Shown: piece by piece, positions 1 through 34,639 of the stretch
How the letters are laid out: every line of letters begins with the position of its first letter
How positions within the stretch are numbered: position 1 is the first letter of the stretch
Source: an uncultured Bacteroidales bacterium
Lineage (GTDB): Bacteria > Bacteroidota > Bacteroidia > Bacteroidales > Paludibacteraceae
Assembly (NCBI GenBank): GCA_902792535.1
Contig: CADAZU010000024.1
Location: forward strand, 1-34,639
Direction of reading: 5' to 3'
Length of the DNA: 34,639 nucleotides
The notes under the pieces: model-generated
Databases searched by the model: none
The model's input: the letters and a program-made list of their open reading frames with translations, nothing else
Told to the model about the DNA's origin: nothing
Made by a program: the position numbers and the translations under genes

Positions 1-297
1 GACCGTGACTTCTGTGGTGGCTATATAATAGGGAGAAAGGAAGACAAGGTGTGCAGGTTTGTCCGTATAAATGTCAGGATCGTATTGGTCTTTTGTAGCG
101 CCCATCATAAACGAACCGCCTTCAACCCTTTGCATAATGAAATGCAAATCTTTTCCGTCCGAACTATCTTTTCCTGCTATATGAATCTTTATGTCTATCC
201 GTTGTAGCGAGTCCGGCACAACTGATTTATGTCTCCGTGCTGCCAAAGGTAGCACGAACATAAGAGACACAGTTAATATCAGCCATTTTCGAAACAC
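1..297 (-). CDS. SUMF1/formylglycine-generating-enzyme family protein, 5' part only
   Basis: The gene starts at a GTG (297-295) and runs off the left edge, so only about 99 residues are visible. They begin with a hydrophobic signal peptide (FRKWLILTVSLMFVLPLAA). After it comes the opening of an FGE-sulfatase/SUMF1 domain: VEGGSFMMGAT, then DKPAHLVFLSPYYIATTEVTV in two parts, matching the family pattern GGxFxMG...KPxHxVxLxxFYIxxTEVT. Family members include formylglycine-generating enzymes, EgtB-like enzymes and GldJ/K-type lipoproteins; this one is exported, but its function cannot be settled from the N-terminus. No ATG in frame lies close upstream, hence the GTG choice. A leftward promoter at 478-486 could drive it. 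It sits in the same AT-rich stretch as the lipoprotein gene at 592. Confidence 0.75.
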   Translation of the reverse strand, partial: MFRKWLILTVSLMFVLPLAARRHKSVVPDSLQRIDIKIHIAGKDSSDGKDLHFIMQRVEGGSFMMGATKDQYDPDIYTDKPAHLVFLSPYYIATTEVTV

Positions 298-388
298 GCA
301 TGTGCATCTACAATTTTTGTGCCAAACATCAATTCTAGATAATTGAAAAAAAGATGATAAAATTCTTGCATATGTCAGAAAAAAGTAG

Positions 389-397
389 TACCTTTGC
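389..397 (+). promoter_or_regulatory. Promoter -7 box (TACCTTTGC) reading right
   Basis: This is the Bacteroidota -7 element TAnnTTTGC, with a TTG 23 bases upstream of its TA, the spacing seen at nearly all other promoters in the window. The spacer holds an A-tract preceded by TGTCA. It is the probable promoter of the lipoprotein gene at 592, with a leader of nearly 190 bases, or of a small RNA. Confidence 0.6.
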
Positions 398-434
398 GAC
401 CGAATTTGAACGCAAGGGTACTATAAAAACGACA

Positions 435-468
435 CCCGATAGTTTGACTTGCGTCAGGGACTACCGGG
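435..468 (-). other. Nested stem-loop in the divergent leader, terminator-like on the minus strand
   Basis: Bases 435-443 pair with 460-468, and inside them 445-448 (TGAC) pair with 453-456 (GTCA) around a TTGC loop. Read from the minus strand the outer 9-bp stem is complete, with one G-U pair; on the plus strand that pair is an A-C mismatch. On the minus strand the stem is followed within a few bases by five U. This fits an attenuator or the end of a short RNA made from the promoter at 478-486. Confidence 0.5.
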
Positions 469-477
469 AATTCCGAT

Positions 478-486
478 GCAAAAGTA
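478..486 (-). promoter_or_regulatory. Promoter -7 box (TACTTTTGC) reading left
   Basis: On the minus strand this reads GTAGTACTTTTGC after an A-tract, a near mirror image of the rightward promoter at 389. The -33 position has TTT rather than TTG. It would drive the SUMF1-family gene at 297 through the stem-loop at 435-468. Apart from these elements, the 298-591 gap is AT-rich and I see no gene in it. Confidence 0.5.
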
Positions 487-591
487 CTACATTTTTTTGA
501 ATTAAGAAATTTTTATCAAATAAAAATACATTTTATATGAAATAGCATCACCAAAGACGGATATTAACCATTATTCTTAAATTGCAGATTT

Positions 592-1668
592 ATGAAACGG
601 CTATTTATTATACTCCTATCCTGTCTCTGTCTGACGGCTTGTCACAAAAACACGACAACAAAGAGTACGGAAAAGACAACCGCAGAGGATAGCATCTTGT
701 TGGAAAGCATTAAAAGGGCTACTCTGCAATATGTGGATCAGTTAAACCAACAATATGAGGAAGATCCCATTGAACCAACAAACGTTTCTGTCCGCTGGTC
801 TCTCTATCCGGATAAGATGGTATTGGTTAGTTTTAATGCAGTCGATTACACTTTGGCTTTGGTGGATTATCAGGATACCACTATCTCGGACATCCTATCA
901 GACTTTTATGATGTTGAATGCGATAAAATAGACGGCATCGGCTTGAGCGATTCTGTTAAGATTAGGAACCATTTCAAATGTGGGTATCAATTGAATGATC
1001 AGTTGCTGACCATCTCCGATTCCGATATATATGTCTTAAAGGACTATAGAGCAGAACCTATTACAGGAAGGGATTTTAGTGATACGTTGCTCTTTGAATT
1101 ATCAGAAACAACCTATTCCATTGAGAGCGGTAAGTTTGTCAAAATGCAGCACCGAGACACCACATTGAGATATTATCAATGGTCTGTAAAATCTTATTTT
1201 AAGGAGTGGATGTATAATAACTACTTGGCGAGTTTGTATGAAAAAATCATGAGGAACGAGACTATCACAGACAAGGAACTGCTGCACGCTATGCCCAAAA
1301 ACAAGGAGCAATACAAGGTGTATGATTATGAATGTAACTACCCCTGTAACTTTCGGTCTTTGGTATTCGACAGCATAGCGATAGCTCGTTCTAAAGACCA
1401 ACCGCTCTTCCGGGATGCATATCTTAGAATGGGTCAATGGTCAGACGGAGCTGCTTCTGAGTTACTTTTTGAAGGACACTACCCGCTTTTCTTCCACTTG
1501 GATTCCGTATATTTCCGAGATGCTGTCCGCCGTATCTTACCGAAATACATAGATGTGTTCGAAGACGATAGTATTGCCGATGAATTTGGAGACGAAGGAT
1601 GGCTCAGATGGACCCGCGAGCACAGAGAAGTGATTTTAGACTCCTATTCTCGCCGGTATAATCATTGA
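592..1668 (+). CDS. Uncharacterised lipoprotein, 358 aa
   Basis: The N-terminus MKRLFIILLSCLCLTAC is a lipoprotein signal peptide with lipobox LTAC and acylated Cys17, so the protein should be anchored in the cell envelope, probably the outer membrane. The mature part starts with a Thr/Lys/Ser-rich linker of about 15 residues. After that it is a soluble, acidic protein rich in Asp, Tyr and Trp with no motif I recognise. The C-terminal third (DEGWLRWTREHREVILDSYSRRYN) looks helical. Base composition is clearly more AT-rich than the operons to the right, and the gene lies beside a tRNA 3' end, which is compatible with an acquired segment. I do not assign a function. Confidence 0.8.
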   Translation: MKRLFIILLSCLCLTACHKNTTTKSTEKTTAEDSILLESIKRATLQYVDQLNQQYEEDPIEPTNVSVRWSLYPDKMVLVSFNAVDYTLALVDYQDTTISDILSDFYDVECDKIDGIGLSDSVKIRNHFKCGYQLNDQLLTISDSDIYVLKDYRAEPITGRDFSDTLLFELSETTYSIESGKFVKMQHRDTTLRYYQWSVKSYFKEWMYNNYLASLYEKIMRNETITDKELLHAMPKNKEQYKVYDYECNYPCNFRSLVFDSIAIARSKDQPLFRDAYLRMGQWSDGAASELLFEGHYPLFFHLDSVYFRDAVRRILPKYIDVFEDDSIADEFGDEGWLRWTREHREVILDSYSRRYNH

Positions 1669-1784
1669 GGGATTCGAAAATTACGAAATATGCGTATAGG
1701 CTACCCATAAGCGGCAAAGACGATTATGGAATGTAGCATAACGCAGATGAGTAATAATCGTGCGAGGGTTGATCCCGAGCTAAG

Positions 1785-1802
1785 AACTCCCGATCGGGGG
1801 TT
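1785..1802. other. GC-rich hairpin downstream of the lipoprotein gene
   Basis: AACTCCC (1785-1791) pairs with GGGGGTT (1796-1802) around GATC, with one T-G pair. No T-run follows, so it is a weak terminator at best. The rest of 1669-1833 shows nothing else convincing. Confidence 0.3.
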
Positions 1803-1833
1803 GAGAAGGCCCCCACTATCCAAATAAATGAAG

Positions 1834-1866
1834 AAGGATGCCCGTCAATGGACATCCTTTTCATTT
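1834..1866 (-). terminator. Terminator for tRNA-Ser
   Basis: AAGGATG (1834-1840) and CATCCTT (1853-1859) form a 7-bp stem, extended by CC/GG inside. T-rich sequence lies on both sides. It is placed 7-40 bases past the tRNA 3' end and may act in both directions. Confidence 0.6.
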
Positions 1867-1872
1867 ACCCTG

Positions 1873-1961
1873 CGGAGAGTGAGGGATTCGAACCCCCGAT
1901 ACGACGTAATGCGTATACCGCATTTCGAGTGCGGCTCTTTCGACCACTCAGACAACTCTCC
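1873..1961 (-). tRNA. tRNA-Ser (anticodon CGA)
   Basis: The 89-base class II tRNA has acceptor stem GGAGAGU/ACUCUCC and discriminator G. The D-arm contains GAGUGGUCGAAAG. The anticodon stem CCGCA/UGCGG carries the loop CUCGAAA, giving anticodon CGA, which reads UCG. There is a long variable arm built on ATACG/CGTAT, and the T-arm contains GGUUCGAAUCC. The CCA end is not encoded. It has its own promoter at 1988-1996. Confidence 0.95.
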
Positions 1962-1987
1962 TTCGCTCTTTTAGGCGAAAAGCGGGT

Positions 1988-1996
1988 GCAAAGGTA
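1988..1996 (-). promoter_or_regulatory. Promoter of tRNA-Ser (TACCTTTGC)
   Basis: On the minus strand an A-tract plus GCAG precedes TACCTTTGC, with TTG exactly 23 bases upstream of TA. The sequence just downstream (CACCCGCTTT) is shared with the tRNA-Glu promoter at 26003. Confidence 0.75.
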
Positions 1997-2075
1997 CTGC
2001 TTTTTTTTTATATACGCAAATTTTTTTGCGAAATAGTGCATTTTTAGGTCAAAAAGCAGTACAAACACAGTACAA

Positions 2076-2126
2076 AAGTATCACTTGCGCAGTACAAAAT
2101 GCAATTCGGAAGTATCACTTGCGCAG
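2076..2126. repeat. 17-base direct repeat at the end of the EFR1 gene
   Basis: AAGTATCACTTGCGCAG occurs at 2076-2092 and again at 2110-2126, 34 bases apart. The right copy holds the stop codon of the EFR1 gene, so the last codons and stop have been duplicated into the downstream spacer. Short CAGTACAAA words recur at 2057, 2068 and 2090. Confidence 0.7.
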
Positions 2127-2906
2127 GAACAGATCGGTTGTTTTGATCTGCGGATGGCGGTACTGACGGTCTTTGAGGGTAGGTTTGTTGCCTGCTTCGA
2201 TCGCTTGCTGCGGACAGGCATGCAGACAGGCAAGGCAGGCAGTACAATGCGGACCGATGGCGGCAATCTCCGCGGAATGGCCAGGTACTGCCGTTTCGCG
2301 GTCGGTGAGCGCAATATTGCGCATCGGACAGACGCGGGTGCAGATACCGCAACCGATACATTTCTCCGGGTTGACCGAGGGACGGAAGGTGCGGATCATC
2401 CATTCTTGCATCCGCTCCGTGCCCATTATCCATGCCAGCGGACTCCACCAGCTGTAATGATGCGCATGCCGCTCCGCGCGGATGTCGGCGATGATGGTCT
2501 CCAAGCGTTTGGAGAAGCGTTCGAATTTCCATTTCTGGTCATTGGGATTGCGCCCGAAGACTATCGCACTATTATCCGGCACACGGATTTTATGGATATA
2601 TGCGACTTCTATCCCTTTCTGCCGCAGGAGTTTGCGGATGGTCCATGAGGAGTTGCCCGCCTGCGCGCCGCAAGGGATAACAATGAACACGTACGCCTGC
2701 GGATTGAGTTTCAGGCGCGGAACGAGGTTGCGCACCGCCGGAGGCGCATTGAAATCATAAGAAGGATAGACCAGACCGATGCGTTTTTCGTTACTCAGAT
2801 CCTGCCGCACGGCTTCCACTAAGGGCAGAACCTGATCTTTCGTTGCCTCTGCAATCGAACGGGCGATAGCAAGACTGTTTCCTGTGCCGGAGAAATAAAT
2901 GACCAT
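2115..2906 (-). CDS. EFR1-family flavodoxin-ferredoxin fusion, 263 aa
   Basis: This is a probable cytoplasmic electron carrier. The N-terminal flavodoxin-like domain opens with MVIYFSGTGNS, an FMN phosphate loop of the SGTGN type. The C-terminal domain carries two 4Fe-4S motifs: CIGCGICTRVCP near residue 185 and CTACLACLHACP near residue 224. This architecture is the EFR1 (EFR1 family ferrodoxin) family common in anaerobic gut Bacteroidota and Firmicutes; its physiological partners are unknown. I chose ATG 2906 because an ATG 27 bases upstream at 2933 overlaps the promoter box at 2930-2938 and would lie at or before the transcript start. The gene is transcribed alone, away from ffh. Confidence 0.88.
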   Translation of the reverse strand: MVIYFSGTGNSLAIARSIAEATKDQVLPLVEAVRQDLSNEKRIGLVYPSYDFNAPPAVRNLVPRLKLNPQAYVFIVIPCGAQAGNSSWTIRKLLRQKGIEVAYIHKIRVPDNSAIVFGRNPNDQKWKFERFSKRLETIIADIRAERHAHHYSWWSPLAWIMGTERMQEWMIRTFRPSVNPEKCIGCGICTRVCPMRNIALTDRETAVPGHSAEIAAIGPHCTACLACLHACPQQAIEAGNKPTLKDRQYRHPQIKTTDLFLRK

Positions 2907-2929
2907 AGTAGATTTGCTGAATTTCCGGC

Positions 2930-2938
2930 GCAAAGGTA
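2930..2938 (-). promoter_or_regulatory. Promoter of the EFR1 gene (TACCTTTGC)
   Basis: The -7 box on the minus strand lies 24 bases before the ATG at 2906, so the leader is only about 15 bases. The -33 position reads TTT. Confidence 0.65.
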
Positions 2939-2944
2939 CAACAA

Positions 2945-2979
2945 AAATTCGAAATTATAAATTTTAAATTAGGAATTAT
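2945..2979. repeat. Heptanucleotide array, five 7-base units
   Basis: AAATT begins at 2945, 2952, 2959 and 2966, and GAATT at 2973, an exact 7-base period (AAATTNN). It occupies the spacer between the divergent EFR1 and ffh promoters. Confidence 0.7.
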
Positions 2980-3042
2980 GCAAAAATATGGTAAAAAATT
3001 GCCAAATAGCAGTTTTTCTTTGCATATATGCAAAAATTATTG

Positions 3043-3051
3043 TACCTTTGC
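3043..3051 (+). promoter_or_regulatory. Promoter of the ffh operon (TACCTTTGC)
   Basis: TTG at 3020 lies 23 bases before the TA at 3043. The leader that follows is short and consists of heptamer units AAATTGT (3056), AAATTAG (3063) and GAGTAAA (3070), which end exactly at the ATG. Confidence 0.75.
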
Positions 3052-3076
3052 ACCCAAATTGTAAATTAGGAGTAAA

Positions 3077-4381
3077 ATGTTTGATAATTTAAGCGAACGA
3101 TTAGAGAGAAGTTTTAAGATTCTCAAAGGTGAGGGTCGTATTACCGAGATCAATATTGCGGAGACAGTAAAGGACATCCGCAAGGCGCTGCTGGAGGCGG
3201 ATGTGAACTACAAGACCGCGAAGCAGTTTACCGACCGCGTGAAGGAAAAAGCGATCGGTCAGAACGTGATCAACGCTGTGCGTCCGGGTCAGTTGATGAT
3301 CAAGATCACCCATGACGAGCTGGCAGAGCTGATGGGTGGCGAAGCACAGGATGTGAACCTGAAAGGCAATCCGGCAGTCATTCTGATGTCCGGTCTGCAG
3401 GGTAGCGGTAAGACGACTTTTGCTGCCAAGCTGGCGAACTATCTGCAGACGAAGAAGAACAAGCGCGTGATGCTCGTTGCCTGCGACGTGTACAGGCCTG
3501 CGGCTATCGAGCAGTTGCGCGTGCTGGGCGAGCAGATCAAGGCGAACGTCTATCTCGGTCTGGACGAAGCCAACCCCGTGAAGAAAGCGCAGGCGGCTAT
3601 CGCTGAGGCGAAACGGATGGGGTACGACGTAGTGATCGTCGATACAGCCGGACGTCTGGCGGTCGATGAGCAGATGATGCAGGAGATCGCCGCCATCAAA
3701 GAAGCAATCAGTCCGAGCGAGACGCTGTTCGTGGTGGATGCCATGACAGGTCAGGACGCTGTGAACACCGCGAAAGAGTTCAACGACCGGATTGATTTCG
3801 ACGGCGTGGTACTGACCAAACTGGACGGCGACGCACGAGGTGGTGCGGCTCTCTCGATCCGTTCGGTAGTAGATAAGCCGATCAAGTTCATCGGAACGGG
3901 CGAGAAGATGGAGGCGCTGGACGTGTTCCATCCGGCGCGTATGGCAGACCGAATCCTCGGAATGGGTGATGTCGTTTCGCTCGTTGAGCGCGCGCAGGAG
4001 CAGTACGACGAAGCGGAGGCTCGCCGGATCAGCAAGAAAATTGCCAAGAACCAGTTCGATTTCAATGATTTCTTAGGTCAGCTGGCGCAGATCAAGAAGA
4101 TGGGTTCGATGAAGGAACTGATGGGTATGATCCCGGGCATGGACAAAGCGCTGAAGGGCGTGGAGATCAGCGACGACGCGTTCAAACCGATCGAGGCGAT
4201 GATCAACTCCATGACGCCGGAAGAGCGTTCTAACCCTGCCATCCTGAACGGCAGCCGCAAAGCGCGTATCGCTCGCGGCGCAGGAGTCGATATAGCGGCA
4301 CTCAACCGGTTCCTGAAACAGTTTGACCAGACCGCCAAGATGATGCGCAAAGTGCAGCAAATGGGAGGAAGGAGAAGGTAG
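3077..4381 (+). CDS. ffh: Signal recognition particle GTPase Ffh
   Basis: Ffh binds signal sequences of nascent membrane proteins together with SRP RNA and delivers ribosomes to FtsY. The 434 residues show the N domain helices (1-95), then the G domain with P-loop GLQGSGKT at 106-113, DTAGRL (G3), TKLDGDARGG (G4) and the family-typical CDVYRPAAIEQL. The C-terminal M domain is methionine-rich (MGSMKELMGMIPGM, then TAKMMRKVQQMGG). Length is normal for the family. The ATG follows a 7-base repeat leader. It is first in an operon with a small membrane protein, folD, prfA, rsmE and a PAP2 phosphatase. Confidence 0.98.
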   Translation: MFDNLSERLERSFKILKGEGRITEINIAETVKDIRKALLEADVNYKTAKQFTDRVKEKAIGQNVINAVRPGQLMIKITHDELAELMGGEAQDVNLKGNPAVILMSGLQGSGKTTFAAKLANYLQTKKNKRVMLVACDVYRPAAIEQLRVLGEQIKANVYLGLDEANPVKKAQAAIAEAKRMGYDVVIVDTAGRLAVDEQMMQEIAAIKEAISPSETLFVVDAMTGQDAVNTAKEFNDRIDFDGVVLTKLDGDARGGAALSIRSVVDKPIKFIGTGEKMEALDVFHPARMADRILGMGDVVSLVERAQEQYDEAEARRISKKIAKNQFDFNDFLGQLAQIKKMGSMKELMGMIPGMDKALKGVEISDDAFKPIEAMINSMTPEERSNPAILNGSRKARIARGAGVDIAALNRFLKQFDQTAKMMRKVQQMGGRRR

Positions 4382-4388
4382 TTGAGAG

Positions 4389-4880
4389 TTGAAAGAGGAG
4401 AAGACATATCAGCCGGGATGGGGTGAGAAAGAGAAACATCATCACCATCACACCCATCGCTCGACCAACAACAGGATGGGCGGTTGGCTCCGAATGAAGG
4501 ACAAACAAGCCTATTACGGGCTGATGTTAGTGGTGGTGGCAGTAGTGGGCTTCGGTGCGTACAAACTGGTCAAGATGTTTGTTGACGAGTTGCGCGCCAT
4601 GCCGAATGACGACCCGGCAACGGAGATGAAAGTGGATGAGTTGCGGATCCATAAAGCCGAGGAGCAGGACGCGATCCTATTAGGCGACAGTCTGGCGCAG
4701 GCATACAATGTAGATTCACTCAAACGCAATGTGCAGATCGAGACACGACCTGTTTACCGTCCGCCCAAGCGCGAAGAAAAATGGTACATCACCAAGCGCG
4801 AATGGAAGAAGATTTGGGAGGAATTCAAGGTGATGCGATGGGAGAAGAAACATGAAAAGATGAAGGAGGAAGGCAAATGA
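4389..4880 (+). CDS. Small single-pass membrane protein, unknown function
   Basis: The protein has up to 163 residues. The longest version starts at TTG 4389, 7 bases after the ffh stop; ATG 4476 and ATG 4494 are alternatives that would remove the His-rich segment (HHHHHTHR near residues 17-24). One membrane helix follows (YYGLMLVVVAVVGFGAYKLV, about residues 42-61). The rest is a charged domain with a basic, coiled-coil-prone C-terminus. The stop overlaps the folD ATG (ATGA), so it is translated with the operon. No known domain is recognised. The His run may be untranslated if the later start is used. Confidence 0.7.
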   Translation: MKEEKTYQPGWGEKEKHHHHHTHRSTNNRMGGWLRMKDKQAYYGLMLVVVAVVGFGAYKLVKMFVDELRAMPNDDPATEMKVDELRIHKAEEQDAILLGDSLAQAYNVDSLKRNVQIETRPVYRPPKREEKWYITKREWKKIWEEFKVMRWEKKHEKMKEEGK

Positions 4881-5788
4881 TTTTAGACGGAAAGAAAATA
4901 GCCGCCGAGATCCGCTGCGAGTTGCGGGAGCAGATAGAGACTCTCCGCGCGGCAGGCAAGCGTGCACCGAAGTTGGCGATTGTGATCGTGGGACATAACC
5001 CTGCGAGCGAAACCTATGTGGCGAACAAGATCAAAGCTTGCGCCGAAGTGGGTATCGAGGCGGAGAAGATTGCCTATGACGAATATATCACGGAGCAGAC
5101 ACTCCTCACGGAGATTCAACGGCTCAACAACGACTCAACAATAGACGGTTTCATTGTGCAGCTGCCGTTGCCGGAGCATATCAGCGAGGCGAAAGTGCTT
5201 TCCGCGATCAACTACCGCAAGGATGTGGACGGTCTGACGCCGGCAAATGTGGGGCGGACTGTTCAGGGACTGCCGTCGATCATCAGCGCCACGCCCCGCG
5301 GCATCCGCGAACTGCTGGCGCGGTATAACATTCCGACGGAGGGTAAGCATGTGGTGGTGATCGGACGGTCCAATATCGTCGGTAAGCCGGTGGCTTTGCT
5401 GCTGATGCAGCGTCCGTATCTGAGTCTGCCGGGCATGAGTGCTTCTTCGCTGGGTGACGCCACCGTCACGATATGCCATTCCAAGACGCGCGATCTGGGT
5501 GCTATTTGCCGGACGGCGGATATTATCATCGTCGCTGCAGGCAGTCCGAAGTTGCTGACCGCAGAGATGGTCAAACCCGGCGCAACGATCATTGATGTGG
5601 GAATCAACCGAGTGGACGATCCCGCTTCGCCGAAAGGTTACCGGCTCGTCGGCGACGTCGATTTCGAACACGTGGAGCCTGTAGCCGGAGCAATCACCCC
5701 TGTGCCCGGAGGAGTAGGTCCGATGACCATAGTCAGCCTGCTGCAAAACACATTGCAGGCGTATGATTTGAGATTTGACATTTATTAA
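4877..5788 (+). CDS. folD: FolD: methylene-THF dehydrogenase/methenyl-THF cyclohydrolase
   Basis: FolD interconverts 5,10-methylene-, 5,10-methenyl- and 10-formyl-tetrahydrofolate using NADP(H), supplying one-carbon units. Visible family signatures are YVANK with the catalytic Lys51, DGFIVQLPLP, KDVDGLTPANVG, the NADP site GRSNIVGKP, and the C-terminal PVPGGVGPMT. The 303-residue length is normal or slightly long. The start overlaps the previous stop by 4 bases. The last codons run through a 7-base repeat (ATTTGAG, ATTTGAC from 5766), so the extreme C-terminus is repeat-derived. Confidence 0.97.
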   Translation: MILDGKKIAAEIRCELREQIETLRAAGKRAPKLAIVIVGHNPASETYVANKIKACAEVGIEAEKIAYDEYITEQTLLTEIQRLNNDSTIDGFIVQLPLPEHISEAKVLSAINYRKDVDGLTPANVGRTVQGLPSIISATPRGIRELLARYNIPTEGKHVVVIGRSNIVGKPVALLLMQRPYLSLPGMSASSLGDATVTICHSKTRDLGAICRTADIIIVAAGSPKLLTAEMVKPGATIIDVGINRVDDPASPKGYRLVGDVDFEHVEPVAGAITPVPGGVGPMTIVSLLQNTLQAYDLRFDIY

Positions 5789-5793
5789 TTTGT
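5766..5793. repeat. Heptanucleotide array at the folD-prfA junction
   Basis: Four 7-base units (5766, 5773, 5780, 5787) based on ATTTGNN cover the last folD codons and most of the 11-base spacer before prfA. The words ATTTGAG and ATTTGAC recur inside valS at 15447-15460. Confidence 0.6.
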
Positions 5794-5799
5794 AAAACA

Positions 5800-6900
5800 T
5801 TGGATATTTTATCAAAAATAGAAGGACTGGAGGCGAAGTTTCACGAGGTGTCTCTTTTGATTACCGACCCGGCTGTGATAGCCGATCAGGCGCGCTATGT
5901 GCGTCTCAACCGCGACTACCATGATCTGGAGCGCGTGCTGGAGTGCGCGCGGCGGTACAAGAAAGCTGTGACCGATCTGCAGGCAGCCAAAGATCTGTTT
6001 TTCAATGAGTCGGATCCCGAACTGAAGGAGATGGCGAAGGCGGAGATAGATGAACTGGAGCCGCAGATTCCGAAGCTGGAGGAAGAACTGAAGCTGCAAC
6101 TGCTGCCGCAGGATCCCGAGGACGGCAAGAACGTAGTGATGGAGATCCGCGGCGGTACGGGAGGAGACGAGGCGGCGATCTTTGCCGGAGACCTCTTCCG
6201 TATGTACACCAAGTATTTCGAAATCAAGGGATTCAAATACACCGTTTCATCTTTCACCGAAGGCGCTTCCGGCGGATACAAAGAGATCATTTTCAATGTG
6301 ACGGGCGTGAACGTCTATGGCACGCTCAAATACGAGAGCGGCGTCCACCGTGTGCAGCGCGTGCCGGTGACGGAGACACAGGGACGTGTACACACGTCCG
6401 CGGCTACGGTCGCAGTGCTGCCCGAAGCGGATGAGTTCGAAGTGCATATCAACGAAGGCGAGATCAAATGGGAGACTTTCCGTTCCGGCGGTGCAGGAGG
6501 ACAGAACGTCAACAAAGTGGAGTCGGGTGTCCGTCTGCGCTATAACTGGCGAAACCCCAATACCGGCGAAGTGCAGGAGATTCTGATCGAGTGTACCGAG
6601 ACACGCGACCAGCCAAAGAATAAGGAACGCGCGCTCTCGCGCCTGCGCACGCAGATATATGATAAGGAACACCAGAAATATATCGACGACATCGCTGCGC
6701 GCCGCAAGACGATGGTCTCTACGGGTGACCGAAGTGCCAAGATCCGCACGTACAACTACCCGCAGGGACGCATTACCGATCACCGTATCGGATATACGAT
6801 TTATAACCTCGCGGCGTTCATGGACGGCGACATACAAGGCGTGATCGACGCCCTGCAGGTAGCCGAAAACGCCGAGCGACTCAAAGAATCGGAGCTATAA
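5800..6900 (+). CDS. prfA: Peptide chain release factor 1
   Basis: RF1 releases the finished peptide at UAA and UAG codons. The 366-residue protein shows the RF1 peptide anticodon PVT (in RVPVTETQGR) rather than the SPF of RF2. The GGQ catalytic loop is at 233-235 (SGGAGGQNVNKVES). The N-terminal helical domain (MDILSKIEGLEAKFHEVSLLI) begins at a TTG codon; no ATG near the expected position fits, so TTG is the likely start. It is 11 bases downstream of folD, and its stop overlaps the rsmE start (TAATG). Confidence 0.97.
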   Translation: MDILSKIEGLEAKFHEVSLLITDPAVIADQARYVRLNRDYHDLERVLECARRYKKAVTDLQAAKDLFFNESDPELKEMAKAEIDELEPQIPKLEEELKLQLLPQDPEDGKNVVMEIRGGTGGDEAAIFAGDLFRMYTKYFEIKGFKYTVSSFTEGASGGYKEIIFNVTGVNVYGTLKYESGVHRVQRVPVTETQGRVHTSAATVAVLPEADEFEVHINEGEIKWETFRSGGAGGQNVNKVESGVRLRYNWRNPNTGEVQEILIECTETRDQPKNKERALSRLRTQIYDKEHQKYIDDIAARRKTMVSTGDRSAKIRTYNYPQGRITDHRIGYTIYNLAAFMDGDIQGVIDALQVAENAERLKESEL

Positions 6901-7604
6901 TGTACCTCTTTTATTGTCCGGACATAGAGACCAAGCAGACGCTTTCCGAAGAGGAGAGCGGGCATTGCGTGCGGGTGCTGCGATACAGCGTCGGCGATGA
7001 GATCTTAATTACTGACGGAAAGGGCACTACGTACACCGCGCGGATCACCAACCCGCATCCCAAACATTGTGATTTTGAGATCGTCAGCCGCGAAGCACAA
7101 GAGGCGTTGCATGATTTTAATTTGCACATAGCGGTCGCACCGACGAAGAATATTGAGCGGGTGGAGTGGCTGGTGGAAAAATGTACAGAGATAGGCGCGG
7201 ACGAGATGACGATGCTTCTTTGCCGGTTCTCCGAACGCAAGCAGATCCGCATGGACCGCTTGGAGAAAGTCATGCTATCTGCTGCCAAACAGAGCCTGAA
7301 ACACTACTTGCCCAAACTCCATGACCTGCGGGATTTCAAGACTTTTATTCACGAAGAAGCGCAGAAAGACCAGGATTGCTTTATCGCTCATTGCTATAAA
7401 GACGACAAGCGCGAACTGAAGACCGAGATTACTCCCGGTCGCGATGTGTTAGTGCTGATCGGTCCGGAAGGGGATTTCAGCGAAGAGGAAGTGAACGAAG
7501 CACTTGCGCTGGGATTCAAGCCGGTGGGATTAGGCAAAGCCAGACTCCGCACCGAGACGGCGGCCATCGTTGCCTGTCATACGGCGGTGCTGATGAACGA
7601 ATGA
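6900..7604 (+). CDS. rsmE: 16S rRNA (uracil-1498-N3)-methyltransferase RsmE
   Basis: RsmE methylates U1498 in the decoding region of 16S rRNA using SAM. The 234-residue protein begins with a PUA-like domain (HCVRVLRYSVGDEILITDGKG). It ends with the SPOUT-fold knot, signature LIGPEGDFSEEE followed by LGFKPVGLGKARLRTETAA. Its ATG shares a base with the prfA stop. Its own stop overlaps the PAP2 start (ATGA), consistent with coupled translation. Confidence 0.96.
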   Translation: MYLFYCPDIETKQTLSEEESGHCVRVLRYSVGDEILITDGKGTTYTARITNPHPKHCDFEIVSREAQEALHDFNLHIAVAPTKNIERVEWLVEKCTEIGADEMTMLLCRFSERKQIRMDRLEKVMLSAAKQSLKHYLPKLHDLRDFKTFIHEEAQKDQDCFIAHCYKDDKRELKTEITPGRDVLVLIGPEGDFSEEEVNEALALGFKPVGLGKARLRTETAAIVACHTAVLMNE

Positions 7605-8173
7605 ATCAGGACAGCGACATATTACTATGGATCAACGGTCATTATTCTGAATGGATGGATGCGTTGATGTGGACGATTAGTGCGGCAAAAACATGGATTC
7701 CGCTTTATGTGCTGCTGGTAGGATTGATTGCTTGGAAATACCGCAGTTGGAAGACGGTGTTGGTGATTTTGGTGGGTTTTGGTATTGCGGTGGGGCTGAG
7801 CGATTTCGTATGCAGCGGAGTGATCAAACCGATTGTGTGCAGGCTGCGTCCGACGCACGAACCGACGCTCGATCCGCTGCATCTGGTGAACGGATACACG
7901 GGCGGAAGATACGGTTTTTGTTCCTCTCATGCGGCGAACACGATGGCGGTGGGACTGCTATTCAGCCTGCTGTACCGAAATAAAATAGCCACCGCAGGTC
8001 TGATGACCTGGGTGGCGATGAATTGCTATAGCCGGATGTATCTCGGGGTGCATTACCCCTCCGATATCATTGTTGGTCTGCTGGTTGGGGTGCTGTGGGC
8101 GGTGCTTGTCTTTGCCGCATTAAGGTATTGGCTCCGCGTGGACGTCGCGGCTGCTCGGCAGGGTGGTTCATAA
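7601..8173 (+). CDS. PAP2-superfamily membrane phosphatase, 190 aa
   Basis: This is an integral membrane acid phosphatase, probably acting on undecaprenyl pyrophosphate or another lipid phosphate. The three PAP2 motifs are present: KPIVCRLRP (KX6RP), CSSHAANT (the PSGH motif as SSH), and SRMYLGVHYPSD (SRX5HX3D). Four to five hydrophobic helices are visible. The C-terminal tail after the last helix (LRVDVAAARQGGS) is encoded in DNA that also encodes, on the other strand, the end of the small exported protein at 8067-8474. That is an overlap of 107 bases. BacA-type function in the lipid carrier cycle is possible but unproven. Confidence 0.9.
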   Translation: MNQDSDILLWINGHYSEWMDALMWTISAAKTWIPLYVLLVGLIAWKYRSWKTVLVILVGFGIAVGLSDFVCSGVIKPIVCRLRPTHEPTLDPLHLVNGYTGGRYGFCSSHAANTMAVGLLFSLLYRNKIATAGLMTWVAMNCYSRMYLGVHYPSDIIVGLLVGVLWAVLVFAALRYWLRVDVAAARQGGS

Positions 8174-8474
8174 ACCGCTCGAACTCTTCCTTCGTCAGGA
8201 GTTGTTTCAGCTCGTTGTAGATGGCTTGCATGCGCTCCATGTTCTCCGCGCGGCTCAGACCCTTCTGGCGATACTTGGCATACTTCAGGTGCATACGATA
8301 AATCGTGTCAATGCGTACAGAGTCGTGAATGCCCAACTCGCGCACTAAACGCGTCGTCTGCTTCAGAGCCTCCTCCTCGGGAGTGCGCTGAGGATGATCA
8401 CCGGCAGGCTCTTGCGCCCATAAACAGCCCGAAATAAGGGCGATAGATAGAATTAAAAATAGTTTTTTGAACAT
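8067..8474 (-). CDS. Small exported protein, Spy/CpxP-like in build, 135 aa
   Basis: An N-terminal signal peptide (MFKKLFLILSIALISGCLWAQ) is followed by a helical, charged domain with a KEEFERFM segment like the LTxxQ-type helices of Spy/CpxP-like periplasmic proteins; this resemblance is weak. The C-terminus is Pro/Gln/Arg-rich (PRRPRG...PPTAPQPADQQ). It converges on and overlaps the PAP2 gene by 107 bases with no terminator between. It diverges from the permease gene at 8531 across a 56-base spacer made of 10-base repeats. No TTTGC-type promoter is visible for it. Confidence 0.75.
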   Translation of the reverse strand: MFKKLFLILSIALISGCLWAQEPAGDHPQRTPEEEALKQTTRLVRELGIHDSVRIDTIYRMHLKYAKYRQKGLSRAENMERMQAIYNELKQLLTKEEFERFMNHPAEQPRRPRGANTLMRQRQAPPTAPQPADQQ

Positions 8475-8480
8475 ACATTA

Positions 8481-8530
8481 TAGGTTGTCCTAGGTTCACC
8501 TAGGTATTCCTAAAATTCACTACAAAAATC
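8481..8530. repeat. Ten-base tandem repeat abutting the permease start codon
   Basis: Five consecutive 10-base units start at 8481, 8491, 8501, 8511 and 8521. The first three share TAGGT and all but the last end in pyrimidine-rich NNNC; the last two are degenerate. The array ends exactly at ATG 8531. The CTAG core recalls the 9-base repeats before groES and dnaK. Confidence 0.7.
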
Positions 8531-9781
8531 ATGCCGAAGATACCCGAAATAGCATTGGCAATGCGACTTTATTTTTCCGCCGAAGAAGAGGGACGTCATT
8601 CGCGTCCTGCCATTCGCGTGGCGTTGGCAGGAATGGTGGTCGGCGTGATGGTAATGATTTTGACGATCTGTATCGTCGTGGGATTCAAGCAGACGGTAAC
8701 ACAAAAAGTAGCGGGATTCGGTGCGCATATACAAGTTGTGTCGTTCGACAACAACAACACGTACGACCTTCAGCCGATCCCGGTGTCGGACTCGCTGTTG
8801 ACGAAACTCAGTGAGTATCCCCATGTCGTGGCGGCAGCGCCGTTTGTGACCAAGCCGGGGATGCTTAAGACGGACAGCGCGTTTCACGGCATGGTACTGA
8901 AGGGCACGGATTATTGGTCTTTTTTCGCTCATAATTTAGTAGAGGGTGAGTTGCCCGTCGAACCCAATCAAGTGCTTCTCTCCCGTGCGGTGGCGAGTGA
9001 TCTATGTTTGGAGGTGGGCGATCCGGTCTTTGCTTATTTCGTGGACGAGAGCGATGTGCGCGCGCGGCGGTTTAGTATATCGGGTATCTACGAAACGGGT
9101 TTCTCTCAATTCGACGAACTGTTTGTCGTAGCTCCGCTTGAGACGGCGCAGCGGCTTTTGAGAGTCTCTCATCCAGCCGAAGAGGAAGGGGCTTACTACT
9201 CCGGCGTGGAAATTTTGGTGGACGACACGCGATACCTGGACGAGACGGCGGACCGCATCTATTTTGCTACGGTGAACCATCTGGACGAGGACGGGTATAA
9301 TGTCTATTATGTCCAGACATTGAAGGAGCAGAACCCTGCTATCTTCGCCTGGCTGGATCTGCTGGATATGAATGTGGTGGTCATTATTATCTTAATGCTC
9401 CTTGTAGCAGGTTTCAATATCGTCTCGGGGCTCATCATATTGATTTTGGACGGTGTGCAAGTGATCGGTACGCTGAAGGCGCTGGGTGCAAATAACCGTT
9501 TTGTGCGCAGGGTCTTTTTGGCGCAAGCAGCGCTCCTGATCGGCAAGGGTGTGCTCTATGGAAATATATGGGGTTTCGGTTTGGCGGCAATTCAGTATTT
9601 CGCGCATCTCATTCCGCTCGACGCAGCGACGTATTATGTCTCTTATGTGCCGATTGCATTCCCTTGGGGATGGCTGGTGGCGCTGAATATAATGACCATT
9701 GTATTGTCGCTGTTGATCCTTCTTTTGCCGTCTATGATCATTGCGAAAATCAGCCCTGCAAGGGTGATGCACTTCGAGTAA
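8531..9781 (+). CDS. ABC transporter permease, FtsX/LolC-LolE type, 416 aa
   Basis: This is the membrane subunit of an ABC exporter of the lipoprotein-release (LolC/E) type. One helix lies near residues 28-50. A large periplasmic MacB-like domain (about 55-270) follows, then three C-terminal helices (about 277-306, 325-353, 372-400) in the FtsX arrangement. The ending SPARVMHFE is typical of Bacteroidota members. The cognate ATPase is not in the window, so it must be encoded elsewhere. The ATG directly follows the 10-base repeat. A GSCFA gene follows after 25 bases, probably in the same transcript. Confidence 0.88.
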   Translation: MPKIPEIALAMRLYFSAEEEGRHSRPAIRVALAGMVVGVMVMILTICIVVGFKQTVTQKVAGFGAHIQVVSFDNNNTYDLQPIPVSDSLLTKLSEYPHVVAAAPFVTKPGMLKTDSAFHGMVLKGTDYWSFFAHNLVEGELPVEPNQVLLSRAVASDLCLEVGDPVFAYFVDESDVRARRFSISGIYETGFSQFDELFVVAPLETAQRLLRVSHPAEEEGAYYSGVEILVDDTRYLDETADRIYFATVNHLDEDGYNVYYVQTLKEQNPAIFAWLDLLDMNVVVIIILMLLVAGFNIVSGLIILILDGVQVIGTLKALGANNRFVRRVFLAQAALLIGKGVLYGNIWGFGLAAIQYFAHLIPLDAATYYVSYVPIAFPWGWLVALNIMTIVLSLLILLLPSMIIAKISPARVMHFE

Positions 9782-9806
9782 TGAATAATGAATATTTTTC
9801 GGCAGG

Positions 9807-10682
9807 ATGCTTAAATTACAGACCATAGTAGATATCAAGCCGTCGGAATGGCAGATCGGGTATGAGGATCGGGTTCTGATGCTGGGTTCGTGTTTTGCGG
9901 ACGAGATGGGTGAGCAGATGCGCCGCCGCGGTCTGCACGTCACTTCTAATCCTTTCGGCACGCTCTATAACCCGCTGTCGATCGCGCAAGCTGTCAATTC
10001 TCAATTTTCAATTCTTAGCCCCTCAGGGGCACGATTATTTCTCAATTCTCAATTGGTTGAGTACGGCGGTCTTTGGCACTCGATGGATCACCATGGTTCG
10101 TTCTCACGTCCTACAAAAGAGGAGGCGGAAGCGGCTGTGGCGCAGTCCGTTGAGGAAATGCAGAAGGCTTTGAGTGATGCCTCCGTAGTGATTGTTACTT
10201 TCGGCTCCGCGTGGGTGTATGAGATGGAGGGCAGGGTTGTTGCTAACTGTCATAAAATGCCGGAGGCGTGGTTTAGGCGCCGCCGTCTGTCGGTCGATGA
10301 GATCGTCGAAGCTTGGCGTCCGATAGTGAACCGCTATCCCGACAAACATTGGCTTTTCACCGTTTCTCCCATCCGTCATATCCGCGACGGGTTGCACGAG
10401 AACCAGCTGAGCAAAGCTACGCTACTGATGGCAATAGAGGAACTTATCAATCACCCGTTACCAATCACCAGAAAAATCTCTTATTTCCCTTCCTATGAGA
10501 TCGTGCAGGACGAATTGCGCGACTATAGGTTCTATGCGGATGATTTAGTGCATCCTTCTTCTCTTGCGGTGAATTATATCTGGGAGCGTTTTGCGGATAC
10601 TTATTGCTCGCCCGCTACACGCAATGAGATGCTTATTCAACTCAAGCGGTGGAAGAGCGAGCAGCATATTCCGTTACATTAG
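9807..10682 (+). CDS. GSCFA-domain protein, 291 aa
   Basis: The family is named for the motif GSCFA, seen here as MLGSCFADEMGEQM near residue 27. SNPFGTLYNPLSI, a second conserved block, follows. GSCFA proteins are SGNH-hydrolase-like and widespread in Bacteroidota; their substrate is unknown. Residues of about 63-83 (FSILSPSGARLFLNSQ) are encoded by an unusual AT-rich repeat with a GC hairpin (9995-10056) that looks inserted in frame. It is the second gene of the permease operon, and a strong terminator follows. Confidence 0.9.
   Translation: MLKLQTIVDIKPSEWQIGYEDRVLMLGSCFADEMGEQMRRRGLHVTSNPFGTLYNPLSIAQAVNSQFSILSPSGARLFLNSQLVEYGGLWHSMDHHGSFSRPTKEEAEAAVAQSVEEMQKALSDASVVIVTFGSAWVYEMEGRVVANCHKMPEAWFRRRRLSVDEIVEAWRPIVNRYPDKHWLFTVSPIRHIRDGLHENQLSKATLLMAIEELINHPLPITRKISYFPSYEIVQDELRDYRFYADDLVHPSSLAVNYIWERFADTYCSPATRNEMLIQLKRWKSEQHIPLH
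9995..10056. repeat. Heptamer repeat plus hairpin inside the GSCFA gene
   Basis: CAATTCT-type 7-base units start at 9995, 10002 and 10009, and again at 10043 and 10050. Between the two sets lies a GC hairpin, GCCCC-TCA-GGGGC (10018-10030). The segment stays in frame. Confidence 0.7.
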
Positions 10683-10696
10683 AGTATAAAAAAATC

Positions 10697-10727
10697 AATC
10701 TGCATGAAAAAATGCAGATTTTTTTTG
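10697..10727 (+). terminator. Terminator after the GSCFA gene
   Basis: A perfect 9-bp stem (AATCTGCAT 10697-10705, ATGCAGATT 10712-10720) with a GAAAAA loop is followed by a run of T. It is a classic intrinsic terminator. Confidence 0.9.
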
Positions 10728-10747
10728 TGTATATCAAAAAATATTCG

Positions 10748-10756
10748 TATCTTTGC
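10748..10756 (+). promoter_or_regulatory. Promoter of the exported-protein operon (TATCTTTGC)
   Basis: TTG lies 23 bases upstream of the TA. The transcript should start near 10763, about 30 bases before ATG 10794, which rules out an upstream in-frame ATG inside the preceding terminator. Confidence 0.75.
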
Positions 10757-10793
10757 GCGGAAATTTATTTATTTACTTATAAATCAAAGCCCT

Positions 10794-11441
10794 ATGAGCG
10801 AATTCAATGACATTAACAGCAATGCTTTCGGTAATTTCGAAGGCACAGCAGCAGAGGAAGCCAGCCCAGCCGATATCTTCGGTAGAGCCGAACAAGCATC
10901 TGTAACCCCACCCCCTCCGGTGGAGCCTGTAGAACCCGTTATGGGACCGAAAGGATCCTTTGAGCCCAAAGGGTCTGCGGAGTTTAAAGGCGAGCCGGAT
11001 AAGAAGGACAATAAGAAGTTCCAGTGGATCGGTATAGGAGTGGCGGTTGTTGCCATCGTTGTATGTGCCCTTCTGTTCATGCCGGGTAGCAAAGAGGAGC
11101 AGTCCCAAGAGGCTGCAGTTGAGGCAGTAGCTCCGGCAGAAGAGCCGGCAGCCAAAGTGCAAGCATCCCAGCCTGCGGCGCAACCCGCCGCTAAACCGAG
11201 CGCTTCGGCTAACAAACTGGACTATGGTCAGTGGTCCGGTTCGTGGAAGGGCGGAAAGCCGAATGGAGTGGGTACGATGCGCTATACCAAATCGCATCTG
11301 ATTGACTCCCGCGACCCGCAACACCGCACCGCCGAGAAAGGCGACTATATCATCGGTGAGTTCGTGGACGGCAAGTTGGTACAGGGCGTGTGGTACGACT
11401 CCGCCAATAATGTGAAGGGTAGTATTATTATCGGAATGTGA
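10794..11441 (+). CDS. Membrane-anchored MORN-like protein, 215 aa
   Basis: An acidic, Pro-rich cytoplasmic N-terminus (about 75 residues) precedes one membrane helix (about 78-96). An Ala/Pro/Glu-rich linker follows, then a C-terminal MORN-like region: YGQWSGSWKGGKPNGVGTM at 144-162, then a second partial repeat (IIGEFVDGKLVQGVWYD). MORN repeats usually bind membranes or partner proteins. I start at ATG 10794 because the promoter lies just upstream and an earlier in-frame ATG sits in the terminator of the preceding gene. It is first of a five-gene operon ending at 15154; its partners are exported proteins, so it could be their membrane anchor. Confidence 0.8.
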   Translation: MSEFNDINSNAFGNFEGTAAEEASPADIFGRAEQASVTPPPPVEPVEPVMGPKGSFEPKGSAEFKGEPDKKDNKKFQWIGIGVAVVAIVVCALLFMPGSKEEQSQEAAVEAVAPAEEPAAKVQASQPAAQPAAKPSASANKLDYGQWSGSWKGGKPNGVGTMRYTKSHLIDSRDPQHRTAEKGDYIIGEFVDGKLVQGVWYDSANNVKGSIIIGM

Positions 11442-12241
11442 TGCGCTGCCGCAGTGGCATATCGGCTCTCTTGCTGTTGCTCGGACTGAGCGTCCGAGCG
11501 GCAGGGGTGCCTTGCGCTACTGACCATCCGCAGATATGCGATTTCTTAGATCGCTATATCGCGTCCTTGCGTGCATGGGACGAACCGAATGTCTCCGTTT
11601 ATCAGAAGATGTATGACGATAAGTTCGTCGTACTGTCCGGCTCTATTGAAGCACTGGATGCGGCTACGGATACCACGGCTTTTTCCCTTCGGAGGTATGA
11701 CGACAAGGCGTACGAGGTAACATGGGCGAATGGCGTTGATACGCTCCTGTGTGTTACTTTCCCCATCTCCTATGAACTGATTTGGGGGCTATCCCTGCCG
11801 GAGATAGAGAAGCAGATGCCTTCCCGCATTGCCGCAGCTCCCGAACGCAAACAGCGTCTCGACACGGTTCGTTTCCCCGAAATCAATCTGCCTTCGCCCT
11901 CTGCGCTCGATACTACGATCCTTCGACTCTTCTGCGGAGAGGAGAGAAAGAATTATCTGCTCCAAATCACCCAGTCCCTCTATGGATTCAAGCAGGCACA
12001 CTATACCGTCTCCTTGGAGCAGTGGCTCAATTATCTGGCGGCGGAGCAGATGAGTTGTTTCGCTGCGATCGAAGAGGAGTCCGAAGAGAGCCTGCGGGTG
12101 CTCGTTATTGCTCAAAACAACGACTTGGCATACCGGCATGTCCTCTCTGTTTGGGTTCCGCGGAAGCTCCTTTCAGGGGACGACGGGATACTGGAGACGA
12201 GCCTTACGGCATTCATACCGATCCATAATATCAAACAATAA
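11441..12241 (+). CDS. Exported protein of unknown function, 266 aa
   Basis: A signal peptide (MRCRSGISALLLLLGLSVRAAG) precedes a domain with several Trp/Tyr-rich strands. No family is recognised. The ATG at 11441 shares one base with the stop of the MORN gene; a GTG at 11438 is also possible. The protein has a Glu/Asp-rich patch (IEEESEESLRVLVIAQNND) and ends in NIKQ. Translational coupling to the MORN protein suggests a shared job in the envelope. Confidence 0.75.
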   Translation: MRCRSGISALLLLLGLSVRAAGVPCATDHPQICDFLDRYIASLRAWDEPNVSVYQKMYDDKFVVLSGSIEALDAATDTTAFSLRRYDDKAYEVTWANGVDTLLCVTFPISYELIWGLSLPEIEKQMPSRIAAAPERKQRLDTVRFPEINLPSPSALDTTILRLFCGEERKNYLLQITQSLYGFKQAHYTVSLEQWLNYLAAEQMSCFAAIEEESEESLRVLVIAQNNDLAYRHVLSVWVPRKLLSGDDGILETSLTAFIPIHNIKQ

Positions 12242-12253
12242 AATCCTATTACT

Positions 12254-13210
12254 ATGCGAAAATATCTCTTTTCTATTTTGATGCTTCTGCCCGTCTTCGC
12301 GATGGCAAATGTGCAAATCACCATCTCCGACGGTCTGGAGAATGAAGCTGTGCGGGCTAAGATAGAGCGCGATTTGTCTGCTCTGCTGACCGAGATCAAC
12401 GATGCACAGACCGGAGGACGTGCACTCAATCTGGCTGCTTTCCGTCTTACTCCTTCGATCCAGCTCTCCCTCTCTATGCTGTGGGAGAATGCGCCTTTCG
12501 TATGCACCGAAGAGAATATCTCGGAGCATTGTATCACGACCGGAACCGGATACCAGATCCGCAATATTCCGCTGATGATGAAACCCCGCGAGGATCGTTC
12601 GTTCAACGAGCAGGAGTATCAGGAAGCGGTCGTCAGCTTCGACACCCGCGGCAACATGGAGTCTTTCTATCTCTCCCTCAGCAATAATCTCTATCAGGCG
12701 GTCATCAAGTCCAACAAGCAGATCACCGACCTTCGCCGCCGTCAGCTGATTCTCGACTACGTAGAGCAGTTCAGAACGTCCTATAATACCAAGGATATCA
12801 ATTTCCTGGAGCAGGTCTTCTCGGACGACGCCCTGATCATCACAGGCAAAGTGATTTCCCGCAAGAAAGACAATATCGCTCTGCCGGATAAGATCGTCTA
12901 TAAGAAACAGTCCAAGCAAGAGTATCTGACCAATCTCCGCCGGACTTTTGCCAACAATGCTTATATCCGCGTTACGTTCGATGATATCAAGGTGCTCCGC
13001 CATCCTGTGAACCCGCATTTCTACGGCGTTACGCTCCATCAGGGTTATACTTCGTCCCGCTATCACGACGAGGGGTATCTCTTCCTCCTGTGGGACTTCA
13101 CCAACGAGAACCAGCCTCAGATCCACGTCCGTACATGGCAGCCGGACCAGCTCAACGGTTCGCGCATTCCGGACGACGAGATCTTCAGTCTCAATGATTT
13201 TGATATTTAA
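12254..13210 (+). CDS. Exported protein with a probable NTF2-like C-terminal domain, 318 aa
   Basis: The signal peptide is MRKYLFSILMLLPVFAMA. The N-terminal half (about 20-160) is unassigned. From about residue 165 (ILDYVEQFRTSYNTKDINFLEQVFSDDALIITG in two parts) the pattern resembles NTF2/SnoaL-like domains, with a helix, an acidic loop and a later strand pair (GYLFLLWDF...IHVRTWQP). Such domains are often small-molecule binding or dimerisation units. It lies 12 bases after the previous gene in the exported-protein operon. Confidence 0.75.
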   Translation: MRKYLFSILMLLPVFAMANVQITISDGLENEAVRAKIERDLSALLTEINDAQTGGRALNLAAFRLTPSIQLSLSMLWENAPFVCTEENISEHCITTGTGYQIRNIPLMMKPREDRSFNEQEYQEAVVSFDTRGNMESFYLSLSNNLYQAVIKSNKQITDLRRRQLILDYVEQFRTSYNTKDINFLEQVFSDDALIITGKVISRKKDNIALPDKIVYKKQSKQEYLTNLRRTFANNAYIRVTFDDIKVLRHPVNPHFYGVTLHQGYTSSRYHDEGYLFLLWDFTNENQPQIHVRTWQPDQLNGSRIPDDEIFSLNDFDI

Positions 13211-13227
13211 TCGTTATTATCATATCT

Positions 13228-14313
13228 ATGAAAAAATTAATACTCTTATTCTTCGCCTTTTGTTCCCTCGCGCTCTATGCGCAAGAGGAGGGAATGGCGG
13301 TAGTCTCTTTTAAACAGGATCTGCAGGATCTCGCTGCACGCACCTCGCCGCGTTTCGACATGGACAGCGACCTGTGCGCACTGGTTAAGATTCAGGTTCT
13401 ATGCGAAGATCCCATTACCTTCCAGGGCAGTTATATCTTAGGACCCGCAGAAAAACACCAGAATGAATACTGGGTATATATGGCGAAGGGAGCGAAGAAG
13501 GTCTCTGTTTCCCATCCCCGTTATGAGGTGTTGCCGGTACTCTTTGCCGAAGCGTCTTCAGGTGAGATTAAATCGCTGGAGATCGGTTCGACTTACCGGC
13601 TGGTGATCTCTGTACCGGAGAAAGAGGTGGACACCGTTCTGGTAGCTGAGTCCTTCGAGGCGAAGCTGGAAGAGGCAAGACGCCTGTATAAGGATCGCTT
13701 TGAACATTCCGACTCGGAGTATTTCCGCAAGGCGGCAGGCATGTACGACGCGGCAATGAAGCATACCGACTGTCCGTCCGAGATGTTGCAACCCCTGCAG
13801 GACGAATATGACAATATGCGGTATATGCGTAAGTTTACTTTCCTCTACGAGAAAGCGAACCGCATCGCTTCGGAGCAAGCTGCTACGTATGGCTATAACT
13901 CGGATTCGACTTATCACTACCTCCAGTTGGCGTACAAGGCAGCGCTCAAACTATCCCAGAAATACCCGCAGTCCAAGCCTTTCAAACAAATGACCTCTAC
14001 TGCGCAGGAGAAACTCACTTCCCATCCGCTCGGTCAGACCACCAAGAAAGTGACCGTTACCAAAACGCGTCCTTCCGCTCATGGCGTAGTGACCTTGCGC
14101 AAATCCACGATGGCACTCAATACCATCTCTATCTATGCCTGCACGGAGGCTAAACCCAAAGCCAAGTCGCCGAAGAAACTTGTCGGTTCTGTGCGAGCAG
14201 ACGGATCTTATTCTGTGATCCTGCCGGACGGGTATGACTATATTATCCTGGATGGCGAAAAAGCGGCACACCATGTACCCGCTGCGGACTCCGAAATCAA
14301 CATTACTTTATAA
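13228..14313 (+). CDS. Exported protein with PEGA-like segments, 361 aa
   Basis: The signal peptide is MKKLILLFFAFCSLALYAQ. An N-terminal beta-rich part follows, whose KKVSVSHPRYEVLPV and IGSTYRLVISVP recall PEGA-type domains. A helical middle (about 140-260) contains TPR-like segments around tyrosines. The C-terminal beta domain (GVVTLRKSTMALNTISIYA...DGSYSVILPDGYDYIIL) resembles a carboxypeptidase-regulatory or similar sandwich. No enzymatic motif is seen. It is the fourth gene of the operon, 17 bases after its neighbour. Confidence 0.75.
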   Translation: MKKLILLFFAFCSLALYAQEEGMAVVSFKQDLQDLAARTSPRFDMDSDLCALVKIQVLCEDPITFQGSYILGPAEKHQNEYWVYMAKGAKKVSVSHPRYEVLPVLFAEASSGEIKSLEIGSTYRLVISVPEKEVDTVLVAESFEAKLEEARRLYKDRFEHSDSEYFRKAAGMYDAAMKHTDCPSEMLQPLQDEYDNMRYMRKFTFLYEKANRIASEQAATYGYNSDSTYHYLQLAYKAALKLSQKYPQSKPFKQMTSTAQEKLTSHPLGQTTKKVTVTKTRPSAHGVVTLRKSTMALNTISIYACTEAKPKAKSPKKLVGSVRADGSYSVILPDGYDYIILDGEKAAHHVPAADSEINITL

Positions 14314-14335
14314 ATCCTTATATTAATAAAATCCT

Positions 14336-15154
14336 ATGAAAAAGATTTTTTCTTACTTACTGTTGGCTATAGTAGCCATGTTCTCCCTTCAAGTGTCGGC
14401 TGCGAAGCCTAAAAAAGAGAAAGCTCCCTATGTATGGGATTGGGATGGTACCCGAACCGGAAATCAGACGTTTGACACCTATCTGGACGATGTGACGAAG
14501 ATATGGAAGGAGATAGAGGAGTACGAGAAGACGTTCGCCAAATTTACGTACCATGTAGATACGATGGCTTACAATGACAAGTATTATCTGCTGGCGTACA
14601 TGACTGACTCGGTTGGCAATATCGTTACTCGTTCGCAAGTGAACTGGCAGGTTTATCACTCTGTCCTTTCGGCTACGAACATTGTGCTGGATGCCACCAC
14701 GGCTTCTCTCTCTACGGCTACCGCTACGCTGGAGTTGCCGAACCTCGGACTCAATGCATTTACTTATGCCAAATATGTCAAGGGTGGTCCGATGGTGATT
14801 GCCAAAGGAATGAAAGAGATCGGCGCGATCGCGAAAGTCAATAAAGCCAATGCCAAGTCATGGAAGGCGATGAAGACCGCAGCAGTCGATCCTGCTACAT
14901 TCGGTTGCTTCGACGAAGAGACGGTCAAGGCGATGAATAAGTGCTGTTTCTTCAAAGAGGTGGTAGAGACCGATCCCGAATATACGGCAATCGAGTCCGT
15001 TCAGTCCACCAAGACGCCGGAGGAGCTGAAGGCAGAAGCCGATCGTATCGGTAACACCTTCGCGGAGGCTACCATCCTGCCGGAGGACAAGAATCAGAGT
15101 CTTGACGACGAGTCCTTTGACGAGTTAGATACAGAGGAGACCGAAGCAGCATAA
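14336..15154 (+). CDS. Exported protein of unknown function, 272 aa
   Basis: The signal peptide is MKKIFSYLLLAIVAMFSLQVSAA. A short basic stretch (KPKKEK) and a Trp-rich segment (YVWDWDGTRTGN) follow. The middle is helical and Ala/Thr-rich (ATTASLSTATATLELPNLGLNAF). The C-terminus is strongly acidic (SLDDESFDELDTEETEAA). I recognise no family. It is the last gene of the operon, directly before a bidirectional terminator. Confidence 0.75.
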   Translation: MKKIFSYLLLAIVAMFSLQVSAAKPKKEKAPYVWDWDGTRTGNQTFDTYLDDVTKIWKEIEEYEKTFAKFTYHVDTMAYNDKYYLLAYMTDSVGNIVTRSQVNWQVYHSVLSATNIVLDATTASLSTATATLELPNLGLNAFTYAKYVKGGPMVIAKGMKEIGAIAKVNKANAKSWKAMKTAAVDPATFGCFDEETVKAMNKCCFFKEVVETDPEYTAIESVQSTKTPEELKAEADRIGNTFAEATILPEDKNQSLDDESFDELDTEETEAA

Positions 15155-15184
15155 AAAAATGGAGCCGTGCGCTCCATTTTTTTT
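15153..15184. terminator. Bidirectional terminator between the exported-protein operon and valS
   Basis: ATGGAGC and GCTCCAT form a 7-bp stem with loop CGTGC, with A7 before and T8 after, so it works in both directions. The valS stop codon lies at its edge. Confidence 0.9.
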
Positions 15185-17834
15185 ATCCTTTCAGCGCTTT
15201 GATCGCTTCTTCGAGGGAAGCGATACGCGCCTCTGCATCCGCTTTTTTCTTGCGTTCGAGTTCTACGATTTCGGGTTTCGCATTCGCTACAAACCGCTCG
15301 TTGGAGAGTTTCGCCATTACGCCGCGGAGGAATCCTTGCTGGTGTGCCAGGTCGGCTTCCAGTTTCTTCAACTCTTCCTCGACATTGATGAATGCGTCCA
15401 TCGGAATGGCATATTCGACAGTTCCTACAAGGAACGTCGATTTGTTATTTGACATTTGAGATTTGTCATTGGCGATTGCTACGTTGGCGAGTTTCTGGAG
15501 CAGAGCGGCGTATTCGTAGGCGTCGGCTCCCTCGAAATAGAGCGTCAGAGTCTCTTTCTGGGGAATGTTCTTCGACGCGCGGATATTACGTACACCGGAT
15601 ACTATTTCTTTCAGGGTATTCATCCGATTCAGTACCGTCTCGTTTACGTCTCGTTTACGTCTCGTTTCCGTCTCGTTTACGTCTTTGACAGCAACCATAA
15701 TACTTTCTCCATCTTTTCTGGTGTAGAGTTCGTGCCAGAGTTCTTCGGTAATGAACGGCATGAAGGGGTGGAGCAGACGGAGCAGCCGGTCGAAGAACGC
15801 CAGCGTCGCTTCGTAAGTTGCGCGGTCGATCGGCTGTTGGTATGCGGGTTTGATCATCTCCAGATACCAGCCGCTGAACTCGTCCGTATAGAGCTTGTAG
15901 ATCGCCATAAGCGCCTCGGAGAGACGGTATTTGGAGAAGAGATCCGCCACTTCGGCTTCGGTCTCTCCCAGTTTGGCTTCGAACCATTCGATCGCATCTT
16001 TTGCTGTTTTGGGCTGCTCAATGTCTGCTACTTCAAACCCTTTGACGAGGCGGAAACAATTCCATATCTTGTTGCAGAAGTTACGTCCCTGTTCGCAGAG
16101 CGAATCATCGTACAGAATATCGTTTCCTGCGGGCGCCGAGAGGAGAATACCCATACGCACGCCGTCGGCTCCGAAACGCTCGATGAGGTCCAGCGGATCA
16201 GGACTGTTACCCAGCGATTTGGACATCTTGCGACCGAGTTTGTCGCGCACGATACCCGTGAAATAGACGTGCTTGAACGGCATCTTGCCCACGTATTCGT
16301 AGCCCGCCATGATCATTCGTGCCACCCAGAAGAAGATGATATCCGGTCCGGTTACAAGATCGGCGGTGGGGTAGTAATACTGTATCTCTTTGTTGCCCGG
16401 ATTCTCGATGCCGTCGAAGAGGCTGATCGGCCAGAGCCAGGAGCTGAACCATGTATCCAGCGCGCCCTCGTCCTGTACGTAGTTGCCTTCGGGTTTGGTT
16501 TCCGAAACGATGATCTTGTCGTCCGGGTAGTTCTCCAGACCCGTCTGCGCCAGCAGATCCGTGTCGTAGTACGCCGGAATACGGTGTCCCCACCAGAGCT
16601 GGCGGCTGATACACCAGTCTTTGATGTTCTCCAGCCAGTTGCGGTAGGTGTTCTTGTATTTGGCGGGGTAGAAGACGATCTCGTCGTTCATTACCGGCGG
16701 GAGTGCGATGTCTGCGAAATGCTGCATCTTGACGAACCACTGGAGCGAGAGCCGCGGCTCAATAGGCACGTTCGTACGCTCGGAGTAACCCACTTTGTTG
16801 TCGTAGTCTTCTATTTTCTCCACGAGTCCGAGCGCCTGCAGGTCTTCCACGATCTGCTTGCGGCAGTCAAAACGGTCCATGCCGTGGTATTTGCGTACGT
16901 TGGGCTGGAGTTCCAGTTCTACCGTGTCCATGTTCAGATGGGCGTCCGGCGTGAAGATGTCGATGGTCTTCAGGTTGTATTTCTGTCCGAGGGCGTAGTC
17001 GTTCACGTCGTGCGCCGGCGTCACTTTGAGGCAGCCGGTACCGAAACCGATCTCTACGTAACGGTCCTCGATGATAGGGATCACACGTCCCACGCCCGGC
17101 ACGATCACATGCTTGCCTTTGAGCCACTGGTTCTTCTCCTCCTTGGGGTTGATGCAGACGGCTATATCGCCGAAGATGGTCTCCGGACGGGTAGTAGCTA
17201 CGATGGCGTACTTGCCCGGCTCCTCCGCTACTTCGTAGCGCAGGTAGTAGAATTTGTTATGCTCGTCGTGGTAGATTACCTCCTCGTCGGAGAGGGCAGT
17301 CTGGCGCTCCGGATCCCAGTTGACCATTCGCAGACCGCGGTAGATGAGTCCTTTCTTATAGAGGTCGCAGAAGACATGAATGACTGCCTTGGAGCGCGTT
17401 TCGTCCATGGTGAAGGCGGTGCGGTCCCAGTCGCAGGAGCAACCGAGCTTGCGTAACTGCTTAAGGATGATACCTCCGTGCTCGTCCGTCCAGTCCCAGG
17501 CGTGTTTGAGGAACTGCTCGCGGGTCAGGTCGGACTTGTTAATTCCTTGCTCTTTGAGCCTCTTGATCACTTTCGCTTCCGTGGCGATGGAGGCATGGTC
17601 CGTACCGGGTACCCAGCAGGCATTCTTGCCCTCCAGACGTGCGCGGCGAACGAGAATGTCCTGGATCGTCTCGTTCAGCACATGCCCCATGTGGAGCACA
17701 CCCGTTACGTTAGGCGGGGGAATAACGATGGTGTAAGGAGCGCGCCCGTCCGGCTCGCTGTGAAATAACTTATTGTCCAGCCAGTATTGATACCAGCGGG
17801 CTTCAATTTCAGTAGGATTGTACTTTGAGTCCAT
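15183..17834 (-). CDS. valS: Valyl-tRNA synthetase
   Basis: It charges tRNA-Val and is a class I synthetase. HMGH is at residues 48-51, the editing-domain block [10 protein letters not shown] follows, and KMSKS begins near residue 536. A C-terminal coiled-coil arm ends the protein ([17 protein letters not shown]...). The start is ATG 17834 ([18 protein letters not shown]); an ATG 30 bases upstream would add an AT-rich, non-conserved leader. Length is 883 residues, normal. Two short repeat arrays lie within the coding sequence, an 11-base array at 15637-15680 and a 7-base array at 15440-15481. Both fall in the region between the anticodon-binding domain and the C-terminal arm, where length varies in the family. 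Confidence 0.97.
15440..15481. repeat. Heptanucleotide array inside valS
   Basis: Six 7-base units start at 15440, 15447, 15454, 15461, 15468 and 15475, with ATTTGNN in the first four and ATTGNNN in the last two. Together they encode the Ser/Asn/Lys-rich stretch before [11 protein letters not shown]. Confidence 0.75.
15637..15680. repeat. Eleven-base tandem array inside valS
   Basis: Four units of GTCTCGTTTAC (one with a single change) start at 15637, 15648, 15659 and 15670, and a partial fifth follows. On the coding strand they give the [16 protein letters not shown] stretch. The unit length is not a multiple of three. Confidence 0.85.
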
Positions 17835-17840
17835 AAAAGT

Positions 17841-17854
17841 ATTTACGATTTGAC
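17841..17854. repeat. Two heptamer units in the valS leader
   Basis: ATTTACG and ATTTGAC are adjacent just upstream of the valS start, then degenerate (AATTTAGC). The word ATTTGAC is shared with arrays at 5773 and 15447. Confidence 0.4.
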
Positions 17855-17889
17855 AATTTAGCAATTAAATATTGCGCACAAAAATGCGT

Positions 17890-17898
17890 GCAAAGTTA
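17890..17898 (-). promoter_or_regulatory. Promoter of valS (TAACTTTGC)
   Basis: On the minus strand an A-tract plus GCAG precedes the box, and TTG is 23 bases upstream of TA. The leader is about 50 bases. Confidence 0.7.
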
Positions 17899-18000
17899 CT
17901 GCTTTTTTTCGAAATACGCAAGAGAAATCGCTTTTTGGGTTGATTTTTCTTCTTGAATCCTATTCTGAGAGGTTACTGTGGTTATACTCCGGCTATACAA

Positions 18001-18055
18001 ATAACATAATAATAACATAATAATAACATAATAATCACATAATAATATCATAATG
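18001..18055. repeat. Eleven-base tandem array upstream of the amidase gene
   Basis: Five 11-base units (consensus ATAACATAATA) start at 18001, 18012, 18023, 18034 and 18045. They lie in the valS-amidase spacer (17835-18204), which otherwise holds only the two divergent promoters. Confidence 0.85.
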
Positions 18056-18168
18056 ATTACAGCAAGAATGGAGAATGGGGAAAAAAGGGGTGTTTGTAGT
18101 ATGTAGACGAATTTTAGCGAGTACGGACGAATTTTTTCTTTTTATTTGCATATTTGGCAAAGTTTTTG

Positions 18169-18177
18169 TATCTTTGC
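18169..18177 (+). promoter_or_regulatory. Promoter of the amidase operon (TATCTTTGC)
   Basis: TTGCATAT at the -33 position lies 23 bases upstream of the TA. The transcript should begin near 18184, which favours ATG 18205 over a longer version that would start before the promoter box. Confidence 0.75.
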
Positions 18178-18204
18178 AGCGAATTTGATTTAGTTTGGCT
18201 AAAA

Positions 18205-19317
18205 ATGCGAAAAAGACACTATATAGAACAAAAAGGGCTTTATCTATTAATACTCCTGTTTGTCGGTCTGTTTGTTGCTCAGCCTATGTTGTGTGTGTGT
18301 TGTGCGGCGGAGACCAATTACACGGTTGTGCTGGATGCCGGACATGGCGGTAAAGATCCCGGAGCGGTCGGACGTTTCTCTAATGAGAAAGACTTGAACC
18401 TCTCCTTGGTACTCAAGATGGGCGAATTGCTGAACGAGCAGTATCCGGACGTGAAAGTGGTCTATACCCGTTCAACGGATGTGTTTATTCCGCTGCAGAC
18501 GCGCGCCGACATAGCGAACAAGAACAATGCGGATCTGTTTATTTCGATCCATGCAAACGCCTCTCCGAACAAAGACGCAAAGGGCGTGGAGACCTTTATT
18601 CTGGGGACGGAGAAGATGGATAAGAACCTTGACGTGGCGATGCGCGAGAATGCGGTAATGAAACTGGAGTCGGACTATAAGACCACTTATCAGGGTTTCG
18701 ATCCGAATTCCATCGATTCGTATATCATGTTCGAGTTGATGCAGAACAGTTTTATGGATCAGTCTCTTCAGTTCGCAGAGCAGATCCAGAAACGGTTTGT
18801 GGGGCATCTGAACCGATCTGACAGAGGCGTGCAACAGGCATCTTTCTGGGTGCTTTTGAAGACCGCTTGCCCATCGGTTCTCTTTGAGATGGGATTTATC
18901 TCCAATCCGGATGAGGAGCGGTATCTGAACCAAGAAGCTTCGATCGCGCAGATGGCGCACGCGCTGGTAAATGCGTTTGGCGCGTACACCCATAAACAAG
19001 CGGTAAGGAAAGAGAAACTGGAGATCGATACGACCTCGGTCGCAGCTCCGAAAAATAGTGGAACCAGTCAAACGAGTAAAACTAGTAAAAAAAGTTCTGA
19101 ACCGATGACCTATTATGCTTTGCAGGTATGCGCTTCGCGGACGGAGTTGACGCCGAATGATCCGAAACTGAAGGGACTGCCTTGCGAATGTCGCAAAGTG
19201 GGCGATTGGTATAAATATTATGCCATCATAGACACGGATCGCAGCAAAGTGGTTGAGAAGCAGAAAGAGGTTAAAAAACTCTTCCCCGATTGCTGGATAA
19301 CTAAATTTGAAAAATAA
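18205..19317 (+). CDS. N-acetylmuramoyl-L-alanine amidase with SPOR-like C-terminus, 370 aa
   Basis: It cleaves the amide bond between N-acetylmuramic acid and the stem peptide, in cell separation or wall turnover. An N-terminal signal anchor (about 12-34) precedes an Amidase_3 domain: DAGHGGKDPGA with zinc-binding His47, then SIHANAS, and the catalytic-glutamate region FEMGFISN. A Ser/Thr/Lys linker encoded by a 9-base repeat (19057-19101) follows. The C-terminal YYALQVCAS...DCWITKF resembles a SPOR peptidoglycan-binding domain. An MCE-family gene follows after 17 bases, a pairing typical of Bacteroidales. Confidence 0.93.
   Translation: MRKRHYIEQKGLYLLILLFVGLFVAQPMLCVCCAAETNYTVVLDAGHGGKDPGAVGRFSNEKDLNLSLVLKMGELLNEQYPDVKVVYTRSTDVFIPLQTRADIANKNNADLFISIHANASPNKDAKGVETFILGTEKMDKNLDVAMRENAVMKLESDYKTTYQGFDPNSIDSYIMFELMQNSFMDQSLQFAEQIQKRFVGHLNRSDRGVQQASFWVLLKTACPSVLFEMGFISNPDEERYLNQEASIAQMAHALVNAFGAYTHKQAVRKEKLEIDTTSVAAPKNSGTSQTSKTSKKSSEPMTYYALQVCASRTELTPNDPKLKGLPCECRKVGDWYKYYAIIDTDRSKVVEKQKEVKKLFPDCWITKFEK
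19057..19101. repeat. Nine-base array encoding the amidase linker
   Basis: AGT recurs at 19057, 19066, 19075, 19084 and 19093, an exact 9-base period; the unit AGTAAAACT differs by one base from AGTTAAACT, a frame of the groES/dnaK leader repeat. It encodes an S-x-T tripeptide repeat. Confidence 0.6.
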
Positions 19318-19334
19318 TAACTGATTATAATATA

Positions 19335-20231
19335 ATGAAATACGCACGTGAAATTAAAGTTGGCGCACTTGCCACAATCTGTCTTTTTCTGTTGTTCTTT
19401 GGATTTAATTTTCTCAAAGGCGTGAATATATTCTCGCCTACCAATTCCTTCCATGGCACGTACTATGACCTGCACGGCCTGGAGGAACAAGCTGCGGTAA
19501 AGATCCGCGGACATAAGGTGGGACAGGTGGACAGGATAAGTTATGATTTCACGCGCGACAGCGCTTTCACGGTGGATATATCCATCAAAAAAGACATCGT
19601 TCTGCCGCAAGGTACGCAGATGGCGCTTGTTGCCGACGGACTGCTCGGCGGCATGGCGATTGAGCTGCAACTGCCTGAGGAGACTGCGGAGCCGATTGCC
19701 AAGGGGGCTTTCCTGCCGACGACTTATGTTCCCGGGCTGATGGAGAGTGTGCAGGGCGAGCTGCTGGCGCATGTGGACGAAGCGATCCAAGATGTGGATT
19801 CGCTGGTAGCGCAACTACGCGAACAGGTGGAGGGCGACCACCTCAAAAACACCCTCACGAATGTGGATCGTATCTCCGGCGACCTCACGGGCGTTTCGGC
19901 GGATCTCAAGCGGATGATGAACAAGCAAGTACCGACGATTGTGAACAATGCCGACACGGCGATTGCAAACCTGAATGTCATCGTTGCTGACCTCAAGAAA
20001 GCAGACCTCGCCGCTACTGTGGCGCGCGTGGATACGGCTGTGGACGGCGTGAACGGACTGATTGCCGATGTCCGCTCCAAGGAAGGGACACTCGGACAGC
20101 TGATTTATAACAAATCGCTGTATAATCATATCGACGCCACGGTGATTTCGGCGGACTCGCTTCTTGTCGATCTAAAGGCACACCCCAAACGCTATGTTCA
20201 TTTCTCTATTTTCGGGAAAAAAGATAAATAA
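19335..20231 (+). CDS. MlaD/MCE-family protein, 298 aa
   Basis: MCE proteins carry phospholipids between inner and outer membranes as the periplasmic substrate-binding part of an ABC transporter. One N-terminal helix (about 11-31) anchors it. The MCE domain follows (about 38-120; KIRGHKVGQVDRISYD and ADGLLGGMAIELQL). A long helical, coiled-coil C-terminus has regularly spaced VD/LK repeats (about 140-275). MlaE and MlaF partners are not in the window. It is probably co-transcribed with the amidase. Confidence 0.9.
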   Translation: MKYAREIKVGALATICLFLLFFGFNFLKGVNIFSPTNSFHGTYYDLHGLEEQAAVKIRGHKVGQVDRISYDFTRDSAFTVDISIKKDIVLPQGTQMALVADGLLGGMAIELQLPEETAEPIAKGAFLPTTYVPGLMESVQGELLAHVDEAIQDVDSLVAQLREQVEGDHLKNTLTNVDRISGDLTGVSADLKRMMNKQVPTIVNNADTAIANLNVIVADLKKADLAATVARVDTAVDGVNGLIADVRSKEGTLGQLIYNKSLYNHIDATVISADSLLVDLKAHPKRYVHFSIFGKKDK

Positions 20232-20505
20232 ATGTCAGCAAAATATTAAAAAACCGAACACTCTCTTGTTTGGCTGTTTTCTAAATTGCAAAAATTTTAA
20301 ACAAGTACTTCTGCGCTGTAAATCAACAGATTGTGAAACTTATCAACAAGTGGTATTTGTGGAACATTTTTTGTGATTCCGCTAAAAATCAGCACTTTAC
20401 AAGTTCCACGATTTTGTAAATGCTTGTCTTTTCAAATATTACGACTTAACTTGCTATAAATGCGCCAGTTAGGTTTCGACGCATTTTGCTCAGTCGAGTT
20501 GCGAT
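20232..20505. other. Possible replication origin (oriC) between the MCE gene and dnaA
   Basis: This AT-rich, gene-free spacer upstream of dnaA holds TTATCAACA (20340-20348), one mismatch from the DnaA box TTATCCACA. A weaker inverted candidate lies at 20358-20366 (TGTGGAACA). An inverted repeat TTTACAA...TTGTAAA lies near 20396-20420. Only one box is close to consensus, so this is a suggestion. Bacteroidota origins are not always beside dnaA. Confidence 0.3.
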
Positions 20506-20528
20506 TTGGTCATGTCAAAAAAAAGCAG

Positions 20529-20537
20529 TACCTTTGC
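20529..20537 (+). promoter_or_regulatory. Promoter of dnaA (TACCTTTGC)
   Basis: TTG lies 23 bases upstream of TA, and TGTCA plus an A-tract plus GCAG fills the spacer. The leader is about 90 bases and contains a terminator-like hairpin. Confidence 0.75.
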
Positions 20538-20562
20538 ACTCGATTTCGTACCAGAGGCACGT

Positions 20563-20591
20563 CACCCAGGAAACGCTCCGGGTGTTTTTTT
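20563..20591 (+). terminator. Terminator-like hairpin in the dnaA leader (possible attenuator)
   Basis: CACCC pairs with GGGTG and GG with CC inside, leaving a 7-base loop and one bulged A; seven T follow. It stands between the dnaA promoter and the dnaA ATG, so it could end most transcripts early. Confidence 0.6.
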
Positions 20592-20634
20592 AGCCCCCAA
20601 ATCGAAACACTCCTTATATAATATATATATAGAA

Positions 20635-22002
20635 ATGCAAACACTACAACAACAATGGGCTCAATGCCAGACGATTCTGGCGGACAACCTGACCAGCAGC
20701 GCATACCGCACCTGGTTCGGTCCGATTGTGCCGTTGCAGTTTGCTGAAGGAGTGCTAATTTTGCAGGTGAAATCGCAGTTTGTGGCGGAGTATATCGAAC
20801 AGAATTATCTGCCGTTGCTCTCCGCGGCGATCATCCGTGTTTTCGGGCAAGGAACGAAACTGGAATACCGTGTGTTGATTGACTCCACCTCCGGAGCGGG
20901 AACGAGTCTTCCTTCTGCCGGAGCTCCGGTAAATGCACAGCCGATGCCGATCAGTCGTCCGGCACAAGCGGGCGCTTTTGACTCCCAGCTCAACACGCTC
21001 TACACCTTCGACTCGTTCATTGCGGGCGAGCCGAACAAACTGGCGCGCACCGCGGGACTCGCGATCGCCAAGCAACCGGGCTATACCGCTTTCAACCCCC
21101 TCTTCGTGTATGGCGGGAGCGGAGTGGGTAAGACCCACCTTGTGAATGCCATCGGAAACCAGGTTCGCGCGCTGGATCCGCAGGCGAGGGTGATATATGT
21201 CAGTGCCAACACGTTCAAGCTTCAATACCAGGACGCGACGAAGAATAACAAGATTCCGGATTTCCTGAATTTCTACCAATCGGTGGATGTGTTGATCATG
21301 GATGATATCCAGTATTTCGCGGGGCTCAAAGGCACCCAGGATACATTCTTCCATATCTTCAATTATCTCCAGCAGAGCCGGAAACAGCTGATTCTGACGT
21401 CCGACCGTCCGCCGGTAGAACTGAAGGATATCGAGGAGCGGTTGCTGACCCGTTTCAAATGGGGACTCTCGGCGGAGATCAAGGAGCCGGACTATATTCT
21501 GCGCAAGAATATCCTGCTCTCCAAGATGCACCGCGACGGTATCTCGTTGAGCGAGGAGGTAGTGGATTTCATTGCGCAAAACGTGCGTAATTCGGTTCGC
21601 GATCTGGAGGGTATATTGGCTTCTCTCTTGGCGCACTCTACGCTCACGGACCGCGAGATAGACCTGGCGCTGGCGGAGCAGGTGGTGAGCCATATCGTCG
21701 CTATCCAGCCCCGCGCTATAACGATCGGAGACGTGATTGGCGCAGTATCGGAGCACTATGGTATCTCCGAGAAAGCCATTCTCTCATCCAATCGGTCGAA
21801 GGAGATCGCGCAGGTTCGGCATATCGCGGCTTATCTATGCAAGGAGCTGACCAACAGTTCGCTGACCGAGATCGGATTCAAGATGGGTAAACGCACCCAC
21901 GCGACGATGCTCCATTCGATGGCTATAGTCAAGAACCAATTGGAGTTTGACCCTGCGTTGAGGCAACAGATTGCCCAACTGGAGTCGGCTCTTCGGAATT
22001 AA
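20635..22002 (+). CDS. dnaA: Chromosomal replication initiator DnaA
   Basis: DnaA is the ATP-dependent initiator that binds and opens oriC. In its 455 residues, domain I starts MQTLQQQWAQCQTIL. The AAA+ domain has Walker A GGSGVGKTH, Walker B VLIMDDIQ, sensor-1 LTSDRPP and the arginine-finger region ERLLTRFKWGL. Domain IV has the DnaA signature around IAAYLCKELTNSSLTEIG and KRTHATMLHS. I start at ATG 20635, which matches the family N-terminus; upstream in-frame codons lie within the leader hairpin and promoter. A bidirectional terminator follows. Confidence 0.97.
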   Translation: MQTLQQQWAQCQTILADNLTSSAYRTWFGPIVPLQFAEGVLILQVKSQFVAEYIEQNYLPLLSAAIIRVFGQGTKLEYRVLIDSTSGAGTSLPSAGAPVNAQPMPISRPAQAGAFDSQLNTLYTFDSFIAGEPNKLARTAGLAIAKQPGYTAFNPLFVYGGSGVGKTHLVNAIGNQVRALDPQARVIYVSANTFKLQYQDATKNNKIPDFLNFYQSVDVLIMDDIQYFAGLKGTQDTFFHIFNYLQQSRKQLILTSDRPPVELKDIEERLLTRFKWGLSAEIKEPDYILRKNILLSKMHRDGISLSEEVVDFIAQNVRNSVRDLEGILASLLAHSTLTDREIDLALAEQVVSHIVAIQPRAITIGDVIGAVSEHYGISEKAILSSNRSKEIAQVRHIAAYLCKELTNSSLTEIGFKMGKRTHATMLHSMAIVKNQLEFDPALRQQIAQLESALRN

Positions 22003-22012
22003 TAATGTGTAC

Positions 22013-22042
22013 AAAAAAAAGCACCCGCACGGGTGCTTTTTT
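22013..22042. terminator. Bidirectional terminator between dnaA and groEL
   Basis: GCACCC-GCAC-GGGTGC (22021-22036) has A8 before and T6 after, so it ends both dnaA (+) and groEL (-). Confidence 0.9.
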
Positions 22043-22060
22043 GATGGATTCAGGTCGGGA

Positions 22061-23692
<1,632 letters not shown>

Positions 23693-23968
23693 TTATTGAA
23701 TTTTTGCTAATACTTCACTTTGTTTCATGATTTGGAATTTCTCGCCGTCCAGTTCGAACTCCGTGCCAGCCCATTTGCCGAACAACACTTCGTCGCCTAC
23801 TTTCAGAACCATAGGCTCGTCTTTCGTTCCTTCGCCTACAGCGATCACTTCGCCGCGCATGGGCTTCTCTTTCGGGTCATCAGGAATAATAATTCCTCCT
23901 ACTGTCTTTTCCGGTGCAACCGCCGCCTTGATCAGCACGCGGTCTGCTAATGGTTGAATCTTGCTCAT
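23693..23968 (-). CDS. groES: Co-chaperonin GroES
   Basis: GroES is the seven-subunit lid of the GroEL chamber. The 91-residue protein has [10 protein letters not shown] at the start, the mobile-loop region [15 protein letters not shown], and the GEVIAVGEG and [12 protein letters not shown] blocks. It is first in the groES-groEL operon. Its control region on the minus strand (23969-24110) lacks a TTTGC promoter and a CIRCE element. Instead it shares a 9-base repeat leader and a -24/-12-like element with dnaK. Confidence 0.98.
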
Positions 23969-23988
23969 GATAATATGTTTTTTAGTTA

Positions 23989-24051
23989 TTAATCTAGTTT
24001 ATCTAGTTTAACTAGTCGAACTAGGGGATCTAGTTTATCTAGTAGAATCAG
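23989..24051 (-). repeat. Nine-base repeat leader of groES, seven units
   Basis: Seven contiguous 9-base units, read on the minus strand as CTAGNTNNN (first unit CTGATTCTA), run from 24051 down to 23989. Units 3, 4 and 5 (CTAGATCCC, CTAGTTCGA, CTAGTTAAA) are identical and in the same order in the dnaK leader. Neighbouring CTAG words can pair as weak hairpins. Confidence 0.9.
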
Positions 24052-24066
24052 GCTCGCTATGAATAT

Positions 24067-24083
24067 GACAAACGGCATGCCAA
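24067..24083 (-). promoter_or_regulatory. Candidate -24/-12 promoter of groES
   Basis: On the minus strand TTGGCAT-N4-GTTTGTC matches the spacing of a sigma-54 promoter (TGGCAC-N5-TTGC) with GT for GC at -12. The same arrangement lies before dnaK at 31981-31997. TGCCA/TGGCA inverted repeats lie just upstream (24084-24109). Confidence 0.45.
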
Positions 24084-24158
24084 GAGTGGCAAATATGCCA
24101 TTTTGGCAGAATTATCGACAAAGCGACAACTTTTTTTGCACATGTCAAAAAAAAAGTG

Positions 24159-24167
24159 TACCTTTGC
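24159..24167 (+). promoter_or_regulatory. Promoter of ubiE (TACCTTTGC)
   Basis: TTG is 23 bases upstream of TA; the spacer has TGTCA and an A-tract. The ubiE ATG lies 7 bases past the box, so the transcript may be leaderless. Confidence 0.75.
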
Positions 24168-24174
24168 ACCGCAA

Positions 24175-24870
24175 ATGGAGCAGGAAAAGCAACATATAGG
24201 TCAACTCTTCGATCGCATCGCCCGTACTTACGATGGTTTGAATCATGGTCTGTCGCTGAATATCGATCGCTCTTGGCGGCGCAAGACGGTGCGCCGGATG
24301 AAGCCAGCCCAGCATGTCTTGGACGTAGCGATCGGTACGGCGGATCTGACGATAGAGATGCTGCGGAGAGGCAAAGCCGAGCGGGTGACAGGATTGGATT
24401 TGTCTCGGGAAATGATGGCAATCGGTGAGCAAAAAACAGCCTCGCGCCAACTCTCTTCCCGGGTGACGTTTGTCTATGGGAATGCCCAGCAGATGCCTTT
24501 TCCCGATTCCTCTTTTGATGCGGTTACATGCGCCTTCGGCTGCCGCAATTTCAGTGACCTCGATGCCGGACTGAGAGAGATGTGCCGTGTCCTGAAACCC
24601 GGTGGGCAGGTGACAATTCTGGAGTTCTCCTATCCCTCTAATCCCCTCGTGCGCGCGCTATACGATATTTATTTCACGCGCGTGTTGCCTTTCGTCGGAC
24701 GGTTGGTCAGCCGCGACAAGACGGCGTACACCTATCTCAATAGGAGCGTCAAGTCCTTCTGCTGGGGAGAGACCTTTGTGCAACATTTGCGCGAAGCGGG
24801 GTTCGGGCAAGCGCATTTCGAACCGCTTACTTTTGGTATTGCAACGATTTATACAGCTATAAAATGGTAA
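24175..24870 (+). CDS. ubiE: Demethylmenaquinone methyltransferase UbiE/MenG
   Basis: It transfers a methyl group from SAM to demethylmenaquinone, the last step of menaquinone synthesis. The 231-residue protein shows IARTYDGLNHGLSLNIDRSWRR in two parts, typical of UbiE. The SAM site is VLDVAIGTADLTIEML; the more common form is DxATGTGD, so this has Ile for Thr and Ala for Gly. FGCRNFSDLDAGLREMCRVLKPGG follows. I start at ATG 24175 because an earlier in-frame ATG at 24103 precedes the promoter box. It overlaps the Dabb gene by 7 bases. Confidence 0.93.
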   Translation: MEQEKQHIGQLFDRIARTYDGLNHGLSLNIDRSWRRKTVRRMKPAQHVLDVAIGTADLTIEMLRRGKAERVTGLDLSREMMAIGEQKTASRQLSSRVTFVYGNAQQMPFPDSSFDAVTCAFGCRNFSDLDAGLREMCRVLKPGGQVTILEFSYPSNPLVRALYDIYFTRVLPFVGRLVSRDKTAYTYLNRSVKSFCWGETFVQHLREAGFGQAHFEPLTFGIATIYTAIKW

Positions 24871-25169
24871 AACACATTATTCTTTGGAAACTGCGTTCGG
24901 AGCTGAGCGCAGACGACAAACGCGCAGCAGCGCAAGCAATCAAACAAGGTCTGGAGGCTCTCAAAGGTCAGGTTCCGGGGCTCCTTGATATCCATGTCCA
25001 GATTGACGGACGGCTCGAAACCAGCAATGCGGACATCATGCTGGATTCAACGCTGGATTCCTTTGACTCGCTAAAGGGCTATGCCGTTCATCCTGCGCAC
25101 GTGGCGGTGGCAAACGGAGTGGTGAGACCAAATACAGAGTTGCGCACTTGTTTGGATTTTGAATGTTGA
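24864..25169 (+). CDS. Dabb-family (stress-responsive A/B barrel) protein, 101 aa
   Basis: The Dabb domain is a small dimeric alpha/beta barrel of the ferredoxin-like type. The signs here are the opening VKHIILWKLR and the block ...SFDSLKGYAVHPAHVAV, where the conserved YxxHPxH is visible. Some members are enzymes and others have unknown roles. Its ATG overlaps the ubiE stop, and the next gene starts 4 bases later, so the three form an operon. Confidence 0.88.
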   Translation: MVKHIILWKLRSELSADDKRAAAQAIKQGLEALKGQVPGLLDIHVQIDGRLETSNADIMLDSTLDSFDSLKGYAVHPAHVAVANGVVRPNTELRTCLDFEC

Positions 25170-25173
25170 TACT

Positions 25174-25839
25174 ATGAAGTTTAGAATCACGTTTCTTTTG
25201 CTCATGGCTTCAGCCGTGGCTTTTGCTCGTCCCCAGAAACGCGGCGTCGTAGTGGATACGGTCTGCAATGCCCCGCTCTCGGCGATGCTGGAAGCGGCGT
25301 CCAAATACTGCCGCCAGTTCCAGATCCAGTCCGATTCATTGTATCAGTGGGCGTATGTAGGCATTGATAAGAAAGAGAAAGAGGATACTTTGAAGAAACA
25401 GACCAAGGAGAGCCGCAATGCGATTCTCCTGAACTACAAGGAACGCGTATATGATCCGGTGCTCAAAACCGGAGATATCACGATCGATATTTATGTGCTG
25501 GGTGTGCGTTGGTGGAAGGACCAGCATCTGGGTACCAAATATACCCTCACTCGCCCTGCCTCAAGCCAATATCCCCTTACGGCAAAGATGGCCGCTACCT
25601 ATAGCGGCTCGATTCTGGAGGGTGGGGAGGTAATCTTCCGTCTGGATCCGATTGACGAGACTCACACGCGCGTGCATTATGAGTTCAATCTCACTTTCGG
25701 AAGAGTGCTTTCGGCTTTTATATCGGATAAGATATGGAAAAACGCCATCGAGTGGCGTTTCCAAATAATCATCCAAAATCTGGTTGAGTATGCCGAAACC
25801 GGCACGGTGAGCCGGAAGAATTACGTTCGAACGCAGTGA
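25174..25839 (+). CDS. Exported protein of unknown function, 221 aa
   Basis: The signal peptide is MKFRITFLLLMASAVAFA. The mature protein is rich in beta strands; the end (RVHYEFNLTFGRVLSAFISDKIW then a long helix) is reminiscent of SRPBCC/START-like proteins, but the match is weak. I start at ATG 25174, directly before the signal peptide, rather than at an ATG 15 bases upstream. A terminator follows at 25875. Confidence 0.78.
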   Translation: MKFRITFLLLMASAVAFARPQKRGVVVDTVCNAPLSAMLEAASKYCRQFQIQSDSLYQWAYVGIDKKEKEDTLKKQTKESRNAILLNYKERVYDPVLKTGDITIDIYVLGVRWWKDQHLGTKYTLTRPASSQYPLTAKMAATYSGSILEGGEVIFRLDPIDETHTRVHYEFNLTFGRVLSAFISDKIWKNAIEWRFQIIIQNLVEYAETGTVSRKNYVRTQ

Positions 25840-25874
25840 GATAAGAACCCCCGGATTCGATCCGTTTGTAGCAC

Positions 25875-25901
25875 AAAAAAGAGCCCATAAGGCTCTTTTT
25901 T
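25875..25901. terminator. Bidirectional terminator between the exported-protein gene and tRNA-Glu
   Basis: GAGCC-CATAA-GGCTC (25881-25895), with A6 before and T6 after. Confidence 0.88.
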
Positions 25902-25903
25902 AG

Positions 25904-25976
25904 TAGTGCTACCCGGACTCGAACCGGGGTTTACGGCGTGAGAGGCCGTTGTCCTAGGCCACTAGACGATAGCACC
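25904..25976 (-). tRNA. tRNA-Glu (anticodon CTC)
   Basis: The 73-base tRNA has acceptor GGUGCUA pairing with UAGCACU, so the terminal pair is G1-U72. The D-arm is GUCUAGUGGCCUAGGAC, and the anticodon stem ACGGC/GCCGU carries loop CUCUCAC (anticodon CUC, reads GAG). The T-arm is CCCGG/CCGGG with UUCGAGU. CCA is not encoded. Confidence 0.94.
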
Positions 25977-26002
25977 CAGCGCCTTCATTCTCGAAAGCGG
26001 GT

Positions 26003-26011
26003 GCAAAAGTA
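26003..26011 (-). promoter_or_regulatory. Promoter of tRNA-Glu (TACTTTTGC)
   Basis: A-tract plus GCAG before the box, with TTG 22 bases upstream of TA. The transcribed start CACCCGCTTT matches that of tRNA-Ser. Confidence 0.7.
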
Positions 26012-26095
26012 CTGCTTTTTTTTGAATTGACAAAATATTTTTGAAAAAAAATGCACTTTACCCCCCATTTTTTTGCATATTTGAGGAAAAAGTAG

Positions 26096-26104
26096 TAATT
26101 TTGC
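26096..26104 (+). promoter_or_regulatory. Promoter of the phosphatase-alarmone operon (TAATTTTGC)
   Basis: TTGCATAT lies 23 bases upstream of TA. The transcript should start near 26111, supporting a start at ATG 26134 (or a leaderless start at 26113). Confidence 0.7.
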
Positions 26105-26133
26105 GCCGTAAAATGCTAATTACGCCCCCCAAA

Positions 26134-28179
26134 ATGACGGAGAATCAAAAAAAATTATCTAAAGCAGGAGGTTTCTGGATCTTATTGATCGCAGCTCTGA
26201 TCTTGGAGGCCACGGCGTGTCTCCAGTATTTCTATAGCCGCGCCGCTATCCGGCATGAGGCGGAGAGTCGTGCGCGCGCCGAACTGCGGGCTGCCGAGTT
26301 GGAAATCAATGCTGCTACGGCGGAACTCGAAGCCGCGGCGAAGATGTTGACCAACATGGTGGAGCTCAGTCTGGACTACCCGGAAGAAATGTACACTTGT
26401 ACCCGCACGTTGGTCGAGACTCTGGAGCATGTGGAGAGCGCCGGCGTGGCGTTCATCCCGGACTATTATCCCTCCCAGGGGCGATGGTTCGAGATCTGCA
26501 GCAGCCGGATCTCTTCCGGTGATAGCGCGCGCATATACACGCGTCAAATAGGTGGTAAGGATCACGATTACTTCCAATCGGAGTGGTTTAATAACGGTCT
26601 CACGATTGATAGCACTTGGTGGAGTGAACCTTATCTGGATGATGCCGGAGCTCAGACGATGGTCGTCAGCTGCTCTTACCCGGTTCATGACAAGGCGGGG
26701 AAGGTGGTGGCGGTGGTCTGCATCGACCTCTCTATCAGCCGTCTCCACCGTGTATCGGACTACCTCCAGGTCTATAAGGACAGCTATTATTCGATCGCTT
26801 CTGCTACGGGAGTGGACATCGTTGCCCGGCCTGATACCATGCCCGGACGGAAATATATGATCTTCGAGGAAGAGATCGACGCTACGGGATGGCATATGTC
26901 CATCATTATTCCGGAGGATATCTTGTATGCGGACCTGCGCCATGTGGGCTTGATCGTGACGATTCTGATGCTCTTGGGTCTGGCGTTGCTGATCTTCATC
27001 ATGTATCATAGCGGGCGAAATATCCAGAATCTGATTTCTGTTAATTCCCAGAAGGAGCGAATGATGAGCGAACTGGAAATCGCCCAAACGATCCAGCGTG
27101 CGATGCTGCCGAAGGTCTTTCCGCCTTTTGCGGACCGCCTTGATCTGAATATCTATGGCATGGTCGATCCGGCGAAGGAGATTGGCGGCGACTTGTATGA
27201 TTTCTATGTGCGCCACGACAAACTCTTCTTCTGCGTCGGCGATGTCAGCGGAAAGGGTGTGCCGGCTTCGCTGGTCATGGCTACGATCCGTTCGCTTTTC
27301 CGCAGCGTCACGGCGCACGAGGAGCACGCACATCTGATCGCGACCCAGATCAACGACACGCTCGCAGAGCAGAACGACCAGAATATGTTCGTCACCCTCT
27401 TTATCGGTGTCTTGGACCTGAAAAACGGACATCTCCATTATTGCAATGCCGGCCATAACGCGCCGCTGCTCAATGGCGAGATGCTGTCTGTCTTGCCGAA
27501 CCTGCCGATCGGAGTCCTCTCCGGCTTCGAGTATCAGTCGCAGGAGATAGACCTTCGCCCCTCCGACCTCTTCTTCCTTTATACGGATGGTCTGACCGAG
27601 GCGGAGAACACGCGCAAGGAACTCTACGGCGAGTCGCGTTTGCTGGCGGCGATCAAAGGCAAGCTCGCTCTCCGTCCGCGTCAGATTGTGGACGCCATGC
27701 GTGCTGAACTGGCGGCTTTCGTTGGTTCTGCGCAGCAGAGCGACGACCTCACTATGCTCGCGATCCGATACCAACTGCCGGCGATTGTCATGCGCAATGA
27801 CATCCAGCAGATCCCCACGCTCGCTGAATGGGTCGAAGGGCTGAATGTGCCTGCTGAACTGAATATGCCGATCAATCTGGCGCTGGAGGAAGCGGTCAGC
27901 AATGTGATGCTTTATGCTTATCCCGACAGAACGGACGGCGAGGTCTTGGTCGAATACCTTGAGATGCCGGACGGCGAAGGTAAACAGCTGATCTTTACGA
28001 TCTCCGACTCCGGCATACCCTTTGACCCGACTGCGAAAGCCGATGCAGACATCACTCTCTCGGCGGAAGAGCGCGCGATCGGAGGACTCGGAATCCATCT
28101 CGTACGCCAACTCATGGATCAGATCACGTACGAGCGCATTGATGAAAAGAATATCTTGACCCTCATCAAAAAATTGTAA
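26134..28179 (+). CDS. Membrane sensor with SpoIIE-type PP2C phosphatase and RsbW-like ATPase domain, 681 aa
   Basis: This is an input protein of a partner-switching circuit. Helix 1 (about 13-33), a periplasmic Cache-like sensor domain (about 40-265), helix 2 (about 272-293) and a short coiled coil lead to the SpoIIE/PP2C domain: GGDLYDFY at about 351, DVSGKGVPA at about 370, CNAGHNAPLL and YTDGLTEAEN at about 484, the metal-binding acids. The C-terminus is an HATPase_c_2 domain like RsbW/SpoIIAB, with N-box LALEEAVSNVMLYAY (about 583), SDSGIPFDP and G-box GGLGIHLVRQLMD (about 650). Phosphatase and kinase activities toward a STAS protein are therefore fused. The start could also be ATG 26113. 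Confidence 0.93.
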   Translation: MTENQKKLSKAGGFWILLIAALILEATACLQYFYSRAAIRHEAESRARAELRAAELEINAATAELEAAAKMLTNMVELSLDYPEEMYTCTRTLVETLEHVESAGVAFIPDYYPSQGRWFEICSSRISSGDSARIYTRQIGGKDHDYFQSEWFNNGLTIDSTWWSEPYLDDAGAQTMVVSCSYPVHDKAGKVVAVVCIDLSISRLHRVSDYLQVYKDSYYSIASATGVDIVARPDTMPGRKYMIFEEEIDATGWHMSIIIPEDILYADLRHVGLIVTILMLLGLALLIFIMYHSGRNIQNLISVNSQKERMMSELEIAQTIQRAMLPKVFPPFADRLDLNIYGMVDPAKEIGGDLYDFYVRHDKLFFCVGDVSGKGVPASLVMATIRSLFRSVTAHEEHAHLIATQINDTLAEQNDQNMFVTLFIGVLDLKNGHLHYCNAGHNAPLLNGEMLSVLPNLPIGVLSGFEYQSQEIDLRPSDLFFLYTDGLTEAENTRKELYGESRLLAAIKGKLALRPRQIVDAMRAELAAFVGSAQQSDDLTMLAIRYQLPAIVMRNDIQQIPTLAEWVEGLNVPAELNMPINLALEEAVSNVMLYAYPDRTDGEVLVEYLEMPDGEGKQLIFTISDSGIPFDPTAKADADITLSAEERAIGGLGIHLVRQLMDQITYERIDEKNILTLIKKL

Positions 28180-28198
28180 ATTATTAAATAGTAAATAA
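28171..28198. repeat. Heptamer array at the phosphatase-STAS junction
   Basis: Four AT-rich 7-base units start at 28171, 28178, 28185 and 28192 (AAATTGT, AAATTAT, then TAAATAR twice). They span the stop of one gene and end 4 bases before the next ATG. Confidence 0.5.
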
Positions 28199-28202
28199 AA
28201 TT

Positions 28203-28505
28203 ATGTCAACTCAAATTCAAGAATCCGGCGATCAAATCATTGCCTATTTCGACGGACGTCTGGACACCGCGGCAGCGGTCGCTACGGCGGAGGAAGTAAA
28301 ACCCCTTCAGGAGGCTTCTCATAAAGAGATCATCCTCGATTGTACCAAGCTGGAGTACATTTCTTCATCCGGTCTGCGTATCTTCCTTTCCATTCGCAAG
28401 GACGCTACTGCCCATGGCTCGAAAGTGATTGTTCGCAACATCAACGCCGATATTCGCCAGGTCTTTATCATGACCGGGTTTATCAGCCTTTTTGAGATTC
28501 AGTAA
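28203..28505 (+). CDS. STAS-domain anti-sigma-factor antagonist, 100 aa
   Basis: The RsbV/SpoIIAA-like protein is expected to be switched by phosphorylation on a serine. The site region reads YISSSGLRIFL (Ser54-56); the usual Asp before the Ser is replaced by Ser. The fold opens with IIAYFDGRLDTAAA, with the conserved G-R-L-D-T. It follows the phosphatase/kinase gene by 23 bases and is its obvious substrate. It shares one base with the next gene (TAATG), tying it to the alarmone synthetase by translational coupling. Confidence 0.93.
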   Translation: MSTQIQESGDQIIAYFDGRLDTAAAVATAEEVKPLQEASHKEIILDCTKLEYISSSGLRIFLSIRKDATAHGSKVIVRNINADIRQVFIMTGFISLFEIQ

Positions 28506-29560
28506 TGGAGACGCTTGATCTACATTGCCAGCTTATCTTGGACGAGTACCGCGATTCCCTGCCGCTCTTGGAACAGATGAAGGAGGAAGTGCTCGCGAAA
28601 CTCCGTGAAGCGCTGGATCGCAACGGACTCTATGTCACGGCGATTGAGGCGCGAATCAAAACCGAGGAGAGTCTGGCGGGCAAACTGGCGCTAAAGGGCG
28701 CTAAATACGCGACGCTCGAGGATATAACGGATGTCCTCGGAGCGCGGATTATTACGTTCTACACCGATGACGTGGACCGTGTCGCGGCGATGGCGGAGCA
28801 GATGTTTGATATCGACTGGGACAATTCGGTGGACAAACGCCGTCTCCACCAGCTCGATAGCTTCGGGTATAACTCGCTGCATTATATCTGCCGTTTGCCG
28901 GGCTATCCGCTGCGGTTTGAACTCCAGCTCCGTACGACCCTCCAGCACGCGTGGGCGTCGATCAACCATGACACGGGCTATAAATCCGGCATCGAGATCC
29001 CGCGCGAGTATATGCGCCGAATGAACCGCCTTGCCGGGATGTTGGAGATGGCGGACGACGAGTTCAGCCGGATCCGCACGGAGATCAACGACTACCGCCG
29101 CCGTGTCCAGCAACTGGTCAGCTCCGGACGTCTGGATGAAGTGCTGCTGGATGGCGATACCTTCCGGTCCTACCTCCAGGCGAAGCCGTTCGATGCACTC
29201 AACAAACGCATTGCGGCGATCAACCAAGCGGAGATTATGGATGCGCCGCTCATTCGCTATCTGCGTGTCCTCAAGGAACTCCAATGCAACACGCTCGGAG
29301 ACGTCAGCCGTCTCATCAAACGCTATGAAGAGGACGCCTATCGTTTGGCGAGACACCAGCTTGGTAACACCGACTTGGATATTATCTCTTCCGCGGTCGG
29401 GCTGCAAAATATCTGTATCGTCTGTGTCCTCAGCACGGGCGGCGGCAAGATCGGCTTGGAGCGGCTTTTCGACATCCTCAACGGGCATAACAGCCATAAT
29501 GCCGAGCTGGCGGAACTGACGTACACCCAAGCTCTCAACCTCCCCTTCATGCAAAAATAA
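28505..29560 (+). CDS. Small alarmone synthetase, RelA/SpoT-domain (p)ppGpp synthase, 351 aa
   Basis: It should transfer pyrophosphate from ATP to GDP or GTP. The catalytic set is intact: RIKTEESLAGK (R-x-K-x-x-S), DVLGARI, FGYNSLHYI at about 122, and ELQLRTTLQHAWASINHD at about 139-156. No HD hydrolase, TGS or ACT domain is present. At 351 residues it is longer than typical small synthetases (about 210-260); the extra C-terminal part (about 200-351) is unassigned. A dedicated hydrolase follows two genes downstream. Confidence 0.93.
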   Translation: METLDLHCQLILDEYRDSLPLLEQMKEEVLAKLREALDRNGLYVTAIEARIKTEESLAGKLALKGAKYATLEDITDVLGARIITFYTDDVDRVAAMAEQMFDIDWDNSVDKRRLHQLDSFGYNSLHYICRLPGYPLRFELQLRTTLQHAWASINHDTGYKSGIEIPREYMRRMNRLAGMLEMADDEFSRIRTEINDYRRRVQQLVSSGRLDEVLLDGDTFRSYLQAKPFDALNKRIAAINQAEIMDAPLIRYLRVLKELQCNTLGDVSRLIKRYEEDAYRLARHQLGNTDLDIISSAVGLQNICIVCVLSTGGGKIGLERLFDILNGHNSHNAELAELTYTQALNLPFMQK

Positions 29561-29566
29561 TTTTCC

Positions 29567-29594
29567 ATTTTTAATTTTTAATTTTTAATTTCAC
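29567..29594. repeat. Heptamer array between the synthetase and phosphotransferase genes
   Basis: ATTTTTA occurs at 29567, 29574 and 29581, with a degenerate fourth unit at 29588. It fills most of the 40-base spacer. Confidence 0.7.
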
Positions 29595-29600
29595 ATTCCC

Positions 29601-30497
29601 ATGACCCAGATTGATCTCAACGACTATATCCGCACCGGCGAAGGAGCCAATGGTGCCAGTTACAACCATAAGTCGGACCCCAATATCATGCTCAAACTCT
29701 ATTTCCGCAATTTTGATGCAGCGGCTTTGGAGTTGGAACTCGCGCAAAAAGTGTATGCCTTGGGCATCCCTTCGCCCGAACCGGGGGACTTGGTTACGGA
29801 CGGCAAACAGGTCGGAATCCGTTTCCGCCGTCTGGAGGGCAAACGCTCTTATTCGCGCGCTTGTGGCGATGAACCGGAGCGCACGGAGGAGTATGCACGT
29901 GAGTTCGCGCGCCTCTGTATCAAACTGCACTCCATCCATGTCCCGACAGACCAGTTTGAATCGGTCAAAGACCGTCTCTACCACATGCTGGCCGCGAATC
30001 CCGACTTCACGCCCGACCAAAAACAGAAGATCCGCTCTTTCATTGCCGCTGCGCCGGAAGCAGACACGGCTATCCATGGCGACCTCCAGTTCTCCAACGG
30101 CATCTTCACCGAGAAAGACGGTGTCCGCACGCCGTATTTCATCGACCTCGGCGATTTCTGCTACGGCTATCCGATGTTCGACCTCGGAATGGTCTATCTC
30201 TGCTGCTGCCTCAATAATGAAGCGTGGACCATGGAGCAATACCACATGTCCAATGCCACCGCGCGACGCTTCTGGGACGCGTTCGCCGCAGGGTATTTCC
30301 TCTCGCCCGATTGTCCGCTGATCCCTTATGGCTTCAAGGATAAAAACGGCAATCCCCTCTTCGGACCCGGAGCTGATCTCGCCGAAGTGGAGCGCCAAAT
30401 CAAGATCTACGCAGGGCTCAAAACACTCATCGTCGAGCGCGACACCCATTGCCCTATGCCCGAGTTCCGGGCTATGCTGGAGGGTACAATTTACTAA
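29601..30497 (+). CDS. Aminoglycoside-phosphotransferase-like kinase, TIGR02172-type, 298 aa
   Basis: The APH/choline-kinase fold is shown by the catalytic block HGDLQFSN (His159-Gly-Asp161) and the metal-binding block FIDLGDFCYGYP. The nucleotide lobe lies at the N-terminus (GEGANGASYNHK, then IMLKLYF with the ATP-binding lysine). The overall pattern resembles the TIGR02172 family of gut bacteria, whose substrate is unknown. I would not call it an antibiotic-resistance gene. It sits between the alarmone synthetase and hydrolase genes, 14 bases before the latter. Confidence 0.85.
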   Translation: MTQIDLNDYIRTGEGANGASYNHKSDPNIMLKLYFRNFDAAALELELAQKVYALGIPSPEPGDLVTDGKQVGIRFRRLEGKRSYSRACGDEPERTEEYAREFARLCIKLHSIHVPTDQFESVKDRLYHMLAANPDFTPDQKQKIRSFIAAAPEADTAIHGDLQFSNGIFTEKDGVRTPYFIDLGDFCYGYPMFDLGMVYLCCCLNNEAWTMEQYHMSNATARRFWDAFAAGYFLSPDCPLIPYGFKDKNGNPLFGPGADLAEVERQIKIYAGLKTLIVERDTHCPMPEFRAMLEGTIY

Positions 30498-30511
30498 TCA
30501 TTCTTGCATCT

Positions 30512-31096
30512 ATGGCGAATAAATATATTGATTCAGACCTCTTGGACCGCGCAATCATCTTTGCGGTCAACGCCCATCATAACACGGAGCGCCGGGGAAA
30601 AGGTTTTCCGTACATCGTCCATCCTCTCGAAGCGGTGGAGATTGTAGCCACCATCACTTCCGACCAGGAACTCTTGGCGGCGGCAGCCCTCCATGACACG
30701 ATTGAGGACACCGATGTCACGATTGACCAGCTCCGCTCTCTCTTTGGCGACAGAGTAGCGCAACTCGTTCAGGACGAAAGCGATGTCTTTATCGATGGTG
30801 TCTCCGAAGCCGACAGTTGGCATGCACGCAAAGAGGCGGCAATCAACCGTATTGCGGCGGCTCCTTTTGACGCAAAAGTCGTAGCGATGGGCGATAAACT
30901 CAGTAATATGCGCGCGATTTGGCGCGACTACCAAATCAAAGGCGATGACCTTTGGTCGATCTTCCATGTCACGGACAAGTTCTATCACGAGTGGCACTAC
31001 CGCGGACTCGCAGACGCCCTCTCGCCTCTCGCCGACACTTTTGCCTACCAAGAGTTCCTCCGCCTCATCAACGATGTCTTCTATCCCCGTTATTAA
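30512..31096 (+). CDS. Small alarmone hydrolase (HD domain, MESH1-like), 194 aa
   Basis: It is expected to remove the 3' pyrophosphate of (p)ppGpp. The HD-domain ligands are visible: GFPYIVHPLEAV, AALHDTIEDTDVT (HD and ED), and MGDKLSNMRAI. Size and order match stand-alone hydrolases, without a synthetase half. I start at ATG 30512 (MANKYIDSDLLDRAI); a longer frame overlaps the previous gene and looks spurious. It forms an antagonist pair with the synthetase at 28505. Confidence 0.9.
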   Translation: MANKYIDSDLLDRAIIFAVNAHHNTERRGKGFPYIVHPLEAVEIVATITSDQELLAAAALHDTIEDTDVTIDQLRSLFGDRVAQLVQDESDVFIDGVSEADSWHARKEAAINRIAAAPFDAKVVAMGDKLSNMRAIWRDYQIKGDDLWSIFHVTDKFYHEWHYRGLADALSPLADTFAYQEFLRLINDVFYPRY

Positions 31097-31119
31097 CAAT
31101 TTAACGGTTTATCTTTGTT

Positions 31120-31127
31120 TATTTACT
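31120..31127 (+). promoter_or_regulatory. Possible weak internal promoter (TATCTTTG)
   Basis: A -7-like box lies 12 bases before the GTG of the tyrosine phosphatase, but no TTG at -33 supports it. Confidence 0.3.
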
Positions 31128-31139
31128 TAAAAACAAAAA

Positions 31140-31943
31140 GTGGAAGTAGCTTTTGACAACATAGTGAACGCCCGCGACTTGGGAGGAATGATCGGTGCTG
31201 GAGGACACGCCGTCCGACCGCATCGTATCTTGCGTACCGCGCATCTCCATGACGCTTCGCCTGCCGACTTAAAACGTCTGCATGACGAGTTCAACCTCGT
31301 CCGCATCTTCGATTTCCGTTCCTTCGGAGAAGCGGAAGCCTTACCCGACCAGCCCGTGGAGGGCGCAACCCACCATCTCCTGCCGACCATCGACCTCAGC
31401 GCAGAGAGACTGACAGAGCAGCCGATCCCGCAAGAAGCTTTCCTCGACCTCGAAAGCCACATCGTCAACTATTCGTTCTACCCCGAGGTGCAAGCCATGG
31501 CGGCAAACATGTACCCATCGCTCATCCGTAGCGAATATTCCCAACTCCAATATGCCACTTTTCTTCGCCTGATTGTCGAGAGCCCGGAGGACGGAGGAAT
31601 ACTCTGGCATTGTTTCCAAGGCAAGGACAGAACAGGGTGGGGGGCAGCGTATCTGCTCTTTGCTCTTGGCGTGGACAGAGAAGCGATCATTGCGGACTTT
31701 GACCTCTCCAATGCGGCATATCGCACACTCGTGGATCGCCTCAATGCGGAAATCATCCGTCGTGGCGGAGGCGAACCCGAAATGGAAGTTATCCGTGCCT
31801 TCATGGGCGTTTCCACCAATAATTTCATCCGCACTCTCAACCTCATCGACCGTGAGTTTGGCGGCATGCCCTCGTATCTGGAGAACCAACTCCTCCTCAC
31901 CTCCGCCGATCTCCACCTCCTCCGCCGCCGTTTCCTCCTCTAA
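31140..31943 (+). CDS. Tyrosine/phosphoinositide phosphatase, Y_phosphatase3 type, 267 aa
   Basis: The active-site loop is HCFQGKDRTGWGAA, with Cys158 as nucleophile and Arg164, the CX5R signature. The N-terminal NARDLGGM and RILRTAHLHDAS, and IFDFRSFGEAEA, are typical of the IphP/Y_phosphatase3 family. The start is a GTG, 43 bases after the hydrolase gene. It may belong to the upstream operon. No signal peptide is present, so it is probably cytoplasmic. Confidence 0.92.
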   Translation: MEVAFDNIVNARDLGGMIGAGGHAVRPHRILRTAHLHDASPADLKRLHDEFNLVRIFDFRSFGEAEALPDQPVEGATHHLLPTIDLSAERLTEQPIPQEAFLDLESHIVNYSFYPEVQAMAANMYPSLIRSEYSQLQYATFLRLIVESPEDGGILWHCFQGKDRTGWGAAYLLFALGVDREAIIADFDLSNAAYRTLVDRLNAEIIRRGGGEPEMEVIRAFMGVSTNNFIRTLNLIDREFGGMPSYLENQLLLTSADLHLLRRRFLL

Positions 31944-31980
31944 TCTGCCATTTTGTCAGCCTTATTCTGCCAAAACCCAT
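31944..31980 (+). promoter_or_regulatory. TGCCA/TGNCA boxes upstream of dnaK
   Basis: TGCCATTTTGTCA (31946-31958 region) is followed by TTCTGCCAAAA, the latter shared with the groES control region; TGCCAAA and TTTGGCA form an inverted repeat about 31969-31985. These may bind an activator or repressor of the chaperone genes. Confidence 0.45.
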
Positions 31981-31997
31981 TTGGCACAAACTTTGTC
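31981..31997 (+). promoter_or_regulatory. Candidate -24/-12 promoter of dnaK
   Basis: TTGGCAC-N4-CTTTGTC has sigma-54-like spacing, with GT instead of GC at -12. The groES region has the same element at the same distance from the conserved TCATAGCGA. No TTTGC-type promoter is seen before dnaK. Confidence 0.45.
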
Positions 31998-32012
31998 TTA
32001 CTCATAGCGAAC

Positions 32013-32075
32013 CTGGTTCGACTAGATCAACTAGATCCCCTAGTTCGACTAGTTAAACTGGATAAACTGGATTAT
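32013..32075 (+). repeat. Nine-base repeat leader of dnaK, seven units
   Basis: Seven contiguous 9-base units start at 32013 and every 9 bases to 32067, pattern CTRGNTNNN. Units 3 to 5 (CTAGATCCC, CTAGTTCGA, CTAGTTAAA) are the same as in groES. The array ends 21 bases before the dnaK ATG. Confidence 0.9.
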
Positions 32076-32096
32076 TAACTAAAAATACATACAACT

Positions 32097-34022
32097 ATGA
32101 GCAAGATTATTGGAATTGACCTCGGTACCACGAACTCGTGTGTAGCCGTAATGGAGGGTAACGAACCTATCGTTATTGCCAACTCGGAAGGTAAACGTAC
32201 TACTCCTTCTGTTGTCGGATTTATTGATGGTGGTGAGCGCAAAGTGGGAGACCCTGCTAAACGTCAAGCCATTACCAACCCGACCAAAACTATTTATTCG
32301 ATCAAGCGTTTCATGGGCGAGACCTACGACCGCTTGCAGTCTGAGATCGCACGCGTTCCTTATAAAGTATCGAAGGGCGACAACAACACCCCGCGTGTGG
32401 ACATCGACGGACGTCTCTATACCCCGCAGGAGATCTCGGCTATCATCCTCCAGAAGATGAAAAAGACCGCAGAGGAATACCTCGGACAGGAGGTTACCGA
32501 AGCTGTCATCACCGTTCCTGCGTACTTCAATGACTCGCAGCGTCAGGCTACCAAGGAAGCCGGTGAGATCGCAGGACTCAATGTCCGCCGTATCGTCAAC
32601 GAGCCGACTGCAGCAGCACTCGCGTACGGTCTTGATAAGTCCAACAAGGATATGAAGATTGTGGTCTTCGACTGCGGTGGTGGTACACACGATGTATCGG
32701 TTCTCGAGCTCGGCGACGGTGTCTTCGAGGTAAAAGCAACCGATGGTGATACCCACCTCGGTGGTGACGATTTCGACCACCGTATTATCGAATGGCTCGT
32801 TTCGGAGTTCAAGGCGGAGAACGGCGGTGCCGATCTGAGCAAGGACCCGATGGCGATGCAGCGACTCAAAGAGGCGGCTGAGAAAGCGAAGATCGAACTT
32901 TCTTCCTCGACCTCTACGGAAATCAACCTGCCGTATATCATGCCGGTGAACGGAGTGCCTGCGCACCTCGTTAAGACCCTGACCCGTGCTAAATTCGAGC
33001 AGCTCATCGACGACCTCATCCAGCGTACCATCGCTCCGTGTCGTACCGCTCTTGAACACGCGGGACTCAAAACATCCGATATTGACGAGATTATCCTCGT
33101 AGGTGGTTCGACACGTATCCCGGCTATCCAACAGGCGGTTGAGAAGTTCTTCGGCAAAGCGCCGTCCAAAGGCGTTAACCCGGACGAAGTAGTGGCTGTC
33201 GGAGCTGCTATCCAAGGCGGTGTCCTTACCGGTGAAGTAAAGGATGTCCTCCTCCTCGATGTCACCCCGTTGTCCCTCGGTATCGAGACCATGGGCGGTG
33301 TCATGACCAAGATGATTGAGGCGAACACCACCATCCCGACCAAGAAAACAGAGACTTTCACCACCGCGGTGGATAATCAACCTTCTGTCGAGATCGTCAT
33401 CTACCAGGGCGAGCGGCCTATGGCGGCGCAGAACAAACTGCTCGGACGCTTCCACTTGGACGGTATCATGCCCGCACGGCGTGGAGAACCGCAGATCGAA
33501 GTTACCTTCGATATCGACGCCAACGGTATCCTTAATGTAACTGCAAAGGATAAAGCTACCGGCAAAGACGCGAAGATCCGTATCGAAGCTTCGTCCGGAC
33601 TCTCCGATGAGGAGATCAAACGAATGAAAGCCGAAGCCGAAGCCAATGCCGAAGCCGATAAGAAGGCGAAAGAGCAGGCGGAGAAACTCAACCGTGCCGA
33701 CGCTACGATCTTCCAGACCGAGAAACAACTCGCGGAATTCGGCGATAAGATCCCGGCGGACAAGAAAGCTCCGATTGAGGAAGCCCTCAAGAAACTCAAA
33801 GAGGCGTACGAGAAACGCGACGCAGATGCCTGCGAAGCAGCCAACAACGAACTCATGACCGCTTTCCAAGCCGCTTCCGCTGAGATGTACGCTGCCCAGC
33901 AGCAGGCTCAGCAGAATGCCGGTCAACCCGGAAATGCCGGAACCTCTGGCAACTCTGGAAACAACGGCAATAACGGAGACAACCCTTCTGCAGAGGACGT
34001 TGACTTCGAAGAAGTGAAGTAA
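32097..34022 (+). CDS. dnaK: Molecular chaperone DnaK (Hsp70)
   Basis: DnaK is an ATP-driven folding chaperone working with DnaJ and GrpE. The 641-residue protein shows [17 protein letters not shown], the family blocks [30 protein letters not shown] (DLGGGT type with Cys for Leu and His for Phe), and [12 protein letters not shown]. The substrate-binding domain (from about 390) has [11 protein letters not shown]. The C-terminal tail is Gln/Asn/Gly-rich and ends DVDFEEVK, a typical DnaK ending. dnaJ and grpE are not in the window. Confidence 0.99.
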
Positions 34023-34049
34023 TAACCCTCCCGCTTTCCCGAATCGGTT

Positions 34050-34095
34050 TCGATATATCGATAGTTCGATCTCTCGAAATCTCGGAAAATCGGTC
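34050..34095. repeat. Eight-base array downstream of dnaK
   Basis: TCG recurs at 34050, 34058, 34066, 34074, 34082 and 34090, an exact 8-base period (NNNTCGAW). It lies between the dnaK stop and the terminator. Confidence 0.75.
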
Positions 34096-34098
34096 TAC

Positions 34099-34128
34099 CG
34101 CCCCGCTCTCTTTAGAGTGGGGCGTTTT
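34099..34128 (+). terminator. Terminator of dnaK
   Basis: CGCCCC-GCTCT pairs with AGAGT-GGGGCG (one G-T pair) around CTTT, and TTTT follows. Confidence 0.9.
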
Positions 34129-34147
34129 CGTTCTCTTTCCCTCTCTC

Positions 34148-34198
34148 TACATATGCGCGTGCGCGCGTTCCTTAATATACGCGTATAGGCACGCGTAC
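34148..34198. other. Alternating purine-pyrimidine tracts upstream of the rRNA operon
   Basis: Perfectly alternating runs lie at 34148-34168 (21 bases), 34175-34187 (13) and 34189-34198 (10), rich in GCGC and ACGCGT. Such tracts can adopt Z-DNA under negative supercoiling. No gene is seen in 34129-34360. Confidence 0.6.
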
Positions 34199-34304
34199 TG
34201 AGCTCCTCATACCTCCAAATCTCCTTTTTTACTCTTTATCGCCCAAAAACACTAAAAAAAGCCTAAAAATACGGTTATTGATTTTCAATGAGTTACAAAG
34301 AAAG

Positions 34305-34327
34305 TGCATTTTTTAATGCATTTTTTT
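34305..34327 (+). terminator. AT-rich terminator-like hairpin before the rRNA promoter
   Basis: TGCATT pairs with AATGCA around TTTT, followed by T7. It may shield the rRNA promoter from upstream reading or act as an A/T-rich upstream element. Confidence 0.4.
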
Positions 34328-34360
34328 GCTAAAATATTTGGTCGGTTCAAAAATTTGTAG

Positions 34361-34369
34361 TACCTTTGC
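34361..34369 (+). promoter_or_regulatory. rRNA operon promoter P1 (TACCTTTGC)
   Basis: TTG lies 23 bases upstream of TA. It is the best match before the 16S gene. Confidence 0.8.
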
Positions 34370-34373
34370 ACTC

Positions 34374-34524
34374 GCTTTCGCCCAAAAAACAGGGGTTACC
34401 CAAAAGGGCGCAAGCAAAAAATGATCTTTGAAAGAATGTCTATTCATAACAAGATGTAGTACAAGAACTGAGTATCCGCCAAGTTTGGCGGATTACAAAA
34501 TAGCATCGACCATACATGGTCGAT
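34374..34524 (+). other. Structured rRNA leader
   Basis: The leader starts with a strong hairpin (34374-34383 with 34406-34415, one mismatch). Two compact stems follow: ATCCGCCA/TGGCGGAT (34474-34493) and ATCGACCAT/ATGGTCGAT (34505-34524). A box-A-like segment (TCTTTGAAAG) lies near 34425. These are likely processing or antitermination signals. Confidence 0.5.
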
Positions 34525-34591
34525 CAAGGTTCCCGAAAAAATTCTACACTTGATAAATTCGATTATTCTGAGCTAAGTTATAATTTCTTTT

Positions 34592-34639
34592 ACAACGAAG
34601 AGTTTGATCCTGGCTCAGGATGAACGCTAGCGACAGGCC
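34592..34639 (+). rRNA. 16S rRNA, 5' end only
   Basis: The sequence GAAGAGTTTGATCCTGGC is the universal 16S 5' end, continued by a Bacteroidota-like GATGAACGCTAGCGACAGGC. The start at 34592 is placed by counting from the E. coli pattern. The gene continues beyond the right edge. Confidence 0.95.

What the first reader, a model, noticed from the sequence alone, without database searches (positions are those of the whole stretch)
31944..32096. groES and dnaK share one repeat-built leader, with no CIRCE element
Seen directly: the leaders of dnaK (32013-32075, +) and groES (23989-24051, -) each hold exactly seven 9-base CTAG units; units 3-5 are identical and in the same order, so a run of nearly 30 bases is unchanged. 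The flanks (TCATAGCGARCC before, TAACTAAAAA after) also match. The two loci lie 8 kb apart on opposite strands. The palindromic CTAG words can form weak hairpins that heat would melt. Inference: this is a chaperone-specific 5' leader, perhaps an RNA thermometer or protein-binding array, copied or kept alike by gene conversion.
Basis: partly seen in the sequence, partly recalled or inferred. Interest (0 to 1): 0.85.

Follow-up and report, generated by a model that had tools for sequence, protein, structure and literature searches.

The report
Dispersed CTAG arrays, not heat sensors
The repeat stretch in front of two heat-shock genes is one of many short CTAG repeat arrays scattered through gut Bacteroidales genomes, here probably copied once from one gene's leader to the other's, and it shows no sign of sensing heat.

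Summary
In detail: groES and dnaK leaders share about 105 nt (87%), each with seven 9-nt units, six and four of them with exact CTAG; no CIRCE in the window. The chaperone reading fails. The genome has 56 places of (CTAGN5)2CTAG (reversed control 4), in leaders, gaps between same-strand genes, and genes such as those of DNA polymerase I and ArgRS. Four-unit arrays with steps of 8, 9 or 10 occur in 62, 71 and 15 of 121 genus genomes. Unlike simple repeats found in other phyla, the CTAG core is nearly invariant while neighbouring spacers differ at about 40% of sites. Gap arrays start near the previous stop codon and end a median 22.5 nt before the next start. The groES leader is a chimera that, from promoter box to start codon, best fits one old transfer from dnaK. 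Both genes carry sigma54-like promoters, a control already reported for Bacteroidota chaperones. Folding opposes a thermometer. The closest known kind is dispersed TAACTGA heptamer repeats; new here are the fixed core with variable spacer, steps that differ between genomes, and repeat families that replace each other at one site. The reading factor, if any, is unknown.

The parts
32013..32075 (+). dnaK leader array, seven 9-nt units (CTGG, CTAG x4, CTGG x2)
   Evidence: TRF
23989..24051 (-). groES leader array, seven 9-nt units (CTGA, then CTAG x6)
   Evidence: TRF
31981..32085 (+). dnaK copy of the shared 105-nt block (promoter box + leader), the older copy by inference
23979..24083 (-). groES copy of the shared block, derived from a dnaK leader by inference
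31981..31997 (+). sigma54-like promoter box TTGGCAC-N4-TTTGTC of dnaK (GT where the consensus has GC)
24067..24083 (-). sigma54-like promoter box of groES
24096..24109 (-). CTGCCA/TGGCA inverted repeat upstream of groES, possible activator site; also present upstream of groES in G031
   Evidence: reading
31945..31972 (+). CTGCCA...TGTCAG and second CTGCCA upstream of dnaK, possible activator site
   Evidence: reading
32097..34022 (+). dnaK (Hsp70)
23693..23968 (-). groES (Cpn10)
22061..23689 (-). groEL (Cpn60)

Best explanation
The two leader arrays are members of a dispersed family of short arrays in Bacteroidales: a fixed core, AACTAG in this species group, repeated at a fixed step (9 here; 8 and 10 also occur in the genus) with a few freely varying bases between cores. 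The groES copy arose when a tract from promoter box to start codon was copied once from the dnaK leader in the ancestor of three close species. Shown: the dispersed family, its position and orientation, the fixed core with variable spacer, and the chimeric groES leader. Inferred: direction and number of the transfer; that the arrays work in the mRNA, as an open spacer between stop codon or transcription start and the ribosome-binding region, read by a CUAG-binding RNA-binding or ribosomal protein at fixed register, tuning translation or stability of many unrelated genes. Heat control of groES and dnaK would come from the sigma54-like promoter, not from the array.
For: 56 places genome-wide, reversed control 4; 71 of 121 genus genomes with four-unit 9-step arrays, control non-zero in 3 of 121. 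Outer CTAGs 18 apart: middle is CTAG in 56 of 62, 103 of 104 and 69 of 74 (G000, G088, G083), while neighbouring spacers differ at 0.43, 0.37 and 0.41 per site, against 0.075 in other taxa. Position: my gene caller put 47 of 73 arrays in codirectional gaps and 16 of 73 in coding sequence, with 85-88% of the sample coding; two of the 47 (L140, L321) belong in a PAP2 gene, so 45 and 18. Of 36 gap arrays with both gene ends within 200 nt, median 3.5 nt after the stop and 22.5 nt before the next start. AACTAG on the sense strand in 28, antisense in 9, tie in 8 of the 45; inside genes sense 4, antisense 13, tie 1 of 18; two-sided p 0.0007. Aligned arrays between the three species: core differences 28/556, spacer 48/545, one-sided p 0.009, 30 pairs not independent; ratio 0.57 against 0.95 in a neutral simulation. 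Chimeric groES leader. Start region open.
Against: 18 of 73 arrays lie inside genes, mostly with AACTAG antisense, which an mRNA role does not explain. Core constraint between species is modest: by genome pair p is 0.10, 0.25 and 0.05. Spacers inside an array are somewhat more alike (0.36-0.44) than between arrays (0.51), so some local duplication occurs. No common function in ten proteins at or beside arrays. No reading protein found; the TrpR family, chosen for its CTAG operator (recalled), passes its cut-off in 0 of 121 genomes. At three sites another repeat family stands in the place of the CTAG array in a sister species, which weakens a sequence-specific role. No expression data.
Confidence: 0.42

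Rival explanations
1. Mutational filler: a biased slippage or copying process makes tandem arrays wherever sequence is tolerated (leaders, operon gaps, protein linkers); they have no function.
For: Arrays also sit in genes of DNA polymerase I, UvrD/PcrA, ArgRS, a pyridine-nucleotide-disulphide oxidoreductase and a PAP2 protein; unit number differs between close species, one array is absent in G000, and at three sites a different repeat stands in its place; many other 7-11-nt tandem families in the same genome; spacers slightly more alike within than between arrays.
Against: Simple duplication predicts equal decay of core and spacer; core identity is 97.5-99.8% per site while spacers differ at about 40%. 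Consecutive spacer pairs are shared between arrays no more than after permuting spacers within arrays (3 vs 2.8, 13 vs 14.2, 4 vs 6.9; against permutation among arrays G000 is slightly high, 29 of 500 shuffles reach it), against block copying. Orientation bias.
Confidence: 0.33
2. DNA-level lattice: a cooperative DNA-binding protein (like MetJ or omega repressor on tandem boxes, recalled) coats CTAG cores at a fixed step and organises the chromosome or represses transcription.
For: Palindromic core; fixed step; genomes differ in step: of 58 genomes with at least 10 four-unit places, 14 are at least 90% nine-step and 12 at least 90% eight-step; a common ratio gives about 4 such genomes, at most 12 in 2000 simulations (counts). 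Would work in genes as well as in gaps.
Against: Most arrays lie in gaps between same-strand genes or just upstream of starts, poor places for a classical repressor; a strand bias is not expected for a DNA-level palindrome; TrpR family absent above cut-off (other families not tested); 32 of 58 genomes mix both steps.
Confidence: 0.17
3. Chaperone-specific RNA thermometer.
For: Leaders fold better than most shuffles (12 of 200 and 8 of 200 shuffles as low; on a longer stretch dnaK z -2.67, groES z -1.14).
Against: Start region 75% and 79% unpaired at 37 C; 195 and 190 of 200 shuffles are as closed or more closed; opening from 37 to 45 C is 0.022 and 0.035 against 0.029 and 0.037 in shuffles (from an inferred +1). 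Array not chaperone-specific. No thermometer family in Rfam reaches its gathering score in the window.
Confidence: 0.03
4. Footprints of a mobile element that targets and duplicates CTAG and leaves a few bases on excision; repeated visits build the array.
For: Gives fixed core, short variable spacer and fixed step at once; fits the lack of shared unit order between arrays.
Against: No such element was searched for; spacers are strongly biased to end in AA (59 of 81, 114 of 129, 73 of 92 units in G000, G088, G083).
Confidence: 0.05

Closest known systems
TAACTGA heptamer direct repeats of Beggiatoaceae, Cyanobacteria and five Bacteroidetes (MacGregor 2015, PMC4679880; abstract, twelve passages and section 15 seen)
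   Same: Dispersed short tandem repeats, in the main genome mostly just upstream of start codons, some overlapping the previous gene's stop; some inside ORFs, in reverse orientation; no functional theme; translational role proposed.
   Different: Exact 7-nt unit, related heptamers rarely repeated in the main genome; here a fixed core with a few variable bases, steps of 8, 9 and 10, and several repeat families.
BrickBuilt minisatellite/MITE of Porphyromonas gingivalis (PMC4596501; abstract and outline seen)
   Same: Dispersed tandem repeat in a Bacteroidales genome.
   Different: 23-nt unit, leader and tail with inverted-repeat ends, always intergenic; here a 9-nt unit, and arrays also within genes.
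Cyanobacterial STRR heptamers (recalled; search listing only)
   Same: Dispersed short tandem repeats.
   Different: Not compared by sequence here.
sigma54 promoters of Bacteroidota chaperone genes (PMC12316311; passages seen)
   Same: GroES and GrpE stated to be sigma54-dependent in B. thetaiotaomicron; a cluster with GroEL, GroES and DnaK enriched in Bacteroidota.
   Different: Concerns the promoter, not the array.
Tandem operator lattices: MetJ met boxes, omega heptads, TrpR operator CTAG-N4-CTAG (all recalled)
   Same: Short core at a fixed 7-8-bp step.
   Different: No such protein identified here; only the TrpR family was tested, none above cut-off.

Membership tests
RNA thermometer (ROSE, fourU type) | Start region or RBS paired at low temperature and opened by heat | tested here: not met
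   (prediction, inferred +1)
RNA thermometer (ROSE, fourU type) | Match to a curated thermometer family | tested here: not met
   only two tRNAs reach gathering score in the window
CIRCE/HrcA control | TTAGCACTC-N9-GAGTGCTAA before groES or dnaK | tested here: not met
   0 matches with up to 3 mismatches in the window; hrcA gene not searched
sigma54 (-24/-12) promoter | TTGGCAC and GG-N10-GC spacing | tested here: inconclusive
   GG-N10-GT in the window; TGGCAN5TTTG[TC] in 55 of 70 dnaK leaders, nine of them TTTGC as in the consensus (reading), 14 weaker, 1 truncated; groES TGGCAN5NTTG in 27 of 30
sigma54 (-24/-12) promoter | Dependence on RpoN and an activator | not testable with these tools
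   needs an experiment; presence of the rpoN gene was not searched
TAACTGA-type dispersed repeats | Many dispersed short tandem arrays, mostly before start codons | tested here: met
TAACTGA-type dispersed repeats | Exact TAACTGA unit | tested here: not met
   unit AACTAG + 3 variable bases
BrickBuilt MITE | 23-nt unit with conserved leader and tail with inverted ends | tested here: not met
   9-nt unit; apart from the L128/L132 pair, the flanks printed share no common ends by reading
TrpR operator | TrpR-family protein encoded | tested here: not met
   0 of 121 genomes over the cut-off, 5 weak hits below it
Simple microsatellite | Identical or nearly identical units | tested here: not met
   mean spacer difference 0.38 in 79 arrays of Bacteroidales loci (2 with identical spacers), 0.06 in 19 arrays of other taxa (12 identical) found by the same pattern

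The most novel reading that the evidence does not exclude
Many Bacteroidales carry a genome-wide lattice code: a palindromic core (CTAG in most; TCCGGA-, CGATAT- or GACCAG-like in some dnaK leaders) at a lineage-dependent step of 8, 9 or 10, read at fixed register by a fast-evolving trans-acting factor on the messenger RNA of dozens of operons per genome. Core and step shift together across a genome when the factor changes, which would explain why dnaK leaders keep an array while its sequence turns over.
Probability: 0.2. Interest if true: 0.85.

Novelty: new variant of a known kind. Interest (0 to 1): 0.58.

Why it matters
Dispersed short repeats before bacterial genes have been reported without an established mechanism. 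Here a large uncultured genus offers many species in which the same site is occupied, empty or filled by another repeat family, a core that stays while the spacer varies, and a step that differs between genomes. That makes function versus mutational by-product testable by comparison and by simple reporter swaps. It also warns against reading a repeated leader at two chaperone genes as a heat device.

Tried and rejected
Chaperone specificity: rejected. RNA thermometer: rejected on folding. CIRCE: absent from the window. Ongoing gene conversion between groES and dnaK: not supported, leaders group by gene. Block copying between arrays as the general origin: not supported. TrpR family as reader of CTAG: not found over cut-off; the five weaker hits were not followed. 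A third exact hit of the promoter pattern (G000:C51:3079) lies before a reading frame that is not an evident chaperone by eye and was taken as chance. Tandem in-frame stop codons as the purpose: considered, dropped without a formal test.

Corrections to my own counts: the first core-versus-spacer count was biased towards core conservation because degenerate query units counted as spacer; it was replaced by a register-based count with a neutral simulation, which weakened the result. The 40 of 53 figure for 9-nt distances in G000 includes stretches chosen for arrays; in 240 kb not so chosen only 1 of 8 distances up to 30 nt is 9. Whole-genome counts are sounder: four-unit places in G000 at steps 8, 9, 10 are 5, 31, 10. 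My gene caller missed at least one gene: L140 and L321 were counted as gaps but lie in a PAP2 frame; nine further non-CDS arrays are spanned by ATG frames of 100 aa or more, seven with coding scores of zero or below and two (L333, L335) where the frame looks like a start called too far upstream, so they were left as gaps. The dnaK repeat test (32 of 56 against 13 of 113 controls) drew its controls from one genome and dropped 14 of 70 leaders as too short; of 30 groES leaders only 6 were tested (5 periodic). Literature searches; none listed a paper on CTAG arrays of this kind in Bacteroidales, but only open-licence PMC papers are held.

Full report
WHAT IS THERE. The window is contig 24 of a 2.37-Mb, 84-contig genome, completeness 82.65%. 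Relatives in the same genus match public contigs by length: G083 with JAFTZQ01 (Paludibacteraceae, RGIG4295, two contigs), G088 with CACWZZ01 (Bacteroidales RUG11067, three contigs), G034 with CAJOCN01 and G020 with JAFUEI01 (both Paludibacteraceae, one contig each). So the genus looks like a Paludibacteraceae group from herbivore guts. dnaK, groES and groEL are confirmed. The leaders share a 105-nt inverted repeat at 87%. Each array has seven 9-nt units; six groES and four dnaK units hold an exact CTAG, the others CTGA or CTGG. No CIRCE within 3 mismatches in the window.

NOT CHAPERONE-SPECIFIC. The self-complementary pattern (CTAGN5)2CTAG has 56 places in the own genome against 4 for the reversed control. 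Four-unit arrays at step 9 occur in 71 of 121 genomes of the genus (reversed control non-zero in 3 of 121), at step 8 in 62 of 121 (control non-zero in 7), at step 10 in 15 of 121 (control 0 in all). The step-10 arrays listed often have a G after CTAG on one strand, an extended core (reading).

WHERE THEY SIT. Genes were called by a simple codon-usage method. Arrays with at least three CTAGs: G000 24 arrays (15 codirectional gap, 5 inside CDS, 1 divergent, 1 convergent, 2 edge), G088 26 (18, 5, 1, 1, 1), G083 23 (14, 6, 2, 1, 0). Two of the gap arrays (L140 in G000, its counterpart L321 in G088) in truth lie in a PAP2 gene, so 45 of 73 are gap arrays and 18 of 73 in genes. The groES array counts as divergent, because the next gene upstream is on the other strand. 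Coding fraction was 85-88%. In 36 gap arrays with both gene ends within 200 nt, the array starts a median of 3.5 nt after the previous stop and ends a median of 22.5 nt before the next start; in six the first CTAG supplies the stop codon TAG. After the correction AACTAG lies on the sense strand in 28 gap arrays, antisense in 9, tie in 8; inside genes sense 4, antisense 13, tie 1 (two-sided p 0.0007). In-gene examples: DNA polymerase I, a UvrD/PcrA helicase, arginyl-tRNA synthetase, a pyridine-nucleotide-disulphide oxidoreductase and a PAP2 protein; genes beside gap arrays: a thioredoxin-like protein, an M16 peptidase, a SusD protein, an Omp85 protein and a PRK-domain protein. In the other Bacteroidales loci 36 of 75 arrays are in codirectional gaps, 18 in CDS, 15 at edges, 3 convergent, 3 divergent.

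FIXED CORE, FREE SPACER. Given two CTAGs 18 nt apart, the middle tetramer is CTAG in 56 of 62 (G000), 103 of 104 (G088), 69 of 74 (G083) and 404 of 424 cases (other Bacteroidales loci), while neighbouring spacers differ at 0.43, 0.37, 0.41 and 0.38 per site. In loci of other taxa the core is equally intact (64 of 67) but spacers differ at only 0.075, and 12 of 19 such arrays have identical spacers, against 2 of 79 in Bacteroidales loci. The unit is better written AACTAG plus W-N-N: 59 of 81, 114 of 129 and 73 of 92 spacers end in AA. Consecutive spacer pairs are shared between arrays no more than after permuting spacers within arrays (3 vs 2.8, 13 vs 14.2, 4 vs 6.9); against permutation among arrays G000 is slightly high (29 of 500 shuffles reach it), the others not. 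Spacers within an array differ a little less (0.36-0.44) than spacers of different arrays (0.51). Between species, aligned arrays differ at 28 of 556 core and 48 of 545 spacer sites (flanks 367 of 5190; one-sided Fisher p 0.009; 30 pairs among three genomes, not independent; single comparisons p 0.10, 0.25, 0.05); a neutral simulation under the same counting gives a ratio of 0.95 against 0.57 observed. Recent constraint is therefore likely but modest, and by itself does not explain the much larger contrast inside arrays; arrays may be made with varied spacers from the start (inference).

STEP DIFFERS BETWEEN GENOMES. Of 58 genomes with at least ten four-unit places at step 8 or 9, 14 are at least 90% nine, 12 at least 90% eight, 32 mixed. 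With a common ratio and arrays as units, about 4 such pure genomes are expected, at most 12 in 2000 simulations, against 26 seen (2.5 places per array is an assumption). In a sample of G035, 9 of 13 CTAG distances up to 30 nt are 8 and 2 are 9.

TURNOVER AT ONE SITE. Orthologous sites in G000, G088 and G083 show unit gain and loss and CTAG to CTGG or CCAG changes; one array of G088 (L326:8220) is absent in G000. At three sites another repeat stands in the place of the array: in arginyl-tRNA synthetase a GTCTGTCAGCGACAGCG-like repeat in G088 (CTAG in G000); at L335:8992/L333:12621 a CTTTGTCAC-like repeat in G000 (CTAG in G083 and G088); at L300:7994 an AATTGAGAATTG-like repeat in G088 (CTAG in G000) (by reading). 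The first of these resembles repeats in dnaK leaders of G002, G034 and G065. Across the genus dnaK leaders carry tandem units of several cores (CTAG, TCCGGA-like, CGATAT-like, GACCAG-like). 32 of 56 testable dnaK leaders are tandem-periodic at 7-11 nt, against 13 of 113 control leaders of G000.

HOW groES GOT ITS COPY. In G083 the groES region upstream of the promoter box matches groES of the next relative G031 (46 of 51; G088 28 of 33, G000 25 of 35), but from the box to the start codon it matches dnaK leaders (83 of 98 to the dnaK of G000 and of G083) and not G031 (45 of 74). Within genes the three species agree at 93-99% (groES) and 97-99% (dnaK); across genes 82-89%. dnaK leaders with the same start (CATAGCGA) occur in other species of the genus. 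One transfer from dnaK to groES before the three species split fits best; G031 keeps another groES leader.

PROMOTERS. Both genes carry TTGGCAY-N4-TTTGTC; the whole own genome has three places of it. TGGCAN5TTTG[TC] is present in 55 of 70 dnaK leaders, nine of these with TTTGC as in the sigma54 consensus (my reading); 14 show weaker forms and one is truncated. groES shows TGGCAN5NTTG in 27 of 30. sigma54 control of chaperone genes in Bacteroidota is already in print (PMC12316311, passages). If the usual spacing to +1 holds, transcription starts just before the array, so the array is nearly the whole 5' UTR (inferred).

NOT A THERMOMETER. From the inferred +1, the start region is 75% (dnaK) and 79% (groES) unpaired at 37 C; 195 and 190 of 200 shuffled leaders are as closed or more closed; opening from 37 to 45 C is 0.022 and 0.035, like shuffles (0.029, 0.037). 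The leaders do fold somewhat better than shuffles (12 and 8 of 200 as low); in the predicted structures much of the pairing is within the array.

COMPARISON. The nearest published kind that my searches found is the TAACTGA heptamer of Beggiatoaceae, Cyanobacteria and five Bacteroidetes (PMC4679880): same placement before start codons, overlap with stops, reverse orientation in ORFs, no functional theme. The variant here has a fixed core with variable spacer and several steps and families. I rate it a new variant of a known kind. Mechanism: an mRNA-level spacer read by a CUAG-binding protein is my first choice, mutational filler a close second; no call decides between them.

Noticed in passing
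window 18000-18054: Five copies of an 11-nt repeat (AATAACATAAT) upstream of the ORF at 18154; another 11-nt repeat at 15636-15684. 11-nt families with related units recur at other loci of the genome.
   Followed up: partly
L324:4651-4731 (G088) against L136:1968-1990 (G000): The same spot in the arginyl-tRNA synthetase gene holds a CTAG array in one species and a different tandem repeat in another.
   Followed up: partly
L129:1964-2024 (G000:C19): A CTAG array with one 11-nt step lies near the start of a gene in a signal-peptide-like stretch; the odd step shifts the reading frame, so expression might vary, or it may be an assembly error (by reading).
   Followed up: no
L128:145-193 and L132:1965-2004 (G000 contig ends): Near-identical CTAG arrays with near-identical flanks beside terminator-like inverted repeats at two contig ends, perhaps parts of one longer dispersed element.
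   Followed up: no
window 20504-20548, 24134-24178 and others: Repeated TACCTTTG-type stretches (families D1, D2), looking like the usual Bacteroidota promoter (recalled).
   Followed up: no
groES and dnaK leaders of the genus (L068-L127): Upstream of many groES and dnaK genes a CTGCCA-N3-TGGCAG-like palindrome recurs; a candidate activator site for the sigma54-like promoter (by reading).
   Followed up: no
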